A stretch of 64,000 bases of DNA from Aureibaculum algae (GTDB lineage: Bacteria; Bacteroidota; Bacteroidia; Flavobacteriales; Flavobacteriaceae), in NCBI RefSeq assembly GCF_006065315.1, contig NZ_CP040749.1:3300501-3364500 (forward strand), in the 5' to 3' direction. The notes under the pieces were generated by a model, which saw only the letters and a program-made list of their open reading frames with translations, was not told the origin of the DNA and made no database searches. This document shows, piece by piece, positions 1-64,000 of this stretch. Position 1 is the first letter of the stretch. Every line of letters begins with the position of its first letter. The translations under genes and the position numbers were made by a program.

Positions 1-789
1 TTTATCATCTTCGTTAGGACAAAGCTCAACGATATCAAAACCAACGACGTTTTTTTCTTTAAAAACTTGCTTTAAAAAATCTAATGTTTCGTACCATAAT
101 AATCCTCCTGGCTCTGGTGTACCAGTGCTTGGCATAATTGACGGATCAAAAGCATCTAAATCAAATGTAATAAAAACATTCTCAGTCATTAAATCTATTA
201 CATTTTCTACCCAATATTCATTAGTTACCATTTCATGGGCAAAAAATGTTTTCTCGGTATCCATAACCGTTTTCTCAAGAACATCCATACTACGGATTCC
301 AACTTGAATTAAGTTGGTATTTTGACTAGCTTCATAAACAGCACAAGCATGATTACATTTAGTACCTTCATACTCAGGTCTTAAATCGGCATGAGCGTCA
401 ATATGCAAAACAGTTAAGCTATTAAAACATTCGTTAAAAGCTCTAATTGTACCAATAGAAATAGAATGCTCACCACCAAAAATGGTTACGAATTTATTCT
501 TATTGATATACTTTTTAACAGTTTGGTGTACTTCTTCTACCATTGCTTCTGGCGAACTATCTTCTGTAACCGCCTCAGCTAAGAAAACACCTTGTTTGTA
601 AACTTCTGAATCTGTTTCAATATCGTACAGTTCCATGTTTTCTGATGCTTCTAAAAAAGCATCAGGACCTTTGTTTGCACCTTTTTGCCATGTGCTTGTT
701 CCATCATAAGGAACAGGAATTAATACCACTTGTGCTTTTTCAAGTTTTGAATATTCCTGTGGAATTCCAGCATACGTTTTGTTACTCAT
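1..789 (-). CDS. speB: Agmatinase (ureohydrolase family), C-terminus cut by window edge
   Basis: Hydrolyses agmatine to putrescine and urea, the step after arginine decarboxylation. The reading frame opens with ATG at 789 and runs off the left edge with no stop, giving 263 visible residues of a family usually about 300 long. Manganese-binding ureohydrolase motifs are visible: GGEHS near residue 100, DAHADLR near 128 and FDLDAFDP near 225. The start lies inside the end of speA (8-base overlap), so the two are almost certainly co-transcribed and translationally coupled as an arginine-to-putrescine operon. Arginase or formimidoylglutamase would share these motifs. The neighbouring decarboxylase is what favours agmatinase. 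Confidence 0.9.
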   Translation of the reverse strand, partial: MSNKTYAGIPQEYSKLEKAQVVLIPVPYDGTSTWQKGANKGPDAFLEASENMELYDIETDSEVYKQGVFLAEAVTEDSSPEAMVEEVHQTVKKYINKNKFVTIFGGEHSISIGTIRAFNECFNSLTVLHIDAHADLRPEYEGTKCNHACAVYEASQNTNLIQVGIRSMDVLEKTVMDTEKTFFAHEMVTNEYWVENVIDLMTENVFITFDLDAFDPSIMPSTGTPEPGGLLWYETLDFLKQVFKEKNVVGFDIVELCPNEDDK

Positions 790-2179
790 AATAGCCTAAA
801 ATTTTTAAAAAATCTGTGTGTGTTTGTTGTTGTGAAAATAATTTAGTTCTGATGTTCCCATCGCTGTCTTTATCAATTAATATATGTTTAGGTTGCGGAA
901 TTAAACAATGTTGTAATCCTCCAAAACCTCCTATTGATTGTTGGTATGCTCCCGTATTAAAAAAACCAATATATAACGGTTTATCATCTCTATACACAGG
1001 CATGTAAATAGCATTAATATGTTGTTCTGAATTGTAATAATCATCACTATCACAAGTTAATCCACCCAATAAAACCCTTTCATAATTAGAATTCCATCTG
1101 TTAATAGGTAACATTACAAAACGTTTATTTATGGCCCAAGAATCTGGTAACGTTGTGATAAATGAAGAATCAATCATATTCCAATTCTCTCTATCATTTT
1201 GTTTTTTCTGATACAATACTTTGTAAATAGCACCTCCACTCTCTCCTACGGTAAAACTTCCAAATTCTGTAAAGATATTAGGTACGTCAACTTCAGCTTC
1301 CTGACAGGTTAAATTAATTTGATTTACAATTTCATCAATCATATATTCATAATCAAAATCAAATGCTAGTGAGTTTTTAATTGGAAAGCCTCCACCTATA
1401 TTTAGACTGTCTAACGTTGGACAAATCTTTTTCAAGCTAACATAGACTTTCAAACATTTTAACAACTCATTCCAATAATAGGCATTGTCTCTAATACCTG
1501 TATTGATAAAAAAGTGAAGCATTTTTAACGATACCTTCGGATTGTCTTGTATTTGATTTTTGTAAAAAGGTACAATATTTTTATACCCAATACCCAATCT
1601 ACTTGTATAAAATTCAAATTTAGGCTCTTCTTCAGAAGCAATTCTAATACCCACTTTAAATTTACCGTCTATTTCTTCACTTAGTAAACTAATCTCCTCA
1701 TAATTATCAATAATAGGAATACAGTTTTCATGTCCACTATTAATTAATCTTGCAATATTTAATACGTATTGTTCACGTTTAAATCCGTTACAAAGGATGT
1801 AATCTGTGTCTTTGATCTTACCATTTTCTATTAATTTTTCAACAATATTAATATCAAAGGCAGAGGACGTCTCTATATGAATGTCGTTTTTTAAAGCTTC
1901 GTTCAGAACAAAATTAAAGTGCGAACTTTTTGTACAATAACAATAATGGTATTTACCTTTATAATTATGTTTTTCAAAGGCTTTTGCGAACCAACTTTTT
2001 GCGGTATTAATGTTCTCTGAAATTTTTGGTAAATAGCTGAATTTTAAAGGAGATCCGTACTCTTCTACCAATTTCATTAGATCGATATCATGAAAAAGTA
2101 ATTGGTCTTTATCTACTTTAAATTCTTGTTGAGGGAAATCAAATGTCTGATTTATTAAATCAATATATTTTGTATTCAT
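782..2179 (-). CDS. speA: Arginine decarboxylase, short fold-type III PLP enzyme
   Basis: Decarboxylates arginine to agmatine in the cytoplasm. The 465-residue protein has the alanine-racemase-like barrel of the ornithine/diaminopimelate/arginine decarboxylase superfamily. The PLP lysine is K84 in the context CYCTKSSHF, a glycine-rich phosphate loop reads GGGFP near residue 265, and the active-site CDSDD lies near 378. It is much shorter than the enterobacterial biosynthetic SpeA (about 650 residues). Substrate is inferred from the overlapping agmatinase gene; diaminopimelate or carboxynorspermidine decarboxylase are the alternatives. Transcription appears to start about 235 bases upstream, giving a long folded leader (see the RNA feature at 2191-2413). 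Confidence 0.85.
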   Translation of the reverse strand: MNTKYIDLINQTFDFPQQEFKVDKDQLLFHDIDLMKLVEEYGSPLKFSYLPKISENINTAKSWFAKAFEKHNYKGKYHYCYCTKSSHFNFVLNEALKNDIHIETSSAFDINIVEKLIENGKIKDTDYILCNGFKREQYVLNIARLINSGHENCIPIIDNYEEISLLSEEIDGKFKVGIRIASEEEPKFEFYTSRLGIGYKNIVPFYKNQIQDNPKVSLKMLHFFINTGIRDNAYYWNELLKCLKVYVSLKKICPTLDSLNIGGGFPIKNSLAFDFDYEYMIDEIVNQINLTCQEAEVDVPNIFTEFGSFTVGESGGAIYKVLYQKKQNDRENWNMIDSSFITTLPDSWAINKRFVMLPINRWNSNYERVLLGGLTCDSDDYYNSEQHINAIYMPVYRDDKPLYIGFFNTGAYQQSIGGFGGLQHCLIPQPKHILIDKDSDGNIRTKLFSQQQTHTDFLKILGYYE

Positions 2180-2190
2180 TCTTAATTTTA

Positions 2191-2413
2191 AATTTTTATA
2201 TTATTTATTCTTCAAGGTAAAAAAATAATATAAAAATTAAACAAGAATATACATATAGCCTTTCGCTAAGCGAATAAACTTCAGATTATTAAATCCGAGA
2301 TAGGAAGAAGAAACCATAATTTTTTCGTCGTACAAACGTTGCACATTACAATCTAACTTCTTCAAACATAGATTGTAATCGAAAAATGGAAAACTGATCA
2401 CTTAGTTTTTATA
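2191..2413 (-). ncRNA. Structured 5' leader of speA, candidate cis-regulatory RNA
   Basis: Read on the minus strand, the leader contains five hairpins in a row. H1: 11-bp perfect stem, 2345-2355 with 2369-2379, 13-base loop. H2: 6 bp with one G-U, 2330-2335 with 2339-2344, directly abutting H1. H3: 6 bp with one G-U, 2282-2287 with 2292-2297, loop of 4. H4: 5 bp, 2262-2274. H5: 15-bp A/U-only perfect stem, 2191-2205 with 2224-2238, ending 11 bases before the speA start codon. The H1 loop carries GAAGAAG (2357-2363), which is complementary over 7 bases to CUUCUUC at 2304-2310 after H2, the geometry of a pseudoknot. H5 would mask the A/U-rich region needed for Bacteroidota translation initiation. 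The ligand is unknown; polyamine or arginine is a guess from the gene controlled. Confidence 0.6.
2237..2401 (-). CDS. Possible 54-residue ORF inside the speA leader (doubtful)
   Basis: An open frame starts with GTG at 2401 and stops with TAA at 2237, covering exactly the region of hairpins H1 to H4. An in-frame ATG at 2317 would give a 26-residue version. The predicted peptide has no signal sequence or motif I recognise. About 37 percent of its codons end in G or C, more than the neighbouring genes appear to use, and the same bases form perfect stems, so I favour structured RNA over protein. It could still be a regulatory leader peptide like the one upstream of enterobacterial speF. Two further mini-ORFs in other frames (2346-2369 and 2281-2346, joined by TAATG) are probably chance. 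Confidence 0.2.
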   Translation of the reverse strand: MISFPFFDYNLCLKKLDCNVQRLYDEKIMVSSSYLGFNNLKFIRLAKGYMYILV

Positions 2414-2419
2414 GTACAG

Positions 2420-2451
2420 CAAATGTAGAAAAAAAATGAAATAATTGACAA
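2420..2451 (-). promoter_or_regulatory. Bacteroidota-type promoter for speA-speB
   Basis: On the minus strand there is a -33 TTG (2449-2451) and a -7 TACATTTG (2420-2427) separated by 21 bases. This matches the TTG-N19/21-TAnnTTTG consensus and predicts a start near 2413, hence a leader of about 235 bases before speA. Confidence 0.6.
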
Positions 2452-2471
2452 AAAAATATTTTATTTTAATA

Positions 2472-3119
2472 TTAATTATTCTCGAGCTTATTTTTGAACA
2501 CAAACATCAGTATTATGGGAATTGCAAGGACAATTGTAATCATCTTGTTTTGCATAAAAACCTCTGGAAATAAAGCCAATGTTAGTACAAATCCTCCCAC
2601 GGCTCCACCTAAATGTGCACTATGCCCGGTATTACCCAATTGTTTTTTCATACCATACATAGAATACAGTAAATACCCTACACCAAATACATATCCTGGA
2701 ATATCAAAAAACGGGAAGAAAATAAAAGTCAACCTCATATCAGGATTTAACATAATACCTGCGTAAATAATACCCATAACCGCTCCAGAAGCACCAACAG
2801 CACTATAATAAGGATCTTTTTTATGAAAACTCAAGGCTAAAGTACTACCTGCCAACAAACTCCCTAAATAAATAATTACAAATTTAAAAACTCCTAATTG
2901 ATCAATTACAGGATCAGCAAAAATATATAAAGCAAACATGTTAAAAAACAAATGAGCTTGATCTACATGCAAGAACCCTGAAGTAAACATACGCACCTGC
3001 TCACCATTTAAAATGGGACCAATTTGAAATTTATATCGTTCAAAAAAAGATCTATCAGAAAATCCTTTTAAAGAAATTAATACATTTATGACAATTAATG
3101 CGACTACGGCGTAATTCAT
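2472..3119 (-). CDS. Rhomboid family intramembrane serine protease
   Basis: A 215-residue integral membrane protein with about six hydrophobic segments. The catalytic serine sits in VGASGAVMG (S111) and the histidine in SAHLGGAVGG (H169), the Ser-His dyad of rhomboids. The HLFFNMFALY stretch near residue 57 matches the oxyanion-side histidine and asparagine of the family. It would cleave membrane proteins within the bilayer; the substrate cannot be told from sequence. The gene is transcribed away from the acyltransferase at 3291, and a -7-like TATCTTTG (3138-3145, minus) lies about 20 bases before the start. Confidence 0.9.
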   Translation of the reverse strand: MNYAVVALIVINVLISLKGFSDRSFFERYKFQIGPILNGEQVRMFTSGFLHVDQAHLFFNMFALYIFADPVIDQLGVFKFVIIYLGSLLAGSTLALSFHKKDPYYSAVGASGAVMGIIYAGIMLNPDMRLTFIFFPFFDIPGYVFGVGYLLYSMYGMKKQLGNTGHSAHLGGAVGGFVLTLALFPEVFMQNKMITIVLAIPIILMFVFKNKLENN

Positions 3120-3137
3120 TTGTACTTATAATTTGTT

Positions 3138-3145
3138 CAAAGATA
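3138..3145 (-). promoter_or_regulatory. -7 box TATCTTTG for the rhomboid gene
   Basis: Perfect TAnnTTTG on the minus strand, 19 bases before the rhomboid ATG. The nearest TTG (3168-3170) is 22 bases away, slightly long, so only the -7 element is well supported. Confidence 0.4.
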
Positions 3146-3187
3146 AATTATATAACGATATTTGTCGCAAAATAAATTTGATAATTT

Positions 3188-3195
3188 TATTTTTG
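3188..3195 (+). promoter_or_regulatory. -7 box TATTTTTG upstream of the acyltransferase gene
   Basis: Matches TAnnTTTG. The best TTG upstream (3162-3164) is 23 bases away, so the match is partial. Use of this box would give a leader of about 90 bases carrying the two hairpins at 3225-3271. Confidence 0.35.
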
Positions 3196-3224
3196 CTTCA
3201 CCCGCAATTACTTAAATAATTGTG

Positions 3225-3271
3225 ACCACGCTATGAGCGTGGTAAATAGGAAACGTCGATGCAGTCATCGA
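3225..3271 (+). ncRNA. Twin hairpins in the acyltransferase leader
   Basis: First hairpin ACCACGC/GCGTGGT (3225-3231 with 3237-3243, loop of 5). Second hairpin TCGATG/CATCGA (3256-3261 with 3266-3271, loop of 4). They are GC-rich islands in an AT-rich spacer, separated by 12 bases, and end 19 bases before the ATG at 3291. There is no U-run, so they do not look like a terminator. They could be a cis-regulatory RNA, an operator pair, or a small RNA of either strand. I do not recognise a known family. Confidence 0.35.
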
Positions 3272-3290
3272 AGAATTATTTATATTGATT

Positions 3291-4190
3291 ATGCAATTGT
3301 TAAGTTATATTCTTGTCTATCCTTTTATATGGCTCTTGTCTATACTACCTTTCAGAGTGTTACATTTTATTTCTGATGCATTCTATTATTTACTTTACTA
3401 TATCATTGGATATCGAAAAAAAGTTGTTTTCGACAATTTACAATTAGTTTTTCCGGAAAAGTCTGATGAAGAAATTACGCGTATTGCCAAAAAATCTTAC
3501 AGACATTTTGTAGATGTTTTTGTTGAAATCATAAAACTGTTTACAATTTCGAAAAAACAATTGGCAAAAAGATATAAAATTGGCAATATTGATGTACTGA
3601 AAAAACTTGAAAAACAGAATAAAAGTACCCTTTTAATGGGTGGACATTACGCCAATTGGGAATGGATCTTTTTATTGAATACGCAAGTTAGTTTTAATGG
3701 CTATGCTGTTTACAAAAAGATAAATAATAAATACTTCGATAAAAAAATAATAGAAACCAGAGGTCGATTTAATACCAACTTGGTCAACACAAAAAAAATC
3801 TTTTCTGTGATGAATAAAAACACCGAAGAGAATAGATTATCTCTTTATGGTTTTTTAGGTGATCAATCGCCGCAAGTTACAAAAGCACATTATTGGTCGC
3901 ACTTTTTGGGTGTAGACAACTTACCTATACACACGGGTGCTGAGCACTTGGCAAAAAAATATGATCTTCCTGTGGTATTTTTTAAAACCAAACGTGTAAA
4001 ACGTGGGTATTATGAGGTTAATTTTGAATTGATTACTGATGAACCACAATCCTTTAAAGATTATGATATCACAGATATTTACTTAAGAAAAGTGGAAGAA
4101 GAAATAAAAGAAGCCCCTGAATATTATTTTTGGACGCATAAGCGATTTAAACATCGAGGCAAGAATTTGTTAAAAAAGAATCAGGACTAA
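3291..4190 (+). CDS. Lysophospholipid / lipid A acyltransferase (LpxL/HtrB-like)
   Basis: Likely transfers a secondary acyl chain to lipid A or a related lipid at the inner membrane. The catalytic HX4E motif is present as GGHYANWEW (H119, E124), and the N-terminus has a hydrophobic anchor (about residues 1-40). An upstream in-frame TTG at 3285 only adds two residues; I chose the ATG at 3291, giving 299 residues, the usual family size. The gene is monocistronic and converges with the aminotransferase gene at 4286. Lipid A modification is inferred from family; some Bacteroidota members of this family act on other lipids such as aminolipids. Confidence 0.8.
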   Translation: MQLLSYILVYPFIWLLSILPFRVLHFISDAFYYLLYYIIGYRKKVVFDNLQLVFPEKSDEEITRIAKKSYRHFVDVFVEIIKLFTISKKQLAKRYKIGNIDVLKKLEKQNKSTLLMGGHYANWEWIFLLNTQVSFNGYAVYKKINNKYFDKKIIETRGRFNTNLVNTKKIFSVMNKNTEENRLSLYGFLGDQSPQVTKAHYWSHFLGVDNLPIHTGAEHLAKKYDLPVVFFKTKRVKRGYYEVNFELITDEPQSFKDYDITDIYLRKVEEEIKEAPEYYFWTHKRFKHRGKNLLKKNQD

Positions 4191-4245
4191 AAAAAGTCTT
4201 GAGTCTGCCGTTGTAACTACAAACAAGCATCTGAAAATATTAAAT

Positions 4246-4274
4246 AGACACCCCAAAAGTAACCTCTAGGGGCC
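4246..4274. repeat. Degenerate copy of a dispersed CACCCC...AGGGG element
   Basis: Resembles the better copies at 15561 and 31709: a GACACCCC block followed about 14 bases later by CTAGGGGCC. It lies between the convergent ends of the acyltransferase and aminotransferase genes. Similarity is partial, so this copy is tentative. Confidence 0.3.
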
Positions 4275-4285
4275 AATTACATCTA

Positions 4286-5764
4286 TTAAACTTCAAACCA
4301 TTTCTCTACCAACTGCTTTTCATATTGGTCACTCCCGATAAATTCAAATTCATTGGAAACGGCATTGTAATTATAATCATTTTTCCATTCATTAAAATAA
4401 AGACATAATTCCTTGATGCTTTCACAAACGTAATTAACCTCTTCATTTGTAATGGTTGGGTGTATTGACATTCTAATCCATCCCGGACGTTCAATTAAAC
4501 AGCCTTCTTCAATTTTCGCTTTATACTGTTCAGAAGTTGGCAAATCTATATGTAATAAAATATGACCATAAGTACCCGCACAAGAACAACCACCTCTGGT
4601 TTGAATTCCAAATTTATCATTTAACAACTTAACACCAAGGTTATAATGTAAATCGTCTATAAAAAAAGAAAAAATACCCAATCTATCTTCATGTTCTGCT
4701 GCCAATACATGTAAGTTATCTAACTCTTTTAGTTTTTCAAAAACTATTTCATTAATCTCATGCTCACGAGCTAATATTTTTTCAGAGCTCATTTTTTCTT
4801 TTAACTGAATAGACAATGCTATTCTTATCGTTTGCAAAAAACCAGGAGTTCCTCCATCTTCTCTTAATTCAATATCTTCAATATACCTATGGTCTCCCCA
4901 CGGGTTGGTATAAGTAACTGTACCTCCACCAGGGTTATCAGGTACCGTATTGTGATACAATTCATCACAAAAAATTAACACTCCAGAAGTACCCGGACCA
5001 CCTAAAAATTTGTGTGGTGAAAAAAGTACTGCATCTAACTTTTCAGCTTCATCTTCAGGGTGCATATTTATAGGCACATAAGGAGCAGAACAAGCAAAAT
5101 CGACAAAACAATAACCTCCATAAGCATGAATAATTTTTGCCATTCTATGATAATCTGTTCTAATTCCAGTAACATTAGAACATGCCGTAATTGACGCTAT
5201 TTTAATTTTTCTATCCTTGTATTTTTCCAATAATTTTTCGAAGCTTTTAAAACAAACCAATCCTTTTTCTTCACAAGGGATAACCTCAACATCTGCAATG
5301 GTTTCCAACCAAGAAGTATGGTTAGAGTGATGTTCCATATGCGTTATAAAAACAATAGGTTTTAAATCTTCAGGTACGTTGGTAAAATCACGCATACTTT
5401 CTGGAACACGCAATCCTAAAATACGTTGAAATTTATTAATTACACCTGTCATTCCTGTTCCCGATGTAATTAAACAATCCGTATTCTTGGCATTAACATG
5501 TTGCTTAATAATATCTCGAGCTTTGTGATATGCATGTGTCATGGCAGAACCTGTAATTGAAGTTTCCGTATGTGTATTGGCCACAAAGGGACCAAAATCA
5601 TTCATTATTTTTTCTTCAATAGGTCTATATAATCTACCACTGGCGGTCCAGTCTGTATAAATAACTTTCTTTTTACCATACGGAGATTCAAAGTATTGTT
5701 CTACTCCAATAATATGTTTTCTGAACTGTTGAAAATAAGACTCTAAAGAAGATTTATTACTCAT
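4286..5764 (-). CDS. Class V aminotransferase (cysteine desulfurase-like)
   Basis: PLP enzyme of the aminotransferase class V fold (492 residues from the ATG at 5764). The TTG-initiated extension to 5800 adds a poor N-terminus and is rejected. The PLP-binding lysine is in FSPHKFLGGPGTSG near residue 255. HMEHHSNHTSW near 150 matches the PLP-stacking histidine region of SufS/Csd proteins, and GGCSCAGTYGH near 385 places two cysteines where the SufS catalytic loop lies. It may release sulfur from cysteine or act as a lyase on a related substrate. No suf or isc gene is adjacent, so a dedicated Fe-S role is not supported by context. Confidence 0.75.
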   Translation of the reverse strand: MSNKSSLESYFQQFRKHIIGVEQYFESPYGKKKVIYTDWTASGRLYRPIEEKIMNDFGPFVANTHTETSITGSAMTHAYHKARDIIKQHVNAKNTDCLITSGTGMTGVINKFQRILGLRVPESMRDFTNVPEDLKPIVFITHMEHHSNHTSWLETIADVEVIPCEEKGLVCFKSFEKLLEKYKDRKIKIASITACSNVTGIRTDYHRMAKIIHAYGGYCFVDFACSAPYVPINMHPEDEAEKLDAVLFSPHKFLGGPGTSGVLIFCDELYHNTVPDNPGGGTVTYTNPWGDHRYIEDIELREDGGTPGFLQTIRIALSIQLKEKMSSEKILAREHEINEIVFEKLKELDNLHVLAAEHEDRLGIFSFFIDDLHYNLGVKLLNDKFGIQTRGGCSCAGTYGHILLHIDLPTSEQYKAKIEEGCLIERPGWIRMSIHPTITNEEVNYVCESIKELCLYFNEWKNDYNYNAVSNEFEFIGSDQYEKQLVEKWFEV

Positions 5765-5805
5765 TGGATTACATTTAATTTTAGTGTTTATTATAATCAA
5801 TTAAA

Positions 5806-5880
5806 AAACACCCCTATTTAGCTTCGCTGGTATCTTCAAAACAAAATATATTTTGTTTCTCGATAATCCCCAAGGGGACA
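5806..5880. repeat. Split copy of the dispersed CACCCCTA...CCCCAAGGGGAC element with palindromic insert
   Basis: The left block AACACCCCTA (5808-5817) and right block ATCCCCAAGGGGAC (5866-5879) match the continuous copy at 15561-15592 but are separated by about 48 extra bases. The extra segment contains a perfect 20-base palindrome at 5839-5858 (AAACAAAATA and its reverse complement). It lies between glmM and the aminotransferase gene, both read leftward. Confidence 0.45.
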
Positions 5881-5950
5881 ATACTCATGAAAATTATTTT
5901 AATCAAAGATGGTTAATCGCATTTTTACGCTTCAATCCTCTTTTGTAAAC

Positions 5951-7342
5951 TTATATTCCAGCAATCGTTGCTATTTCGTCCATAATTCTCTTTGCCAATT
6001 GATCTGCATTAGCTTGCGAGCCACTTTCTGTATATACTCTAATGATAGGCTCTGTATTAGACTTTCTCAGATGCACCCATTCGTCAGCAAAATCAATTTT
6101 CACTCCATCTATCGTATTTACATCTTCATCTTTATATTTATCAGCCATTTGAGCTAGAATAGCATCAACATCTAATTGAGGAGTAAGTTGTATTTTATTT
6201 TTACTCATAAAATAACTCGGGTAACTTTCTCTTAAGGCTTTACAACTCATTTTTGATTTCGCTAAATGCGATAAGAATAAGGCTACTCCAACCAATGAAT
6301 CTCTACCATAATGAGATGCAGGGTAAATTATTCCTCCATTACCTTCACCTCCAATAATAGCATTGGTATCTTTCATTAATTCAACTACATTTACTTCACC
6401 AACCGCACTTGCTTTATAAGTGCCACCGTGTTTTTCAGTGACATCACGTAAGGCTCTTGATGAGGATAGGTTTGACACTGTATTTCCTTTTGCCAATCCT
6501 AAAACATAATCTGCACAAGCTACCAATGTATATTCTTCACCAAACATAGACCCATCTTCACAAACCAAAGCTAATCTATCTACATCAGGATCTACAACGA
6601 TTCCTAAATGGGCATTTTCTTTAACTACTAATTCTGATATATCAACTAAATGTGCAGGTAATGGCTCTGGGTTATGAGGAAACTGTCCGTTAGGTTCACA
6701 GTATAACTTTACACATTCTACTCCTAGCCTTTCCAATAAATTAGGAATTACAATTCCTCCCGTAGAATTAACAGCATCAACAACTACTTTAAATTTTGCA
6801 TTTTTAATAGCATCAACATCAACAAATTCGAGTTTTAATACCTCATCAATATGTTTATCCATATAACCAGACAACTTCGTATACGTACCTAAATCATCTA
6901 CTTCAGCAAACGTATACCCATCAGAATCTGCAATATTTAAAATTTCAGCACCATCGGCAGCATTTAAAAATTCGCCTTTCTCATTTAATAATTTTAAAGC
7001 GTTCCATTGTTTTGGATTGTGAGAAGCCGTTAAGATAATTCCTCCATTTGCTTTTTCAAGCGGAACAGCAACCTCTACAGTAGGTGTTGTTGATAAACCT
7101 AAATCTATCACATTAATTCCCATTCCCACCAAAGTGTTCGCAACTAAACTACTTACCATTTTACCTGAAATACGGGCATCTCTACCCACTACAACGGTCA
7201 AGTTTTTCGAATTATTATTTCTCTTTATTAACCAACTACCATATGATGCCGCAAATTTTACAGCGTCAACTGGTGTTAAATTATCATTTACTGTACCTCC
7301 AATAGTACCTCTAATTCCTGAAATTGATTTTATTAAACTCAC
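5951..7342 (-). CDS. glmM: Phosphoglucosamine mutase
   Basis: Interconverts glucosamine-6-phosphate and glucosamine-1-phosphate, feeding UDP-GlcNAc for peptidoglycan and lipid A. The 463-residue protein shows the alpha-D-phosphohexomutase signature: phosphoserine loop TASHNPKQWNALK near residue 105, Mg-binding DPDVDRLAL near 245, sugar-binding GEGNGGIIYP near 330 and phosphate-binding RKSNTEPIIRVYTE near 430. The start is GTG at 7342; the following residues (SLIKSISGIRG) are the expected family N-terminus. In Bacteroidota this subfamily is usually annotated GlmM, but phosphomannomutase activity cannot be excluded. Confidence 0.88.
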   Translation of the reverse strand: MSLIKSISGIRGTIGGTVNDNLTPVDAVKFAASYGSWLIKRNNNSKNLTVVVGRDARISGKMVSSLVANTLVGMGINVIDLGLSTTPTVEVAVPLEKANGGIILTASHNPKQWNALKLLNEKGEFLNAADGAEILNIADSDGYTFAEVDDLGTYTKLSGYMDKHIDEVLKLEFVDVDAIKNAKFKVVVDAVNSTGGIVIPNLLERLGVECVKLYCEPNGQFPHNPEPLPAHLVDISELVVKENAHLGIVVDPDVDRLALVCEDGSMFGEEYTLVACADYVLGLAKGNTVSNLSSSRALRDVTEKHGGTYKASAVGEVNVVELMKDTNAIIGGEGNGGIIYPASHYGRDSLVGVALFLSHLAKSKMSCKALRESYPSYFMSKNKIQLTPQLDVDAILAQMADKYKDEDVNTIDGVKIDFADEWVHLRKSNTEPIIRVYTESGSQANADQLAKRIMDEIATIAGI

Positions 7343-7363
7343 AAGCTATTTTTTTGATTTTGA

Positions 7364-7371
7364 CAAAGATA
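7364..7371 (-). promoter_or_regulatory. -7 box TATCTTTG for glmM
   Basis: Perfect TAnnTTTG on the minus strand, 22 bases before the glmM GTG start. No TTG is seen at the expected -33 distance. Confidence 0.35.
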
Positions 7372-7446
7372 ATGGAAATTGAAACATTCGTGAATAAAAG
7401 ATATAAAATGTTAATTTTATAACGGAAGTGATACTAGAGAAGATAT

Positions 7447-8346
7447 TTAAGATTTCGAAACCGCAGTAGTTTTATGCTTCTTTTTTAATTTAATAACGCC
7501 ATTCAGAACCACTGTAACTAATATAAGTAATGCTCCATAATAGAAATTGGTAGTCATTATTTCTTTCTCTCTAAAAATAATAATGGCTAGGATTATTCCG
7601 TAAATAGGTTCCAAATTAATACTTAACATCATTGTAAATGGACTTACACTTTTTAAAACTTGGTTTGATGCTGCAAAAGCATAGGCCGTACATACAGAAG
7701 CTAAAAGCAGTAAATAAAGCCAATCTGTGCTTGAAAGCACAAAGAAATGACTATCAACAGTTCCATTAATTAACAAAACGATTCCAATAAAAATGGAAGC
7801 AAAAAACAACTCGTAAAAAGAAATAACAGTTGCCGAATTATTCTTAATTAAATTGGAGTTTAAAATCGAAAAACAGGCCGATAAAAAAGAGGATAATAAC
7901 GCGATTAAAATACCTATAAAATATTGACCTTCTGCATTAAAAATTACGACAAGGCCAACTATTGCTAATAGCGAGAAAAGCAATTCATAGGGAATTAGTT
8001 TTTTCTTAAATACTACCCATTGAATTAAAGTTACAAACAAGGCTCCCGTTGACATGGCTGCTAATGCGATGGAAATTGTCGCTATTTTAATGGCATAAAA
8101 GAAAGTAATCCAATGTATGGCAATCAATACACCTCCAAAAATATATCTTAATAAAACAGAAAAAGGGACTTGAATCTTTACTTTCTTTAACCGAATAAAA
8201 GCATATAAAAATAATGTCGCTAAGGTTACTCTAAACCAAACCAAAGGAATGGCATCAATACTAATTAAAGCACCAAGTATGGCTGTAAATCCCCAAATAA
8301 AAATTATAAAGTGAAGATGAAAATAATTTTTCGTAATCGCATTCAT
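7447..8346 (-). CDS. EamA/DMT-family membrane transporter
   Basis: A 299-residue hydrophobic protein with about ten transmembrane segments and two repeated EamA halves, the drug/metabolite transporter layout (AAMSTGALFVTLIQW in the first half, SINLEPIYGIILAIIIF in the second). It probably exports a small metabolite, but the substrate cannot be read from sequence. The ATG overlaps the stop codon of the LptF/G-type gene (TAATG at 8344-8348), so the two are translationally coupled. The basic C-terminus (KLKKKHK) suggests a cytoplasmic tail. Confidence 0.85.
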   Translation of the reverse strand: MNAITKNYFHLHFIIFIWGFTAILGALISIDAIPLVWFRVTLATLFLYAFIRLKKVKIQVPFSVLLRYIFGGVLIAIHWITFFYAIKIATISIALAAMSTGALFVTLIQWVVFKKKLIPYELLFSLLAIVGLVVIFNAEGQYFIGILIALLSSFLSACFSILNSNLIKNNSATVISFYELFFASIFIGIVLLINGTVDSHFFVLSSTDWLYLLLLASVCTAYAFAASNQVLKSVSPFTMMLSINLEPIYGIILAIIIFREKEIMTTNFYYGALLILVTVVLNGVIKLKKKHKTTAVSKS

Positions 8347-9431
8347 TATTTCTTAGCCTTAAAATAGAGATAGACCGCAATAATTCCGAATAATATATTA
8401 GGTATCCACACCATGAATAATGGATTGTACGTTGCAGAAGCTCCCAAAACTTCAGTTACCTTCATAAAAAATACATAGAGAAACATCAAACTAACACCAA
8501 CTGCCAAATTAATACCTATACCTCCTCTTCTTTTTCTAGAGGCCAACGAAACCGCAATAACCGTTAAGATTATAGAAGAGACAGGTAATGTAGTTCTAGA
8601 GTACAGTTCTACTTTATATTTGTTCAAGTTTTTAACTCCCCTGTTTTCAGATTCCTTTATATGTGCATATAATTCAGGAGATGCCATTTCAATAGCCAAA
8701 TAGTCGACATACAATAAATCTTTAGGCATAAAATTAAACGTAGTATCAAGCTTTCTACCAGATTCAATACTATCATTTTTTTCACCAATCCAACGTTTCG
8801 CATAATTAGTTATGGTATATGTACTATCCTTTGTATTCCATTTAATAGTTCTACCAGTTAGTATATATTTTAAATTAAGACCATCAAAGTGTTGGTATGA
8901 AAAATTAGTTCCGTGGTTTCTAGAAAAAGTAAAACGCTTAAAATAGACAATATCATTTTCTGACAACTGTAAACTCGCTTCGTTCACATATGTTTTGGTT
9001 TTTTTCTCTCTACGTATATAGGCCTCATCAAAAGCTTCAAGAGTTTTATTAGATTTATTTAATAAAAAATGATTGGCAGTTAAAGATATAAGTCCAATTA
9101 AAATAGCACCCAATAAATAGGGTTTTAAAAATCTTTTATAGGGAATACCTGCACTATGAATAGCTACGATTTCTGTATTAGAAGCTAATTTTGAAGTAAA
9201 TAATATGGTAGAAATAAAAAGTGCCAATGGCATAAATGTATTTCCATAATTGATAATAAAAGGAATATAATAGTTGCTAATGATTTCTCCCACACCTAAG
9301 TCTGCATGATCTAAAAATTTACTATACTTTTCTGAAATATCTATAGCAACAGTTATAGGTATCAAAATTAGTAATGTAAAAATAAAAGTGGTAAAGTACT
9401 TTTTTAGTATGTATTTATCCAGAATTCTCAT
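8346..9431 (-). CDS. LptF/LptG family LPS export permease
   Basis: Member of the YjgP/YjgQ family, inner-membrane permease half of the lipopolysaccharide export ABC transporter that works with LptB. The 361 residues show the expected topology: two helices in about residues 12-85, one near 100-120, a long periplasmic jellyroll-type domain (about 125-270), and three C-terminal helices (about 275-360). The N-terminus MRILDKYILKKYF is typical. It is coupled to the EamA gene by a one-base overlap. Whether it is the LptF or LptG paralogue cannot be decided here. LptD is encoded at 44084. Confidence 0.85.
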   Translation of the reverse strand: MRILDKYILKKYFTTFIFTLLILIPITVAIDISEKYSKFLDHADLGVGEIISNYYIPFIINYGNTFMPLALFISTILFTSKLASNTEIVAIHSAGIPYKRFLKPYLLGAILIGLISLTANHFLLNKSNKTLEAFDEAYIRREKKTKTYVNEASLQLSENDIVYFKRFTFSRNHGTNFSYQHFDGLNLKYILTGRTIKWNTKDSTYTITNYAKRWIGEKNDSIESGRKLDTTFNFMPKDLLYVDYLAIEMASPELYAHIKESENRGVKNLNKYKVELYSRTTLPVSSIILTVIAVSLASRKRRGGIGINLAVGVSLMFLYVFFMKVTEVLGASATYNPLFMVWIPNILFGIIAVYLYFKAKK

Positions 9432-9586
9432 CTCAACCTAATAGCTATCTTAAAGTTAAAATTTTTGTCAATCTAAATTTCTTCAGATTCTAATAAAACG
9501 AGATATTGACTATTTATAATTCTGAATTCAATTCAAAATAACCTTTTAAAAGGCGAAAATAAACCTGCTCTTTTTATTAATTTATA

Positions 9587-10717
9587 TTACAATCTTTTAT
9601 CCATTTGTTTTACCATCATATTTTTCCAAATGGTAAAATCTCCTGCTAAGATATGTTTTCTAGCTTCACGAACCAACCACATATAAAATCCTAAATTGTG
9701 AATGGTTGCAATTTGCTTTGCTAAGTATTCTTTTGCAACAAACAAATGGCGTAAATAAGCTTTAGAATATTCAGTATCTACAAACGTAATATTCATTTCG
9801 TCTATAGGAGAAAAATCATCTTCCCATTTTTTGTTCTTTATATTAATACTACCATGAGCTGTAAATAACATACCATTTCTGGCATTTCTTGTAGGCATTA
9901 CACAATCAAACATATCAACACCTAAAGCTATATTTTCTAAAATATTTATAGGTGTACCAACGCCCATTAAATAGCGTGGTTTATCTTCAGGCAACACACT
10001 ACAAACAATATCAGTCATTTCATACAATTCTTCAGCAGGCTCACCCACAGATAACCCACCAATGGCATTACCTTCAGCTCCCATTGAAGCGATAAACTCA
10101 GCAGATTGTTTACGTAAATCTTTATACGTACTCCCTTGAACAATTGGAAAAAATGCTTGCTTAAAGTCGTAAATTTCAGGTGTTTTCTCTAAATGATTGA
10201 TACATCGTTTTAACCAACGATGCGTCATATGCATTGAATTCTTAGCATAATTATATTCACAAGGATACGGCGTACATTCGTCAAATGCCATGATTATATC
10301 AGCACCTATACTTCGTTGAATATCCATAGAGGATTCTGGAGTGAAAAAATGCATTGAACCGTCTATATGCGATTTGAACTTAACACCTTTTTCATTAATC
10401 TTATTATTACCAGAAAGCGAATACACCTGATACCCTCCACTATCTGTTAATATAGGTCTGTCCCATTTCATGAATTTATGCAATCCACCCGCTTTTTCTA
10501 AAATTTTAGTAGTTGGACGTAAATACAAATGATATGTATTTCCTAGAATTATATCAGCATTAATATCTTTTTTAAGCTCTTGTTGATGAACACCTTTTAC
10601 AGATGCCACGGTACCCACAGGCATAAAAATAGGTGTTTCTATTTCTCCATGATCGGTTGTAATGGTACCTGCTCTTGCTTTGGAAGTAGTATCAGTTATT
10701 TTTAAATCAAACTTCAT
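9587..10717 (-). CDS. tgt: tRNA-guanine transglycosylase
   Basis: Exchanges guanine for preQ1 at position 34 of tRNAs with GUN anticodons in queuosine synthesis. The 376-residue protein keeps the catalytic landmarks: TDSGGYQVYSL near residue 90, MAFDECTPYP near 155, GGLSVGEP near 232, and DCVMPTRNARNG near 275 with the nucleophilic Asp region. The unusual point is the zinc site. Where most bacterial enzymes have C-x-C-x2-C followed by a distant His, this protein reads DEMNITFVDTEYSKAYLRH, with no cysteine, although the downstream TIHNLGFY remains. The fold must be stabilised without that zinc, or this is a lineage-wide variant. Confidence 0.92.
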   Translation of the reverse strand: MKFDLKITDTTSKARAGTITTDHGEIETPIFMPVGTVASVKGVHQQELKKDINADIILGNTYHLYLRPTTKILEKAGGLHKFMKWDRPILTDSGGYQVYSLSGNNKINEKGVKFKSHIDGSMHFFTPESSMDIQRSIGADIIMAFDECTPYPCEYNYAKNSMHMTHRWLKRCINHLEKTPEIYDFKQAFFPIVQGSTYKDLRKQSAEFIASMGAEGNAIGGLSVGEPAEELYEMTDIVCSVLPEDKPRYLMGVGTPINILENIALGVDMFDCVMPTRNARNGMLFTAHGSINIKNKKWEDDFSPIDEMNITFVDTEYSKAYLRHLFVAKEYLAKQIATIHNLGFYMWLVREARKHILAGDFTIWKNMMVKQMDKRL

Positions 10718-10850
10718 GCTTATTTTTTGATTGGCGTATAATGATTAACGGCTTTAGACTTTTTTATGATTCAATTCACATGTATACGTTACAAATGTGA
10801 TGCATTAAGTTATTAAAAAAAAATACCTTAACTGATTATTTAATGCTAAC

Positions 10851-11945
10851 TTAAACGTTAAACCTAAAGTGCATTACATCACCATCTTGAACTACGTATT
10901 CTTTACCTTCTATAGATAACTTTCCTGCTTCTTTCACTTTCGCTTCGCTACCATATTCAATAAAATCGGCATATTTCATAACCTCAGCACGAATAAACCC
11001 TTTTTCAAAATCAGTATGTATAACACCTGCTGCTTGTGGTGCCGTATTTCCAACCAAGATTGTCCATGCTCTTACTTCTTTAACTCCTGCTGTAAAATAC
11101 GTTTGTAAATTCAATAGCTTATAGGCAGCTCTAATTAATTTTGATGCACCTGCCTCATCGAGACCTAAATCATCTAAGAACATTTCTCGCTCTTCATAAG
11201 AATCTAATTCCGTAATATCTGCTTCTGTTGCTACAGCTAAAATAATTACCTCAGCATCTTCATTGGCAATTGCTTTTTTTACTGACTCTACATATGCATT
11301 TCCATCTTTAGCAGAAGCTTCATCTACATTACAAACATAAAGAATAGGCTTGTCTGTTAATAATTGTAATGGTTTAATAAAATCTTCACGCTCCTCTGAA
11401 GTTAATTCAACTGCACGGACAGAAATAGCTGCTTCCAATGCTTTTTTCACTTTATTTAAAGCGATTTCTTCTTTTTGAGCTTCTTTATTTCCTGTTTTAG
11501 CCGTACGCTTTACTTTTTCAAGCTTTTTATCAACCGTTTCAAGATCTTTCAATTGCAATTCAATATCTATCGTTTCTTTATCACGAATTGGATCAACAGT
11601 AGTATCAACATGGATGATATTGTCATTATCAAAACAACGTAATACGTGAATAATTGCATCTGTTTCTCTAATATTACCCAAGAACTGATTCCCTAATCCT
11701 TCCCCTTTACTTGCTCCACGAACCAATCCTGCAATATCAACAATCTCAACGGTTGCTGGTAAAACACGTTCTGGGTTAACGAGTTCTTCTAATTTTTCTA
11801 AACGTCTATCTGGAACGTTTACAACACCAATATTTGGTTCAATAGTACAAAATGGAAAATTAGCACTTTGTGCCTTTGCATTCGATAAACAATTGAAAAG
11901 TGTGGATTTACCTACATTTGGAAGCCCTACGATACCTGCCTTCAT
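10851..11945 (-). CDS. ychF: Redox-regulated ATPase YchF/OLA1
   Basis: Obg-related P-loop NTPase that binds ribosomes and prefers ATP. The 364 residues carry the G1 motif GLPNVGKST at the N-terminus, DIAGLVRGASKGEGLGNQFL (G3), and CNVDEA near 208 in place of a classical NKxD, which is the hallmark of the YchF subfamily. The C-terminal TGS-like domain includes the RAWTILVGNTAPQAAGVIH stretch. Length matches the family. It is likely monocistronic with its own promoter (11974-12005). Confidence 0.95.
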   Translation of the reverse strand: MKAGIVGLPNVGKSTLFNCLSNAKAQSANFPFCTIEPNIGVVNVPDRRLEKLEELVNPERVLPATVEIVDIAGLVRGASKGEGLGNQFLGNIRETDAIIHVLRCFDNDNIIHVDTTVDPIRDKETIDIELQLKDLETVDKKLEKVKRTAKTGNKEAQKEEIALNKVKKALEAAISVRAVELTSEEREDFIKPLQLLTDKPILYVCNVDEASAKDGNAYVESVKKAIANEDAEVIILAVATEADITELDSYEEREMFLDDLGLDEAGASKLIRAAYKLLNLQTYFTAGVKEVRAWTILVGNTAPQAAGVIHTDFEKGFIRAEVMKYADFIEYGSEAKVKEAGKLSIEGKEYVVQDGDVMHFRFNV

Positions 11946-11973
11946 AACTTATTATTTCTAAAAATTCGAGGTG

Positions 11974-12005
11974 CAAATATAGGGTTAAGTTTTTATAAAA
12001 AACAA
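11974..12005 (-). promoter_or_regulatory. Bacteroidota-type promoter for ychF
   Basis: Minus-strand TATATTTG (11974-11981) with TTG 21 bases upstream (12003-12005). It lies 29 bases before the ychF ATG. Both boxes fit the consensus. Confidence 0.6.
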
Positions 12006-12081
12006 AATGCAAATTCTAAATAAAACTTAAAAACATCTTTTACGCATTGAAAAGGCAGTGTTACTCATTATCAATTGGATA

Positions 12082-12098
12082 CTATAATGATATTATAG
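12082..12098. promoter_or_regulatory. Inverted repeat CTATAAT-GAT-ATTATAG upstream of the rhodanese gene
   Basis: Two perfect 7-base arms (12082-12088 and 12092-12098) around GAT, 28 bases before the ATG at 12127. It could be an operator or part of the promoter. It is AT-rich, so chance is possible. Confidence 0.25.
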
Positions 12099-12126
12099 AC
12101 TTTTGATCACATTAAAACATGAAAAA

Positions 12127-12657
12127 ATGAGAAATATATTTTTTATCCTTTTAGCTGTTGGCCAATTATCAAATGCACAACAACAAATTTCTACACCCCC
12201 ATCAAGAGTTAGTTTTGACGATTTTAAAGCGTTAGTACATGAAGTTGAAAGTCACAGAGCAAAACGTTTAATAAATCTAGATGATTTTTTAGCGATGAGT
12301 ACAAAAGTAAATGTTGTACTATTAGATACGCGTTCAGACAGACGTTATGAACAAAAACATATTAAAGGGGCTATTCACTTAGATTTTACAGACTTTACCC
12401 ATAAAAATTTGAGGAACATAATACCTGATCCCGAAACCAAAATATTAATTTACTGCAACAATAATATTGACAATGACGCCATTCATTTTGCTACAAAAAT
12501 GGTATTACCCGCTAAAGAAAATAACTTAGCATTAGCTCTTAATATCCCAACTTACATTAACCTTTACGGCTATGGCTATAAAAATGTATATGAATTATCG
12601 GAACTTGTAGCTATTAAAGATTCCCGAATTAAATTTGAAGGAACAGCCGTAAAATAA
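12127..12657 (+). CDS. Secreted rhodanese-like domain protein
   Basis: Signal peptide (MRNIFFILLAVGQLSNAQ) followed by one rhodanese domain of about 150 residues. The motifs LLDTRSDRRYEQKHIKGAIHLDF and ILIYCNNN are typical, with the predicted active-site cysteine in the latter. It would bind or transfer sulfane sulfur, or act as a thiol sensor, in the periplasm. The frame can be extended to a TTG at 12103, but the ATG at 12127 begins a clean signal peptide. The gene stands alone and converges with the ferredoxin gene. Confidence 0.75.
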   Translation: MRNIFFILLAVGQLSNAQQQISTPPSRVSFDDFKALVHEVESHRAKRLINLDDFLAMSTKVNVVLLDTRSDRRYEQKHIKGAIHLDFTDFTHKNLRNIIPDPETKILIYCNNNIDNDAIHFATKMVLPAKENNLALALNIPTYINLYGYGYKNVYELSELVAIKDSRIKFEGTAVK

Positions 12658-12736
12658 ATCGATTTGACAATTACTTGATTGACAAAACGTTTGAATTCAC
12701 TTCAAAAAAAACACCAATAGGTAACTGAACACATCG

Positions 12737-13087
12737 TTACTCCGGATGCATAAAACGTTGCTTCTCTAACAATGTTTCTTCACTTTCCACATGTTCATCA
12801 TCAGGTATACAACAATCTACTGGACAAACTGCCGCACATTGAGGTTCATCATGAAAACCTTTACATTCCGTACATTTATCTGGTACTATAAAATATATTT
12901 CATCACTTACAGGCTCCTGATCTTCATTTGCATTTACCTTTTTTCCGTTAGGTAAAACCACATCACCATCAAGCAACGTACCATCTTTATAACGCCAATC
13001 TTCGGCTCCTTCGTAAATTGCAGTATTTGGACACTCAGGTTCACAAGCCCCACAATTTATACATTCGTCAGTTATTATAATTGCCAT
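12737..13087 (-). CDS. Dicluster [4Fe-4S] ferredoxin
   Basis: A 116-residue electron carrier. The first cluster motif [12 protein letters not shown] is at residues 9-20. The second is [21 protein letters not shown] near 74-94, where the extra residues between the second and third cysteine are typical of this ferredoxin type. An insertion of about 40 residues between clusters and an acidic C-terminus are visible. It is divergent from an acyl-CoA reductase gene, a pairing I recall as common in Flavobacteriia, suggesting the two act in linked redox chemistry. Confidence 0.9.
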
Positions 13088-13308
13088 TTGTTTTTTTACT
13101 TTAAATTTGCTGCGAAGTTACAAAATTCTTGTTTAAAAAGAAGTGTGGTATTTTAACTTAGTTGTTGCTATTTTTTTTAGCGGATTAAGCCTAAAATATT
13201 TTCATAGTAATAGCTTTACTATATTTTTACATAGTGCCAGGTGAAGAAAACAAGGCTAGCACTGTAAAAACATACTTATTTTTATACGCAAACGATAAAA
13301 AACTGAAA

Positions 13309-14367
13309 ATGATATTAGAAAAAAGGATCAATGCTTTTGTTGAATTAGGAAAATTTTTAAGTCAATTTTCTCAAGATAAAATTGAGAAAAAGGAGCATGT
13401 AATGCTTAATGATCTCTTTTTTGATGCTGTTAAGCTTCAAATAAATAGAGCTCAAGAATTTAATAGTTGGTTTACAAAAGAAAATGTACTTTATGGAATA
13501 GAAAGTTGGACTAAATTACTGAATTTAGAAACCTTAACAAATTGGACTTCTTCGTATAATTTGACTAACGACAATCCTAAAACGATAGCCGTTATTATGG
13601 CGGGAAACATTCCTCTAGTTGGTTTTCATGATTTTTTATCTGTATTAATCTCAGGGCATGCTATTCGCATTAAACAATCATCAAATGATAAGCATTTACT
13701 GCCGCTATTGGCTAAATATTTAGAATATGTTGAACCAGAATTTAAAGGCTCTATAGACTTTACGGAGGGTAAACTAACTGATTTTGATGCGACTATAGCG
13801 ACAGGAAGTAATAATACCGCTAGGTATTTTGAATATTATTTTGGTAATAAACCTCATATTATAAGAAACAATAGAAATAGTGTTGCCGTAATTACCGAAA
13901 GCGACAGTTTAGAGGAATTAAAAGGTATTGGAGAAGATATTTTTAGGTATTTCGGCTTAGGATGCAGAAGCATTTCTAAATTATACGTACCAAAAGGATA
14001 TAATTTTGATCCTTTTTTTAATGCTATTTTTGAATATAAGGACATTATCAATTATAAAAAATACGAAAACAATTATGATTATAATAAGGCTGTATATTTA
14101 ATGAGTGAGTTTGACATCTTAGAAAATGGCTTTTTTATGATAAAGGAAGATAATAGTTACTCCTCTCCTATTGCTACAGCATTCTATGAATATTATGACG
14201 ATTTAGCGTCTCTTCAACTTAAACTTGAGGCTGATAAAGATCAAATACAATGTGTGGTTAGTAATACCATAGAAAATGCCGTAAAGTTTGGAGAAACGCA
14301 ACAACCTAGTTTAACCGATTATGCGGACGGTGTTGATACGTTGCAATTTTTGAGTGCTTTAGTTTAG
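13309..14367 (+). CDS. Acyl-CoA reductase (LuxC-like)
   Basis: Predicted NAD(P)H-dependent reductase of acyl-CoA or acyl-protein to aldehyde, with an aldehyde-dehydrogenase-type fold. It carries IMAGNIPLVGFHDFLSVL (about residue 100), ATGSNNTARYFEYYF (about 165) and FRYFGLGCRSISKLYVP (about 215), the last holding the likely catalytic cysteine. The open frame reaches a GTG at 13234, but the usual N-terminus of the family (ILEKRINAFVELGKFL) starts at the ATG at 13309, giving 352 residues. The stop overlaps a 12-base palindrome shared with the convergent gene. Confidence 0.8.
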   Translation: MILEKRINAFVELGKFLSQFSQDKIEKKEHVMLNDLFFDAVKLQINRAQEFNSWFTKENVLYGIESWTKLLNLETLTNWTSSYNLTNDNPKTIAVIMAGNIPLVGFHDFLSVLISGHAIRIKQSSNDKHLLPLLAKYLEYVEPEFKGSIDFTEGKLTDFDATIATGSNNTARYFEYYFGNKPHIIRNNRNSVAVITESDSLEELKGIGEDIFRYFGLGCRSISKLYVPKGYNFDPFFNAIFEYKDIINYKKYENNYDYNKAVYLMSEFDILENGFFMIKEDNSYSSPIATAFYEYYDDLASLQLKLEADKDQIQCVVSNTIENAVKFGETQQPSLTDYADGVDTLQFLSALV

Positions 14368-14375
14368 AGCTCTAA
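14364..14375. repeat. Palindrome TTAGAGCTCTAA spanning two convergent gene ends
   Basis: A perfect 12-base palindrome that contains the stop of the acyl-CoA reductase gene and touches the end of the convergent membrane-protein gene. Only 4 bases separate the two genes, so any terminator must be embedded here. No U-run follows on either strand. Confidence 0.3.
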
Positions 14376-14812
14376 CGCTTTCTAAAAATACCAATAGTAA
14401 GATTAATTAAAAACACAATCTGAGCAAAAACAACACCTAAGACAGCAAACTTTCGTAAGTTTTGATATAACATAATATTCCTAACATTAGCATTTAAATC
14501 ATTGGAATGAAAACTAGTATATTGAGGAACAAAAAATAAAATTAATAGACCAATTACTGTTAAAATAACATGCGTTATCGTAAGAAAACCCAACGGTTTA
14601 AATTTGTTACTATTATAAGATAAATAATACCCTAAACCAACAAGGTACAAATACAGACAAAGTGGTATTAGAACAAAATATAACTGAAAAATAAAATAAG
14701 AATCATAGACATTAACGTCTAAAGCTTCTTCTCTATTAAAGAAACCATAAATTAAAATCAGAGGAATCAATCCCCAAAACAATAAAGGTACTTTTTTAAT
14801 TAACTTACTCAA
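14372..14812 (-). CDS. Small four-helix membrane protein, function unknown
   Basis: A 146-residue protein with about four hydrophobic helices (roughly residues 8-24, 40-66, 75-98, 118-142). The segment DVNVYDSYFIF resembles the DxYxDTYF patch seen near the start of haem-copper oxidase subunit I-like proteins, but histidine ligands are lacking, so I do not assign that function. The start appears to be TTG at 14812, overlapping the folE stop by 8 bases (TTTGAGTAAG); no in-frame ATG lies near enough. Translation is probably coupled to folE. Confidence 0.6.
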   Translation of the reverse strand: MSKLIKKVPLLFWGLIPLILIYGFFNREEALDVNVYDSYFIFQLYFVLIPLCLYLYLVGLGYYLSYNSNKFKPLGFLTITHVILTVIGLLILFFVPQYTSFHSNDLNANVRNIMLYQNLRKFAVLGVVFAQIVFLINLTIGIFRKR

Positions 14813-15500
14813 AGCTTGTTTCTAACTTGATATAGTCTAAAAATTCACGTTTGGTAGCAGCCTCCTTAAACTTACCTCCAAATTCAGAAGTTACAGTACT
14901 ACTGGCTACATCGCGAATACCACGTGAATTTACGCACAAGTGCTTGGCATCAATAACACAAGCAACATCTTCTGTGTTTAATGCTCTTTGCAATTCTTGA
15001 ACAATCTGCATTGTTAAACGTTCTTGTACTTGTGGTCGTTTTGCGTAATAATCTACAATACGGTTCATTTTTGATAAGCCAATTACATTTCCATTAGAAA
15101 TATAAGCAACATGGGCTCTACCCACTATTGGTAATAAGTGATGCTCACAGGTAGAATATACTGTAATATTTTTTTCTACCAACATTTCGCCATACTTGTA
15201 GTTGTTATCAAAAGTAGACGCCTTTGGCATATTTTTAGGGTTTAAGCCCGAAAAAATTTCTTGAACAAACATTTTAGCCACTCGTCGTGGCGTGCCTTTT
15301 ATGCTATCGTCAGTTAGATCCATACCTAAGGTATGTAAAATCTGAGCCATATTCTCTTCAATAGCTAGCATTTTATCAGTATCAGATACTTCAAAAGCAT
15401 CATCGCGTAGAGGTGTTGTTGCTGTAGTTGCAATATGATTATCACCTATTTCGTCTTCCATAATTTCGGAATTAATTTTACCGTTTTTTCCTTCAAACAT
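14805..15500 (-). CDS. folE: GTP cyclohydrolase I
   Basis: Converts GTP to 7,8-dihydroneopterin triphosphate, the first step toward tetrahydrofolate and also toward preQ0/queuosine precursors. Zinc and substrate motifs are visible: YSTCEHHLLPIVGRAHVAYI, then the GLSKMNRIVDYYAKRPQVQERLT signature and AKHLCVNSRGIRD with the second zinc cysteine. I chose the ATG at 15500 (231 residues) over a TTG at 15524. The N-terminal 45 residues before the conserved core are acidic and low complexity. The gene is followed in overlap by an unknown membrane protein. Confidence 0.95.
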   Translation of the reverse strand: MFEGKNGKINSEIMEDEIGDNHIATTATTPLRDDAFEVSDTDKMLAIEENMAQILHTLGMDLTDDSIKGTPRRVAKMFVQEIFSGLNPKNMPKASTFDNNYKYGEMLVEKNITVYSTCEHHLLPIVGRAHVAYISNGNVIGLSKMNRIVDYYAKRPQVQERLTMQIVQELQRALNTEDVACVIDAKHLCVNSRGIRDVASSTVTSEFGGKFKEAATKREFLDYIKLETSFE

Positions 15501-15560
15501 TTTCTTTAATCTTTTAATTATCAATATCGGAATGAAATATATTTATCCTTTTGGATTATA

Positions 15561-15592
15561 AAAACACCCCTAAATTCCCCTCAAGGGGACAC
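15561..15592. repeat. Dispersed palindromic element (type copy)
   Basis: Reads AAAACACCCCTAAATTCCCC followed by TCAAGGGGACAC. The right half folds as CCCC-TCAA-GGGG. It sits in the 99-base spacer between hisS and folE, both leftward. On the transcribed strand the hairpin is followed by an A/T stretch and TTTT, so it could act as an attenuator or mRNA stabiliser. Related copies lie at 4246, 5806, 31709 and perhaps 61444. Confidence 0.5.
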
Positions 15593-15599
15593 TGCAAAT

Positions 15600-16973
15600 T
15601 TACGAATTCTTTACTGCTTTAAGTAGGGTTTCAAAATTACAAGAACTTTGATCTCCACTTTTCATATTTTTTAAAGTATACTTACTTTCATTTAATTCAG
15701 ATTCACCAACGAGAACGACAAAATTAATATCACGCTTATTGGCATAATTCATCTGTTTCTTCAGTTTTGCATTGTCTGGATACAATTCTGATTTTACGTC
15801 ATTTTCACGCAATTTTTTAATCGTTTCTAAACAATAAAAAGCTTCATTTTCTCCGAAATTAATGAATAAAACCTTTGGTTTAGGCAATTCTACTTTTTGA
15901 AATAAGCCTAACTCTTCTAACACTAAATAAATTCTATCCAATCCAAATGAGATCCCTATCCCACTCATATTTTTTAAACCAAATATTCCCGTTAAATCAT
16001 CATATCTTCCACCACCACCAATAGACCCCATCTTCACTTGAGCTGCAGCAACTTCAAAAATGGCTCCCGTATAATAATTCAATCCTCTTGCCAGCGTAAC
16101 ATCAAGCTTTAAACTACTGGTATTCAAACCTAGTTTTGCAACATTATTAATAACAAACGCTAGTTCAGAAACACCTTGTAAACCTTGGTCGGAATCTTTT
16201 AAAATAACTTTCAATTCTTTTAACATCGAATCATTATCTCCTTGCAATTGCAATAAAGGGGCTACTTTTTTAATGGCTTCCTCCGTTATGCCTTTACCTA
16301 GCATTTCTTTAATGACACCGTCTTTACCAATTTTATCTAACTTATCTAGAGCAACTGTAAAATCAATCAATTTATCAGAAGCACCAATAACCTCGGCAAT
16401 ACCAGAAAGTATTTTTCGGTTGTTTATTTTTATAATGGTCTCTTTTAATCCTAGTTTAGTAAAAATGTCATCATACAATTGTACAAATTCTACTTCTTGC
16501 CATAATGAAGTGCTTCCCACTACATCGGCATCACATTGGTAAAACTCTCTAAAACGTCCTTTTTGAGGTCTATCTGCACGCCAAACAGGTTGCATTTGAT
16601 AGCGTTTAAATGGAAATTCAATTTCGTTTTGGTGTTGTACAACATATCTGGCAAAAGGAACTGTAAGGTCGTAACGAAGTGCTTTTTCCGAGATAGAAGC
16701 AGTTAAAGCATTACTATTTTTCTCATTTAAAGCAGTCTCATTTGCTTTAGATAAATAATCACCTGAATTTAATATCTTAAAAATCAATCGATCTCCTTCT
16801 TCGCCATACTTCCCCATGAGTGTAGAAGAGTTTTCAAAACTCGGTGTTTCAATGGGTTGAAATCCGTAATTCTCAAATGCTTCTTTTATAACATTAAAAA
16901 TATAATTTCGTTGCGTTACTTCTGTTGGTGAAAAATCTCTTGTCCCTTTAGGTATGCTTGGTTTTTGTGCCAT
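15600..16973 (-). CDS. hisS: Histidyl-tRNA synthetase
   Basis: Class II aminoacyl-tRNA synthetase charging tRNA-His. The 457 residues contain motif 2 (RYQMQPVWRADRPQKGRFREFYQCD), the histidine-binding LARGLNYYTGAIFE, and motif 3 (GIGISFGLDRIYLVLEEL). The C-terminal anticodon-binding domain (about residues 365-457) ends the protein. Length is slightly above the bacterial norm because of an insertion around residues 200-250, common in Bacteroidota and eukaryote-like forms. The start at 16973 gives the conserved PSIPKGTRDFSP N-terminus. Confidence 0.96.
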   Translation of the reverse strand: MAQKPSIPKGTRDFSPTEVTQRNYIFNVIKEAFENYGFQPIETPSFENSSTLMGKYGEEGDRLIFKILNSGDYLSKANETALNEKNSNALTASISEKALRYDLTVPFARYVVQHQNEIEFPFKRYQMQPVWRADRPQKGRFREFYQCDADVVGSTSLWQEVEFVQLYDDIFTKLGLKETIIKINNRKILSGIAEVIGASDKLIDFTVALDKLDKIGKDGVIKEMLGKGITEEAIKKVAPLLQLQGDNDSMLKELKVILKDSDQGLQGVSELAFVINNVAKLGLNTSSLKLDVTLARGLNYYTGAIFEVAAAQVKMGSIGGGGRYDDLTGIFGLKNMSGIGISFGLDRIYLVLEELGLFQKVELPKPKVLFINFGENEAFYCLETIKKLRENDVKSELYPDNAKLKKQMNYANKRDINFVVLVGESELNESKYTLKNMKSGDQSSCNFETLLKAVKNS

Positions 16974-17147
16974 TAATTTTTTAAATAAGCTGCAAATATC
17001 GGAAATAATTACCGTTTTTTAAGATGGAAACTTGAATTGTTTAGGAGTCATTGTATTGGCAAAATTTTAAACCAAAACAAAGAAATGCATTTTAAACTTT
17101 AAACTAAACAAAAAATGGCTAACGCTCACTGAACACCGACAGCTTCA

Positions 17148-17618
17148 TTATAGTCTATCGAATTCCGTTTTTTCTTCAAAACTTAATTTGACTTCCTGTT
17201 TAAAGATTTCTTTTTTGGGAAATTTTAAATACATAATGACTGCCATAAGTACAGAAACAAATAAAAAGATAATATTATTCGATTGAAAAGCTGCGACAAT
17301 TGCAATAAATGCAGGAGCCTCTAACCAGGCCCCTTTTACAATAGTTGCGGTTTGGTATTGAGCTAATTTAGAATTTAAAGTATTATTTGGTGAAATTCTT
17401 TTAACCATAGATTGGTATACAGAATCACTAAAAAAGATACTACCAACAGCCATAATCGGTACCACTATTGTAAAAATATTGGTAATATCTATATCGTATA
17501 CTGGTGTATCAATTAGGATAAAAGCAACAACTGAGAATACTACTATACCCGCAATTAAAGCTCCATAAATAATTTGTAATGTTTTAAAAATACCGTTTTG
17601 TTGTGCACTGTTATCCAT
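17148..17618 (-). CDS. Four-helix membrane protein, function unknown
   Basis: A 156-residue protein with helices at about residues 12-32, 45-65, 88-108 and 112-130, and an acidic C-terminal tail (EVKLSFEEKTEFDRL). I recognise no catalytic motif. The start overlaps the end of the DUF4126 gene by 8 bases, so the two are translated together and probably cooperate. Small membrane proteins of this topology are frequent in Flavobacteriia, without known function. Confidence 0.65.
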   Translation of the reverse strand: MDNSAQQNGIFKTLQIIYGALIAGIVVFSVVAFILIDTPVYDIDITNIFTIVVPIMAVGSIFFSDSVYQSMVKRISPNNTLNSKLAQYQTATIVKGAWLEAPAFIAIVAAFQSNNIIFLFVSVLMAVIMYLKFPKKEIFKQEVKLSFEEKTEFDRL

Positions 17619-18183
17619 CTATCTGTTTTTTTGGCTTAAACCATTTGAATACTTTAAATAATAACCACAATATAATAATTACAAAAACTATGGCTAAAAC
17701 TGGAGCCACAAAAGCTAAAACAGCCATAATTATTGAGGTACCTGATTCAACTGTTGACACTATGGGGTTCGCAATACCACCAGTGGTAGCTGTTGCTGTT
17801 AATCTTGCCGTACTTGTAGATGCTTTAATAGCAGTAGCCGTTCCTCCACCTGCAATAATAGCCAAAGACCATGTTATTATTGGGTCTAAATCGACCGCTG
17901 TTGATAACATTACTGCAGTACCTGCAACGGCTGCCAAAGGCACAGCAATAACATCTAATAAATTATCTAACCAAGGAATAAGGTAGGCACCAATTTCAAC
18001 GACTGTTGCAATACCTAAAGTAATCATTGCCGCAGAACTGCCTATCCATTCCCAATTTTCATTTAAGGGAATAATCTGATAATAGGAAGCTAAACTCAAC
18101 GCAAAAAGTGGTACAAATATTCTAAAACCCACCGAAGCAGCTAGGCCAATACCTAATAGAATACTAAAAATTGTTTCGGGCAT
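17611..18183 (-). CDS. DUF4126 family membrane protein
   Basis: A 190-residue integral membrane protein. The glycine/alanine-rich repeats (LLGIGLAASVGFRIFVPLFALSL at the N-terminus, DLDPIITWSLAIIAGGGTA near 100, TGGIANPIVSTVESGTS near 130) match DUF4126 as I know it, a family of unknown role. Two near-symmetric halves suggest an internal duplication. Its promoter region carries a -7 box 19 bases upstream and two G-run/C-run inverted repeats shared with the divergent 50-residue protein gene. Confidence 0.75.
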   Translation of the reverse strand: MPETIFSILLGIGLAASVGFRIFVPLFALSLASYYQIIPLNENWEWIGSSAAMITLGIATVVEIGAYLIPWLDNLLDVIAVPLAAVAGTAVMLSTAVDLDPIITWSLAIIAGGGTATAIKASTSTARLTATATTGGIANPIVSTVESGTSIIMAVLAFVAPVLAIVFVIIILWLLFKVFKWFKPKKQIDG

Positions 18184-18201
18184 TTACGTTTTATTATAAC
18201 A

Positions 18202-18209
18202 CAAAGATA
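18202..18209 (-). promoter_or_regulatory. -7 box TATCTTTG for the DUF4126 gene
   Basis: Perfect TAnnTTTG on the minus strand, 19 bases before the ATG at 18183. No clear TTG at the ideal distance. Confidence 0.4.
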
Positions 18210-18236
18210 GTTACAATTATTATTCCAACATAACAT

Positions 18237-18275
18237 AGGGGATTTTTCCCCTTTTTGCTCTAGGGTTTTCCCCCA
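18237..18275. promoter_or_regulatory. Two tandem G-run/C-run inverted repeats in a divergent promoter region
   Basis: First site AGGGG-ATTTTT-CCCCT (18237-18252); second site AGGGTTTTCCCCC (18262-18274). Their centres are 23 bases apart, near two helical turns, and both lie between opposing -7 boxes at 18202-18209 and 18314-18321. The layout suggests a dimeric regulator binding twice. The first site is also followed by TTTTT on the plus strand like a terminator, but no plus-strand gene precedes it. Confidence 0.4.
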
Positions 18276-18313
18276 ATTTGATTTCCGCTCTTTTCTATTA
18301 AGAGAACTTGCCT

Positions 18314-18321
18314 TACTTTTG
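18314..18321 (+). promoter_or_regulatory. -7 box TACTTTTG for the 50-residue protein gene
   Basis: Perfect TAnnTTTG 17 bases before the ATG at 18339. The -33 region is TTTTCT, not TTG, which may imply activator dependence. Confidence 0.4.
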
Positions 18322-18338
18322 AGTTCAAACAAAACGCT

Positions 18339-18491
18339 ATGTCTCACTCTCGTCATAATTTCAATAATAACGAAGATTCAGAACCTTATGGTCCTCAATT
18401 TTGGGATAAAGTTGTAAAAGCCCTATTTATTGCCGGTGTATCTTTAATTCTACTAATGATTGCTTTAAAATGGTTTGGTCTTATAAATTAA
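18339..18491 (+). CDS. Small single-helix membrane protein (50 residues)
   Basis: ATG at 18339 to TAA at 18491. The N-terminal 20 residues are polar and Asn/Glu-rich; GPQFWDKVVKALFIAGVSLI leads into one transmembrane helix (about residues 28-47) ending KWFGLIN. It has its own -7 box, and its spacing from the divergent DUF4126 gene suggests shared control. Function is unknown. It is short enough to be missed by automated calling with a 60-residue cutoff. Confidence 0.65.
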   Translation: MSHSRHNFNNNEDSEPYGPQFWDKVVKALFIAGVSLILLMIALKWFGLIN

Positions 18492-18684
18492 TTAGACCTA
18501 CTTTGAAAACCCTTCTCGTTTAAATTTTTTAATCCCCTAATAAGTCAATAACTTTGTAACTTAAATAAGTTAGAAAAATGATTGGCGTTTCAAAACTCTT
18601 GATATCATAAAGTTTCAGCAAGCCTAACAATGCTTATAAACATTTAGCTTATGTATAATTAGAATATTATAAAACATTGAATCA

Positions 18685-19257
18685 ATGAAAATATATACAA
18701 AAACAGGAGATAAAGGACAAACGTCACTTTATGGAGGCACCCGCGTACCTAAATATCATTTACGTATTGAAGCTTATGGCACTGTTGATGAATTAAATTC
18801 ACATATTGGCTTATTAAAAGATCAAAAAATTACGGAACCTACAGCGAAAACATTACTAAAAGTTCAAAATGAACTGTTTACACTTGGTGCCATGTTAGCC
18901 ACGCCTCCTGAAAAGGAAACTTTAAAAAATGGTAAGGAACGTTTAAATATTCCGAAAATCACAACGTCTGACATCGAATATTTGGAAAATGAAATAGATA
19001 CAATGCAGCAAACATTGCCGCAAATGACCCATTTTGTATTGCCAGGTGGTCACCAAACTGTGTCATTTTGTCATATTGCTAGATGTATTTGTCGTCGTGC
19101 TGAGCGTTTATCGGTGCAGCTCAATGAAAATGACCCTATTAATGATCATATAATCATGTATCTAAATAGACTATCAGACTATCTTTTTGTATTGGCACGG
19201 AAGTTGACTTATGATAATCATGTTGAGGAGATACCTTGGCTACCTAGTAAAAATTAG
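18685..19257 (+). CDS. Cob(I)alamin adenosyltransferase, PduO type
   Basis: Transfers the adenosyl group of ATP to cob(I)alamin to form coenzyme B12. The 190 residues show the N-terminal ATP motif YTKTGDKGQTSLYGG, AYGTVDELNSHIG near residue 32, and ARCICRRAERLSV near 133 with LNRLSDYLFVLAR, all diagnostic of the PduO/MMAB family. It stands alone, with no cobalamin riboswitch or B12 synthesis genes nearby, consistent with use of scavenged cobalamin for a B12-dependent enzyme elsewhere. A possible -7 box TAACTTTG lies at 18549-18556. Confidence 0.93.
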   Translation: MKIYTKTGDKGQTSLYGGTRVPKYHLRIEAYGTVDELNSHIGLLKDQKITEPTAKTLLKVQNELFTLGAMLATPPEKETLKNGKERLNIPKITTSDIEYLENEIDTMQQTLPQMTHFVLPGGHQTVSFCHIARCICRRAERLSVQLNENDPINDHIIMYLNRLSDYLFVLARKLTYDNHVEEIPWLPSKN

Positions 19258-19354
19258 TTTAGAATCCCTATTTGGATTTCTAGTAAAAAAAATAGCAACA
19301 TCAACCTATATTAATTATTAAAACCAATTAAGTTGATGATAATTTATAGAGATT

Positions 19355-19368
19355 AAAGAACGTTCTTT
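19355..19368. promoter_or_regulatory. Palindrome AAAGAACGTTCTTT upstream of the DUF2795 promoter
   Basis: A perfect 14-base palindrome centred about 37 bases upstream of the -33 box at 19398. Position and symmetry fit an activator or repressor operator. Confidence 0.4.
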
Positions 19369-19397
19369 TATAATTTGAAAAATAATACATAAAAAAC

Positions 19398-19427
19398 TTG
19401 CTTTTGTGCTTAAAAAAATTACTTTTG
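19398..19427 (+). promoter_or_regulatory. Bacteroidota consensus promoter for the DUF2795 gene
   Basis: TTG (19398-19400), exactly 19 bases, then TACTTTTG (19420-19427). This is the clearest promoter in the window. It lies 26 bases before the ATG at 19454, giving a leader of about 20 bases. Confidence 0.75.
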
Positions 19428-19453
19428 CAAAATATTAAAATTATATTACAATT

Positions 19454-19675
19454 ATGTATTGGACTTTAGAATTGGCATCTTACTTAAGTGATGCTCCTTG
19501 GCCAGCCACCAAAGACGAGTTAGTTGATTACGCTATCAGAACTGGTGCACCGCTTGAAGTTGTTGAAAACTTGCAAGCAATTGAAGACGAAGATGATTCT
19601 TACGAGTCTATTCAAGAAATATGGTCGGACTATCCAACGGATGAAGATTTCCTATGGAATGAAGATGAATATTAA
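19454..19675 (+). CDS. DUF2795 domain protein (73 residues)
   Basis: A small, very acidic soluble protein. The first 40 residues (YWTLELASYLSDAPWPATKDELVDYAIRTGAPLEVVENLQ) form the helical DUF2795 unit, and the tail is rich in Asp and Glu (EDEDDSYESI, YPTDEDFLWNEDEY). Function is unknown; members are small, abundant and often strongly expressed. The perfect promoter, upstream palindrome and strong terminator here indicate a highly transcribed single-gene unit. Confidence 0.8.
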   Translation: MYWTLELASYLSDAPWPATKDELVDYAIRTGAPLEVVENLQAIEDEDDSYESIQEIWSDYPTDEDFLWNEDEY

Positions 19676-19682
19676 AAAATCT

Positions 19683-19709
19683 AAAGTCTCGTAATGAGAC
19701 TTTTTTTTT
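19683..19709 (+). terminator. Intrinsic terminator after the DUF2795 gene
   Basis: AAAGTCTC (19683-19690) pairs with GAGACTTT (19696-19703) around a 5-base loop, followed by a T-run to 19709. It starts 8 bases after the stop codon. Confidence 0.85.
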
Positions 19710-19763
19710 GGTTTTTATTCACCTTTTTATATAAAAATTAACTGTCTATAATACACAGATTCT

Positions 19764-19771
19764 TATATTTG
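19764..19771 (+). promoter_or_regulatory. -7 box TATATTTG for the 53-residue protein gene
   Basis: Perfect TAnnTTTG 16 bases before the ATG at 19787. CTG occupies the ideal -33 position (19742-19744), one base off TTG. Confidence 0.45.
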
Positions 19772-19786
19772 TGTAAAGTATTGACT

Positions 19787-19948
19787 ATGAATAAAATCGA
19801 AGTTTTTGGTTTGATAAGTATAACCGTAGGTCTATTGTCAATTTACTTTTTTGACAATAATGGCATCAATTTTATTTCTGGTTTATTAATTGGATTAGGT
19901 CTTGGTCTTAGCTTTTCTAGGCTGATTAAATCTAAAAAAATTAATTAA
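19787..19948 (+). CDS. Small two-helix membrane protein (53 residues)
   Basis: ATG at 19787 to TAA at 19948. Two hydrophobic segments (about residues 5-22 and 28-45) flank the short loop DNNGINF, and the C-terminus is basic (RLIKSKKIN). Glycine spacing in the second helix (LIGLGLGL) suggests tight helix packing. No homologue is recognised. It lies between the DUF2795 terminator and secA and has its own -7 box, 66 bases before secA. Confidence 0.55.
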   Translation: MNKIEVFGLISITVGLLSIYFFDNNGINFISGLLIGLGLGLSFSRLIKSKKIN

Positions 19949-20014
19949 TAGCATAAAAATTACAATAAAAAACACATCAAAATATTGATTTAATTCAATA
20001 TAAAAAAGAAACAT

Positions 20015-23000
20015 ATGAGTATTTTAAATTCAGTCCTTAAAGTCTTTGTGGGCGATAAAAAGAAAAAAGACTTAAAAGAATTACAACCTATAGTAACTAA
20101 CGTTAGGGCTTTTGAAAGCCAAATGGAAAAACTTTCTATTGACGAAATTAGGGGTAAGACTTTAGAATTTAAACAAAAAATAAAGGAGGCTCGAAAACCC
20201 TTTGATGATAAAATAGCAGAATTAAATATTGAGATTGAGACCGCGAATATTGATCGCAAAGAAGAAATCTATAAACAAATTGATTTACTAAATGAAGATG
20301 CTTATCAAGCTTCTGAAGGTGTTTTGTTAGATGTTCAAGCTGAGGCATTTGCTGTTATTAAAGAGACGGCAAAGCGTTTGGTAAACAACACAACACTAAA
20401 AGTAAAAGCGACACCATTTGATAGAGAAATATCTGCCGATAACGATTATGTCGTCTTGGAGGATGATTATGCTATTTGGAGTAACTCTTGGGATGCTGCT
20501 GGTAAACCTATTACTTGGGACATGATTCATTATGATGTGCAACTAATTGGTGGTTCGGTATTACATCAAGGTAAAATTGCTGAAATGATGACGGGTGAAG
20601 GTAAAACATTAGTTGCCACTTTAGCCATATATCTAAACGCTCTTACTGGAAACGGAGTACATGTAGTTACAGTAAATGATTATTTAGCCAAACGTGATGC
20701 TGCATGGATGGGACCTTTATTTGAATTTCATGGTTTAAGTATTGATTGTATCGATTACCACAAACCTAATTCTGACGCCAGAAGAAAGGCCTATAACGCT
20801 GACATTACCTATGGTACAAATAATGAATTTGGTTTTGATTACTTGCGTGATAATATGGCACATGCACCAAAAGATTTAGTGCAACGCCCACATAACTTTG
20901 CCATTATAGATGAGGTAGATTCAGTTTTAATTGATGATGCTCGTACACCATTAATTATTTCAGGGGCTACACCTCAAGGTGATAGACATGAATTTAATGA
21001 GTTAAAACCAAAGGTTAATGATATTGTAAGCAAACAGCGAACTTTTTTAACGGGTGTATTAGCTGATGCTAAAAAAATGATTGCAGAAGGTAATGAAAAA
21101 GAAGGTGCTATTCATTTATTAAGAGTATTCAGAGGTTTACCAAAAAATAAAGCATTAATAAAATATTTAAGTCAAGAAGGTATTAAACAATTACTGCAAA
21201 AAACTGAAAATCATTTTATGCAGGATAACAATAAAGAGATGCCAAAAATTGATGAAGCACTTTATTTTGTTATTGATGAAAAAAATAATTCTATAGAGTT
21301 AACAGATAAAGGTATTGAGCAGTTATCAGGTACAAAAGATAAGGAAGATAATTTCTTTTTACTACCTGACCTTGGAATGGAAATAGCCCGAATTGAAAAG
21401 GAAAATGAAACTCCAGAAGATATTGCCAAAGCCAAGGAAGAATTGTTTAGAGATTTTAGTATAAAAAGTGAGCGTATCCATACGTTAAATCAACTTTTGA
21501 AGGCCTATACCCTATTTGAAAAAGATATAGAGTATGTAATCATGGACAACAAAATTAAAATTGTTGATGAGCAAACGGGTCGTGTTATGGACGGTCGTCG
21601 TTATTCTGACGGACTGCACCAAGCACTTGAAGCAAAAGAGAATGTTAAAATTGAGGATGCAACCCAAACGTATGCTACTGTTACGCTGCAAAATTATTTT
21701 AGAATGTACAACAAGCTTTCTGGGATGACAGGTACTGCTGTTACTGAAGCTGGTGAATTTTGGGAAATTTACAAATTAGATGTAGTTGAAATACCAACCA
21801 ACGTGCCTTTAGTACGTAAAGATAAAGAGGATTTAATTTACAAAACTAAACGCGAAAAATACAACGCTGTCATTGAAGAAATAGTAAGATTGGTTGAAGA
21901 AAAAAGACCTGTATTAGTAGGTACAACCTCTGTTGAAATTTCTGAATTATTAGGTAGAATGTTAACCATTAGAAAAATACCTCATAATGTATTAAATGCA
22001 AAATTGCATAAGAAAGAAGCTGATATAGTTGCCGAAGCTGGTAATCCTGGTGTAGTAACTATTGCAACAAACATGGCTGGTCGTGGTACGGATATTAAAT
22101 TATCTGCTGAAGTAAAAGCGTCAGGTGGTTTAGCCATTGTCGGTACAGAACGACATGATTCTCGTCGTGTAGATAGACAATTACGGGGTAGAGCTGGTCG
22201 TCAAGGTGATCCAGGATCTTCTCAATTTTATGTTTCTTTAGAGGATAATTTAATGCGATTATTTGGTTCGGAACGTGTTGCCAAAATGATGGACAGAATG
22301 GGATTAAAAGAAGGCGAAATGATTCAACATTCTATGATTTCAAAATCTATTGAACGAGCTCAGAAAAAAGTAGAAGAAAACAACTTTGGTATTAGAAAAA
22401 GATTGTTAGAATATGATGATATTATGAACTCTCAACGTGAAGTGGTTTATAAACGTCGTCGTCATGCATTGTATGGAGAACGTTTACAGGTTGATATCGT
22501 AAATATGGTTTATGATACCTGTGAAGCTATTGTAATTGATAACAAAGCGTCTAATGATTATTCTAATTTTGAATTTGAACTAATTCGTTTTTCTTCAAGC
22601 TCTTCACCGTTTACAAAAGAAGAATTTGAAACGAAACCAGAGCAAGATTTGATTGACGAACTGTTTAGAATTATTTATAAACACTATCAAAACAAAGTTG
22701 AGCGTAATGCTGAAGCGGTATTCCCTGTAATTAAAGATGTTTACGAAAAACAAGGCAATCAATATGAACGTATAGCAGTTCCTTTTACGGATGGTGTTAA
22801 AACTCTAAATGTAGTTACTAATCTTAAAGATGCTTATGAATCTAAAGGAAAAGGATTAGTATCTGATTTTGAAAAAAATATTTCACTTGCCATTATTGAT
22901 GAAACATGGAAAGATCATTTACGTCAAATGGATGAGCTAAAACAATCAGTTCAGAATGCAACTTACGAACAAAAAGATCCACTTTTAGTGTATAAATTTG

Positions 23001-23353
23001 AGGCGTTTGAATTGTTTAAAAAAATGTTGACTAAGGTAAATAAAGAAGTATTGTCTTTCCTATTTAAAGGAGAATTACCAAATCAAAATGCTCAAGAAAT
23101 TTCTCAAGCTAAAGAGCAAAAACGAGAAAAAGTACAAGTGAGCAAGGCAGATTACAACAGTCCTACTCAAGACACAAGTACCAATCAAACACAAGAACAA
23201 CATGTTACCGAAACTATTGTACGTCAAGAACGTAAAATAGGAAGAAATGAACGTGTTACTATTAAACATGTGATAAATGGTGAAAGTAAAGAAGTTAAAT
23301 TTAAGCAAGCTATTCCTTTAATTGAAAAAGGAGAATGGGTATTGGTTGAATAG
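20015..23353 (+). CDS. secA: Preprotein translocase ATPase SecA
   Basis: Motor of the Sec export pathway, driving unfolded proteins through SecYEG. The 1112 residues include Walker A (MTGEGKTLVATLA), Walker B (IDEVDSVLIDDARTP), the TNMAGRGTDIKL and GRAGRQGDPGSSQFYVSLEDNLMRLFG helicase motifs, and the helical scaffold. It is about 200 residues longer than E. coli SecA, with extra sequence around residues 330-490 of NBD1/PPXD. The usual C-terminal zinc motif (CxCxSGxxxxxC) is absent; the protein ends instead in a basic segment reading RNERVTIKHVINGESKEVKF and closing GEWVLVE. That tail must take over any SecB or ribosome contact. Confidence 0.96.
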   Translation: MSILNSVLKVFVGDKKKKDLKELQPIVTNVRAFESQMEKLSIDEIRGKTLEFKQKIKEARKPFDDKIAELNIEIETANIDRKEEIYKQIDLLNEDAYQASEGVLLDVQAEAFAVIKETAKRLVNNTTLKVKATPFDREISADNDYVVLEDDYAIWSNSWDAAGKPITWDMIHYDVQLIGGSVLHQGKIAEMMTGEGKTLVATLAIYLNALTGNGVHVVTVNDYLAKRDAAWMGPLFEFHGLSIDCIDYHKPNSDARRKAYNADITYGTNNEFGFDYLRDNMAHAPKDLVQRPHNFAIIDEVDSVLIDDARTPLIISGATPQGDRHEFNELKPKVNDIVSKQRTFLTGVLADAKKMIAEGNEKEGAIHLLRVFRGLPKNKALIKYLSQEGIKQLLQKTENHFMQDNNKEMPKIDEALYFVIDEKNNSIELTDKGIEQLSGTKDKEDNFFLLPDLGMEIARIEKENETPEDIAKAKEELFRDFSIKSERIHTLNQLLKAYTLFEKDIEYVIMDNKIKIVDEQTGRVMDGRRYSDGLHQALEAKENVKIEDATQTYATVTLQNYFRMYNKLSGMTGTAVTEAGEFWEIYKLDVVEIPTNVPLVRKDKEDLIYKTKREKYNAVIEEIVRLVEEKRPVLVGTTSVEISELLGRMLTIRKIPHNVLNAKLHKKEADIVAEAGNPGVVTIATNMAGRGTDIKLSAEVKASGGLAIVGTERHDSRRVDRQLRGRAGRQGDPGSSQFYVSLEDNLMRLFGSERVAKMMDRMGLKEGEMIQHSMISKSIERAQKKVEENNFGIRKRLLEYDDIMNSQREVVYKRRRHALYGERLQVDIVNMVYDTCEAIVIDNKASNDYSNFEFELIRFSSSSSPFTKEEFETKPEQDLIDELFRIIYKHYQNKVERNAEAVFPVIKDVYEKQGNQYERIAVPFTDGVKTLNVVTNLKDAYESKGKGLVSDFEKNISLAIIDETWKDHLRQMDELKQSVQNATYEQKDPLLVYKFEAFELFKKMLTKVNKEVLSFLFKGELPNQNAQEISQAKEQKREKVQVSKADYNSPTQDTSTNQTQEQHVTETIVRQERKIGRNERVTIKHVINGESKEVKFKQAIPLIEKGEWVLVE

Positions 23354-23371
23354 AGAATAGAGAATAGAGAA
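23348..23371 (+). repeat. Short tandem repeat GAATAGA, 3.4 copies
   Basis: Three full copies of the 7-base unit plus GAA, starting inside the last codons of secA; the first copy supplies the TAG stop. Copy-number change would alter only the spacer, except that the stop is inside copy one. Confidence 0.6.
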
Positions 23372-23399
23372 AAAAAATAAAAACATTAAATAGTATTAT

Positions 23400-23828
23400 A
23401 TGAAATGTCCAATTGATGGTTCTGAATTAGAAAAAAGAATGCATGAAAATACTGTAGAAGTAGATGCGTGTAACAAATGTGGAGGTGTTTGGCTTGATGC
23501 TAATGAATTAGAAAAAATTCAGGACGTTAAAATAAATGATTATAAGGAAGAATTAGCTCGCATACCTGATTATGTAGGTAAATCTATATTAATGGCAAAA
23601 TCTAAAGATCAGCCTTTACTAAACTGTCCAAAATGTGATAGAGAAATGGAACGTAGAGAATACGGCTATTGCTCTCAGATCTATATAGATTCTTGTGTTA
23701 ATGGTCACGGTGTTTGGCTTGATAAAAGTGAACTAAAAGATTTAGAAGTCTTTTATGAAAGATCTAGAATCGAGGCTCCTGAAATACGAATGGGCTTTTT
23801 CAGCAGTCTTTTAGATTTTTTTAAATAG
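23400..23828 (+). CDS. Twin zinc-ribbon protein (zf-TFIIB type)
   Basis: A 142-residue soluble protein with two TFIIB-like zinc ribbons. The first is CPIDGSELEKR with CNKCGGVWLDANELEKI (about residues 3-41); the second is CPKCDREMERR with CVNGHGVWLDKSELKDL (about 78-118). The repeated GVWLD(A/K)xEL signature is the hallmark. Function is unknown; nucleic acid or protein binding is plausible. It follows secA by 46 bases on the same strand, so may share its transcript, and ends in a strong terminator. Confidence 0.8.
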   Translation: MKCPIDGSELEKRMHENTVEVDACNKCGGVWLDANELEKIQDVKINDYKEELARIPDYVGKSILMAKSKDQPLLNCPKCDREMERREYGYCSQIYIDSCVNGHGVWLDKSELKDLEVFYERSRIEAPEIRMGFFSSLLDFFK

Positions 23829-24144
23829 ACCTATTTCTTCTTCTTAAAAACGAAATCCAATGTTCTTTGACGTTGGATTTTTTTTGTTTTACTTTCAACT
23901 AACTTTTCAATAATATATACTTCTTTTGCGTTTTTAATTTTATACTATATGGCTATATCTTCAATACAATGCCTTGATTATTAACACTTAATAATTTCAA
24001 CTATACTTGATTTTTTTTAACAACAATATCAATTAGCCATATAATACTTCTTCAAAAATATCGGCTTAAAAAAACAATTGACTAATTATTCAGCATAAAT
24101 TAATATATTAGCGATATATATAATTTTTCCCCTTTTTTTATTCT
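23829..24144. other. Intergenic region, 316 bases
   Basis: Contains the terminator of the zinc-ribbon gene at its left end. The rest is AT-rich. I see no ORF, no clear TAnnTTTG box and no strong inverted repeat. The promoter of the 24145-30621 operon should lie in its right third; TTGACTAATT near 24079 is the only -33-like candidate. Confidence 0.6.
23853..23886 (+). terminator. Intrinsic terminator after the zinc-ribbon gene
   Basis: AAATCCAA (23853-23860) pairs with TTGGATTT (23873-23880) and is followed by a T-run (TTTTTG). Confidence 0.8.
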
Positions 24145-24879
24145 ATGAAATGTACCCGTTTTATCTTCCACTTATTTATTCTTTTTTTTACTAGTAGCAC
24201 TACTGTTATTCTCGCACAACAGAAGCTTGTCGAAAAAAAATACTACACTTGGTTTGACCAAAATATAAGTCAAGATAATACCGATTTATTCAACGGTGAG
24301 ATTTATAAAAAAACGTATCGAACTGAGCATAGAAATCATAATTTTTTTTTAAACAGTGATTATGCCTTAGGCGTTGTGATGTTCAATAATCAAAAATACT
24401 ATGATATTCCTTTAAAGTATGATATTTACGAAGATGAGTTAATTGCTAACCTGAAAAATTCGGCTACGGGTGAGAGTATCGTTCAACTCAACAAAGCATT
24501 CGTTCAAGAATTTACTCTTTATAACAAAGATTTTGTGTTTTTGAATGTTGCCAATGAATCCATTGTAATGGATGGATTTTATGAAATTTCGTATAAAGGA
24601 AATAATATAAAATTATATACAAAGCACCGAAAATTAGAAAGGAGCTATATAAGTAAAGGTACCCAATATAATAAGTTTTTCGAAAAAGATGAAAATTTTA
24701 TCTTATTTGAACATAATTACTATGAAATAAATCATAAAAAAGATTTACAAAAAATTTTTCCAACTTTAAAAAAGGAAATAAACACCATTTACAAAAGTAG
24801 TAATAGAAGTTTAAAAAATTCTGATTACAATGCTTTTATCAAAAGAGTAATACAACAAATACATCAACATATTGAATAA
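24145..24879 (+). CDS. Secreted protein of unknown function, first gene of a TonB-receptor operon
   Basis: A 244-residue protein with a signal peptide (about residues 1-24, ending ILAQ). The rest is rich in Tyr, Asn and Lys and probably beta-strand-rich in the first 150 residues (repeated YY, YDI, FVFLNV stretches), with a helical C-terminus (LKKEINTIYKSSNRSL). No domain is recognised. It lies 6 bases before the TonB-dependent receptor gene, so it is probably periplasmic or surface-associated and dedicated to that receptor. Confidence 0.6.
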   Translation: MKCTRFIFHLFILFFTSSTTVILAQQKLVEKKYYTWFDQNISQDNTDLFNGEIYKKTYRTEHRNHNFFLNSDYALGVVMFNNQKYYDIPLKYDIYEDELIANLKNSATGESIVQLNKAFVQEFTLYNKDFVFLNVANESIVMDGFYEISYKGNNIKLYTKHRKLERSYISKGTQYNKFFEKDENFILFEHNYYEINHKKDLQKIFPTLKKEINTIYKSSNRSLKNSDYNAFIKRVIQQIHQHIE

Positions 24880-24885
24880 CGATTA

Positions 24886-27645
24886 ATGAAAAAAATAATA
24901 CTAATTGTATTCATTTTAAGCATTCATACTACTATTGCTCAAAAATCTACTGAGAAAATTACGATCAGTTATGGTAATAACAGCATCATAGATGTTTTAA
25001 AAAAAATTGAGAAAAAAACAAGCTACCGTTTTTATTTTATTGAAAATTGGTTTAATGATAATTATAGGATTTCGGGACAATATGATAGTGCTAAACTTAG
25101 TGTTGTTTTAAAAGATATTTTTGAACAAACATCTATAAACTATTATATTACATCTGATAATAAAGTGATTTTAACTCAAAACAATATTATTCATGACTTC
25201 TTTCCAAAAATCGGTTTGAGTGAAAATGGCGATGAAAATAAAGCAATCGAAGGTAAAAAACCAGTATTTATTGCACGAGGTAATACACCTAGACGAAAAG
25301 GTATTGAAACCATTAGAATCGGCAAAGAAACGATATATTCAAGCCTTAAAGAATTTACACTTAAAGGTAGGGTTATTCATACTGAAACAAAAGAACCTAT
25401 TCCTAATCTCGTAATAAGTGTTCCTGATAAAAATATAAATTCCGTAACAGATTTTGACGGAAATTATACAATTAACTTACCCCTTGGAACTAATTATTTA
25501 GAGCTAAAATCATTAGGGATGTTAGATCTTAAAGTAAAAGCAATTATATATAACGATGGTTTTTATAATTTTAGGATGGAAGATAATCTGGAAATGTTGG
25601 ATGAAATTATTATTGATGCGGATAAAGATAAAAACGTAAATGAATCTATTGCAGGTATTACCAAAATTCAAATTAAAGATGTAAAAACAATTCCACTCGT
25701 TCTTGGTGAAAGAGATATTTTAAAAGTAGCTACAACGTTACCAGGAATTTCAACTGCAGGTGAAGCTGCTGCCGGCTATAATGTTAGAGGAGGGAAAACA
25801 GATCAAAACCTAATGCTTTTAGACAACGCAGTCATTTATAACCCCACTCATTTTTTTGGTATATTTTCCGCTTTAAACCCTTTTACAACAGGAGATTTAG
25901 AAATCTACAAAGGGAATATTCCTGCTGAATTTGGAGGAAGATTATCATCCGTTTTTGATATTACAACAAAAAAAGGAAATAACAACGAGTTCAAAGGTGA
26001 AGGTTCCATAGGTCCAGTTACTGGTAATTTAACATTTGAAATACCCATTATAAAAGAAAAATCATCCTTAATTGTCGGTGCAAGAGCAACTTATTCTGAT
26101 TGGTTATTAAATGCAACTAATGAAGAGAAATTAGAAAATAGTAAAGCCTCTTTTTATGATGCTATTATAAAATACACACATGAATTTAATGAAAACAATA
26201 GCCTGTTAGCCACTGCCTATTTCAGTAATGATAAATATAGTATTGCCTCAGATTCTCTTTATGGCTATAGTAATACTTTGTTATCACTAAATTGGAATCA
26301 TAGATTTAATGAAAAAAATAAAGGAAGTCTTATTTTAGCTCATAGTAGTTATGATTTTAATATTGATTATGATAATAAAAATGGAAATAGTAATTTTAAT
26401 TTTGCCTATGATGTCAATGAAACGGAACTTAAATTATTAATGTCCTATGTACCTAATAATAAGCACTCCATTGATTATGGTATTTCAGGAAAGTTTTACA
26501 GTAACAGTCCTGGTAAAAAAACACCCAAAGGAAACAATTCCATTGTCAATACACTAACTATTAATAAAGAACAAGCTTTAGAATCGGCTCTCTTTATTAC
26601 TGATGATTTTTCTATTAGTGAAAATCTAGCAATAAATGCAGGTCTAAGATACTCCTATTATGCTTTTTTGGGTAATACAGACCAAATTGTATACGCTCAA
26701 AATTCACCTAGAAATGAAGAAACCGCTATTGATACGCTAAATTTTGGAAAAAATGAAGTTGTCAAAAACTACGGAGGTCCAGAACTCAGACTTTCAGCAA
26801 GGTATTCTGTGAGTCCAAGCTTATCAATAAAAGCAAGTTATAATAATAATTTTCAATTTATTCACACTTTATCTAATAACACAACGGCTTCTCCTTCTGA
26901 CACCTGGAAACTTTCTGATTATAATATTAAACCCCAAAGAGCACAACAAGTTTCTTTAGGTTTATATAAAAATATTGATGGAAACACCTATGAATTAAGT
27001 ATTGAATCTTATTATAAAAAACTAAAAAACACATTGGATTATAAAGTTGGAGCTGAACTATTATTTAATAACACTATTGAAACCGAAATTTTACAAGGTG
27101 ATGGCAAAGCCTATGGATTGGAGTTTTTAGTTAAAAAAAATAAAGGAAGATTAAATGGATGGATAGGTTATACCTATTCTAAGTCGTTAGTAAAATTAGA
27201 TAGTAAATTCAGTGAGAATCGTGTAAATAACGGTAAATACTTTAATTCTAATTATGATAAACCTCACGATTTAAGTATTGTTGCAAATTATAAATTAACT
27301 AAACGTTATAGCTTTTCTGCTAACTTTTTATTTCAAACAGGAAGACCTGTTACTTATCCAATAGGTAAATATGAATTTGAAGGTGAGCAATATGTCTTTT
27401 ACAGTGAGCGAAATAAATTTAGGATTCCAAACTATTACCGATTAGATTTAGGAATTAATATAGAAGGTAATCATAAAATTAAAAAATTTGCACATAGTTT
27501 TTGGAACATTTCTGTATATAATGTTTTAGGTAGAAACAATCCTCTTTCGGTATTTTTTGTTACTGAAGACGGTGGTATTAAAGCATATAAAAGTTCCGTT
27601 TTTTCTGTTCCAGTGCCCACCATAACTTATAATTTTAAATTTTAA
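24886..27645 (+). CDS. TonB-dependent outer-membrane receptor with STN and carboxypeptidase-like domains
   Basis: A 919-residue protein. In order: signal peptide (1-18), an STN-like domain (about 25-90, with IIDVLKKIEKKTSYRFYFIE), a linker, a carboxypeptidase-regulatory-like beta sandwich (about 155-230, FTLKGRVIHTETKEPIPNL), a TonB plug (VRGGKTDQNLMLLDNAVIYN; EIYKGNIPAEFGGRLSSVFDI), and a 22-strand barrel ending VPTITYNFKF. The STN domain is the module used by transducing receptors to contact an anti-sigma factor, but no FecIR genes are adjacent. The next gene encodes a DUF4249 lipoprotein, a frequent partner. The substrate is unknown. Confidence 0.9.
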   Translation: MKKIILIVFILSIHTTIAQKSTEKITISYGNNSIIDVLKKIEKKTSYRFYFIENWFNDNYRISGQYDSAKLSVVLKDIFEQTSINYYITSDNKVILTQNNIIHDFFPKIGLSENGDENKAIEGKKPVFIARGNTPRRKGIETIRIGKETIYSSLKEFTLKGRVIHTETKEPIPNLVISVPDKNINSVTDFDGNYTINLPLGTNYLELKSLGMLDLKVKAIIYNDGFYNFRMEDNLEMLDEIIIDADKDKNVNESIAGITKIQIKDVKTIPLVLGERDILKVATTLPGISTAGEAAAGYNVRGGKTDQNLMLLDNAVIYNPTHFFGIFSALNPFTTGDLEIYKGNIPAEFGGRLSSVFDITTKKGNNNEFKGEGSIGPVTGNLTFEIPIIKEKSSLIVGARATYSDWLLNATNEEKLENSKASFYDAIIKYTHEFNENNSLLATAYFSNDKYSIASDSLYGYSNTLLSLNWNHRFNEKNKGSLILAHSSYDFNIDYDNKNGNSNFNFAYDVNETELKLLMSYVPNNKHSIDYGISGKFYSNSPGKKTPKGNNSIVNTLTINKEQALESALFITDDFSISENLAINAGLRYSYYAFLGNTDQIVYAQNSPRNEETAIDTLNFGKNEVVKNYGGPELRLSARYSVSPSLSIKASYNNNFQFIHTLSNNTTASPSDTWKLSDYNIKPQRAQQVSLGLYKNIDGNTYELSIESYYKKLKNTLDYKVGAELLFNNTIETEILQGDGKAYGLEFLVKKNKGRLNGWIGYTYSKSLVKLDSKFSENRVNNGKYFNSNYDKPHDLSIVANYKLTKRYSFSANFLFQTGRPVTYPIGKYEFEGEQYVFYSERNKFRIPNYYRLDLGINIEGNHKIKKFAHSFWNISVYNVLGRNNPLSVFFVTEDGGIKAYKSSVFSVPVPTITYNFKF

Positions 27646-27647
27646 AC

Positions 27648-28904
27648 ATGAAATTATATCCCATAAAAAAAAACAGACCACATCGTATCTTTTGGAGTCT
27701 AGTTGTCGTTCTACTTACAAATTCATGTATTGAACCTTTTGAGATTAAAACTCAAAGTTTTGAAAATGCAATTGTTGTGGAAGCTCTGATAACAAATGAA
27801 TATAAAACACAGCAAATTAAACTTTCTAATTCTTTTAGTTTTGAAGATGAAGTTGTTCCTCCAGAAACAGATGCTAGTGTATATATTTCAGACGATAACG
27901 GCAATAGAATAGATTTTACTGAAACTTCAAAAAAAGGCACTTACGATTCCGAAATTCCTTTTGCTGCAGAATCAGGAAACACATACCAATTATTTATAAC
28001 GACATCGGATAATAGGTCTTATCAATCAAAGGCGATAGAGATGTCAAATACTACACAAATTGAAAATGTATATGCCGAACGCAGTAGTAAATTGAAAGAA
28101 GATGGCGTTTCCATTTTTATAGATAGTCATGACGATGCCGGTAACTCAAAATATTACAGATATGAATTTGAAGAAACCTACAAAATAGTTGCTCCTGATT
28201 GGGTTTCAGAAGATTTAGTTATAGTTCCAATTATTGTAGAAGGCGAGGATGGCATCATTGATACGATACAGACTTTTGAATTTGAACTTAAAACAACAGA
28301 ACAGCAAACTTGCTATAAAACAGATCTTTCTAAAGGGCTTATTCTTACCGAAACCACTGATTTATCAGAAGATCGTATAGAAAAGTTTGAAGTAAGGTTT
28401 ATAAAAAGTATAAATCCAATAATATCTTACCGTTACAGCATACTTGTAAAGCAATTTGTATTATCAATTGATGCATATACTTATTATAAAACATTAAAAA
28501 AGATATCTTCCTCAGATAATGGTATTGTTCAAAATCAACCAGGTTTTCTTCAAGGGAATATAAGTTCAATAGATAATCCAGATGAAAAAGTTATAGGATT
28601 TTTTGAAGTTTCCACCGTTTCTGAAAAACGAATGTTTTTTAACTATCGAGATCTATTCGTGGATGAGGATTTACCACCATATTTTATTCCCCGTGAATAT
28701 AGCACACCACTAAGGTTCGTTGTTCCATTCCAGCAAAATCAGATAAAATATGTAGGTCCAACGGATTACATTCCTAACCCCAATAACATACCTGATGATG
28801 ACAATCCTGATCCAAATAGTGGTCCTTATAAATTTGTAACAGCTGCCTGTGGAGATTGTAGAATTTTAGGTAATAACGTAAAACCAGATTTTTGGTATGA
28901 ATAA
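27648..28904 (+). CDS. DUF4249 family lipoprotein
   Basis: A 418-residue surface lipoprotein. The signal sequence ends in a lipobox (LLTNSC), followed by IEPFEIKTQSFENAIVVEALITNE, the typical DUF4249 start, and KIQL-type beta strands. Cysteines cluster at the C-terminus (AACGDCRILGNN), possibly a disulfide pair or a metal site. It lies 2 bases after the receptor gene and overlaps the next gene by 8 bases. By analogy with SusCD pairs it may cap or assist the receptor, but this has not been shown by sequence. Confidence 0.8.
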   Translation: MKLYPIKKNRPHRIFWSLVVVLLTNSCIEPFEIKTQSFENAIVVEALITNEYKTQQIKLSNSFSFEDEVVPPETDASVYISDDNGNRIDFTETSKKGTYDSEIPFAAESGNTYQLFITTSDNRSYQSKAIEMSNTTQIENVYAERSSKLKEDGVSIFIDSHDDAGNSKYYRYEFEETYKIVAPDWVSEDLVIVPIIVEGEDGIIDTIQTFEFELKTTEQQTCYKTDLSKGLILTETTDLSEDRIEKFEVRFIKSINPIISYRYSILVKQFVLSIDAYTYYKTLKKISSSDNGIVQNQPGFLQGNISSIDNPDEKVIGFFEVSTVSEKRMFFNYRDLFVDEDLPPYFIPREYSTPLRFVVPFQQNQIKYVGPTDYIPNPNNIPDDDNPDPNSGPYKFVTAACGDCRILGNNVKPDFWYE

Positions 28905-30621
28905 ATATATTTACATACTATTATTTTCAATGTGCATTTGCTGCAATAAACTAAATGCTCAAAATTTTGGTAATAACACTGTTCCACAAGAAGATATTTT
29001 TTTGCATTTTAACACAAGTTTCTTCGTTACTGGAGAAAGTGTTTATTACAAATTATATTGTATAGATAAGGAGACGAAGAAATTAAGTGCAATTAGTAAA
29101 ATAGCATATGTTGAGTTAATCGATAAAGATTTAAAATCTATTTTTAAACATAAAATAAGATTAGAGAATGGCGTTGGCTCCGGAGATTATTTTATCCCAA
29201 CAAATATTGCATCAGGTAATTACAAGTTAATAGCATATACCCAATGGATGCGTAATTGGTCTAATAATTTCTTTGAAAATGACATTAGTATTGTCAATCC
29301 ATTTCAAAAAAATCTAACTAATATTCTAACCAAAAATGACTCAACTTATAAATCAAACCACACTTTAATTGATCCATTAAAGACCATCCCTAAGGAAAAC
29401 AGTACCAATAATAATTTAACGTTAACAGTTGAAAAAAACAATTACCATCTTAGAGAAAAAATTGAAATCTATGTTTTAAACGCCAATCCCATAATTAATT
29501 CAGGCAATTATTCCATTTCAGTAAATAAAATTGACTCTATTATTATTCCTAAAATGTATTCTGCCAATAATTATAAAAAATTATTTGAACATTCGGAATT
29601 AAAAACCAATACGTTTTTACCAGAATTAAGAGGTGAATTGATTAGTGGAAAAGTACTCAACGCGAACAATGAGCCTGTACAAAATAGTAAAGTGGCTATA
29701 GCTATTCCAGGTAAAAATTTTCTTTTAAAAATTGCTACAACAAATAGTGAAGGCTCTTTTTATACATATTTAAACCAATCCTATGAAAGTGATAATGCTA
29801 CGTTTCAGGTACTAAATAATGAAAATCTTTATATCTCTATTGATAGGATAACCAATCTAGGTCCAAATAATTTACAATTTCCTGATTTTAGTATTAAGTC
29901 GGAAATGCGTAATACAATTCTTAATCGAAGTGTACAAAACCAAATTGAGAATTCTTATGCATCCATAAAACTAAATAAGGAAGATAGTATATTTCCAATT
30001 GCTCCTTTTTATCAATCAAAAATTACTAAGACTTATCTTCTAGATGACTATACGAGATTTTCATCTGTAAAAGAAACTGTTATAGAGATTATGCCTGAAG
30101 TATTCATTAAAAAACATAAGGATAACAGCACATTTCACATTATAATTTCAGAAGACAGATCAAATCTCGACATCTTACCAATGTTAATTATTGATGGTGT
30201 TCTAGTTCAAAACCACGAAGAATTACTAGCCTATAATCCCAATAAAATTAATAAAATACATCTCATTGGAAGTCAATATATTTATGGTAGTGAGATATAT
30301 GAAGGTATAATTTCAGTTGAGACAAAAAATGGAGACTATACTACTTCGACCAGCGGTAATTATATTAAAAACGTAAATTTGTTTAAGCCATTAACAAAAA
30401 AACAATATTTTCAGCAACATTACGATGGTAATTTAAAATTTGACAGAATTCCAGATTATAGGAATATTCTATTTTGGGAACCTTATCTAACATTTCCTAA
30501 AAAAAATAATCAAATTTCCTTCTACGCATCTGACATTCCGGGATATTATTATATTAGACTAGAAGGATTCAATGAAGATGGCTCTCCTATTAGCTTACAA
30601 GAAATAATAAAAGTAAATTGA
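28897..30621 (+). CDS. Secreted MG2-like protein with plug-like C-terminus
   Basis: A 574-residue protein with a signal peptide (1-21, ending LNAQ). The first domain (FLHFNTSFFVTGESVYYKLY, then GSGDYFIPTNIASGNYKLIAYTQW) matches the MG2 beta-sandwich of alpha-2-macroglobulin-type proteins. A carboxypeptidase-like segment follows near residue 245 (GKVLNANNEPVQNSKVAI). The C-terminal third has a TonB-plug-like strand pair (LPMLIIDGVLVQNHEELL; YGSEIYEGIISVETKNGDY) but no barrel. It is the last gene of the operon, overlapping the DUF4249 gene by 8 bases. Role unknown; a surface adaptor for the receptor is the natural guess. Confidence 0.65.
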   Translation: MNKYIYILLFSMCICCNKLNAQNFGNNTVPQEDIFLHFNTSFFVTGESVYYKLYCIDKETKKLSAISKIAYVELIDKDLKSIFKHKIRLENGVGSGDYFIPTNIASGNYKLIAYTQWMRNWSNNFFENDISIVNPFQKNLTNILTKNDSTYKSNHTLIDPLKTIPKENSTNNNLTLTVEKNNYHLREKIEIYVLNANPIINSGNYSISVNKIDSIIIPKMYSANNYKKLFEHSELKTNTFLPELRGELISGKVLNANNEPVQNSKVAIAIPGKNFLLKIATTNSEGSFYTYLNQSYESDNATFQVLNNENLYISIDRITNLGPNNLQFPDFSIKSEMRNTILNRSVQNQIENSYASIKLNKEDSIFPIAPFYQSKITKTYLLDDYTRFSSVKETVIEIMPEVFIKKHKDNSTFHIIISEDRSNLDILPMLIIDGVLVQNHEELLAYNPNKINKIHLIGSQYIYGSEIYEGIISVETKNGDYTTSTSGNYIKNVNLFKPLTKKQYFQQHYDGNLKFDRIPDYRNILFWEPYLTFPKKNNQISFYASDIPGYYYIRLEGFNEDGSPISLQEIIKVN

Positions 30622-30648
30622 AATAATACTTATTTATTGATTTCAATT
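30616..30648. terminator. Bidirectional terminator-like hairpin between convergent operons
   Basis: AATTGAAAT (30616-30624) pairs with ATTTCAATT (30640-30648), 9 bp with a 15-base loop. It overlaps the stops of the MG2-like gene and of menE, which are only 8 bases apart. It is AT-rich, so strength is uncertain. Confidence 0.4.
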
Positions 30649-31703
30649 GTATTAAGAGTAGCTTTTCTATTAATTTTTTTTGTGTCAGTAAAAATAAAAT
30701 TATCAATAAAATATACTTCTTTTGGCACTTCAAATTTCGTTAAATTTGGTAAGGTGGTAATTTGATCAATTACTTTTTTTTCTTTGTGCTCACTTTCAAT
30801 GATTAAAATCAGCTTCTCTCCTAGTATATTATCTGGAACACCTGCCACAAAAAAACGTTGATGAATAATTTTGGATAATTTTTCCTCAATTTGCTCAGGT
30901 ATTAACTTTATACCTCCAGAATTAATAACATTATCAGCACGCCCTAACCATTTAAATTCATTGTTAGAAATAATTTCAACCAAATCATTGGTAATAATTA
31001 TGTTATCAGAAATTTCAGGAGCCTCAATTACCAAACATCCTCTTAAATCTTTTGAAATAGCAACCTTATCAAGAGTTTTATAATTAGAGAACTTTAAAGC
31101 GACTTCTTGCAAAGATGGATTATTTAACTCTTTTACAGCAATATGGGTAATGGTCTCTGTCATACCATAAGTAGCAAATATTTCTGTTGAAACCGATTGT
31201 AAATTTTCCAATAGCCTATTATCTACGGCACCACCACCTACAATAAGTTTTTTCACCTTATGTAAATGCTCAAGAGAATGGTGGACTTGCAGTGGCACCA
31301 TAGCACAGAAATCATAAGTTCTATCAATGTGTTCTAACGGACTAGAACTTGCCTCTATCACGTCTATATGCCAACCTAAAGTCAAAGCTCTTACCAACAT
31401 CATTTTTCCAGCAATGTAATCTGTAGAAAGACATAATAAAGCCACTGTATTTTCTGGTAAATCAAAAAAAGTACCAGTAGCTTTGGCACTATTTACCATA
31501 TATTCCTTTTTTAATTTTATCCTTTTAGGGGTTCCTGTAGAACCAGAAGTTTGAACATATACAGTTGCATGTACATTAAACCAATCTTCTAAAAAAGTAG
31601 CAATACTTAAAGATAAACCTTTTGAAAATAAAATCAGTTCTTCCTCCGAATCAAAGGATGTTCCGTTGAGTTTAAAATTTTTATGGTAGTTATTGCTATG
31701 CAT
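30630..31703 (-). CDS. menE: o-Succinylbenzoate-CoA ligase
   Basis: AMP-forming ligase that activates o-succinylbenzoate with CoA in menaquinone synthesis. It carries the AMP-binding P-loop VQTSGSTGTPKRIKLKK near residue 60, IFATYGMTETITHI near 190 and LGRADNVINSGGIKLIPEQIE near 270. The frame extends to 31730, but those extra residues are translated from a dispersed repeat, so the ATG at 31703 is the real start (357 residues). It is short relative to the superfamily, as usual for Bacteroidota MenE. It is the distal gene of a menC-CPBP-menE run, all leftward. Confidence 0.88.
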   Translation of the reverse strand: MHSNNYHKNFKLNGTSFDSEEELILFSKGLSLSIATFLEDWFNVHATVYVQTSGSTGTPKRIKLKKEYMVNSAKATGTFFDLPENTVALLCLSTDYIAGKMMLVRALTLGWHIDVIEASSSPLEHIDRTYDFCAMVPLQVHHSLEHLHKVKKLIVGGGAVDNRLLENLQSVSTEIFATYGMTETITHIAVKELNNPSLQEVALKFSNYKTLDKVAISKDLRGCLVIEAPEISDNIIITNDLVEIISNNEFKWLGRADNVINSGGIKLIPEQIEEKLSKIIHQRFFVAGVPDNILGEKLILIIESEHKEKKVIDQITTLPNLTKFEVPKEVYFIDNFIFTDTKKINRKATLNTIEINK

Positions 31704-31708
31704 TTGAT

Positions 31709-31737
31709 AAACACCTCTCAATCCCCTCAAGGGTATC
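31709..31737. repeat. Copy of the dispersed CACCCCT...AAGGGG element
   Basis: Reads AACACCTCTCAATCCCCTCAAGGGTATC, a diverged match to the type copy at 15561. It fills nearly the whole spacer between the CPBP gene and menE, and accounts for the false N-terminal extension of menE. Confidence 0.45.
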
Positions 31738-31738
31738 T

Positions 31739-32680
31739 TTAATCGATTATAACAGGTTCTTCAACTTTGCCAAATAATTTTTCTTTCCAATTTTCCCAAC
31801 CGTACTTTCTAGAAAAAATAAATAACATAATAGGATATATTACAAATACAGGTAAATATGTATTTAGACCCAATGAAGGTTCCGAAGTATCTAAATATAA
31901 AGCATCTGTCTGAAAAACAGACCAGTTGGTTGTTATCAAAAATGCCGCGATAATATTATTTGAAGCATGTAAACCTAATGCAAGTTCAGTTCCTTCATCC
32001 ATTAATGTACAAATTCCATAAAGGAAACCTGTACCGATATAAAATACCATAATACCAAACCCTAATTTTTCAACTTCCGGATTCATTCCGTGTAAAAGTC
32101 CAAACGCAGTTGAAGTCACTAGTAACGGAAACCACCTATTTTTAGCTAACACTCCTAATCCTTGCATTAAATAGCCTCTGAATACCAATTCCTCAGCACT
32201 TGTTTGAAATGGTAATAATAAAAAGGAAACCAATACCAATGTAAAAAACGGAATAGGTTTAAAATTCCATACAAAATCATCTGGAGATAAATAAACACCA
32301 ACTAAAGACAGTACCAAAACTGTACCTCCCCAAAGTATAAATGCAAACCAAAATCGTTTCCAATCAATTTCAGGGCGAGCTGTAATCAAGCTTTTGAAGC
32401 TACGCTTATGTAAAAACCTTACAAAAAAGTATAAAATAAAGAGAGCTACGATAAAGGTAAAAATCATCAATCCTAAAAATAAATTTTTGTCAATACCTGC
32501 TTTCATGAAATTATCCAGAGCTTCTTTTCTAAACATATCCATATCGCCATCAACAGCAAAATATCCTGTAATCATTAATGGAATACTTGCAAATTGGATA
32601 CCTACAAAAATGGAAATAAATGTAAGTACATACATCCACCAATCATTTCTTCCTTTATATGCTTGTTGTATAAAATTCAT
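31739..32680 (-). CDS. CPBP family intramembrane glutamic endopeptidase
   Basis: A 313-residue membrane protein with about eight helices. The Abi/CAAX-protease motifs are visible: SAEELVFRGYLMQGLG (EExxxR, near residue 163), FGLLHGMNPEVEK (FxxxH) and LGLHASNNIIAAFLI (HxxxN/B). It likely cleaves or processes membrane proteins in the bilayer. It is embedded between menC and menE, an arrangement I recall from other Flavobacteriia, but a role in menaquinone synthesis is not implied by chemistry. Confidence 0.85.
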   Translation of the reverse strand: MNFIQQAYKGRNDWWMYVLTFISIFVGIQFASIPLMITGYFAVDGDMDMFRKEALDNFMKAGIDKNLFLGLMIFTFIVALFILYFFVRFLHKRSFKSLITARPEIDWKRFWFAFILWGGTVLVLSLVGVYLSPDDFVWNFKPIPFFTLVLVSFLLLPFQTSAEELVFRGYLMQGLGVLAKNRWFPLLVTSTAFGLLHGMNPEVEKLGFGIMVFYIGTGFLYGICTLMDEGTELALGLHASNNIIAAFLITTNWSVFQTDALYLDTSEPSLGLNTYLPVFVIYPIMLFIFSRKYGWENWKEKLFGKVEEPVIID

Positions 32681-32709
32681 CTTTCAATTTTGATTTTCAA
32701 AAATAAGAG

Positions 32710-33744
32710 TTAAAAACTAAACTGCCATTTTAAATTAGGGTTATAATGTAGTTGCCCATTTTTAACTTGCAAAGGTGATTCAAAATTGTTGGTAAATAAT
32801 CCTCCTGTACCCAACCCTTGCGGCATTGTTGTATTTAAGCTATAGGTAAACTGAGCAATGGAATTTAGTCCAATATTACTTTCAAGTGCCGAAGTAATCC
32901 ACCACAACACATTGTGTTGATTTGATATTTCAATCCAATCTTTACTCCCTTGAAAACCTCCAATTAAGCTGGGTTTTAAAATAATATATTGAGGCTTAAT
33001 CGTTTCCATTAAATTTTGTTTTTCTGTTGAATTAAATACGCCTATCAACTCTTCATCTAATGCAATGGGTAAAGGTGTTTTATCGCATAGTGTTGCCATT
33101 TCTTGCCACTGCCCTGCTTTAATAGGTTGTTCAATGGAATGTAAATCAAAATCTGATAATCTATGTAACTTTTCTAATGCATTATGAGGTGTAAAAGCTC
33201 CATTTGCATCTACTCTTAACTCGATATCAGACGCTTTAAACTCTTTTCGAATAGATTTTAAAAGTTCTATTTCGGCATCAAAATCAATAGCTCCAATTTT
33301 TAATTTTAGCGTAGTGAATCCTGCCGCTAATTTTTCTATAATTTGTTGCTTCATAAAATGAGCAGTACCCATCCAAATTAAGCCATTTATGGCTATTGAA
33401 GCATTACCCTTTGTAAATTCAGAGGGGAACAATATGAATTTATTCTTATTTTGAAGTGAGCTTAACGCTTGTTCTAATCCAAATTGAATGGAAGGAAACT
33501 CTGATAAATCTTTTAATAGTATCTCCTTTTCTAAATTTATATGATTACAAAGCCATTGCAATTTTTCTTCATAATCTGGTCTATCATCTGCACTTAATCC
33601 TTTAAAAAGTCCACACTCTCCTATTCCATTTTGATCTTCTTTATTTATGAATAAAAAATAGGTTTCTTTAGTATGTAAAATACCACGAGAAGTTCCGCTT
33701 GCTTGCTTAAAATTAAGCGTATATTTTTTATAATTTGCCTTCAT
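32710..33744 (-). CDS. menC: o-Succinylbenzoate synthase (enolase superfamily)
   Basis: Dehydrates SHCHC to o-succinylbenzoate in menaquinone synthesis. Enolase-superfamily residues are present: the KxK motif in FTTLKLKIGAIDFDAE (near residue 155), LRVDANGAFTPHNALE (first metal Asp), SIEQPI (Glu), ALDEELIG (Asp/Glu) and YIILKPSLIGGF (second Lys). I chose the ATG at 33744 (344 residues) over a TTG at 33765. Dipeptide epimerase is the main alternative; menE and menA nearby favour MenC. Confidence 0.88.
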   Translation of the reverse strand: MKANYKKYTLNFKQASGTSRGILHTKETYFLFINKEDQNGIGECGLFKGLSADDRPDYEEKLQWLCNHINLEKEILLKDLSEFPSIQFGLEQALSSLQNKNKFILFPSEFTKGNASIAINGLIWMGTAHFMKQQIIEKLAAGFTTLKLKIGAIDFDAEIELLKSIRKEFKASDIELRVDANGAFTPHNALEKLHRLSDFDLHSIEQPIKAGQWQEMATLCDKTPLPIALDEELIGVFNSTEKQNLMETIKPQYIILKPSLIGGFQGSKDWIEISNQHNVLWWITSALESNIGLNSIAQFTYSLNTTMPQGLGTGGLFTNNFESPLQVKNGQLHYNPNLKWQFSF

Positions 33745-33791
33745 TTTCTGTATTAAAAACAACAAATATATACTATTTTTGTAAGGCTATT

Positions 33792-33863
33792 GCCCTCGTA
33801 GTTCAATGGATAGAATAGAAGTTTCCTAAACTTTAGATCCAAGTTCGATTCTTGGCGAGGGTA
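33792..33863 (+). tRNA. tRNA-Arg (anticodon CCT)
   Basis: A 72-base cloverleaf. Acceptor GCCCTCG (33792-33798) pairs with CGAGGGT (33856-33862), with one G-U at the top; discriminator A at 33863. The anticodon loop TTCCTAA is closed by GAAGT/ACTTT, and the T arm is CCAAG-TTCGATT-CTTGG. Anticodon CCT reads AGG. The CCA end is not encoded. It lies in the gap between menC and the UPF0173 gene, on the opposite strand to both. Confidence 0.95.
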
Positions 33864-33960
33864 CTAATTTCTCATAAAAATTGAGAGAGCAACAAATAGA
33901 TCTAAGACTGCATTACATATCTCAAAATAGTTAAATCTCAAAGCAATTAGCATAGAGCAT

Positions 33961-34641
33961 TTACAATTCGATTACACCACCAATTTCTAATAAAATTAAG
34001 TCTTTATCCTTATCTGCGAATTTTTTCACCGCTGCTTTATGGTCAATTTTTATATAACCAAAAGTATCGAAGTGACAACCTAAAATTTTATCACATTCCA
34101 CAAAATCGGAAGCAATGATAGCACTTTCAGTACCCATAGTAAAATTATCACCAACGGGTAAAATTGCTAAATCTAGTTTTCCGATAACCATGGGAATCAG
34201 TTTCATATCATAGGTTAACGCGGTATCTCCAGCTATATAAACTTTATGGTTTGCTGTTTCTAGAACAAAGCCGGCCGGATTACCACCATAACTACCATCA
34301 GGAAAAGAACTTGTATGTATAGCATTAACCATATGTAGTTTGCCGAAATCGAATTGCCAAGTACCTCCGTGATTCATAGGGTGTCCCTTAATCCCTTTAG
34401 CTTCGAAGTGATTTACAATTTCAAAATTTGAAATAATATTAGCCCCCGTATTTTTTGCGATGGCTTCTACATCTAAAATATGATCACCATGAGCATGGGT
34501 TAGTAAAATATAGTTCGCTTTTAATGCATTAATATCGATGTTTTTAGCCAATTCATTACCTGTAATAAACGGGTCTACAATAATTGTTTTTCCTTGAGTT
34601 TCAATGCTTAAAGTAGCATGTCCGAGATACGTGATTTTCAT
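33961..34641 (-). CDS. UPF0173 metal-dependent hydrolase (metallo-beta-lactamase fold)
   Basis: A 226-residue soluble hydrolase. The metal-binding motif THAHGDH lies near residue 52, with HPMNHGGTW, AGDTALT and ILGCHFDTFG supplying further ligands, and the N-terminus MKITYLGHATLSIE is diagnostic. The frame extends to 34704, but the ATG at 34641 starts the conserved sequence. Substrate unknown for this family. It follows the terminator of the TonB receptor gene and converges with the tRNA. Confidence 0.85.
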   Translation of the reverse strand: MKITYLGHATLSIETQGKTIIVDPFITGNELAKNIDINALKANYILLTHAHGDHILDVEAIAKNTGANIISNFEIVNHFEAKGIKGHPMNHGGTWQFDFGKLHMVNAIHTSSFPDGSYGGNPAGFVLETANHKVYIAGDTALTYDMKLIPMVIGKLDLAILPVGDNFTMGTESAIIASDFVECDKILGCHFDTFGYIKIDHKAAVKKFADKDKDLILLEIGGVIEL

Positions 34642-34671
34642 TTTGTATATATATGAGATAATGCAATTTAC

Positions 34672-34709
34672 AAAAAAACTGTGATTAAAATTACTTCCAA
34701 TCACAGTTT
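34672..34709 (-). terminator. Intrinsic terminator of the copper-receptor-like gene
   Basis: On the minus strand an 11-bp perfect stem (34676-34686 with 34699-34709, 12-base loop) is followed by a run of T. It lies 17 bases after the receptor stop codon. Confidence 0.85.
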
Positions 34710-34725
34710 CACAATATAAAAAAAG

Positions 34726-36999
34726 TTAAAATTTATAGTTCACTTTTACCGTAAAATTCCTACCGGGTTCAAATATTCTTCCTGAAAGCAAATCAGAATT
34801 TTGATATGAAAAATTCAGATGTTCATAATACGTTGTATCAAAAATATTTAAAACAGATGCTCCTACGGTTAAATTTTTTATCGGCACAAAACCAATACTA
34901 AAATCGAAAGTGGCAAAGTCGTTAGAGGCAGTTTCCATAAAACTTTTTGATGTTCTATTTTGAGCCGCAACAAATCTGGAATTTAAACGGGTCCAAAACT
35001 GTTCTTTTTCATACTGCAAACCAGCATGAGCAGTAAGCGGAGTTATTTGAGGCAATGGCTCGTCATATTCTTCATTTTGAGCATAAGTATAAGAAATATC
35101 TGTTGTGAATTTAAAATCTTTATTAATCTCATAGTTGAAATAAAACTCAAACCCAGATTGGGAAGCCTCATCTATATTTATAAAACGTTTTGCAAATGTA
35201 GGTTGAGCACTAGGCATGAATTTACGCGATATATTTTCGTCTACTACAGGTACAATATAGTCTATTATTAAGGAATAAAAAACACTAGCTCCAACTTCAA
35301 TTTGATCAAATCTCTTGTTAAAAGAAACTTCAATTTGATTATTAATTTCAGGATCTAAATTTGGATTCCCTACGTATTCATAGGGATCAACACCTACGCT
35401 GAAATGATTAACAAAACGTTCTATCATCGAAGCTGTTCTTACCCCTCGCCCTAAGGCAATTTGTACTTGAGTATCTTCTGATTTATATTTCAGCGAAACG
35501 GTACCACTTATATTCGTTTCATTAGTATCATCAATTTCACCTCCATATAATTGTAAAAAGTCTAATTCCGCATCATTTATAGATGCATTTACAAAATCGG
35601 AACGCAATCCTGCTGTTAACGTAAAAAGATTCGTTAGTCTATACTTACCTTCAACAAAAACGCCAAAATCATTCAATTTAGAATCTTGCCATATTTTATC
35701 AGTAAATAGTTTAGGAGTTGCTAAGGTATTTCCGTTCATTATCTTAACTGTTCTTTCCCTATCTCCTTCTCTACCAATAAGGTTAGCATCTAAACCTGTA
35801 TATATAAAAAGATTATCATTTGGTGTTAATACCAATTCTGTTTTCCCTCCATAAGTTGTTGAAAATACGTTTGAAGCTGCCTCCGTCACTTTATAACTAG
35901 GTCTATTTTCATTTGTCATTAAATGATCTACTTCAGAATAAAATCCTTTAAATGAAAAGGAACTAATTAGGTCTGATATATCCGTAACTTTATAATCTAA
36001 TCCAGCTAAAAAGCTATCATCATAAGGAGAATCCATAGGTAATCCAGCATGTTTTATATCGCTACCAAATGACTGCCTCCAACTTAATTGAATACGTTGC
36101 TTTTCTGTTGGATTATAGCCTAATTTTACGGAATAATCTGTTGATTTAAAGGATGATGGAACAACGGTACCCTCACCATCTTCGTAATCGCCATAATCAC
36201 GATACTCGCCATTCAAAGAAATATCGAATTGATCTGTTTTATAGCTAATACTTCCTCTTGTAGAAAGATTATCTCCATTAGTTTCATAACCAGCTTCAAC
36301 ATCACCATGAATACCATTTGCTAAGGTATTTGGATTTCTAGACACTAAGTTTACTATCCCCCCAAAGTTAGGACCAAATCGCATCGTATAAGGACCTTTC
36401 ACTACTTCAATTCTTTCAATTTCATCTGAAATAATATGCGTAGTAATGGGATCCATTCTATTTGGGCACGCATTTAAAATTTTCATACCACCATCTAGCT
36501 GAATATTCAATTGTTCATACTTAAATGCTCTAAAAAATGGTTCTGAAGCATATGCTCCCCTTTTTTGAATACCAAAGCCTGGTATGTCTCTAAACAAGTC
36601 ACTAACATTTCTGGGTTGTGTAGTACTTTTAACATGATCTACCACAACTTTTGATTGCGATAAATCTTTTAATACATCAGCCTCTACTATTATATTCTCT
36701 AAATTTATATGTTTTACATCTAGAGCTATAGACAACTTGCTTGTTTCAATACGAATCTCTTTTGATTCAAAGCTCAAATGCCGAATTATGAGTACATCAC
36801 CAATAGCAGCATTTATGGTAAAATTTCCATCACTATCAGAATTTACAATTTCATTTGATTTCTTGATTTGAATAGAAGCATTCTCAATAGGTTTATTGGA
36901 CATTGCTTCTACCACTTTTCCTTTTATTATGGTTTGTTGACACCATAAAGTGTTAGTTGATGATACTAAAAATAGTATCATTAAAAAATATGTTTTCAT
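34726..36999 (-). CDS. TonB-dependent receptor, copper-receptor-like (OprC/NosA-type motif)
   Basis: A 757-residue outer-membrane receptor. In order: signal peptide (1-20), carboxypeptidase-like sandwich (about 22-100), plug (about 115-225) and barrel ending FTVKVNYKF. In the plug, the segment NACPNRMDPITTHI (C178, M182) reproduces the CxxxM-DP pattern of the copper receptor OprC/NosA, where Cys and Met bind copper. HAGLPMDSP in the barrel offers a further His and Met. The small Cys/His-rich gene just upstream on the same strand fits metal uptake. Copper is inferred from the motif. No copper chaperone or nos genes are in the window. Confidence 0.82.
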   Translation of the reverse strand: MKTYFLMILFLVSSTNTLWCQQTIIKGKVVEAMSNKPIENASIQIKKSNEIVNSDSDGNFTINAAIGDVLIIRHLSFESKEIRIETSKLSIALDVKHINLENIIVEADVLKDLSQSKVVVDHVKSTTQPRNVSDLFRDIPGFGIQKRGAYASEPFFRAFKYEQLNIQLDGGMKILNACPNRMDPITTHIISDEIERIEVVKGPYTMRFGPNFGGIVNLVSRNPNTLANGIHGDVEAGYETNGDNLSTRGSISYKTDQFDISLNGEYRDYGDYEDGEGTVVPSSFKSTDYSVKLGYNPTEKQRIQLSWRQSFGSDIKHAGLPMDSPYDDSFLAGLDYKVTDISDLISSFSFKGFYSEVDHLMTNENRPSYKVTEAASNVFSTTYGGKTELVLTPNDNLFIYTGLDANLIGREGDRERTVKIMNGNTLATPKLFTDKIWQDSKLNDFGVFVEGKYRLTNLFTLTAGLRSDFVNASINDAELDFLQLYGGEIDDTNETNISGTVSLKYKSEDTQVQIALGRGVRTASMIERFVNHFSVGVDPYEYVGNPNLDPEINNQIEVSFNKRFDQIEVGASVFYSLIIDYIVPVVDENISRKFMPSAQPTFAKRFINIDEASQSGFEFYFNYEINKDFKFTTDISYTYAQNEEYDEPLPQITPLTAHAGLQYEKEQFWTRLNSRFVAAQNRTSKSFMETASNDFATFDFSIGFVPIKNLTVGASVLNIFDTTYYEHLNFSYQNSDLLSGRIFEPGRNFTVKVNYKF

Positions 37000-37173
37000 T
37001 AGTTTATGTTTTAGCTTTTATTAATCAATTACGCTGATTATTACCTATGAAATTTTATAATTAAAAAAAAATCATATAACAATACACCATTCTAATACAG
37101 ACAATATCCTTAAAAAAAGATTCAGTATGCTGTAAAAAATTGTTTGTAAACGGAAATGGATAATTGTAATTAT

Positions 37174-37560
37174 TTAAACTAAAAACTCTGGAGGTTGAAA
37201 TTGAATTTCTATGTAATTCTTAATTTTTCCAATTTTATTTGAAAAGAAATTAAGTCGGTTTGAAAATTGAAATGTGTTTAGCTTATGATGATCATTTTCA
37301 TGAGAAGTTATAGGGAATTTATCAAAATCAATTACAGGTAAGCCTGATGGTTTGTCCTGATTATCACTAGGAAGTGTCTTTTTTATTTCCTTGGCAAGAT
37401 GACATTTACCATTACATTTAAGCTCCGGCTCGTCTTTATTAATACACAATACCTTGGCTATATAATCATAATTCAAATTATAGTCAATCACCGGAACAAT
37501 GGGTCTAATCAATGCTCCAACGTATAAGAAGATAAAAAGATATGTATATATTAATTTCAC
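37174..37560 (-). CDS. Small Cys/His-rich exported protein next to the copper-receptor-like gene
   Basis: A 128-residue protein with an N-terminal hydrophobic segment (about 4-24), probably an anchor or signal. The motif LCINKDEPELKCNGKCHLAKE gives cysteines at 39, 49 and 53 and a histidine at 54, followed by the His-rich ENDHHKLN near 91-98. Such residues could bind copper or zinc in the periplasm. The next gene in the same direction is the TonB receptor, 174 bases on, so the two are probably linked. I do not know a described family. Confidence 0.6.
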   Translation of the reverse strand: MKLIYTYLFIFLYVGALIRPIVPVIDYNLNYDYIAKVLCINKDEPELKCNGKCHLAKEIKKTLPSDNQDKPSGLPVIDFDKFPITSHENDHHKLNTFQFSNRLNFFSNKIGKIKNYIEIQFQPPEFLV

Positions 37561-37578
37561 TTATTTTCTTTAATAAAG

Positions 37579-37586
37579 CAAAAGTA
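37579..37586 (-). promoter_or_regulatory. -7 box TACTTTTG for the Cys/His-rich gene
   Basis: Perfect TAnnTTTG on the minus strand, 19 bases before the ATG at 37560. No TTG at the expected -33 distance. Confidence 0.4.
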
Positions 37587-37618
37587 ATTATAACGACAAA
37601 TATAAATAATGACTTTTA

Positions 37619-38524
37619 TCATAAAGTTTGTGCTACACCAAAAAGTATCGAAAAGAGAAAAGTGCTTAACGCTAATTTCTTCAATTCGGGATCTAACTGT
37701 GTAGCATCTTTATTATGATATACGGTAAGTAAATGTTTGACTATCGGTATAAATGCAATTAAAAATATAAACTGCATCGGTGATTTATAATGAAGAATTG
37801 AGTAAAGTAATGCTGTTAGAAAAGCCACAATTAACAAACTATAATGATAATACTTAGCCAATTTTTCTCCCATTTTAACCACTAATGTTCTTTTACTTGC
37901 CATTGTATCTGATATGCGATCACGAAGATTATTCAAATTTAACACGCCAACACTTAACAAACCAATAGAAATGGCAGGTAGAAAAATGGACCATTGCATC
38001 TGTTTCGCATATAAAAAATAACTCCCTACAACGCTTAATAAACCAAAAAACAAAAAGACAAAGACATCTCCAAAGCCACTGTAACCATATGCCTTTTTAC
38101 CCATTGTATATTTTATCGCCGCTGCGATACTTGCCAAACCTAAGAGAAGAAATAACAGAAAATAGTAGAAATTATCTTTACCAAAAGCGAAATACAACAA
38201 AACTACTGCAACAATAAAAGTAATAACTCCAGTAATTTTAATGGCATTTAACATCTCTTTCGGAGTTATAACACCACTTTGTAATGCTCTTTGTGGACCT
38301 TTTCTATCGGAATTATCAGTCCCTTTTACGCCATCTCCATAATCATTTGCAAAATTTGATAATACTTGAAACCCAATGGTAGTTACTAATGCTAAGAGAC
38401 ATATTTTCCAATCGAAATATCCCTGAGCATACCCTAAGAAACTCCCTACAATGATTCCTGAGAGTGACAAAGGCAATGTACGTAAACGAGCGGCTTTAAA
38501 AAAAGCAGTAGATTTTGAATTCAA
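37619..38524 (-). CDS. menA: 1,4-Dihydroxy-2-naphthoate polyprenyltransferase
   Basis: UbiA-family membrane enzyme that attaches the polyprenyl tail to 1,4-dihydroxy-2-naphthoate, giving demethylmenaquinone. The 301 residues have eight or nine helices with two Asp-rich motifs: NFANDYGDGVKGTDNSDRKG (near residue 63) and NNLRDRISDTMASKRTLVVK (near 198). The N-terminus AFFKAARLRTLPLSLSGIIVG is typical. It is the third men gene in the window, and menD, menF and menB are not visible here. Confidence 0.93.
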   Translation of the reverse strand: MNSKSTAFFKAARLRTLPLSLSGIIVGSFLGYAQGYFDWKICLLALVTTIGFQVLSNFANDYGDGVKGTDNSDRKGPQRALQSGVITPKEMLNAIKITGVITFIVAVVLLYFAFGKDNFYYFLLFLLLGLASIAAAIKYTMGKKAYGYSGFGDVFVFLFFGLLSVVGSYFLYAKQMQWSIFLPAISIGLLSVGVLNLNNLRDRISDTMASKRTLVVKMGEKLAKYYHYSLLIVAFLTALLYSILHYKSPMQFIFLIAFIPIVKHLLTVYHNKDATQLDPELKKLALSTFLFSILFGVAQTL

Positions 38525-38635
38525 GAGATTAATGATTAAAATATGGAAATTTAAGGTTCAAGAAGATTTAAGATTTGAGCTTATGGCAATACACTTAAAG
38601 CTTGCCAAAATTACAATTTCACTAAGGATCAATTA

Positions 38636-39238
38636 CTATTTTAAATATTGTGTTTCTTCACTTAACTCTAAAGCCTCTCTAATATTTACTGGATCTCCAT
38701 AAGATTGTGCAATAATAAAACAATCCGTGAAACCTAACCTTTTTAAATCCTCCTTTAAGACTATTGCTTCAGCGTAACTCACAAAATTCCCTATTGCATA
38801 CTTGTTTAAATCTCCGTCAACAAATTCTTTCATATGTGCTAAGTCATCTGAAAACAACTTTGCTTTAAAATTAGCAAAAGCACCAATTTGGATACTATAA
38901 ACTATTGTTTCACCAACTATCCCTTGAGCATTTTCTTTAACCTGAATTACGGCTTTTTTTGCTTCTTTTAAAGAATGTAGTGTATCGTTATCAATAAGCG
39001 ATAGATTATTTTTTATTAAATATTTATTATCAAATTTATTCGTTTTTGGTAAAAAAGACCATAAAAAAAGTATTAAAGCTAATAAGCCAAATAAACCTAA
39101 AATAACTCTGTGCTTTCTTAGTATTGAATTATTCTCCTCTTCTTCTTTGAGCAGGTTGTTTAACTTATTTATGGTTTGGTTCGCTTTATCAACCTCCTCA
39201 TAAATATTCACTAAGTTTTTATCTTTAATATATGGCAT
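38636..39238 (-). CDS. Membrane-anchored SPOR-like protein
   Basis: A 200-residue protein: coiled coil (about 8-40), one transmembrane helix (about 45-63), then a periplasmic region ending in a SPOR-like domain (VYSIQIGAFANFKAKLF near 114, IGNFVSYAEAIVLKEDLKRLGF near 150). SPOR domains bind denuded glycan strands at septa, so a cell-wall or division role is likely. It lies 18 bases after the CCG-domain Fe-S gene and is probably co-transcribed. A SPOR-like tail is also present on the amidase at 42854. Confidence 0.7.
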   Translation of the reverse strand: MPYIKDKNLVNIYEEVDKANQTINKLNNLLKEEEENNSILRKHRVILGLFGLLALILFLWSFLPKTNKFDNKYLIKNNLSLIDNDTLHSLKEAKKAVIQVKENAQGIVGETIVYSIQIGAFANFKAKLFSDDLAHMKEFVDGDLNKYAIGNFVSYAEAIVLKEDLKRLGFTDCFIIAQSYGDPVNIREALELSEETQYLK

Positions 39239-39256
39239 AATTAGTTTCGGTTTAGA

Positions 39257-40036
39257 TTATAGATCTTGTGCATTTGCAATAAGTTCTACAATATCTAATA
39301 CTTCTATATCATTTTCTTTCTCCTTGCTCTTAATCCCATCTGTCATCATTGTATTACAAAACGGACAACCTGTTGCGATAATATCAGGTTTTATCTCTAA
39401 AGCTTCTTCCGTACGTTCTACATTAATATCTTTAGTTCCTTTTTCAGGCTCTTTAAACATTTGGGCTCCACCAGCTCCACAACATAAACCATTACTTTTA
39501 CAGCGTTTCATCTCAACCAATTCAACTTCTAATTTTTGAATAAGTTCTCTTGGTGCTTCATAAACACCATTGGCTCTACCTAAATAACAAGGATCATGAA
39601 AAGTGATTCGCTTTCCTTTATAAGAACCTCCTTCAATTGAAATTTTACCTTCATCTAATAAAGATTTTAAAAACTGAGTATGATGCATTACCTCATATTT
39701 ACCACCTAATTGTGGATACTCATTTTTTATGGTATTAAAACAATGAGGACAAGCAGTAACTACCTTTTTAATTTCATAGGCATTCATGACCTCAATATTG
39801 GTCATGGCTTGCATTTGGAAAAGAAATTCATTTCCTGCTCGTTTTGCAGGATCTCCAGTACAACCTTCTTCTGTACCCAATACAGCAAAATTTACCTCGG
39901 CCTTATTTAAAATTTTAACAAAAGCTTTGGTGATTTTTTTTGCTCTATCATCAAAACTACCTGCACATCCTACCCAAAATAAAACTTCAGGTTGTATGCC
40001 TTTAGCTGTCAGTTCAGCCATGGTAGGTACATTCAT
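39257..40036 (-). CDS. CCG-domain Fe-S protein (HdrB/GlpC-like)
   Basis: A 259-residue soluble protein with two cysteine-rich CCG domains. The first has FWVGCAGSFDD, EEGCTGDPAKR and ACPHCFNTIK; the second has FHDPCYLGR, KSNGLCCGAGGAQMF and ATGCPFCNTM. These bind an unusual Fe-S cluster in heterodisulfide reductase HdrB and related lactate or glycerol-phosphate oxidoreductases. The gene follows that for a membrane Fe-S partner (40219), a split of the HdrD-like arrangement. The substrate is unknown, but electrons could exchange with menaquinone. Confidence 0.82.
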   Translation of the reverse strand: MNVPTMAELTAKGIQPEVLFWVGCAGSFDDRAKKITKAFVKILNKAEVNFAVLGTEEGCTGDPAKRAGNEFLFQMQAMTNIEVMNAYEIKKVVTACPHCFNTIKNEYPQLGGKYEVMHHTQFLKSLLDEGKISIEGGSYKGKRITFHDPCYLGRANGVYEAPRELIQKLEVELVEMKRCKSNGLCCGAGGAQMFKEPEKGTKDINVERTEEALEIKPDIIATGCPFCNTMMTDGIKSKEKENDIEVLDIVELIANAQDL

Positions 40037-40160
40037 AATACACTATTTAGAGTTACTAAACCTTAATATCCAAGTAAAATATATTCTTAGAAATTAAGAG
40101 TTATTTTTTTAATTTTTCCCGTCATCCAAAACTTGAATGATTATTGTTTTATCTAACAAA

Positions 40161-40198
40161 TCAGTGAATTTTATTCTTCACTGATCCGCTTTTTTTTG
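40161..40198 (+). terminator. Hairpin with plus-strand T-run between two leftward genes
   Basis: ATCAGTGAA (40161-40169) pairs with TTCACTGAT (40178-40186), loop of 8, then CCGC and eight T residues (40191-40198). The U-run is on the plus strand, but both flanking genes are on the minus strand. It would stop antisense transcription, or act as a partial bidirectional terminator. Confidence 0.5.
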
Positions 40199-40218
40199 TA
40201 AAATGAATTAGCTATTCG

Positions 40219-41529
40219 CTAATTTTCATCTTTCCAATTTAATCTATCTAATTGATTATATTGCCATGGGGCTGCATTATTTTCGATGTTAGTCATCATT
40301 ACATTCAATTCTTGTGGAGCAGCTGATTTCTCCATTACTTTGAATCTTCGCATATCAATAATAATTGATAAAGGGTCAATATTTACAGGACATTCCTCTA
40401 CACATGCGTTACATGAGGTGCACGCCCAAATTTCTTCATCAGAAATTGTTGTAAATAGATTTTTATCATCCAACTTAAATTCACCATTAGTATCAATATT
40501 CTTACCCACCTCTTCTAACCTATCTCTAGTCTTCATCATAATCGCTCTAGGCGACAATTCTTTACCTGTAATATTAGCAGGGCATACGGAAGTACATCTA
40601 CCACATTCCGTACAGGTGTAAGCATTTAACAACTGAACCCAATTTAAATCAAAAACATCTTCAGCTCCAAATTTTTCTGGCATACTATCATCATTACTCT
40701 CACTTTCATCTGGTGCCGCAAAAGGATCTGCATTCGGGTCTAACATCATCTTAACTTCATCTGTAACCGATTGTAAGTTATCAAATTCTCCTAAAGGATT
40801 CAAATTAGCATAATAAGTATTAGGAAAAGCCAATAAAATATGTAAATGCTTTGAATAGTATAAATAATTCAAGAAAACTAAAATTCCAGCGATATGCAGC
40901 CACCAAGTAGTTCTCTCTATAATATGTAATGTTTCAAGGTTAAAACCACTAAATAAAGGTGCTATAAACTGACTGACAACATTTCCAGAATTCGCTTGCT
41001 GAAAAGCAGTATCAGCAGCATTCATAGTTAAAAATAATGTCATCAATATTATTTCAAAATACAAAATGTATAAGGCATCATTTTTCGGGAAGCCTTTCAT
41101 TTCTTTATTCCAAAATCTAGGAATACGAATAACCATTCTACGAATCCAAAAAATAATAACTGAAATTAAAACTAAAAGAGCCAGAATTTCAAAAGTTCCA
41201 ATTAACACTCCGTAAAAGCCGCCTAAAAATGATAAAACCCTGTGCGTACCAAAAAGACCATCAATAATAATCTCTATAACTTCAATATTTATAATGATAA
41301 AGCCTACATAAACGATGATGTGAAGAATTCCTGCAATAGGACGTCTTACCATTTTAGATTGCCCTAAAGCAATATTTATCATATTCTTTAGGCGTAAACT
41401 AGAATTATCTGTTCTATCAACGGCTTTGCCCAATTTAATATTACGCACTAATTTTCTTACGTTTTTAGCAAAAAAACCAATACCAATAATTAATAAAATG
41501 GCAAAAAGTATGTTAGGTAAGTACTGCAC
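40219..41529 (-). CDS. Membrane-bound dicluster Fe-S protein (HdrC/NarI-like)
   Basis: A 436-residue protein. The first half has about five transmembrane helices (roughly 5-22, 68-90, 100-125, 150-170, 208-228) like a haem b quinone-site domain, with histidines in RRPIAGILHIIVYVG and TTWWLHIAGILV. The cytoplasmic half has two [4Fe-4S] motifs, CTECGRCTSVCPANITG and CTSCNACVEECPVNIDPL. It likely moves electrons between menaquinone and the CCG-domain protein encoded next. The start is GTG at 41529. The family is widespread in Flavobacteriia, but its partner reaction is not established. Confidence 0.8.
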   Translation of the reverse strand: MQYLPNILFAILLIIGIGFFAKNVRKLVRNIKLGKAVDRTDNSSLRLKNMINIALGQSKMVRRPIAGILHIIVYVGFIIINIEVIEIIIDGLFGTHRVLSFLGGFYGVLIGTFEILALLVLISVIIFWIRRMVIRIPRFWNKEMKGFPKNDALYILYFEIILMTLFLTMNAADTAFQQANSGNVVSQFIAPLFSGFNLETLHIIERTTWWLHIAGILVFLNYLYYSKHLHILLAFPNTYYANLNPLGEFDNLQSVTDEVKMMLDPNADPFAAPDESESNDDSMPEKFGAEDVFDLNWVQLLNAYTCTECGRCTSVCPANITGKELSPRAIMMKTRDRLEEVGKNIDTNGEFKLDDKNLFTTISDEEIWACTSCNACVEECPVNIDPLSIIIDMRRFKVMEKSAAPQELNVMMTNIENNAAPWQYNQLDRLNWKDEN

Positions 41530-41835
41530 TTAGATCGTAATGTTGTTTTATATATTTCTATTTTTAGATTTAAAATGTCAAAAACACAAGTGCACAATTT
41601 CGATAAACTGATATATTATAACATCAAGTTTAAAGATTAAAATATTGAATATCAACACCGTAAGCGTTGACTGCTCATGTATTCAACATGTAGTAAAACT
41701 AATGAATAATAATTACGATATATAGTTTACTACCAATTAGTTATTAACCATGTCTTAACAACTTTAAGTTGCCATCAATTAGCATACTATATAAAAGGGA
41801 AATTTAAGCTCTTAGGCGATTGAAATTAGCAAAAT
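41530..41835. other. Intergenic region, 306 bases
   Basis: AT-rich spacer between mlaD and the membrane Fe-S gene, both leftward. It has a small hairpin CATGT/ACATG (41676-41680 with 41686-41690) and a 21-codon plus-strand frame (41575-41640) that I judge to be chance. I find no good TAnnTTTG box. Nothing else stands out. Confidence 0.5.
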
Positions 41836-42789
41836 TTATTGCTTAATTTCTTCAACTTCGGGGGTATAAGCTTTTGCTTTTTTTCCAAATAATGAAAAAT
41901 GAACAAATCTTTTCGGATTAACTTTTAGCTCAAAAAGTAATTCTTCCATTTCTTTTGAAGCCGCCTCCAGATTATTATATAAACCTTCATCTTTAAGTAA
42001 TTTACCTATAGAACCATTACCATCTTCAATATTTGTTAGAATACCGTTAAATTTAGTAATAGTACCTTGTAATTTCTGAACGGTCTGTTTAATTTGAGAT
42101 TGATTTAACGAATCTGTTAAACTAACCAAATTATGAGATGCCAAGGTGGCATTTGTTAAAATAGAATCTACTTTACCATTTTCCGCCAACATATTATCTA
42201 ACGATCTTGAGGCCGTTTTAAATGTAGATAATATTGAATTTAAAGAAGTAATAGCTTCTTTTATTTCTAACTGTTTTTTAGGATTGAGAATAGCATTAAC
42301 ACCTATCAAAAGTGTATCAGCATTAGTTAAAAAACTTGCTACCTTAGCCTGTAATGGTGCAATTTGATCATTTACAGCACCTAATAAACCTGCCTCTATA
42401 TTACCTTTTAGTGTGTCTCCAGAAACAGCATTACGACCATCAAATGCGGGAAGTATTTTTATGGACTTACCACTTATAAAGTCGGGACTATAAATTTCGG
42501 CAATACTATTATTAGTAAATGCAAAATCATTCTCTAAAGAAAAATTAACGACAAGTACTCCTACTTTTTTAGGATGAAAATAAATACGATCAACTACACC
42601 AACCTTTAATCCATTAATAGTTACTGGAGCTGAAACTGAAAGTCCTTGAACATTTTCATATTCTACATAAAACTTTCTACCACTCTCAAAAAGATTATTT
42701 CCTTTTATAAAATTAAACCCCCAAACAAAAAGTGCAATGGTAAGCACTGCAATTATTCCTGTTTTTAATTCTCTAGAAATTTTAACCAT
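41836..42789 (-). CDS. MlaD/MCE domain protein
   Basis: A 317-residue protein with one N-terminal helix (about 10-27) and a periplasmic MCE domain (about 38-115: YVEYENVQGLSVSAPVTINGLKVGVVDRI). A long helical tail follows, with heptad-like repeats from about 125 to 295. MCE proteins form rings or tunnels for lipid transport between membranes. The usual MlaE and MlaF partners are not adjacent. It follows the amidase gene in the same direction, 64 bases apart, and both belong to envelope upkeep. Confidence 0.85.
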   Translation of the reverse strand: MVKISRELKTGIIAVLTIALFVWGFNFIKGNNLFESGRKFYVEYENVQGLSVSAPVTINGLKVGVVDRIYFHPKKVGVLVVNFSLENDFAFTNNSIAEIYSPDFISGKSIKILPAFDGRNAVSGDTLKGNIEAGLLGAVNDQIAPLQAKVASFLTNADTLLIGVNAILNPKKQLEIKEAITSLNSILSTFKTASRSLDNMLAENGKVDSILTNATLASHNLVSLTDSLNQSQIKQTVQKLQGTITKFNGILTNIEDGNGSIGKLLKDEGLYNNLEAASKEMEELLFELKVNPKRFVHFSLFGKKAKAYTPEVEEIKQ

Positions 42790-42853
42790 AAATTATTTAA
42801 TAAGAAGCAATATTACTAATTATTTCCGTGAGTAGAAAGTTAAGCATCAATTT

Positions 42854-43969
42854 TTACTTCAATGCTAAGGCATCCTTTACTGAAATCTTTTTCTCATTTT
42901 TAAAGGCTACAATAAATGCCCCTTTATATCCTTTCGCTTTTGCTTCTGTTCTTAAAGCCACTGCTTTGTTGTAATCAGAGGTTAGTCCATAATAATATTT
43001 ATGATGTGCCCCCACTCTTACTCTTTCTATACCTTTTAAACCTTTAAAGTTATAAGACGCTGTAGCTACTTTTTTGGTACTTGAAGAAATTTGAACTTTA
43101 AAATCAACCCCTTTAACAATTCTAGTTTTAGGAGTTGTATCTACTTTTGGCTTCTCCTTTGGTTTCACTTCAACAACCGTATTGGCATCAATTTGTTTTT
43201 TATATGATTTAATGGCTTTAAAAATTGATGTAGCCATTTCTTGTTGTCCCTTTTTGGAATTTAAATAGGCCCCTTCTGCCTTATTAGTTAAAAATCCAGT
43301 TTCTACCAAAACGCTTGGCATAAATGTATTTCTCAATACTAAAAAACCAGCTTGCTTCACCAGTCTATCTTTCCGTTTCAAATCGCCTGTAAAATTATTT
43401 TGAATCAAACTAGCTAATGCCAAACTTTGATCTAGAAATTCCTCTTGCATTAAGGTTAATCCAATAACTGACTCTGGTGCATTAGGATCAAAACCATCAT
43501 AATTTTCTTTATAATTATCTTCTAATAAGATAACTGAGTTCTCTTTTTTAGCAATCTCAAAATTTCTATCATTTTCATGTAATCCTAACACAAAAGTACC
43601 TGCACCATAGGCCGATGATTTACCAAATGCATCACAATGAATAGAAACAAATAAATCTGCTTTTGATTTCTGTGCTATCTTACCTCGTTGATTCAATTCG
43701 ATAAAAGTATCATCATCACGCGTGTAGATAACCTCAAAACTTTCATCAGATTTTAACAGCTTACCTACTTCTAAGGCTATTTTCAAGACAATATCTTTTT
43801 CAAAATATCCATTCCCCAAATTCCCAGGATCTGTACCTCCATGACCAGCATCTATAACTACTTTAAACTTTTTTTGAGCAGAAACAGTATTGGCTTGTAG
43901 TATTAGGAAAAAAGTAAATGACAACAAAAAAAACTTTTTAATCGTTGCTTTAAACAAAGGAGTATTCAT
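42854..43969 (-). CDS. N-acetylmuramoyl-L-alanine amidase with SPOR-like tail
   Basis: Zinc amidase that splits septal peptidoglycan. Signal peptide 1-31 (ending VSAQ), then an Amidase_3 domain (about 35-245) with VVIDAGHGGTDPG (zinc His), GYFEKDIVLKI (Glu), FVSIHCDAFGKSS (His) and VLVETGFLTN (catalytic Glu). The C-terminal 80 residues (DFKVQISSSTKKVATASYNF to YYYGLTSDYNKAVALRTEAK) look like a SPOR domain that would direct it to the division site. It is divergent from LptD, with a minus-strand -7 box TAAATTTG at 44049-44056. Confidence 0.92.
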   Translation of the reverse strand: MNTPLFKATIKKFFLLSFTFFLILQANTVSAQKKFKVVIDAGHGGTDPGNLGNGYFEKDIVLKIALEVGKLLKSDESFEVIYTRDDDTFIELNQRGKIAQKSKADLFVSIHCDAFGKSSAYGAGTFVLGLHENDRNFEIAKKENSVILLEDNYKENYDGFDPNAPESVIGLTLMQEEFLDQSLALASLIQNNFTGDLKRKDRLVKQAGFLVLRNTFMPSVLVETGFLTNKAEGAYLNSKKGQQEMATSIFKAIKSYKKQIDANTVVEVKPKEKPKVDTTPKTRIVKGVDFKVQISSSTKKVATASYNFKGLKGIERVRVGAHHKYYYGLTSDYNKAVALRTEAKAKGYKGAFIVAFKNEKKISVKDALALK

Positions 43970-44083
43970 AAAATTATTAATTATTAACTATTCTTTAGCT
44001 TATACCACTTAAAAAATATATGTAAGTTTGTAGTTTCAAAAACTAAGCCAAATTTAACGTTTACAAAAATACTATTTATAGCA

Positions 44084-46768
44084 TTGCAATCAAATTTTAA
44101 GTATATAGTTTTTGTTTTCCTTTTTTTAGGGACAGGTTGCCTATTTGTAAACGCTCAAAACACAACCCAAAAGAGAGATTCTCTTGAACCTGTAAAAAAT
44201 ACAATCATAGGTTTAAAAGGGTTTTCAATTAACGACAGTATTCAACTTCCTGATGCGGCTACCTTAAAAGCAATAGATACGACCAGAATAGATTCTTTTA
44301 AACCCAAAGAGTATTTAGATGATTCTATTCTAAAAAAAGCTTCCGATTATATTAAAAATGACTTTGAAAATAAAACCGCAATTTTATATAATAATGCCCA
44401 AATATTATATCAAGATATTGATTTACAAGCTGGGATTATAAAGATTGATTATGATAAAAATTTAGCCTACGCCAAGGGAATAATTGATAGTAGTGGTGCT
44501 TATACCCAAAAACCACAATTTAAACAGGCGGGTCAAGAAAGTGAACAAGATTCTTTGATTTATAATTTTAAAAATGAAAAAGCAATTATTTACAATACTA
44601 AAACCGTTCAAGAAGGTGTCATTGTTAGAGGTGAAATTACTAAAAGAGAAAACGACTCGGTATTTTATTTAGATAGAGCTCATTTTACAACATCTACTAA
44701 AGACAAACCTGATTACGAAATTATTACCAGAAACATCAAATTAGTTCCAGGTAAAAAGATTGTAGGTGGTCTTTCTCAATTAAAATTAGCAGATGTACCC
44801 ACACCAGCTATATTACCTTTCTTTTATGTACCATTGACCAAAGAGCGATCTGTCTCTGGTTTTTTAATTCCTACTTATGGAGAAAATAGCAGTCAAGGTT
44901 TTTTTCTTCAAAATGGTGGCTATTATTTTGCCATTAGTGACTATGTTGATCTTGCTGTTTTAGGTGACGTATACACCAATGGTAGTTGGGGAATGCGATT
45001 TGAGTCTAATTATGCGGTCAGGTATCGTTTCTCAGGGAATTTCAACTTACGCTTTGAAAATTTAATAACAGGACAACGGGGGTTTAGTACTTTTAATAAA
45101 AGAAATAATTTTTATTTACGTTGGTCACATAGCCCGTCACAACAAGCCTCTCCTAATTCTCGATTTTCAGTTTCGGTTAATTTAGGGAGCAGTCAGTATT
45201 TTAGAGAATCATTAAATGAATATAATATTGGTCAGACTGTAACAAATACATTTAATTCCTCAATAAATTTTTACAAAAAATTTGTAGGTACACCTTTCAA
45301 TATGAATATTGCCATGACGCATAGTCAAAATACAAATACGGAAAAAATTGATATGACCTTACCGTCATTGCAGATTGGAATGGACAGAATTTATCCCTTT
45401 GCTCCTAAATCAGGTGCAAAGAAAAACCCTATTCAAAGTCTTGGTTTAAGTTATAGTTTTGATGCTCAGAATAGAATTTCTACAGATGATGATAATTTTT
45501 TAAAATCTGACATGTTTAAAGACGCTCGTTCTGGAGCAAAACATACCGTTTCTGCTAGCACTAACATGAAAGCTCTTAAGTACATAACGCTTTCGCCATC
45601 TGCAAATTACAATGAAGTTTGGTATTTAAAAACAGTAGAACAAAGATATAATGCCGAGTTAGATGAAATAGAAAAAGACACTGTAAATCAATTTGATGCT
45701 TTTAGAGAGTACTCCGCTGGTGTTTCAGCTTCTACAACCCTTTACGGGATGTTTAATTTCAAAAAAGGAAGGTTACAGGCCATTCGTCATGTAATGCGTC
45801 CTTCCATTTCATTTAATTACCGACCCGACTTTAGTAATTTTTACGATGAAGTACAACAAAGTGAAGATGATGATGATTTTATAGAATACAGTCGTTTTGA
45901 TGGAGGTATTTATGGTTCACCTTCTAGGGGATTATCGAGTAGCATTGGCCTTAGCCTTAACAACACCTTCGAAGCTAAAATGATGTCAAAGGATTCTACA
46001 GCTACAGAACCTGAAAAGATTAAATTATTAAACAATTTGAATTTTTCGACAAGTTATAACATTGCCGCTGATTCTTTAAATTGGAGTCCCGTTAGAATGA
46101 CCGCTGGTACAACCATATTAGACAATAAGTTAAGTTTGAATGCAAGTGCTACATTAGACCCATATGCGTTAAATGCAAGTGGTAGAAGAATTAACACGTA
46201 TAATATAAATAATGACGGTAGTTTATTTAGGCTTACTCAAGCGAATATGTCTGCCAGTTATTCTATATCTAGTGATATATTTAATAAAAAAGATTCAAAA
46301 ACGGATAAAAAACAGCCTCCCAAAGGAAATAAGGGAGATGAGGATAGCTTATTCGGAAGTGATATAACTACTAGAAACGTTAAGGATGACCAAGAAGAAA
46401 GTAAAACCAAGGTAGCAAATCTATATGGAGCCACACTGCCATGGACTTTAAGCCTTAGATATAATGTAGGGTATTCAAATTCAACTAGGCAAAATGAGCT
46501 TTCAAATAACTCACTGCAATTTTCAGGTAACATTGAATTATCACCTAAATGGAGTGTTGGACTTTCTTCTGGGTACGATTTTAAAAATAGAGGAGTTACG
46601 TATACAAACTTAAGTTTTGAACGTGACTTAGACAGTTGGCGTATGAGTTTTAACTGGGTGCCTTTTGGTAATAGTACAACCTATTATTTCTTTATTGGTA
46701 TCAAATCTTCTGTACTTAGTGATATAAAATATGATAAGCGAAAAGTGGCAGATCAACGTTTGTTTTAA
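44084..46768 (+). CDS. lptD: LPS assembly outer-membrane protein LptD
   Basis: Outer-membrane barrel that inserts lipopolysaccharide from the Lpt bridge. Signal peptide (about 5-24, ending VNAQ), an OstA-like N-terminal jellyroll (about 85-240, YNNAQILYQDIDLQAGIIKI), then a large barrel with many amphipathic strands ending DIKYDKRKVADQRLF. At 894 residues it is in the Bacteroidota range. The start is TTG at 44084, since no ATG precedes the signal peptide. A -7 box TAAGTTTG lies at 44023-44030. It pairs functionally with the LptF/G-type permease at 8346. Confidence 0.85.
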   Translation: MQSNFKYIVFVFLFLGTGCLFVNAQNTTQKRDSLEPVKNTIIGLKGFSINDSIQLPDAATLKAIDTTRIDSFKPKEYLDDSILKKASDYIKNDFENKTAILYNNAQILYQDIDLQAGIIKIDYDKNLAYAKGIIDSSGAYTQKPQFKQAGQESEQDSLIYNFKNEKAIIYNTKTVQEGVIVRGEITKRENDSVFYLDRAHFTTSTKDKPDYEIITRNIKLVPGKKIVGGLSQLKLADVPTPAILPFFYVPLTKERSVSGFLIPTYGENSSQGFFLQNGGYYFAISDYVDLAVLGDVYTNGSWGMRFESNYAVRYRFSGNFNLRFENLITGQRGFSTFNKRNNFYLRWSHSPSQQASPNSRFSVSVNLGSSQYFRESLNEYNIGQTVTNTFNSSINFYKKFVGTPFNMNIAMTHSQNTNTEKIDMTLPSLQIGMDRIYPFAPKSGAKKNPIQSLGLSYSFDAQNRISTDDDNFLKSDMFKDARSGAKHTVSASTNMKALKYITLSPSANYNEVWYLKTVEQRYNAELDEIEKDTVNQFDAFREYSAGVSASTTLYGMFNFKKGRLQAIRHVMRPSISFNYRPDFSNFYDEVQQSEDDDDFIEYSRFDGGIYGSPSRGLSSSIGLSLNNTFEAKMMSKDSTATEPEKIKLLNNLNFSTSYNIAADSLNWSPVRMTAGTTILDNKLSLNASATLDPYALNASGRRINTYNINNDGSLFRLTQANMSASYSISSDIFNKKDSKTDKKQPPKGNKGDEDSLFGSDITTRNVKDDQEESKTKVANLYGATLPWTLSLRYNVGYSNSTRQNELSNNSLQFSGNIELSPKWSVGLSSGYDFKNRGVTYTNLSFERDLDSWRMSFNWVPFGNSTTYYFFIGIKSSVLSDIKYDKRKVADQRLF

Positions 46769-46944
46769 TAAACTTCACTTTTTCCAAGTATAACGTCTTT
46801 CTATAGTAAAAAATAAAAGACTCTTTAGTTATAATACTGAAACTTGGCTTTGTTATAAAAAAAATAACGACCTTAGATTAAAATTAGTTATAAAAACCAA
46901 CAAACATTTTTAAACTATATTTAAATAAAAAACAAAAATTTTAA

Positions 46945-47808
46945 TTGAAAATTATTCCTAGCATATCATTTGACAGTAGCGTAGGAGCCTCTGATATTGA
47001 GATCCTTCGTTTAGCTGAAGTGTTTTCACGTATTGAGAAAAATCCGAACCATAATCCGATGAAACCTCATCGAATTTCGTTTTTTGCATTGCTAATTGTT
47101 ACTGAAGGCGAAGGAAAACATGAAGTTGATTTAAAGAATTACAACATTAAAAAAAACTCCGTAATAAAAATTGCTAAAGGTCAAGTACATGCTTTTCAGT
47201 CTAATTATAAGTACGACGGTTACTTAGTCATATTTACTGAAGATTTTATTCTGAAATATTTTTCAAAATCATCAGTCGAATTCATTTCACATTTATACAA
47301 CTATCATATATCGAAACCACTAGTTAAAAACAGTACGTTTAATGATTTTTTTTTGGAACAACTCACTAAAGAACTTCAAAGTAAAAATACATATGCTCAT
47401 AAAGAAATAGTTGCAAAAATTCTTGAAATTTATTTATTGCGGTTAGAACGTCTGTCTCATAAACCGCCTATTGAAAAGATAAATAAAAACCATCAAATAC
47501 TCTTCCTTAATTTTAAAAACCTTGTAGAAAAAAACTACTCCAAAACCCGAAATGTAAAAGATTATGCAAATATGTTATCTATTTCTGCAAAGCACTTGAA
47601 TTCAATGGTAAAGCAATTTACCCTAAATACAGCGAAGCATTTTATAGATAGTTTTGTAATCCTAGAAATAAAAAGAGCCATTGTAAGTACCGATAACAGC
47701 TTAAAAGAAATAGGATACGCAACTGGTTTTGATGAAGTTACAAATTTCACTAAATTCTTTAAAAAACATAATAATATCACTCCAAAACAATTCAGAGCTT
47801 CATTATAA
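46945..47808 (+). CDS. AraC family transcriptional regulator
   Basis: A 287-residue regulator: N-terminal cupin-like sensing domain (about 1-160, with GEGKHEVDLKNYNIKKNSVIKI) and a C-terminal AraC DNA-binding pair of helix-turn-helices (about 190-287, VKDYANMLSISAKHLNSMVK and KEIGYATGFDEVTNFTKFFKK, ending PKQFRASL). The start is probably TTG at 46945. It precedes six same-strand redox and stress-type genes, which are its likely targets. Confidence 0.88.
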   Translation: MKIIPSISFDSSVGASDIEILRLAEVFSRIEKNPNHNPMKPHRISFFALLIVTEGEGKHEVDLKNYNIKKNSVIKIAKGQVHAFQSNYKYDGYLVIFTEDFILKYFSKSSVEFISHLYNYHISKPLVKNSTFNDFFLEQLTKELQSKNTYAHKEIVAKILEIYLLRLERLSHKPPIEKINKNHQILFLNFKNLVEKNYSKTRNVKDYANMLSISAKHLNSMVKQFTLNTAKHFIDSFVILEIKRAIVSTDNSLKEIGYATGFDEVTNFTKFFKKHNNITPKQFRASL

Positions 47809-47906
47809 GGAATTCAAGCTCACATTTACCATTTTTATACTAAGATTGACCTGTCTCATTCTTCTATAAAGTTCCAACTTTGCATCGAACTTTAAAAGTA
47901 AGAAAA

Positions 47907-48356
47907 ATGAAAAGAAAATTAATCACATTTATGTACCTCTCATTATTTAGCGTATGGCTTAGTTTTGCTCAAGGCAGTTCTACCGAAGAAAATAAATTTC
48001 ATTTTGGAGAAGCTGAACATTTTTTAGAAGGATACACCATGAATTTTCAGTATCAAAATAGTACTGCTATCCACATGGAATTTAAAGAAGGAAAAGCCAA
48101 ATATGAATGGATTTCTGGACCAGCAAAAGGAAATGGAAATAAAAATATACCCTACCGTTCTCTTAAAATCGGCAATAATCTTTATTTAGTCAATTGGCAT
48201 GAAACAGGTATAAAAGACTATTTAACAATTGTTTTTGACTTTGAAAAAATGGTTGTTCATAGTTCTATTATTATAGGTTATGAAAATAAGCCTGAAAGAA
48301 CTTTAAAGACGGTATTTAGAAGTGGAATTATAGATCATTTAATAAAAAATGAATAA
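47907..48356 (+). CDS. Secreted MoaF-like calycin-fold protein
   Basis: A signal peptide (residues 1-22, ending SFAQ) is followed by a small beta-rich domain. The stretches FLEGYTMNFQYQNSTAIHMEF, NLYLVNWHETGIKDYLTIVFDF and KMVVHSSIIIGYE resemble the lipocalin-like repeat of MoaF and phenolic acid decarboxylase-related proteins. The ATG at 47907 gives 149 residues; the TTG at 47880 is a weaker choice. The ligand is unknown. It follows the AraC gene by 98 bases. Confidence 0.5.
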   Translation: MKRKLITFMYLSLFSVWLSFAQGSSTEENKFHFGEAEHFLEGYTMNFQYQNSTAIHMEFKEGKAKYEWISGPAKGNGNKNIPYRSLKIGNNLYLVNWHETGIKDYLTIVFDFEKMVVHSSIIIGYENKPERTLKTVFRSGIIDHLIKNE

Positions 48357-48516
48357 TGACATTGCTTTATAATTATTTCGGATCAGAAAAAGACTTTTTT
48401 AAATTTATAGGAAATTGAAAACTAAAGGTTTCATATTAACCATTTTAAATCGCATTTGGATATAATTTTAACGAACTATTTACCTCAACTTTGTAAGGCA
48501 TTGAAAAAAGAAAATT

Positions 48517-49146
48517 ATGATAATTGAACCACTCAATCAAATAGAGAATACCATAAATACTTTATTTAAAGACACTGAAAAAGATCAGTTTAAAATAATG
48601 AAAGGTCTGGCTAAAAGTGCATTTAGACCAATTAAACCTGAGGACTTTAAAGATGTATATCTTTCTATTACAAAAAAACAAGGTGAATTTTTAAAAGAAG
48701 TTATTATTGAAAATAAATTAAAAAATATTATTGAATTTGGAACTTCATTCGGTATCTCAACTTTATTTCTCGCACAGGGTGCACTAGTAACTAACGGTAA
48801 AATAATTACTACAGAATTAATAGCCTCTAAAGCAAAAACTGCTCTTAGTAATTTTAAATCTGCTGGCGTAAATAGCATTATTGAAATTAGAATTGGTGAC
48901 GCCATGGAAACTTTAAAAAATTATATGGAGCCAATAGATTTGTTATTCTTAGATGGATGGAAAGATCTTTACTTACCGTTATTCCAAATGCTTGAACCAA
49001 ATTTTAACAAAAACACTATAATTTATGTGGATAATGCAGACATGAAGGAATCACAGACGTTTTTAAAGGTAATATCAAAAATGAAAAAATATGAATCCGA
49101 TTTAAAATTTGATGGTAAAGTGGCATTAATAACTACTAAAAAATAA
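48517..49146 (+). CDS. O-methyltransferase-like SAM-dependent enzyme
   Basis: A 209-residue class I methyltransferase. The SAM-binding motif I is NIIEFGTSFGISTLFLAQGA near residue 70, motif II is IITTELIASKAKTALSNF with the acidic residue for the ribose, and DLLFLDGWKDLYLPLFQMLEP gives the DxDxxK-like region of the catechol-type O-methyltransferase family. A plausible substrate in this context is a catechol or quinol, but this is an inference from its neighbours. The downstream gene begins 4 bases after the stop. Confidence 0.75.
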   Translation: MIIEPLNQIENTINTLFKDTEKDQFKIMKGLAKSAFRPIKPEDFKDVYLSITKKQGEFLKEVIIENKLKNIIEFGTSFGISTLFLAQGALVTNGKIITTELIASKAKTALSNFKSAGVNSIIEIRIGDAMETLKNYMEPIDLLFLDGWKDLYLPLFQMLEPNFNKNTIIYVDNADMKESQTFLKVISKMKKYESDLKFDGKVALITTKK

Positions 49147-49150
49147 AATT

Positions 49151-49363
49151 ATGAGTGAAGTAGCAAATTGCCCAACCTGTGGCAGTAAATCAAAAGTGAA
49201 AGTAAAGGGTGGAACAACAACCTATCAGGTTGTTCAAGATATAGAAGCTTTTAAAAAAATTGGTCAATTAAAAAGAGCCATGGAAAAATACAAAACAAAA
49301 GCAGAACAATTTGAAAAAGAATTGGAAGAATTAAAAAAAACAAAACAACATGAACTTCCTTAA
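49151..49363 (+). CDS. Small CxxC protein with coiled coil (70 residues)
   Basis: The N-terminus has CPTCGSKSKVKVK (C7, C10), half a zinc ribbon, and the rest is a charged helix with heptads (KKIGQLKRAMEKYKTKAEQF and EKELEELKK). It could dimerise and bind metal through two CxxC pairs. It overlaps the start of the MsrQ-like gene by 14 bases, which couples their translation. No known function. Confidence 0.55.
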   Translation: MSEVANCPTCGSKSKVKVKGGTTTYQVVQDIEAFKKIGQLKRAMEKYKTKAEQFEKELEELKKTKQHELP

Positions 49364-49988
49364 AAAGAATTATGGATGGATGATAGTTACATTAATAGCA
49401 ATATTACCATTGTTTATAATTATAAACATGATTAATATTGATTTTTCTAATGGCTTAACTATTACTTTAATTGAGAGTGCCGCTAGCGATGGTAAAACGA
49501 CCTTGGAGATGTTATATCATATCTCAGGTGAATTTGCAATAAGATGGATGACTGCTGTATTATCATGTACACCATTTTTCATTTTATTTGGAATAAACAA
49601 CCTATATGTACGTCAATCTATGGGTATTGCCACTGCGGTTTGGAGCTTTATTCATTTTGTCATTTTTTTGGTGGCAGAAGGCTTTTTAGAAACATTTACT
49701 CAAGTAAATTACATTGCCGGATTTATTGCAATTTTAATTCTAATCCCTTTGTTCTTTACATCTAATAAAAAATCTATGAGACGTCTCAAAAAAAATTGGA
49801 AAAAACTACAACGACTAGCTTACGTAGCCATTTCTCTGAGTTTATTACATATAGTTCTATTAGATAAAACATGGTTAATATACGCCGTCATTGTCGGTTT
49901 AGGTTTTATTATTAGAATACCAGTTGTAAAAGATAAATTCATAAAGCTACGTTTAAATAAAACGCGTAATAAATTAAGTATTCAATAA
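49350..49988 (+). CDS. MsrQ-like haem b membrane protein (ferric reductase-like)
   Basis: A 212-residue membrane protein with about six helices. Histidines H57 (LEMLYHISGEFAIRW), H102 (VWSFIHFVIF) and H167 (SLSLLHIVLLD) fall where MsrQ/YedZ-family proteins have haem ligands, and LYVRQSMGIATAVW matches the family signature near RRxLGL. MsrQ delivers electrons to periplasmic MsrP for methionine sulfoxide repair, but no msrP is present here. The nearby flavin reductase suggests another acceptor. It is translationally coupled to the preceding small gene. Confidence 0.75.
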   Translation: MNFLKKNYGWMIVTLIAILPLFIIINMINIDFSNGLTITLIESAASDGKTTLEMLYHISGEFAIRWMTAVLSCTPFFILFGINNLYVRQSMGIATAVWSFIHFVIFLVAEGFLETFTQVNYIAGFIAILILIPLFFTSNKKSMRRLKKNWKKLQRLAYVAISLSLLHIVLLDKTWLIYAVIVGLGFIIRIPVVKDKFIKLRLNKTRNKLSIQ

Positions 49989-50005
49989 CATAAAAATTTA
50001 ATAAT

Positions 50006-50866
50006 ATGAAAATAGCAGTAACATCAGCAAGTGGAAAATTAGGAGCTTCAATTGTTGAGCACTTAATTGATGAAATTGGAAAAGAACAAGTAATTGGAAT
50101 CGCCAGAACACCTGAAAAAGCTCAATATTTAGGTGTAGAAATTAGACAAGGCGATTATAATAATAGACAAGATTTTGATGCAGCATTAAAAGGTGTTGAT
50201 GCTGTACTTTTAGTTTCAGGAATGGATGAGCCACAAAAAAGAATTGTACAACACAGACATGTAATTGAAGCCGCAAAAGCGAATGGTGTAAAAAAAATAG
50301 TATATACAAGTATCATTGGAGCAGAAGAAAATAACGCATTCAGTCCTATTGTTCAAACAAATAGACAAACTGAAAAAGATATTAGAGATTCGGGATTAGA
50401 ATGGGTAATTGGTAGAAATGGTATTTATATAGAACCTGATTTAGACTATATAGACACCTATGTAAAAGAAGGTGAAATTAGAAATTGTGCAGCAAACGGA
50501 AAGTGTACTTACACAAGCCGACAAGAGTTAGGATACGCTTATACCAAAATGCTTTTAGGAGATAAACATAACGGAAATACTTACAATTTAGTTGGAAATG
50601 CTATTACCCAAAAAGAACTTGCTAATACTATTAATCAAGTTTTTGGTACAAGTCTTGTCTATAATTCAGTTTCCGTGGAATCTTATTTAGCTGAAAGAAA
50701 AGCAGCATTAGGAGATTTTATGGGAACCGTAATTGCTGGAATTTATGAAGGAATTAAAAACGGTGCGAATGATGTTCCTTCTGATTTTGAAAAAGCAGCT
50801 GGTAGAAAACATAAATCAACATTGGAAATGATAAAAAACTATCATATGAACCATTTAAAAATTTAA
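50006..50866 (+). CDS. NmrA-type NAD(P)H quinone oxidoreductase (QOR2-like)
   Basis: A 286-residue Rossmann protein of the atypical SDR family. The nucleotide motif is VTSASGKLGASIVEHL at the N-terminus (GxxGxxG-like), with ARTPEKA placing the 2'-phosphate/adenosine contacts, and VYTSIIGAEENNAFSPIVQTNRQTEK in the centre. The pattern matches QorB/NmrA quinone reductases, which reduce quinones with NADPH. It lies 17 bases after the MsrQ-like gene. Confidence 0.8.
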   Translation: MKIAVTSASGKLGASIVEHLIDEIGKEQVIGIARTPEKAQYLGVEIRQGDYNNRQDFDAALKGVDAVLLVSGMDEPQKRIVQHRHVIEAAKANGVKKIVYTSIIGAEENNAFSPIVQTNRQTEKDIRDSGLEWVIGRNGIYIEPDLDYIDTYVKEGEIRNCAANGKCTYTSRQELGYAYTKMLLGDKHNGNTYNLVGNAITQKELANTINQVFGTSLVYNSVSVESYLAERKAALGDFMGTVIAGIYEGIKNGANDVPSDFEKAAGRKHKSTLEMIKNYHMNHLKI

Positions 50867-50873
50867 TCCAATA

Positions 50874-51602
50874 ATGAGTGTCATTGAGCAACTATTAAAA
50901 TCGGTAGTCTTAGACCAAGCTGTAATTACAGAAAAAGTCAAACTTTCAACTGCTACTTTTAAAATCCGTATTCAAAGCGATAGTATTAAAAAAATAGATT
51001 TTATACCAGGTTCTTTTTTAAGAATGGGTATCGGAATAGGCAACAAACAACTGTCTATGAAAGATAAAATAAGAAGTTATAGTATATGGGATATTAATAA
51101 GGATAAAGGGTTTATAGATTTAGCAATTGCTACACATAGTGATGGTATTGGCTCTCAATGGATATCAAATTGTCAGATTGGTGATACTATTTATTATAAA
51201 TGGAAAAAAGGTAATTTTCTAGCAGATGATACCGCAGATAGTTATGTAATGATAGGAGATCTTTCTGCTCTTTCACATTTATACATGATTAATCGACATA
51301 TAGGTAAAGATAAACAAGTTATTGGTATCGTTTACAGCGAACATAAAAATGAAATATTTACTGATATTGACGGTAACTTTCCTTTTGATATTTATGAACT
51401 ACCTCAAAATCCAAGTGGTGAAATAATTACGAAAATAAAAGAAATAGTACCTAATTTAAGCGGTAAAAAGATAGCTTATATTGCTGGAGATAGTAGAGTT
51501 TGTATTGCGTTAAATTCTTTTTTTAGAAGAGAGCTTCAATGGAAAACCAAAAGCATAAAAACCAAACCTTTTTGGAATCCCGAAAAGAGAGGATTAGAAT
51601 AA
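50874..51602 (+). CDS. Siderophore-interacting-type FAD reductase (SIP family)
   Basis: A 242-residue flavoprotein. The FAD-binding motif is IRSYSIWDI (RxYSI, near residue 64) with IGSQWISNCQIGDTIYY. The C-terminal region (YVMIGDLSALSHLYMI and IAYIAGDSRVCIALNSFFRRELQW) fits the NAD(P)H-binding domain of SIP ferric-siderophore reductases. It ends with WNPEKRGLE, like the short basic tails of the family. In this operon it may feed electrons to the MsrQ-like haem protein or to ferric chelates. Confidence 0.75.
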   Translation: MSVIEQLLKSVVLDQAVITEKVKLSTATFKIRIQSDSIKKIDFIPGSFLRMGIGIGNKQLSMKDKIRSYSIWDINKDKGFIDLAIATHSDGIGSQWISNCQIGDTIYYKWKKGNFLADDTADSYVMIGDLSALSHLYMINRHIGKDKQVIGIVYSEHKNEIFTDIDGNFPFDIYELPQNPSGEIITKIKEIVPNLSGKKIAYIAGDSRVCIALNSFFRRELQWKTKSIKTKPFWNPEKRGLE

Positions 51603-51728
51603 TCACATTTAAAATGATGTAAATCTTAAATAAAGAAATACAATTTAAAAATAAAAACTATCGCAAATAGAAGTATTAAAACAATAAAGAGGGTTACAAT
51701 GTTAATAAAGCTAAATCTGACCCCATTC

Positions 51729-52367
51729 CTAAAGCCCTAAAACATGCTCCAAGGCACGCATATCCATAACAACAGGAACTTCAACCCCAGCCAACATTGT
51801 TTTATTACTTTCGTTTTCAAGAGCATATACATCAAAACCTCCTGCTTTAGCCGCGGTTACTCCTGGTAAACTATCTTCAATAACCACGCATTCTTCAGGT
51901 TTAAAACCCATCGTCCTTGCTGCATGTAAAAAGATATCAGGTTCAGGTTTCCAGCTGTTAATTTGGTAACAACTAAAAATATTTTCATTAAAATAATGTG
52001 ATAATTTAGTTACCTTTAAATTCAATTTTATTTTATTTATCGGACCACTAGAAGCTACACAAAAAGGAACAGCAAGCTTATCTAATAAAGTATGAACACC
52101 TTTTATGGGTTTTAAATCACGTTGAAATGCCTCGAAAGACAAGGCTCTATAAGTCTCCTCAAAATCATCAGGTAATTTTCTACCCAATTCCTTTTCTACA
52201 AGGGCAAAATTATCCTTCAATGCCAATCCTGTAAATAAATCAATAGCCTTTTCTATGTCTATATGATAATCAACCGTTTTTAGTAAATCGACCATTACTT
52301 GCGTGGAAATCGCTTCACTATCTACTAAAACACCATCACAGTCAAAAATGACACATTTATAATTCAA
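51729..52367 (-). CDS. HAD-superfamily phosphatase (beta-phosphoglucomutase-like)
   Basis: A 212-residue HAD hydrolase. Motif I is FDCDGVLVDSEAIS (catalytic Asp), motif II FCVASSGPINKIKL, and motifs III/IV lie in WKPEPDIFLHAARTMGF and CVVIEDSLPGVTAAKAGGF. A four-helix cap domain sits between motifs I and II. The likely substrate is a sugar phosphate or nucleotide. It precedes an 80-residue membrane protein gene in the map, with 5 bases between them. Confidence 0.85.
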   Translation of the reverse strand: MNYKCVIFDCDGVLVDSEAISTQVMVDLLKTVDYHIDIEKAIDLFTGLALKDNFALVEKELGRKLPDDFEETYRALSFEAFQRDLKPIKGVHTLLDKLAVPFCVASSGPINKIKLNLKVTKLSHYFNENIFSCYQINSWKPEPDIFLHAARTMGFKPEECVVIEDSLPGVTAAKAGGFDVYALENESNKTMLAGVEVPVVMDMRALEHVLGL

Positions 52368-52372
52368 ACTTT

Positions 52373-52615
52373 TTATTTTTTATTGATTAAATATACTTTC
52401 TTACTAAAAATAGACTTGAGTTGAATTTGTGCTCCACTTCGGGTTTCAACAGATGTAATCGTTGGGCAAATTATTCTCGTTAAAAAGGCCGTAATTACAA
52501 TTAACATAATATTAGACTCAATACGAACTACAAACTTCATCACCATCCAAATTAAAGTAAAAACCAAAAGAGAAAGAACTAGGTTTAAAAGAACTGCAGT
52601 GGTTTGTTTATTCAT
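52373..52615 (-). CDS. Small two-helix membrane protein (80 residues)
   Basis: Two hydrophobic helices (about 7-30 and 35-52) and a polar, basic C-terminus (SGAQIQLKSIFSKKVYLINKK). No motif recognised. It is transcribed toward the HAD gene with a 5-base gap, so the two are probably one unit. Downstream of bshA in the same direction by 58 bases. Confidence 0.55.
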   Translation of the reverse strand: MNKQTTAVLLNLVLSLLVFTLIWMVMKFVVRIESNIMLIVITAFLTRIICPTITSVETRSGAQIQLKSIFSKKVYLINKK

Positions 52616-52673
52616 TGTTTTTTTGATTTTTTACTCGATTAAATTTCAATAGCTATAGAAACTCATTTCTTTA

Positions 52674-53807
52674 TTAACAACAACCTTCTTTTACCATTCT
52701 ATAAACCTCTTCGTATTCAGGTAATATTTTATCAATAGTAAATCGCTTTGCAAATTGATATGCATTGTTTTTAAATGTTTCCAATCGCTCATCATCTGAC
52801 AAAATATAAATAGCATTTTTTGCCATTGCATCGGTATCACCAACATCACTTAAAAATCCTGTTTTACCTTCTATATTAACTTCTGGTAATCCACCAGAAT
52901 TAGATGAAATTACTGGTGTTTTGGCCGCCATTGCCTCTAATGCCGCCAAACCAAAACTTTCTGTTTGAGACGGTAACAAAAATAAATCTGTCAAGCATAA
53001 AATTTTTGCTAATTCTACACTATTACCTAAAAACTTAACATGATCTGCAATCCCTAATTCCATAGACTTTTTCTCAGCAGCATCTCTTTCAGGTCCATCT
53101 CCAACCATTAATAATTGAGCTTTAATTTTTTGTTGCGTTTTATAAAACACATCAATAACATCAGGGATGCGTTTTACAGGTCTAAAATTACTAATATGTG
53201 TAATAATTCGTTCGTCTTCATTTGCAAGATTTCCTCTTAAACAAGGTTCTTTATCTAAAGAATCATATTTTTCAAAATCAATAAAATTATAAATTACCTT
53301 TATATCCTTCTTTATATTAAATAACCTTAATGTATCCTTTTTTAAACTTTCAGAAACGACGGTTACAGCATCAGAATTATTAATACTGAACTCTACCGCA
53401 TTTTTATAGTTAGGATGACTTCCTACTAATGTTATATCTGTACCATGTAGCGTGGTTACAAATGGAATATGAATACCATCTGCTTTCAACATTTGCTTTG
53501 CCATATAAGCCGCATAAGCATGAGGTATTGCATAATGTACATGCAACAGCTCAATATCATGTAACTTTACCATAGCAACCAACTTACTTGAAAGTGCCAA
53601 TTCATAAGGTTGATAATGAAACAGTGGATATTCTTCTACAAATACTTCATGAAAGTGAATATTATTAGAGAGTGCATTTAACCTGACAGGCTGATTATAT
53701 GTAATAAAATGTACTTCATGACCTTTTTTAGCCAACGCTATACCTAATTCAGTTGCAACTACTCCACTACCTCCATAAGTAGGATAACACACGATACCTA
53801 TTTTCAT
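52674..53807 (-). CDS. bshA: N-acetyl-alpha-D-glucosaminyl L-malate synthase (bacillithiol)
   Basis: First enzyme of bacillithiol synthesis, joining UDP-GlcNAc and L-malate. The GT4 glycosyltransferase of 377 residues has the diagnostic N-terminus MKIGIVCYPTYGGSGVVATE, the acceptor loop THISNFRPVKRI, and the nucleotide-binding region PSQTESFGLAALEAMA. Bacillithiol is a thiol buffer in Bacillota and Bacteroidota. The nearby oxyR-dps and peroxiredoxin genes fit a thiol and peroxide defence theme, though no shared promoter is seen. Confidence 0.95.
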   Translation of the reverse strand: MKIGIVCYPTYGGSGVVATELGIALAKKGHEVHFITYNQPVRLNALSNNIHFHEVFVEEYPLFHYQPYELALSSKLVAMVKLHDIELLHVHYAIPHAYAAYMAKQMLKADGIHIPFVTTLHGTDITLVGSHPNYKNAVEFSINNSDAVTVVSESLKKDTLRLFNIKKDIKVIYNFIDFEKYDSLDKEPCLRGNLANEDERIITHISNFRPVKRIPDVIDVFYKTQQKIKAQLLMVGDGPERDAAEKKSMELGIADHVKFLGNSVELAKILCLTDLFLLPSQTESFGLAALEAMAAKTPVISSNSGGLPEVNIEGKTGFLSDVGDTDAMAKNAIYILSDDERLETFKNNAYQFAKRFTIDKILPEYEEVYRMVKEGCC

Positions 53808-53866
53808 AAATAATTATTTTTTTTTAAGTCGAACTAACTTTAGAATCCTTTCAAGATAATAAATTG

Positions 53867-53874
53867 TAATTTTG
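53867..53874 (+). promoter_or_regulatory. -7 box TAATTTTG for the Nudix gene
   Basis: Perfect TAnnTTTG 30 bases before the ATG at 53905. No TTG at the expected -33 spacing. Confidence 0.35.
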
Positions 53875-53904
53875 AATAAATTCTCCGTAAAACTAAAAAT
53901 TTAA

Positions 53905-54540
53905 ATGGACTTCAACTCGTTTTTAACACAAATAAACAATCTAAAAAAGCGAACTCTAGGTGGCGAGGAATCACAATTTAAAATGGCTCCTGAATTAAGA
54001 AAAGCTTTTTCGTTAAACGACATCAAAAATAAAAACCCTAGAGAATCAGCCGTTTTGGTCTTGTTCTATCCTGATGAGAACAACAATACTAGAGTTATAC
54101 TGACCTTAAGGTCTGATTATAAAGGAGTACATGCCGCACAAATAAGTTTACCTGGTGGTAAAAAAGATAAAAATGATAAACGTTTAGTAGACACCGCACT
54201 GCGTGAAAATGAAGAAGAAATTGGGATAGATAAAAATGACGTTATCATTTTAAGAGAAATGACTAAGACGTACATCCCCCCTAGTAATTTTTGGGTATAC
54301 CCATTTTTAGGCTACCTGGATAAAACACCAACCTTTACTATCAATTATGAAGTAGAAACGCTAATTGAAGTTTTAGTGAGCGATTTAATTGATGATAAAT
54401 CTTTAAGTACAAAAAATATGACTACATCTTATATGGAAAATATAGATGTACCCTGCTTTAAATTAAATAGTTATGTAGTTTGGGGTGCTACTGCAATGAT
54501 TTTGAGTGAGATAAAAGACTTATTTAAATGTATTAATTAG
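53905..54540 (+). CDS. CoA pyrophosphatase-type Nudix hydrolase
   Basis: A 211-residue hydrolase. The Nudix box is LPGGKKDKNDKRLVDTALRE with ENEEEIGI (catalytic Glu residues), preceded by the LLxxDP-like LTLRSDYKGVHAAQISLPGG signature of CoA-diphosphatases (UPF0035). It probably removes CoA or other nucleotide diphosphates. It has its own -7 box and precedes plsC by 46 bases. Confidence 0.85.
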   Translation: MDFNSFLTQINNLKKRTLGGEESQFKMAPELRKAFSLNDIKNKNPRESAVLVLFYPDENNNTRVILTLRSDYKGVHAAQISLPGGKKDKNDKRLVDTALRENEEEIGIDKNDVIILREMTKTYIPPSNFWVYPFLGYLDKTPTFTINYEVETLIEVLVSDLIDDKSLSTKNMTTSYMENIDVPCFKLNSYVVWGATAMILSEIKDLFKCIN

Positions 54541-54552
54541 TAATATCTTTTG

Positions 54553-54560
54553 TAAATTTG
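54553..54560 (+). promoter_or_regulatory. -7 box TAAATTTG for the PlsC-like gene
   Basis: Perfect TAnnTTTG 26 bases before the ATG at 54587. -33 not recognised. Confidence 0.35.
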
Positions 54561-54586
54561 GTGTTTAACAACCTATTTTAATCTTA

Positions 54587-55396
54587 ATGAAACTTTATAA
54601 ACAGGACCCTTTTGGTAATGCCTTATTTTTAAAAAAGTTCTTAATACGAGTACTTGGGCTAATATCGCATGGGAGATATCAAGGTTTTAACAAATTAGAA
54701 ATAGAGGGTTCTGAAATACTTAGAAATTTACCCGATAGAAATGTTCTATTTGTATCTAACCATCAAACTTATTTTGCTGATGTAGCTGCAATGTTACATG
54801 TATTTAACGCCTCCTTAAGTGGTAGAGATGATTCTATTAAGAATGTAGGGTACATTTGGCAACCAAAATTAAATATTTACTATGTTGCTGCTCTTGAAAC
54901 TATGAAATCGGGCATATTACCAAAAATATTTGCTTATACAGGATCAATTTCTATAGAACGTACTTGGAGAAGCAAAGGTAAAAATGTAAATCGTCAGGTA
55001 AAAATGTCTGATATAAGTAATATAGAAAAAGCCCTAAATGATGGTTGGGTTATTACATTTCCACAAGGCACCACTACTCCATTTAAACCAATTAGAAGAG
55101 GTACTGCATTTATTATTAAAGAAGCAAAGCCCATTGTAATACCTATCGTAATTGACGGCTTTAGAAGAGCCTATGACAAAACAGGTTTACAACTAAAAAA
55201 ACGAAACATATTACAATCCATGGTTATAAAACCACCTATGGATATTGATTATGAAAATGATTCCATTGCTGATATTGTAGAAAAATTAGAGTATGCAATT
55301 GAACAGCACCCTTCATTTTTAAAAGTACTATCTCCTGAAGAATATGCAGAACAAGAAGCTCTTCTCGATAAGAAGCGAAAATTCTGGAATTCTTAA
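54587..55396 (+). CDS. PlsC-type 1-acylglycerol-3-phosphate acyltransferase
   Basis: A 269-residue membrane-associated acyltransferase. Motif I reads VSNHQTYFADVAAM, so the catalytic His and Asp are five residues apart (HX5D) instead of the usual HX4D; motif II is GSISIERTWR and motif III FPQGTTTPFK in place of FPEGTR. A hydrophobic N-terminus (FLIRVLGLISHGRYQGF) is present. It would acylate lysophosphatidic acid or a related lipid. The variant motif looks like a subfamily trait rather than damage, since everything else is intact. Confidence 0.75.
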   Translation: MKLYKQDPFGNALFLKKFLIRVLGLISHGRYQGFNKLEIEGSEILRNLPDRNVLFVSNHQTYFADVAAMLHVFNASLSGRDDSIKNVGYIWQPKLNIYYVAALETMKSGILPKIFAYTGSISIERTWRSKGKNVNRQVKMSDISNIEKALNDGWVITFPQGTTTPFKPIRRGTAFIIKEAKPIVIPIVIDGFRRAYDKTGLQLKKRNILQSMVIKPPMDIDYENDSIADIVEKLEYAIEQHPSFLKVLSPEEYAEQEALLDKKRKFWNS

Positions 55397-55465
55397 AATT
55401 ATTGAGATTACTCAGTGTTTAAATAGCATTAATTACTACATAAACCTTAAGTAATCCCTAATAAA

Positions 55466-55936
55466 TTATGCCAACCAAGCTTTTAACATCCAAACCGTTT
55501 TTTCTTGTTCAGAAATAAAGTCACTCATCATGGCATTTGTTCCTTCATCATCAGCTTCTCCAGATTTTTCTAATATATCACGCTCAATCTGTATCAATTG
55601 CTTTAATGAAGTTACAACTAACGTTACCGCTTCTACATCTTTTGAAATATTTTTTCCTACAGGTACTTTTGAAAGTTCTGTATAATCATCAAAAGTGTGT
55701 AAAGGTGTACTTTCTAAAGTCAGAATTCGTTCAGCAATTTCATCTATTTTCAATTGAGAATCATTGTATAATTCTTCAAATTTCTCATGTAATTGGAAAA
55801 AGTTCTTCCCTTTAATATTCCAATGCAAACCTCTTAAATTTTGATAATATATTTGATAGTTTGCCAACAATTCATTTAAATCTGTTGCTAATTCATTTAC
55901 TTTACTCTCATCTAAACCTAATGTTGTTGTTTCCAT
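55466..55936 (-). CDS. dps: Dps-type ferritin-like DNA protection protein
   Basis: A 156-residue four-helix protein that stores iron and quenches peroxide. Ferroxidase ligands appear in NLRGLHWNIKGKNFFQLHEKFEELYND and QLKIDEIAERIL (His, His, Asp, Glu), which in Dps lie between subunits of the 12-mer. It is divergent from oxyR with a 236-base spacer holding candidate operators, the standard arrangement for peroxide induction. The nearest minus-strand -7 box is TAAATTTG at 56085-56092. Confidence 0.93.
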   Translation of the reverse strand: METTTLGLDESKVNELATDLNELLANYQIYYQNLRGLHWNIKGKNFFQLHEKFEELYNDSQLKIDEIAERILTLESTPLHTFDDYTELSKVPVGKNISKDVEAVTLVVTSLKQLIQIERDILEKSGEADDEGTNAMMSDFISEQEKTVWMLKAWLA

Positions 55937-56018
55937 ACTATTTTAAATTTTATTTATAATTATTTTTTGATTTAAGGCGATTGGGTAATACATCTACATA
56001 ATCGCTTTTTAAATATTC

Positions 56019-56038
56019 AAGAACATGTACTTGTTCTT
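56019..56038. promoter_or_regulatory. Inverted repeat AAGAACA-N6-TGTTCTT between dps and oxyR
   Basis: Two perfect 7-base arms (56019-56025 and 56032-56038) around TGTACT. It lies 83 bases before dps, downstream of the candidate -7 at 56085, so it could be a repressor operator or a leader hairpin. Confidence 0.45.
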
Positions 56039-56052
56039 ATTAGTTGCAATAT

Positions 56053-56080
56053 GCGTTATAAAATCTTACCCGTTTAACGC
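56053..56080. promoter_or_regulatory. Inverted repeat GCGTTA...TAACGC between dps and oxyR
   Basis: Arms at 56053-56058 and 56075-56080, 16 bases apart, next to the minus-strand -7 box TAAATTTG (56085-56092). It would overlap the predicted dps start point, the position of a repressor site. Confidence 0.35.
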
Positions 56081-56145
56081 AATACAAATTTATCTTAACT
56101 TATTTAAAAATTACTATAATAATGATTGATAGTTTTTATATTTTT

Positions 56146-56160
56146 ATAGCCAAAACCTAT
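56146..56160 (+). promoter_or_regulatory. OxyR half-site-like ATAG-N7-CTAT before oxyR
   Basis: Matches one half of the OxyR consensus (ATAG-N7-CTAT), ending 12 bases before the oxyR ATG. The second half is not seen at the expected spacing, so it is only suggestive of autoregulation. Confidence 0.3.
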
Positions 56161-56172
56161 ATACAATTTTAA

Positions 56173-57111
56173 ATGACTATTACTCAACTCACCTACGTAC
56201 TTGCTGTTGCAGAACACAAAAACTTCACCTTGGCTTCCGAAAAATGTTTTGTAACTCAGCCAACCTTAAGTATGCAAATACAGAAGTTAGAAGATGAGTT
56301 AGATGTTATTATTTTTAATCGAAAAAAGAAACCAATTGAACTTACCCCAATTGGTGAGAAAATAATTGAACAAGCGAAAGTTATTGTTAATGAAAGTAAT
56401 AGAATTACTGATATTGTAGATCAACAGAAAGGATTTATAGGAGGGGAATTTAAATTGGGCATAATACCAACAGTAATGCCAACATTGCTCCCCTTATTTT
56501 TAAGAACATTTTTAAAAAAATATCCTAAAATTAATTTGGTTATTGAAGAGCTAACCACTGAAGAAATTATTAAAAAACTATCTGACGGTCATTTAGATGC
56601 AGGGATTGCTGCCACTCCGTTAGAAATTGCTTCTATTAAAGAACGACCGCTGTATTACGAGCCATTTGTAGGCTTTTTAGGTAGTAACCATCGTCTTTCT
56701 AATATAACAGAATTATCAGTTGAAGATTTGGATATTGACGATATATTATTGCTAGAGGACGGACATTGTTTTAAAGACAATATTCTTAACTTATGCAATA
56801 GTTTGAAAAAAGAAGATCCGCATCATTTTAGATTAGAAAGTGGGAGCTTTGACACTTTGATAAAATTGACAAAAGAAGGATTGGGTATGACACTACTACC
56901 CTACTTACACACCCAAGACTTAAATGAAAATGATAAAAAATTAGTAAAATCGTTTAAAAACCCTACTCCTTCTCGAGAAATAAGTATTATCTATCATAAG
57001 TCACAATTAAAAATACAATTAATTGATGCCTTAAAAGAAGTAATTGATGGTATAATTAGAGGTGTTATTGCCTTTAATGATGTTAAAATAATAAGTCCAC
57101 TTAAAAGATAA
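56173..57111 (+). CDS. oxyR: Peroxide-sensing LysR regulator OxyR
   Basis: A 312-residue LysR-type regulator. The winged helix-turn-helix is at the N-terminus (ITQLTYVLAVAEHKNFTLAS through FVTQPTLSMQIQKLE). The redox cysteines stand at C199 and C208 in LLLEDGHCFKDNILNLC, the same positions as in E. coli OxyR, with GIPTV-like effector-domain features nearby. Adjacency to dps makes the assignment firm. Oxidation to a disulfide should activate peroxide-defence genes. Confidence 0.95.
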   Translation: MTITQLTYVLAVAEHKNFTLASEKCFVTQPTLSMQIQKLEDELDVIIFNRKKKPIELTPIGEKIIEQAKVIVNESNRITDIVDQQKGFIGGEFKLGIIPTVMPTLLPLFLRTFLKKYPKINLVIEELTTEEIIKKLSDGHLDAGIAATPLEIASIKERPLYYEPFVGFLGSNHRLSNITELSVEDLDIDDILLLEDGHCFKDNILNLCNSLKKEDPHHFRLESGSFDTLIKLTKEGLGMTLLPYLHTQDLNENDKKLVKSFKNPTPSREISIIYHKSQLKIQLIDALKEVIDGIIRGVIAFNDVKIISPLKR

Positions 57112-57132
57112 CTAAAATCTGAGCTATCTTTT
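57103..57132. terminator. Bidirectional terminator-like hairpin between oxyR and the convergent small gene
   Basis: AAAAGATA (57103-57110) pairs with TATCTTTT (57125-57132), 8 bp with a 14-base loop, with T-rich and A-rich flanks. It overlaps both stop codons, which are 12 bases apart. Confidence 0.45.
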
Positions 57133-57327
57133 TGGATTGACAATGTTCATACAAACATAAAGTTCTGGCTTATTTACCGTGTACTCTTGCAACCAGATTT
57201 TTAATTCATCAATCTCATAGGGTAATAACCTATTTAAAGCTTTCTCTAATTCTTTACAAAATAATTCCACATTAAAACTAACCTTTTTCAAGACCGTTTT
57301 AGTGTATTCAAAAATTGCTCTAGCCAT
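57124..57327 (-). CDS. Conserved-looking small protein (67 residues), unknown
   Basis: A soluble helical protein (MARAIFEYTKTVLKKVSFNVELF...). The sequence FCKELEKALNRLLPYEIDELKIWLQEY is amphipathic. No motif recognised. It converges with oxyR, and the stop codons are close. I have the impression of a family of such proteins in Flavobacteriia but cannot name it. Confidence 0.55.
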   Translation of the reverse strand: MARAIFEYTKTVLKKVSFNVELFCKELEKALNRLLPYEIDELKIWLQEYTVNKPELYVCMNIVNPKR

Positions 57328-57422
57328 ATCGTTAATGGGTTTAATTGGTATAATGAATATTTATAGAAATAAATGGCATTCACTAATTCATCAACGATAA
57401 AGTTAGGCAATTATTTTATCAC

Positions 57423-57459
57423 AATGTGTTAAAATTTTTCTTAAAATTTACAACACATT
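57423..57459. repeat. Long near-perfect hairpin downstream of the 89-residue protein gene
   Basis: AATGTGTT (57423-57430) pairs with AACACATT (57452-57459), and the inner AAAATTTT/AAAATTT block continues the stem with a small bulge, giving about 16 paired bases around TCTT. It ends 14 bases below the stop of the leftward gene at 57473. No U-run follows on either strand, so it may be a weak terminator or stability hairpin. Confidence 0.4.
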
Positions 57460-57472
57460 TAGTGACTATAGA

Positions 57473-57742
57473 TTACAGTTTTTCAATCTTTGCTAAAAGA
57501 GATTCTCCTTTTGTTTGAAGTTCCGATTTTAAGGCTTTAAAATGAGCTTTTTTATCATCTACATCTTTATTATTTACTTTTACAATCAGTTCATCAAAAG
57601 TAGCAATAGCTTCATCAATAATTTTTTCAGCTTTATCTACATTCTTTGGATCGTCTTGTAACATTTGCCACACATAACACTCTTCAATAATATCTGATAA
57701 AACGTAATTAATATCTTTCTTTAAGTTTTTTACACTTGCCAT
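57473..57742 (-). CDS. Small helical protein (89 residues), unknown
   Basis: A charged, all-helical soluble protein (SVKNLKKDINYVLSDIIEEC, KAEKIIDEAIATFDELIVKV, KAHFKALKSELQTKGESLLAK). It looks like a two- or three-helix bundle. No motif or family is recognised. It lies upstream of the convergent 67-residue gene with 145 bases between, and 66 bases below the manA gene stop. Confidence 0.6.
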   Translation of the reverse strand: MASVKNLKKDINYVLSDIIEECYVWQMLQDDPKNVDKAEKIIDEAIATFDELIVKVNNKDVDDKKAHFKALKSELQTKGESLLAKIEKL

Positions 57743-57808
57743 ATCTTTCTTTAATTTTATAATTTGTGCAAATTTAAGGTAAAAACCAATAGAATTTGCG
57801 TTAAAATT

Positions 57809-58789
57809 TTATTTTATATAAACCTCTAAAACTTCTGATTTCTCTTCTGATTTCAGAACATATTTAGAAAGACAAGCCGGCATTAATATTGTCTCTCCTT
57901 TATTTAATTGAATCTCTTTGTCATCGTTATAACTTATGGTTACGTTACCATCTACAGCCATATAAATAACAAATGAGTCTTTATCTGAATTATCTATTGA
58001 AATAGTGCCGTCTAATTCAATAATATTAGTGGTAAAATACTGACAATCAACAATATTTTTACTCGCATTAACTTCTGGCGTGTAATCTGATTTATACTTG
58101 TCAATGGCAGTATAATCTATCGCGTCTAATGCCAATTCCGTATGTAACTCTCTCCCATTACCTTGATCGTCCTTTCTATCCCAATCATAGATTCTATAGG
58201 TAACATCACTAGTTTGTTGAATTTCTGCCAATAATACCCCTGCACCAATCGCATGAATTCTACCTGTAGGGATAAAATAGACATCCCCTTTTTCAACTTC
58301 ATCGACATTAAGAATTTCTAATAATGACTTATTTTCTAAATGTTTTAGATACTCCTCCTTGTTAGAATCTTTTTGAAAACCCACAATTAAATTAGCCGCT
58401 TTATCCGCTTGCATTACATACCACATCTCCGTTTTACCAAAAGAATTATGACGTTTTTTTGCCAACGCGTCATTGGGATGTAATTGTATACTTAATGCCT
58501 CTTTCGCGTCAATAAATTTTATCAATAGTGGAAAATTATTTCCAAAATTTTTATATACTTTTTTACCCAGTAACGTGTCTTTATATTCAGTGATAAGAAA
58601 TTCTAAAGATTTACCTTTATATTTACCATTAGCTACTATAGAAACATCTCCTTTTACATCAGACAACTCCCAACTTTCACCTATATTTTCTTTATCAGTA
58701 ACTTTATTTAGGACACTATGTAGTTTTTTACCTCCCCAAATTCTCTCTTTTAGAATAGGTTCAAATTTTAATGGATATTGTATGCTCAT
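57809..58789 (-). CDS. manA: Mannose-6-phosphate isomerase, class I
   Basis: Interconverts mannose-6-phosphate and fructose-6-phosphate. The 326 residues have the zinc motifs SIQLHPNDALA (Gln/His), KTEMWYVMQ (Glu) and FIPTGRIHAIGAG (His), and the N-terminal KERIWGGKKLHSVLNK. The C-terminal cupin domain is intact. It starts 2 bases after the peroxiredoxin stop, so the two are co-transcribed. Sugar supply for envelope polysaccharides is the likely role. Confidence 0.93.
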   Translation of the reverse strand: MSIQYPLKFEPILKERIWGGKKLHSVLNKVTDKENIGESWELSDVKGDVSIVANGKYKGKSLEFLITEYKDTLLGKKVYKNFGNNFPLLIKFIDAKEALSIQLHPNDALAKKRHNSFGKTEMWYVMQADKAANLIVGFQKDSNKEEYLKHLENKSLLEILNVDEVEKGDVYFIPTGRIHAIGAGVLLAEIQQTSDVTYRIYDWDRKDDQGNGRELHTELALDAIDYTAIDKYKSDYTPEVNASKNIVDCQYFTTNIIELDGTISIDNSDKDSFVIYMAVDGNVTISYNDDKEIQLNKGETILMPACLSKYVLKSEEKSEVLEVYIK

Positions 58790-58791
58790 TT

Positions 58792-59325
58792 TTATATTTC
58801 TTTAAGTTTTAATAATGCTTCTGTGATATGTTTTTCAGCTCCAAACTGACTATTAAAAATATGAATTATTTTTCCTTTTTTATTAATTATATACGTGACT
58901 CGCCCTGGAATTAAACCTAACATACTCTTAGGCACTCCAAAAAGCTTTCTTATTTGATTTTCAGTATCGGCCAATAGCGTAAAAGGCAATCGATATTTTT
59001 CAGCAAATTTTTTGTGCGATTCAACATCATCAGAACTGATACCAATTACTTTTACATTTAAATCTGTAAAAGCCTCAAACTCATCTCGAAATTTGCAGGC
59101 TTCTTTTGTACAACCTGGCGTATCGTCTTTAGGATAAAAATAAATGACCATTGCTTTTTTACCAATAAAATTGGCAACATTAACGTCATTATTATCTTGG
59201 TCTTTTAAAGTAAATGTTGGAACGGAGTCTCCTACTTTCAATTTCATTTTTTGTGGATAAATGTATTGGATTACAAACAACAGCAATACAATAAAAATGA
59301 TGCCGACAATAATCTTTTTTAACAT
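58792..59325 (-). CDS. Membrane-anchored Bcp/PrxQ-type peroxiredoxin
   Basis: A 177-residue thiol peroxidase with an N-terminal membrane anchor (about 2-24, IIVGIIFIVLLLFVIQYIY). The catalytic motif is FYPKDDTPGCTKEACKFRDEF, with the peroxidatic Cys and, four residues on, a second Cys (CX4C) as in E. coli Bcp. PSMLGLIPGRVTYIINKKGKI follows. Placement before manA in an operon is unusual. It should detoxify peroxides at the outer face of the membrane or in the cytoplasm, depending on topology. Confidence 0.9.
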   Translation of the reverse strand: MLKKIIVGIIFIVLLLFVIQYIYPQKMKLKVGDSVPTFTLKDQDNNDVNVANFIGKKAMVIYFYPKDDTPGCTKEACKFRDEFEAFTDLNVKVIGISSDDVESHKKFAEKYRLPFTLLADTENQIRKLFGVPKSMLGLIPGRVTYIINKKGKIIHIFNSQFGAEKHITEALLKLKEI

Positions 59326-59379
59326 ATTACAAATATCGTTATTTTAAGGTAAATATTAAAATTTGTTTTAACTTTGATT

Positions 59380-60381
59380 ATGATTAATTATATAAATAAA
59401 CTACCCAAGGCAGAGTTACATTTGCATATTGAAGGTACTCTAGAACCTGAATTATTATTTACGCTAGCAGAGCGTAATAACATTAAACTAAAATACGACT
59501 CGGTTGCACAATTAAAATTAGCCTATCAATTTGATTGTTTACAAGATTTTTTAGATATCTATTATCAAGGAGCATCTGTTCTTATAACTGAACAAGATTT
59601 TTACGATTTAACCTATAGTTATCTTCAAAAGTGTGCTGAACAAAATATTAGACACACTGAGATAATGTTTGATCCGCAAACCCATACAGAACGAGGTGTT
59701 GCATTTGAAACCGTTATTAATGGAATTTCAATGGCCTGTATTGATGCCAAAGAAAAACTAAACGTTTCGTCATTATTAATAATGAGTTACTTGAGACATT
59801 TATCTGAAGATGATGCATTTAAAACGCTGGAACAATCGTTACCTTTTAAGCACTTAATTACCGCTGTAGGCTTAGACTCTTCCGAAAAAGGGAATCCGCC
59901 TTCAAAATTCAAAAAGGTATTTGAAGCCTCAATAAAAGAAGGATATATTCCACTGGCTCATGCCGGAGAGGAAGGTCCTCCCGAATATATTTGGGAAGCA
60001 CTTGATGTACTAAAAATTAAAAGGATAGATCATGGTAACAATTGTTTACAAGATCAACTTTTAATTGATGAAATTATAAAACGAGATATGGCTTTAACAG
60101 TTTGTCCGCTTTCAAATACAGCATTACAAGTAGTGGGTGATTTAAAAAACCATCCTCTAAAAAAGATGATGGAATTAGGATTAAAAGTAACCCTAAATTC
60201 TGACGACCCTGCTTATTTTGGTGGACAACTCAATCAGAATTTTATTGAGGTTCAAAAAGCTCTAAACTTAACGAAAGAGGATTTATATGAATTAGCTAAA
60301 AATTCATTTCAATATTCATTATTAAGTGACAAGGAGAAGCAAACAAATCTTAACGAATTAGAAAAATATTATGCAAATTAA
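59380..60381 (+). CDS. Adenosine deaminase
   Basis: Deaminates adenosine to inosine; a close alternative is adenine deaminase. The 333-residue protein has PKAELHLHIEGTLEP (HxH zinc ligands), PLAHAGEEGPPEYI (catalytic His, Glu), IDHGNNCL (His) and LNSDDPAYFGG (Asp). I chose the ATG at 59380 over the TTG at 59374, which adds only two residues. It overlaps the aldo/keto reductase gene by 11 bases. Confidence 0.9.
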   Translation: MINYINKLPKAELHLHIEGTLEPELLFTLAERNNIKLKYDSVAQLKLAYQFDCLQDFLDIYYQGASVLITEQDFYDLTYSYLQKCAEQNIRHTEIMFDPQTHTERGVAFETVINGISMACIDAKEKLNVSSLLIMSYLRHLSEDDAFKTLEQSLPFKHLITAVGLDSSEKGNPPSKFKKVFEASIKEGYIPLAHAGEEGPPEYIWEALDVLKIKRIDHGNNCLQDQLLIDEIIKRDMALTVCPLSNTALQVVGDLKNHPLKKMMELGLKVTLNSDDPAYFGGQLNQNFIEVQKALNLTKEDLYELAKNSFQYSLLSDKEKQTNLNELEKYYAN

Positions 60382-61396
60382 CGACAAATCAGGTATAACG
60401 GAATATATGGCATCTTCTAAGAGATATGATGCCATGAAATATAATAGATGCGGAAAAAGCGGATTACTTTTACCTGCTATTTCATTGGGTTTGTGGCATA
60501 ATTTTGGTGAAGTAGACAATATGTTTAATGCTAGAAAAATTTTACGTACTGCTTTTGACTTAGGCATTACTCATTTCGATTTAGCCAATAATTATGGCCC
60601 TCCATTTGGTTCTGCTGAAGAAACATTTGGACTCCTTTTTAAAAAAGATTTTAAACAATATAGAGACGAATTAATAATCAGTACAAAAGCAGGTTATGAT
60701 ATGTGGCCGGGCCCATATGGCAATTTAGGATCACGCAAATACTTAATAGCTAGTATTGACCAAAGTTTAAAAAGGTTGGGCTTAGATTATGTCGATATTT
60801 TTTACCACCACAGACCAGATCCAGATACTCCTCTTGAAGAAACTATGGTTGCCCTATCGGATATTGTGAGACAAGGAAAAGCATTGTATGTGGGTATTTC
60901 AAATTATGAACCAAAAGAAACGGCAGAAGCGGCAAAAATTCTAAAAGAATTAAAAGTTCCTTTTGTATTGCATCAAGCTCGGTATTCTTTATTTGACCGT
61001 TGGGTAGAAGATGGTTTATTAAAAACGTTGGAAGATAATGGCGTGGGTTGCATTGCATTTTCACCCTTAGCTCAAGGAATGCTAACTGATAAATATTTAA
61101 AAGGTATTCCTAAAGATTCACGAGCCGGGAAGAACTTTACCTATTTAAATGAAGAGCAGGTTCAAGACAATATGAATAAAATTCAAGAATTGAATGAAAT
61201 AGCCAAAAACCGTGGGCAAAAACTTTCACAAATGGCAATCGGTTGGTTATTAGCTCAACAAAGTATAACTTCTGTTTTGGTGGGTGCTAGTTCATCTGAT
61301 CAATTGAAGGAAAATGTAAAAGCACTAGAAAACTTGACATTTTCAAAGAAAGAATTAGAACTTATTGAAGATGTTTTGAAATTTTCTGCAACTTAA
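60371..61396 (+). CDS. Aldo/keto reductase (YghZ-like)
   Basis: A 341-residue NADPH-dependent oxidoreductase with a TIM barrel. Catalytic Asp and Tyr lie in THFDLANNYGPPFGSAE, Lys in LIISTKAGYDMW, and His in IFYHHRPDPDTPLEET; GYGxxx-like NADPH contacts appear in VLVGASSSDQLKEN. The family acts on aldehydes such as methylglyoxal or glyceraldehyde-3-phosphate. The ATG at 60371 overlaps the previous gene, but a start at 60407 (MASSKRYD) would also suit. Confidence 0.88.
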   Translation: MQINDKSGITEYMASSKRYDAMKYNRCGKSGLLLPAISLGLWHNFGEVDNMFNARKILRTAFDLGITHFDLANNYGPPFGSAEETFGLLFKKDFKQYRDELIISTKAGYDMWPGPYGNLGSRKYLIASIDQSLKRLGLDYVDIFYHHRPDPDTPLEETMVALSDIVRQGKALYVGISNYEPKETAEAAKILKELKVPFVLHQARYSLFDRWVEDGLLKTLEDNGVGCIAFSPLAQGMLTDKYLKGIPKDSRAGKNFTYLNEEQVQDNMNKIQELNEIAKNRGQKLSQMAIGWLLAQQSITSVLVGASSSDQLKENVKALENLTFSKKELELIEDVLKFSAT

Positions 61397-61443
61397 TACT
61401 ACACCCATAATAATTTAATCAATTTTAAAATAGCGTTTGGGCA

Positions 61444-61465
61444 CCCCTCCTAAAAAAAGGAGGGG
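61444..61465. terminator. Bidirectional GC-rich terminator between the reductase and rlmH genes
   Basis: CCCCTCCT (61444-61451) and AGGAGGGG (61458-61465) form an 8-bp perfect stem around six A residues. It lies between the convergent ends of the aldo/keto reductase and rlmH genes. Its CACCCCT start resembles the dispersed element seen at 15561, so it may be the same family. Confidence 0.7.
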
Positions 61466-61500
61466 AATTAAGTTTTACAATAATTTAGATACTTAATAGT

Positions 61501-61974
61501 TTATTCATGATGATAAGGTTCATTCTTTAATATGGTAAACGCTCTATACAATTGTTCTACTACAAATAATCGAATCATTTGATGCGAAAAGGTCATTTTT
61601 GACAAGGCTATTTTTCCTTGTGCTTTTTGATAGACTGCATCTGAAAATCCGTAAGGCCCACCAATGACCAATACCAATTGTTTGATACCAGAATTCATTT
61701 TCTTTTGTAAAAATTTTGAGAACTGTATCGATCTAAACTCCTGTCCTTTTTCATCTAATAAAACCAATACATCCGTTGGAGATAACTGTTGTAAAATTAG
61801 CTCTCCTTCCTTTTCTTTTTGTTGATTTTCCGTTAAATTTTTCGCCTTTTTAATATCAGGAATAATTTCTAAATCAAAATTAATATAATGCTTTAATCGC
61901 TTTTGATACATCGTAATTAAGGCTATTAAATTTTTATCATCCGTTTTACCTATGGCGAGTAATTTTATTTTCAT
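61501..61974 (-). CDS. rlmH: 23S rRNA (pseudouridine1915-N3)-methyltransferase RlmH
   Basis: SPOUT methyltransferase that modifies pseudouridine 1915 in helix 69 of 23S rRNA. The 157 residues begin MKIKLLAIGKTDDKNL, with the SAM-binding knot in LVLVIGGPYGFSDAVYQ and the characteristic C-terminus LFVVEQLYRAFTILKNEPYHHE. Length is exact for the family. Monocistronic, converging with the aldo/keto reductase. Confidence 0.96.
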   Translation of the reverse strand: MKIKLLAIGKTDDKNLIALITMYQKRLKHYINFDLEIIPDIKKAKNLTENQQKEKEGELILQQLSPTDVLVLLDEKGQEFRSIQFSKFLQKKMNSGIKQLVLVIGGPYGFSDAVYQKAQGKIALSKMTFSHQMIRLFVVEQLYRAFTILKNEPYHHE

Positions 61975-62127
61975 TTTATCAATCTTAATTTAGGAGGTTC
62001 AAAAAAACAACATTTTAATAATTTATCGAAGAAAAATTGAAGTGTGAATCAATTTTTCATCAAAATACCTTTCCGAACTTTAATTAGGTAAATATAATCG
62101 TTATTTTTACCTCACAAAAATTTGAAT

Positions 62128-62985
62128 ATGATAACCGAACAACAATTTAATACAGAATTAGACCTTATTATAAAAAATGCCATTAGAGAAGATGTTGGCG
62201 ATGGCGACCATAGCTCATTAGCTTGTATTCCATTCAGTGCTAAAGGAAAGGCAAAATTACTAGTAAAAGATGAAGGTGTTATTGCTGGTGTCGAATTTGC
62301 TAAAATGGTTTTTAACCATGTAGATTCAAATTTAAAAGTAGAAACGTTAATTGAAGATGGCAGTCATGTAAAGTATGGTGATATCGTATTTTATGTAGAA
62401 GGCAGTTCGCAATCCATATTAAAAGCGGAACGCTTAGTTCTAAATGCAATGCAACGTATGAGTGCTATTGCAACAAAAACAAAATCATTTGCAGATTTAT
62501 TGGAAGGTACAAAAACTAAGATTTTAGATACTAGAAAAACGACACCAGGTATTAGAGCTCTTGAAAAATGGGCTGTTAAAATAGGTGGTGGTGAAAATCA
62601 TAGATTTGCCTTATATGATATGATTATGCTTAAAGACAATCATATTGATTTTGCTGGTGGAATTACCAAAGCTATCAATAAAACCATACAGTATTTAAAT
62701 GATACTAACCGTGACTTAAAAATCATTGTAGAAGCTAGAAATCTCCAAGAAATTGAAGAGATACTACAATCCGATGCTGTGTATCGTATTTTAATTGATA
62801 ATTTTAATTACGATGATACACGTAAAGCAGTTGCCTTAATTGGCGATAAATGCTTAACCGAATCTTCTGGTGGTATTAATGAAAACACCTTACGTAATTA
62901 TGCAGACTGCGGCGTAGATTATATTTCTTCTGGTGCACTTACCCACTCCGTTTATAATATGGATTTAAGCTTGAAGGCTATATAA
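62128..62985 (+). CDS. nadC: Nicotinate-nucleotide pyrophosphorylase (carboxylating)
   Basis: Forms nicotinate mononucleotide from quinolinate and PRPP in de novo NAD synthesis. The 285-residue protein has AIREDVGDGDHSSLACIP at the N-terminus, RLVLNAMQRMSAIATKTK, the DTRKTTPGIRALEKWAVKIGGGENHRF signature, MLKDNHI, and ESSGGINENTLRNYA near the C-terminus. The ATG at 62128 is preferred to a TTG at 62122. nadA and nadB are not visible. Confidence 0.95.
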   Translation: MITEQQFNTELDLIIKNAIREDVGDGDHSSLACIPFSAKGKAKLLVKDEGVIAGVEFAKMVFNHVDSNLKVETLIEDGSHVKYGDIVFYVEGSSQSILKAERLVLNAMQRMSAIATKTKSFADLLEGTKTKILDTRKTTPGIRALEKWAVKIGGGENHRFALYDMIMLKDNHIDFAGGITKAINKTIQYLNDTNRDLKIIVEARNLQEIEEILQSDAVYRILIDNFNYDDTRKAVALIGDKCLTESSGGINENTLRNYADCGVDYISSGALTHSVYNMDLSLKAI

Positions 62986-63095
62986 ATTAATGGCAATCAG
63001 ATTTATTAAATCCTCTTTACAAAGTCATTGAGGTAGTTTACTCAACCAAAAGGCACATTCACGAAACCTCAATTAATCACTACATTTTTAGCACT

Positions 63096-63103
63096 TAAAT
63101 TTG
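63096..63103 (+). promoter_or_regulatory. -7 box TAAATTTG for the DUF4139 gene
   Basis: Perfect TAnnTTTG, 14 bases before the ATG at 63118. No TTG at the expected -33 position; an ATTGAGGT/ACCTCAAT inverted repeat (63027-63034 with 63066-63073) lies upstream. Confidence 0.4.
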
Positions 63104-63117
63104 TAAAAAAAAGCACT

Positions 63118-64000
63118 ATGAGACATATTTTTATCACACTATTTATGCTAGCGAGTTTAACTACCTTTTCGCAAACGCTAGTTAGTTCAAAAATTAATAC
63201 AGTAAAAGTATTTAAGAAAAATGCTGAAATTCAAAGAGAAACCTCAGCCAATTTACATTCAGGAAATCAAGAAATTGTTTTAACCAATATTTCTCCCTAC
63301 ATAAACCCGAATAGCTTACAAGTTCAATTAACTAATGGAAATGATGTAACCTTACTCTCAGCCAAATACCAACGAAATTATTTGATTGAGAAAAAAGATA
63401 ATCCAGAAATTGAACAACTTAAAATAACGCTAGAAACGAAAAGAGATGAACTTTTATGGATTAACGACCAAAGAGCCATTTATAAGGGAATGGAAGAAAT
63501 TTTGGGTGCCAATAAAGATTTAGGTGGAGGCAATGCATCGTTTACACCAACGCAAGTAATAAACCTTGTGAATTCATATAAAGAGAAACAATTAGAAATA
63601 AAAAAAGAATTAATTAAATTAACGAAACAAGAGTTAGTTATAAACAAAGAATATACACAAACACAAAACCAGTTAAATGAACTAAATAGTGCAAGTAGCA
63701 GCAGCCCTACTGGTAATATTGTACTACAACTTACTTCTAAAAAAGCGACCAACACAAAAATAAAATTTACTTATATCGTAAGTAATGCAGGTTGGACTCC
63801 CTTATACGATTTACGTTCAAACGGAATTGAAAACAATGTCCAATTAAAATACAAAGCCAATGTATTTCAAAGCACAAACATTGACTGGAAAGATGCTGAT
63901 CTTACCATATCTACTGGAAACCCAGTACAAAACAACGATAGACCAATATTAAGTCCCTTGTACGCAAGTGTTTATGTACCTGCACCACCAATCATGTATG
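63118..64000 (+). CDS. DUF4139 / mucoidy-inhibitor-like secreted protein, C-terminus cut by window edge
   Basis: The open frame starts with ATG at 63118 and is still open at the window end (294 codons). Signal peptide 1-19 (MRHIFITLFMLASLTTFSQ), an N-terminal DUF4140-like region (SKINTVKVFKKNAEIQRETS), a coiled-coil stretch around 98-195 (EIEQLKITLETKRDELLW; KELIKLTKQELVINKEY), then the DUF4139 start (KIKFTYIVSNAGWTPLYDLRS; VFQSTNIDWKDADLTISTGNP). The family is often called MuiA-like. Function unknown; probably an outer-membrane or periplasmic protein. Confidence 0.85.
   Translation, partial: MRHIFITLFMLASLTTFSQTLVSSKINTVKVFKKNAEIQRETSANLHSGNQEIVLTNISPYINPNSLQVQLTNGNDVTLLSAKYQRNYLIEKKDNPEIEQLKITLETKRDELLWINDQRAIYKGMEEILGANKDLGGGNASFTPTQVINLVNSYKEKQLEIKKELIKLTKQELVINKEYTQTQNQLNELNSASSSSPTGNIVLQLTSKKATNTKIKFTYIVSNAGWTPLYDLRSNGIENNVQLKYKANVFQSTNIDWKDADLTISTGNPVQNNDRPILSPLYASVYVPAPPIMY

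Follow-up and report, generated by a model that had tools for sequence, protein, structure and literature searches.

A pseudoknotted and mostly unannotated leader gene upstream of speA suggests an undescribed polyamine control switch in Flavobacteriaceae

Leader peptides provide the closest described systems. For SpeFL, the portions of the sources consulted describe sensing of ornithine, inhibition of RF1 and an effect on Rho binding (PMC8429421, PMC7815308). For TnaC, whose reading frame closes with UGA, the portion consulted reports that the last two residues keep bound RF2 from releasing the peptide (PMC8429421). The titles and abstract openings searched described no flavobacterial speA leader.

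The window analysed here is a 64,000-nt stretch of the Aureibaculum algae genome (NZ_CP040749.1, 3,300,501 to 3,364,500), in which the arginine decarboxylase gene speA (782..2179, minus strand; 465 aa) is followed by an agmatinase gene (1..789, minus strand, continuing beyond the window edge; TIGR01230, 218 bits with a cut-off of 174). The best NCBIfam models for the speA product were those of biosynthetic arginine decarboxylase (151 bits, under the curated cut-off of 369), and it matched the PDB arginine decarboxylases 3n2o, 3nzq and 3nzp. As the agmatinase gene overlaps the end of speA by 8 nt, the unit should convert arginine to putrescine. The promoter with both boxes that the initial annotation had placed upstream (2420..2451, minus strand) was found by sequence and pattern scan, with TTGTCA at 2451-2446 and a -7 box, TACATTTG, at 2427-2420 that fits TAnnTTTG, which we take to be the flavobacterial -7 motif, though it scored as a 9/12 sigma-70-like site only and such sites were not in excess in this region (26 found, 27.4 expected from shuffles). 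Transcription would probably start near 2414 and give a 235-nt leader.

The 245-nt stretch from 2414 to 2170 folded at -53.6 kcal/mol (z = -4.5), with none of 200 shuffles as good. The consecutive hairpins reported earlier are present, and the first of them proved to be P2 of a three-way junction P1/P2/P3 that is closed by P1 (all on the minus strand). In P1, UUUUUCG (2380..2386), which is invariant in the six leaders of the window lineage, pairs with CGAAAAA (2321..2327); P2 has 11 bp (2345..2379; 2379-2369 with 2355-2345) and P3 has 6 bp and a 3-nt loop (2330..2344), and both hairpins show changes on both sides of pairs. The loop match claimed by the initial annotation was also borne out, as GAAGAAG in the P2 loop (2363-2357) is complementary over 7 bp to CUUCUUC (2310-2304), and these seven pairs are kept in 6/6 window-lineage rows. 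That annotation had proposed a search of Rfam including Flavo-1; the Rfam 15 covariance models (including Flavo-1, SAM and riboswitches) gave only tRNAs at gathering score in the window and 19 related loci, and under permissive settings the leaders of the window and of one relative (L020) gave sub-threshold matches only. Within the window, the gathering score is reached once, by a tRNA at 33792-33863.

The initial annotation missed an open reading frame that makes up most of this finding. This upstream ORF (uORF; 2237..2401, minus strand) has a GTG start and a TAA stop, encodes the 54-aa peptide (M)ISFPFFDYNLCLKKLDCNVQRLYDEKIMVSSSYLGFNNLKFIRLAKGYMYILV, is unannotated in the window and runs through the whole RNA structure with its 54 codons; its 3' part (2237..2303, minus strand) encodes a conserved C-terminus, here ending in KGYMYILV. 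For comparison, 89 leaders were assembled from 80 SpeA loci (the best 80 of at least 588 confirmed loci), eight of nine loci from the same genus, the ninth being the window itself, and L008, which has the leader and no SpeA; L097 was dropped as a duplicate record of L014. One kind of uORF was found in 75 of the 89 leaders, in 69 by profile and in the six of the window lineage by position. Its start codon was TTG in 50, ATG in 17 and GTG in eight (the six window-lineage starts being set by hand), and all 75 were 53-60 residues long, 46 of them exactly 55. The last residue was V, I or L in 75/75 and the third-last I, L, F or V in 74/75; the penultimate residue was arginine in 20 and glutamine in 29. 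F at -11 together with P at -9 occurred in 57/75, and this F-x-P is absent from the window lineage. Majority-type uORFs were also found in four genomes of the window's genus (L098-L101), so that both types occur within one genus. NCBIfam held no family for the two uORF peptides searched.

Nine of the other 14 leaders carried a different uORF (eight Flavobacterium-like, one from Maribacter), and no uORF was recognised in five (Leeuwenhoekiella, Christiangramia, Muriicola). The Flavobacterium-like uORFs (L072, L073, L077, L082, L083, L089, L090, L092) end in NIRV or NLRV; seven of the eight close with UGA, and two of the eight fold better than z -2 relative to codon-randomised versions. These leaders perhaps exert the same kind of control through an unrelated-looking peptide.

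The initial annotation had named alignment of related leaders as the check on its reading, and conservation with compensatory changes was found in three sets: A1 (57 majority-type rows), the six window-lineage rows, kept separate, and A3 (21 further copies). Thirteen of the 75 uORFs were excluded from both A1 and A2, namely ten diverged rows (L025, L040, L028, L029, L036, L038, L039, L043, L047, L056) and three near-duplicates (L100, L101 and L095, the last restored in A2), so that covariation was counted over leaders in which the fold is retained. Over the 26 pairs of A1, 95.5% of cells were paired, and both-sided changes were seen in 14 pairs and 62 cells, compared to 15.8 cells in shuffles (0/500 reached 62); covariation was 0.192, compared to at most 0.076 for slid partners, of which at most 55.7% were paired. 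These changes fell in one of five P1 pairs, six of nine P2 pairs and all six P3 pairs, and the pseudoknot helix was 98.8% paired. The window lineage had 96.8% of cells paired and both-sided changes in four pairs and five cells, including two of the 11 P2 pairs and one pseudoknot pair; shuffles were as high in 9/500 (pairs) and 2/500 (cells), the set being small and three of its rows near-identical. A3 had 81.4% of cells paired, with both-sided changes in 19/26 pairs and in 64 cells compared to 25.2 in shuffles; the contributions of P1 (4/5), P2 (8/9) and P3 (6/6) lean towards structure, as A3 was aligned to R1, a covariance model built here from the majority type (type B) that holds P1-P3 and no pseudoknot.

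The pseudoknot, being absent from R1, was assessed separately in A3, where 88.1% of its cells were paired compared to at most 52.4% for slid partners. Its six both-sided cells (2.4 in shuffles, 6/500 as high) all lay at the outer pair, which showed five pair types, and this single pair with both-sided change was no more than in shuffles. The core GAAG/CUUC is almost invariant, so that the pseudoknot is supported by the outer pair, by its different register in leaders of the window lineage and by the slid controls. RNAalifold on A1 recovered P1 and most of P3, and recovered neither P2 as named nor the pseudoknot. It instead paired the 5' strand of P2 with a pseudoknot strand, with no both-sided change, and proposed longer-range helices (columns 17-19/107-109 and 24-27/99-102; one both-sided pair, in one sequence), which are possible alternative pairings according to this model. 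By eye, a candidate extra 5' helix, UUAGCU/AGCUAA, was seen in the majority type only.

The P1-P2-P3 junction with a pseudoknot from the P2 loop, which defines the majority type, is found in all six window-lineage rows. Counted from the start codon, the elements lie at 16-22/75-81 (P1), 23-33/47-57 (P2), 58-72 (P3) and 39-45/92-98 (pseudoknot) in the window, and at 19-23/75-79, 24-32/48-56, 58-63/67-72 and 38-43/91-96, respectively, in the majority type. Judged from the sequences, the two types are a common design written in different letters, with P3 at exactly the same 58-72. Unpaired stretches are nearly invariant within the majority type, and most unpaired nucleotides differ between it and the window lineage.

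Codon-sharing, folding and stop-codon tests were run on 55 of the 57 A1 rows (L098 and L099 left out). At equal residues, 1212 pairs of these diverged leaders used the same codon at a rate of 0.86 in codons 7-32, compared to 0.60 and 0.50 in two stretches of speA, 0.52 in the final 20 uORF codons and 0.46 in the final 10, a contrast which argues that the first part of the uORF is conserved at the nucleotide level and the last part more for its peptide. The rate was 0.92 (few sites) in codons 2-6, which precede the fold, so the fold alone does not explain the codon sharing. Compared to codon-randomised versions, the first half folded with a mean z of -3.41 in five window-lineage leaders (L095 left out; 5/5 below -2), -2.20 in the 55 others (36/55 below -2) and -0.29 in nine of the ten diverged leaders (L040 left out; 1/9 below -2, L056); z for L008 was computed with the codon usage of L102. 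The other eight of these nine, all from Arenibacter, kept the peptide end with a first half that showed no excess folding. R1 run with filters off still gave weak to moderate scores on diverged Arenibacter leaders (40.2 bits for L025, 30.1 for L028, 24.6 for L036), which argues against complete loss of the fold in that genus. For the 3' part of the uORF (window 2240-2305), mean z was -2.07 in the window lineage (2/5 below -2) and, weakly, -1.34 in the 55 others (17/55 below -2); this excess indicates that the part is not purely constrained as peptide, and folding predicts a possible further hairpin at 2240-2305.

UGA closed 51 of the 55 majority-type uORFs, compared to 9 of 241 long open frames at the same loci (Fisher 6e-43, calculated over related species that are not independent). 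Counted over all 75 uORFs, stops were UGA in 52, UAA in 14 and UAG in nine, with UGA in only one of the 20 uORFs beyond the 55; in a second set, probably drawn partly from the same species, 43 of 46 speA-linked uORFs ended in UGA. On these sequence counts, majority-type uORFs appear to have a selected UGA stop. In the window and its closest relatives the uORF ends in UAA or UAG, which argues against a universal role of UGA.

In the window, the spacer between the uORF stop and speA folds with z = -4.0 into an A/U stem (H5; 2191..2238, minus strand). As stated previously, 11 nt separate the stem from the speA ATG (2179), while its length is 16 bp rather than the 15 given; its 5' arm starts inside the uORF stop codon, with the second base. 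Spacer structure in 74 leaders (L008 left out) had a mean z of -1.64; 32/74 fell below -2 and 42/74 did not, and the spacer hairpins showed no sequence conservation.

R1 matched 117 of 249 sampled family genomes, representing 111 of 235 genera, with two copies in three genomes, and matched none of the 295 genomes sampled from the class, among which there was no positive control. Whole-genome searches with R1 do not report the window's own leader; with filters off, the model matched the window locus (L094) with E 0.003 in 99 kb (27.8 bits), the match beginning 12 nt upstream of the uORF start, in the same register as the model. We examined 51 of the 120 R1 matches (the 30 best and 21 chosen for low score or as second copies), of which 47 precede SpeA, three precede a secreted-looking protein of about 100 residues and one lies at a contig end. 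A uORF of 40-80 codons was present in 49 of the 51, one of them cut by the contig end. The two copies with no uORF call are L140, whose uORF lies outside the start range searched, and L134, which precedes the secreted-looking protein, has no start in range and in-frame stops by eye, and yet keeps most pairs, as would suit an RNA-only function.

The extra copies before the secreted-looking protein (about 100 aa) are L134, L135 and L137, and the protein matched no Pfam or NCBIfam family at cut-offs. Only three of 30 loci with homologues of it have the element upstream, and L177 has it downstream; in many of the genomes listed for both, the speA element has a homologue of the protein no more than about 10 kb away. 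A complete window-type leader lies at about 1519-1800 of L008 (genome G012), beside the same rhomboid-like gene. Other genes follow it, and that genome, which is 79% complete, gave no SpeA match.

Overall, the leader combines a covarying fold with an open frame that is constrained in its start, length, end and, in the majority type, stop, and that is linked to speA; translation in vivo, gating, arrest, the ligand and the direction of control are inference. We give a probability of roughly one half to the reading that this is a translated regulatory leader, in which an RNA gate and a termination-arrest peptide that senses polyamine or arginine would control speA and the agmatinase gene. The first 100 nt or so of a uORF of about 55 codons would fold as the three-way junction with its loop-to-3' pseudoknot, and P1, which starts 15-18 nt past the start codon's first base, would, given the size of the ribosome footprint, face the mRNA entry side of a ribosome during initiation, so that the pseudoknotted fold could gate entry into the uORF. 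The last 20 or so codons would encode a peptide end that slows or arrests termination, with a selected UGA in most relatives, according to how much arginine, agmatine or polyamine is present; termination arrest is proposed by analogy with TnaC and SpeFL, and the peptide end may act otherwise. A ribosome's presence or absence at the uORF stop would then determine if the hairpin that separates uORF and speA can form. Because the A/U stem of the window starts within the stop codon, an arrested ribosome would keep it open and permit translation of speA. A tentative and, on balance, doubtful extension is that the pseudoknotted RNA gate and a nascent-peptide sensor of arginine or a polyamine, dependent on UGA in most species, are two switches in series that lineages have kept or lost separately. 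Antizyme-like polyamine frameshifting at the pseudoknot was set aside, the frame being open to the conserved C-terminus.

A true riboswitch, in which junction and pseudoknot form an aptamer for arginine, agmatine or a polyamine, with the ORF playing a secondary or passive part, is a serious rival, as a direct spermidine aptamer exists elsewhere according to the consulted part of PMC10853860. The strong covariation, the near-invariance that majority-type leaders show in their unpaired stretches, the retention of most pairs in L134, where no ORF was found, and the three extra copies before a different gene all speak for it. We nevertheless consider it rather unlikely, because most unpaired nucleotides differ between the window lineage and the majority type, because the eight Arenibacter leaders (one genus, perhaps one event) keep the peptide end in the absence of excess folding, and because the UGA stop and the terminal residues would be left unexplained. 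The sensor-RNA reading of the initial annotation thus stands as far as a conserved pseudoknotted speA leader in Flavobacteriaceae is concerned, while the riboswitch label is unproven and the RNA sits in a uORF that appears to be selected in its own right at its C-terminus and, in most relatives, at its UGA stop.

The conserved length and C-terminus, together with nine database proteins, nameless or hypothetical, that match a composite query, would also suit an ordinary small protein co-transcribed with speA, whose RNA fold tunes its own translation. This is improbable given that the N-terminal half is conserved more as RNA than as protein, that the start is mostly UUG and that the majority-type UGA stop appears selected. 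Classical attenuation, with stalls at arginine codons under low charged tRNA-Arg switching a terminator, could draw on the share of AGG (61) and CGA (59) among the 189 arginine codons of 55 uORFs ahead of an arginine-consuming gene. However, codons 13 (AGG) and 26 (CGA), which are the conserved ones, lie within or beside paired strands, the window has TTG and GAA at these codons, and a scan for terminator-like sites, confined to the window, found six in 1-5000 and none inside 2180-2430, which makes this explanation very improbable.

The arrangement of two switches in series, if real, would sense polyamine supply through both an RNA and a peptide in much of the Flavobacteriaceae, and the mostly unannotated leader gene suggests an undescribed polyamine control switch. 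To our knowledge, little is known about the control of polyamine synthesis in Bacteroidota, and an element present in 111 of 235 sampled genera, lacking an Rfam match and rarely annotated, offers a handle on it. One sequence selected both as pseudoknotted RNA and as peptide would be an unusual case, and a majority-type stop chosen against a 4% background would make release-factor choice and nascent-peptide control testable together.

As in termination-arrest leader peptides, a short ORF with a conserved C-terminus precedes the presumed regulated gene, and we know of no conserved three-way junction in TnaC. According to the part of PMC8429421 consulted, TnaC shares its penultimate arginine with 20 of the 75 uORFs here and differs in being 24 aa long, ending with a proline and sensing tryptophan. 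The spermidine riboswitch, a SAM-I variant, is likewise a structured leader of polyamine biosynthesis genes, and differs, in the consulted part of its description, by its SAM-I aptamer fold and control of transcription termination (PMC10853860), a SAM-family match being absent here. The Flavo-1 motif is also a structured Flavobacteriaceae RNA (PMC9723704, in part), and the speA leader gives no Flavo-1 match. MdtU, upstream of the spermidine exporter genes mdtJI, is another uORF that is conserved mainly at its C-terminus and stops about 100 nt before a polyamine gene, but it serves an exporter, is spermidine-induced and Rho-linked and has 34 codons, and the consulted part of PMC7815308 mentions no embedded pseudoknot. 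SpeFL-speF of E. coli and relatives likewise has a leader ORF upstream of a polyamine-synthesis decarboxylase (PMC8429421, PMC7815308, both in part), and termination arrest at the leader stop codon would be the SpeFL-like step of the reading proposed here. Unlike SpeFL, the ORF described here has about 55 codons, mostly ends in UGA and carries a conserved pseudoknotted RNA.
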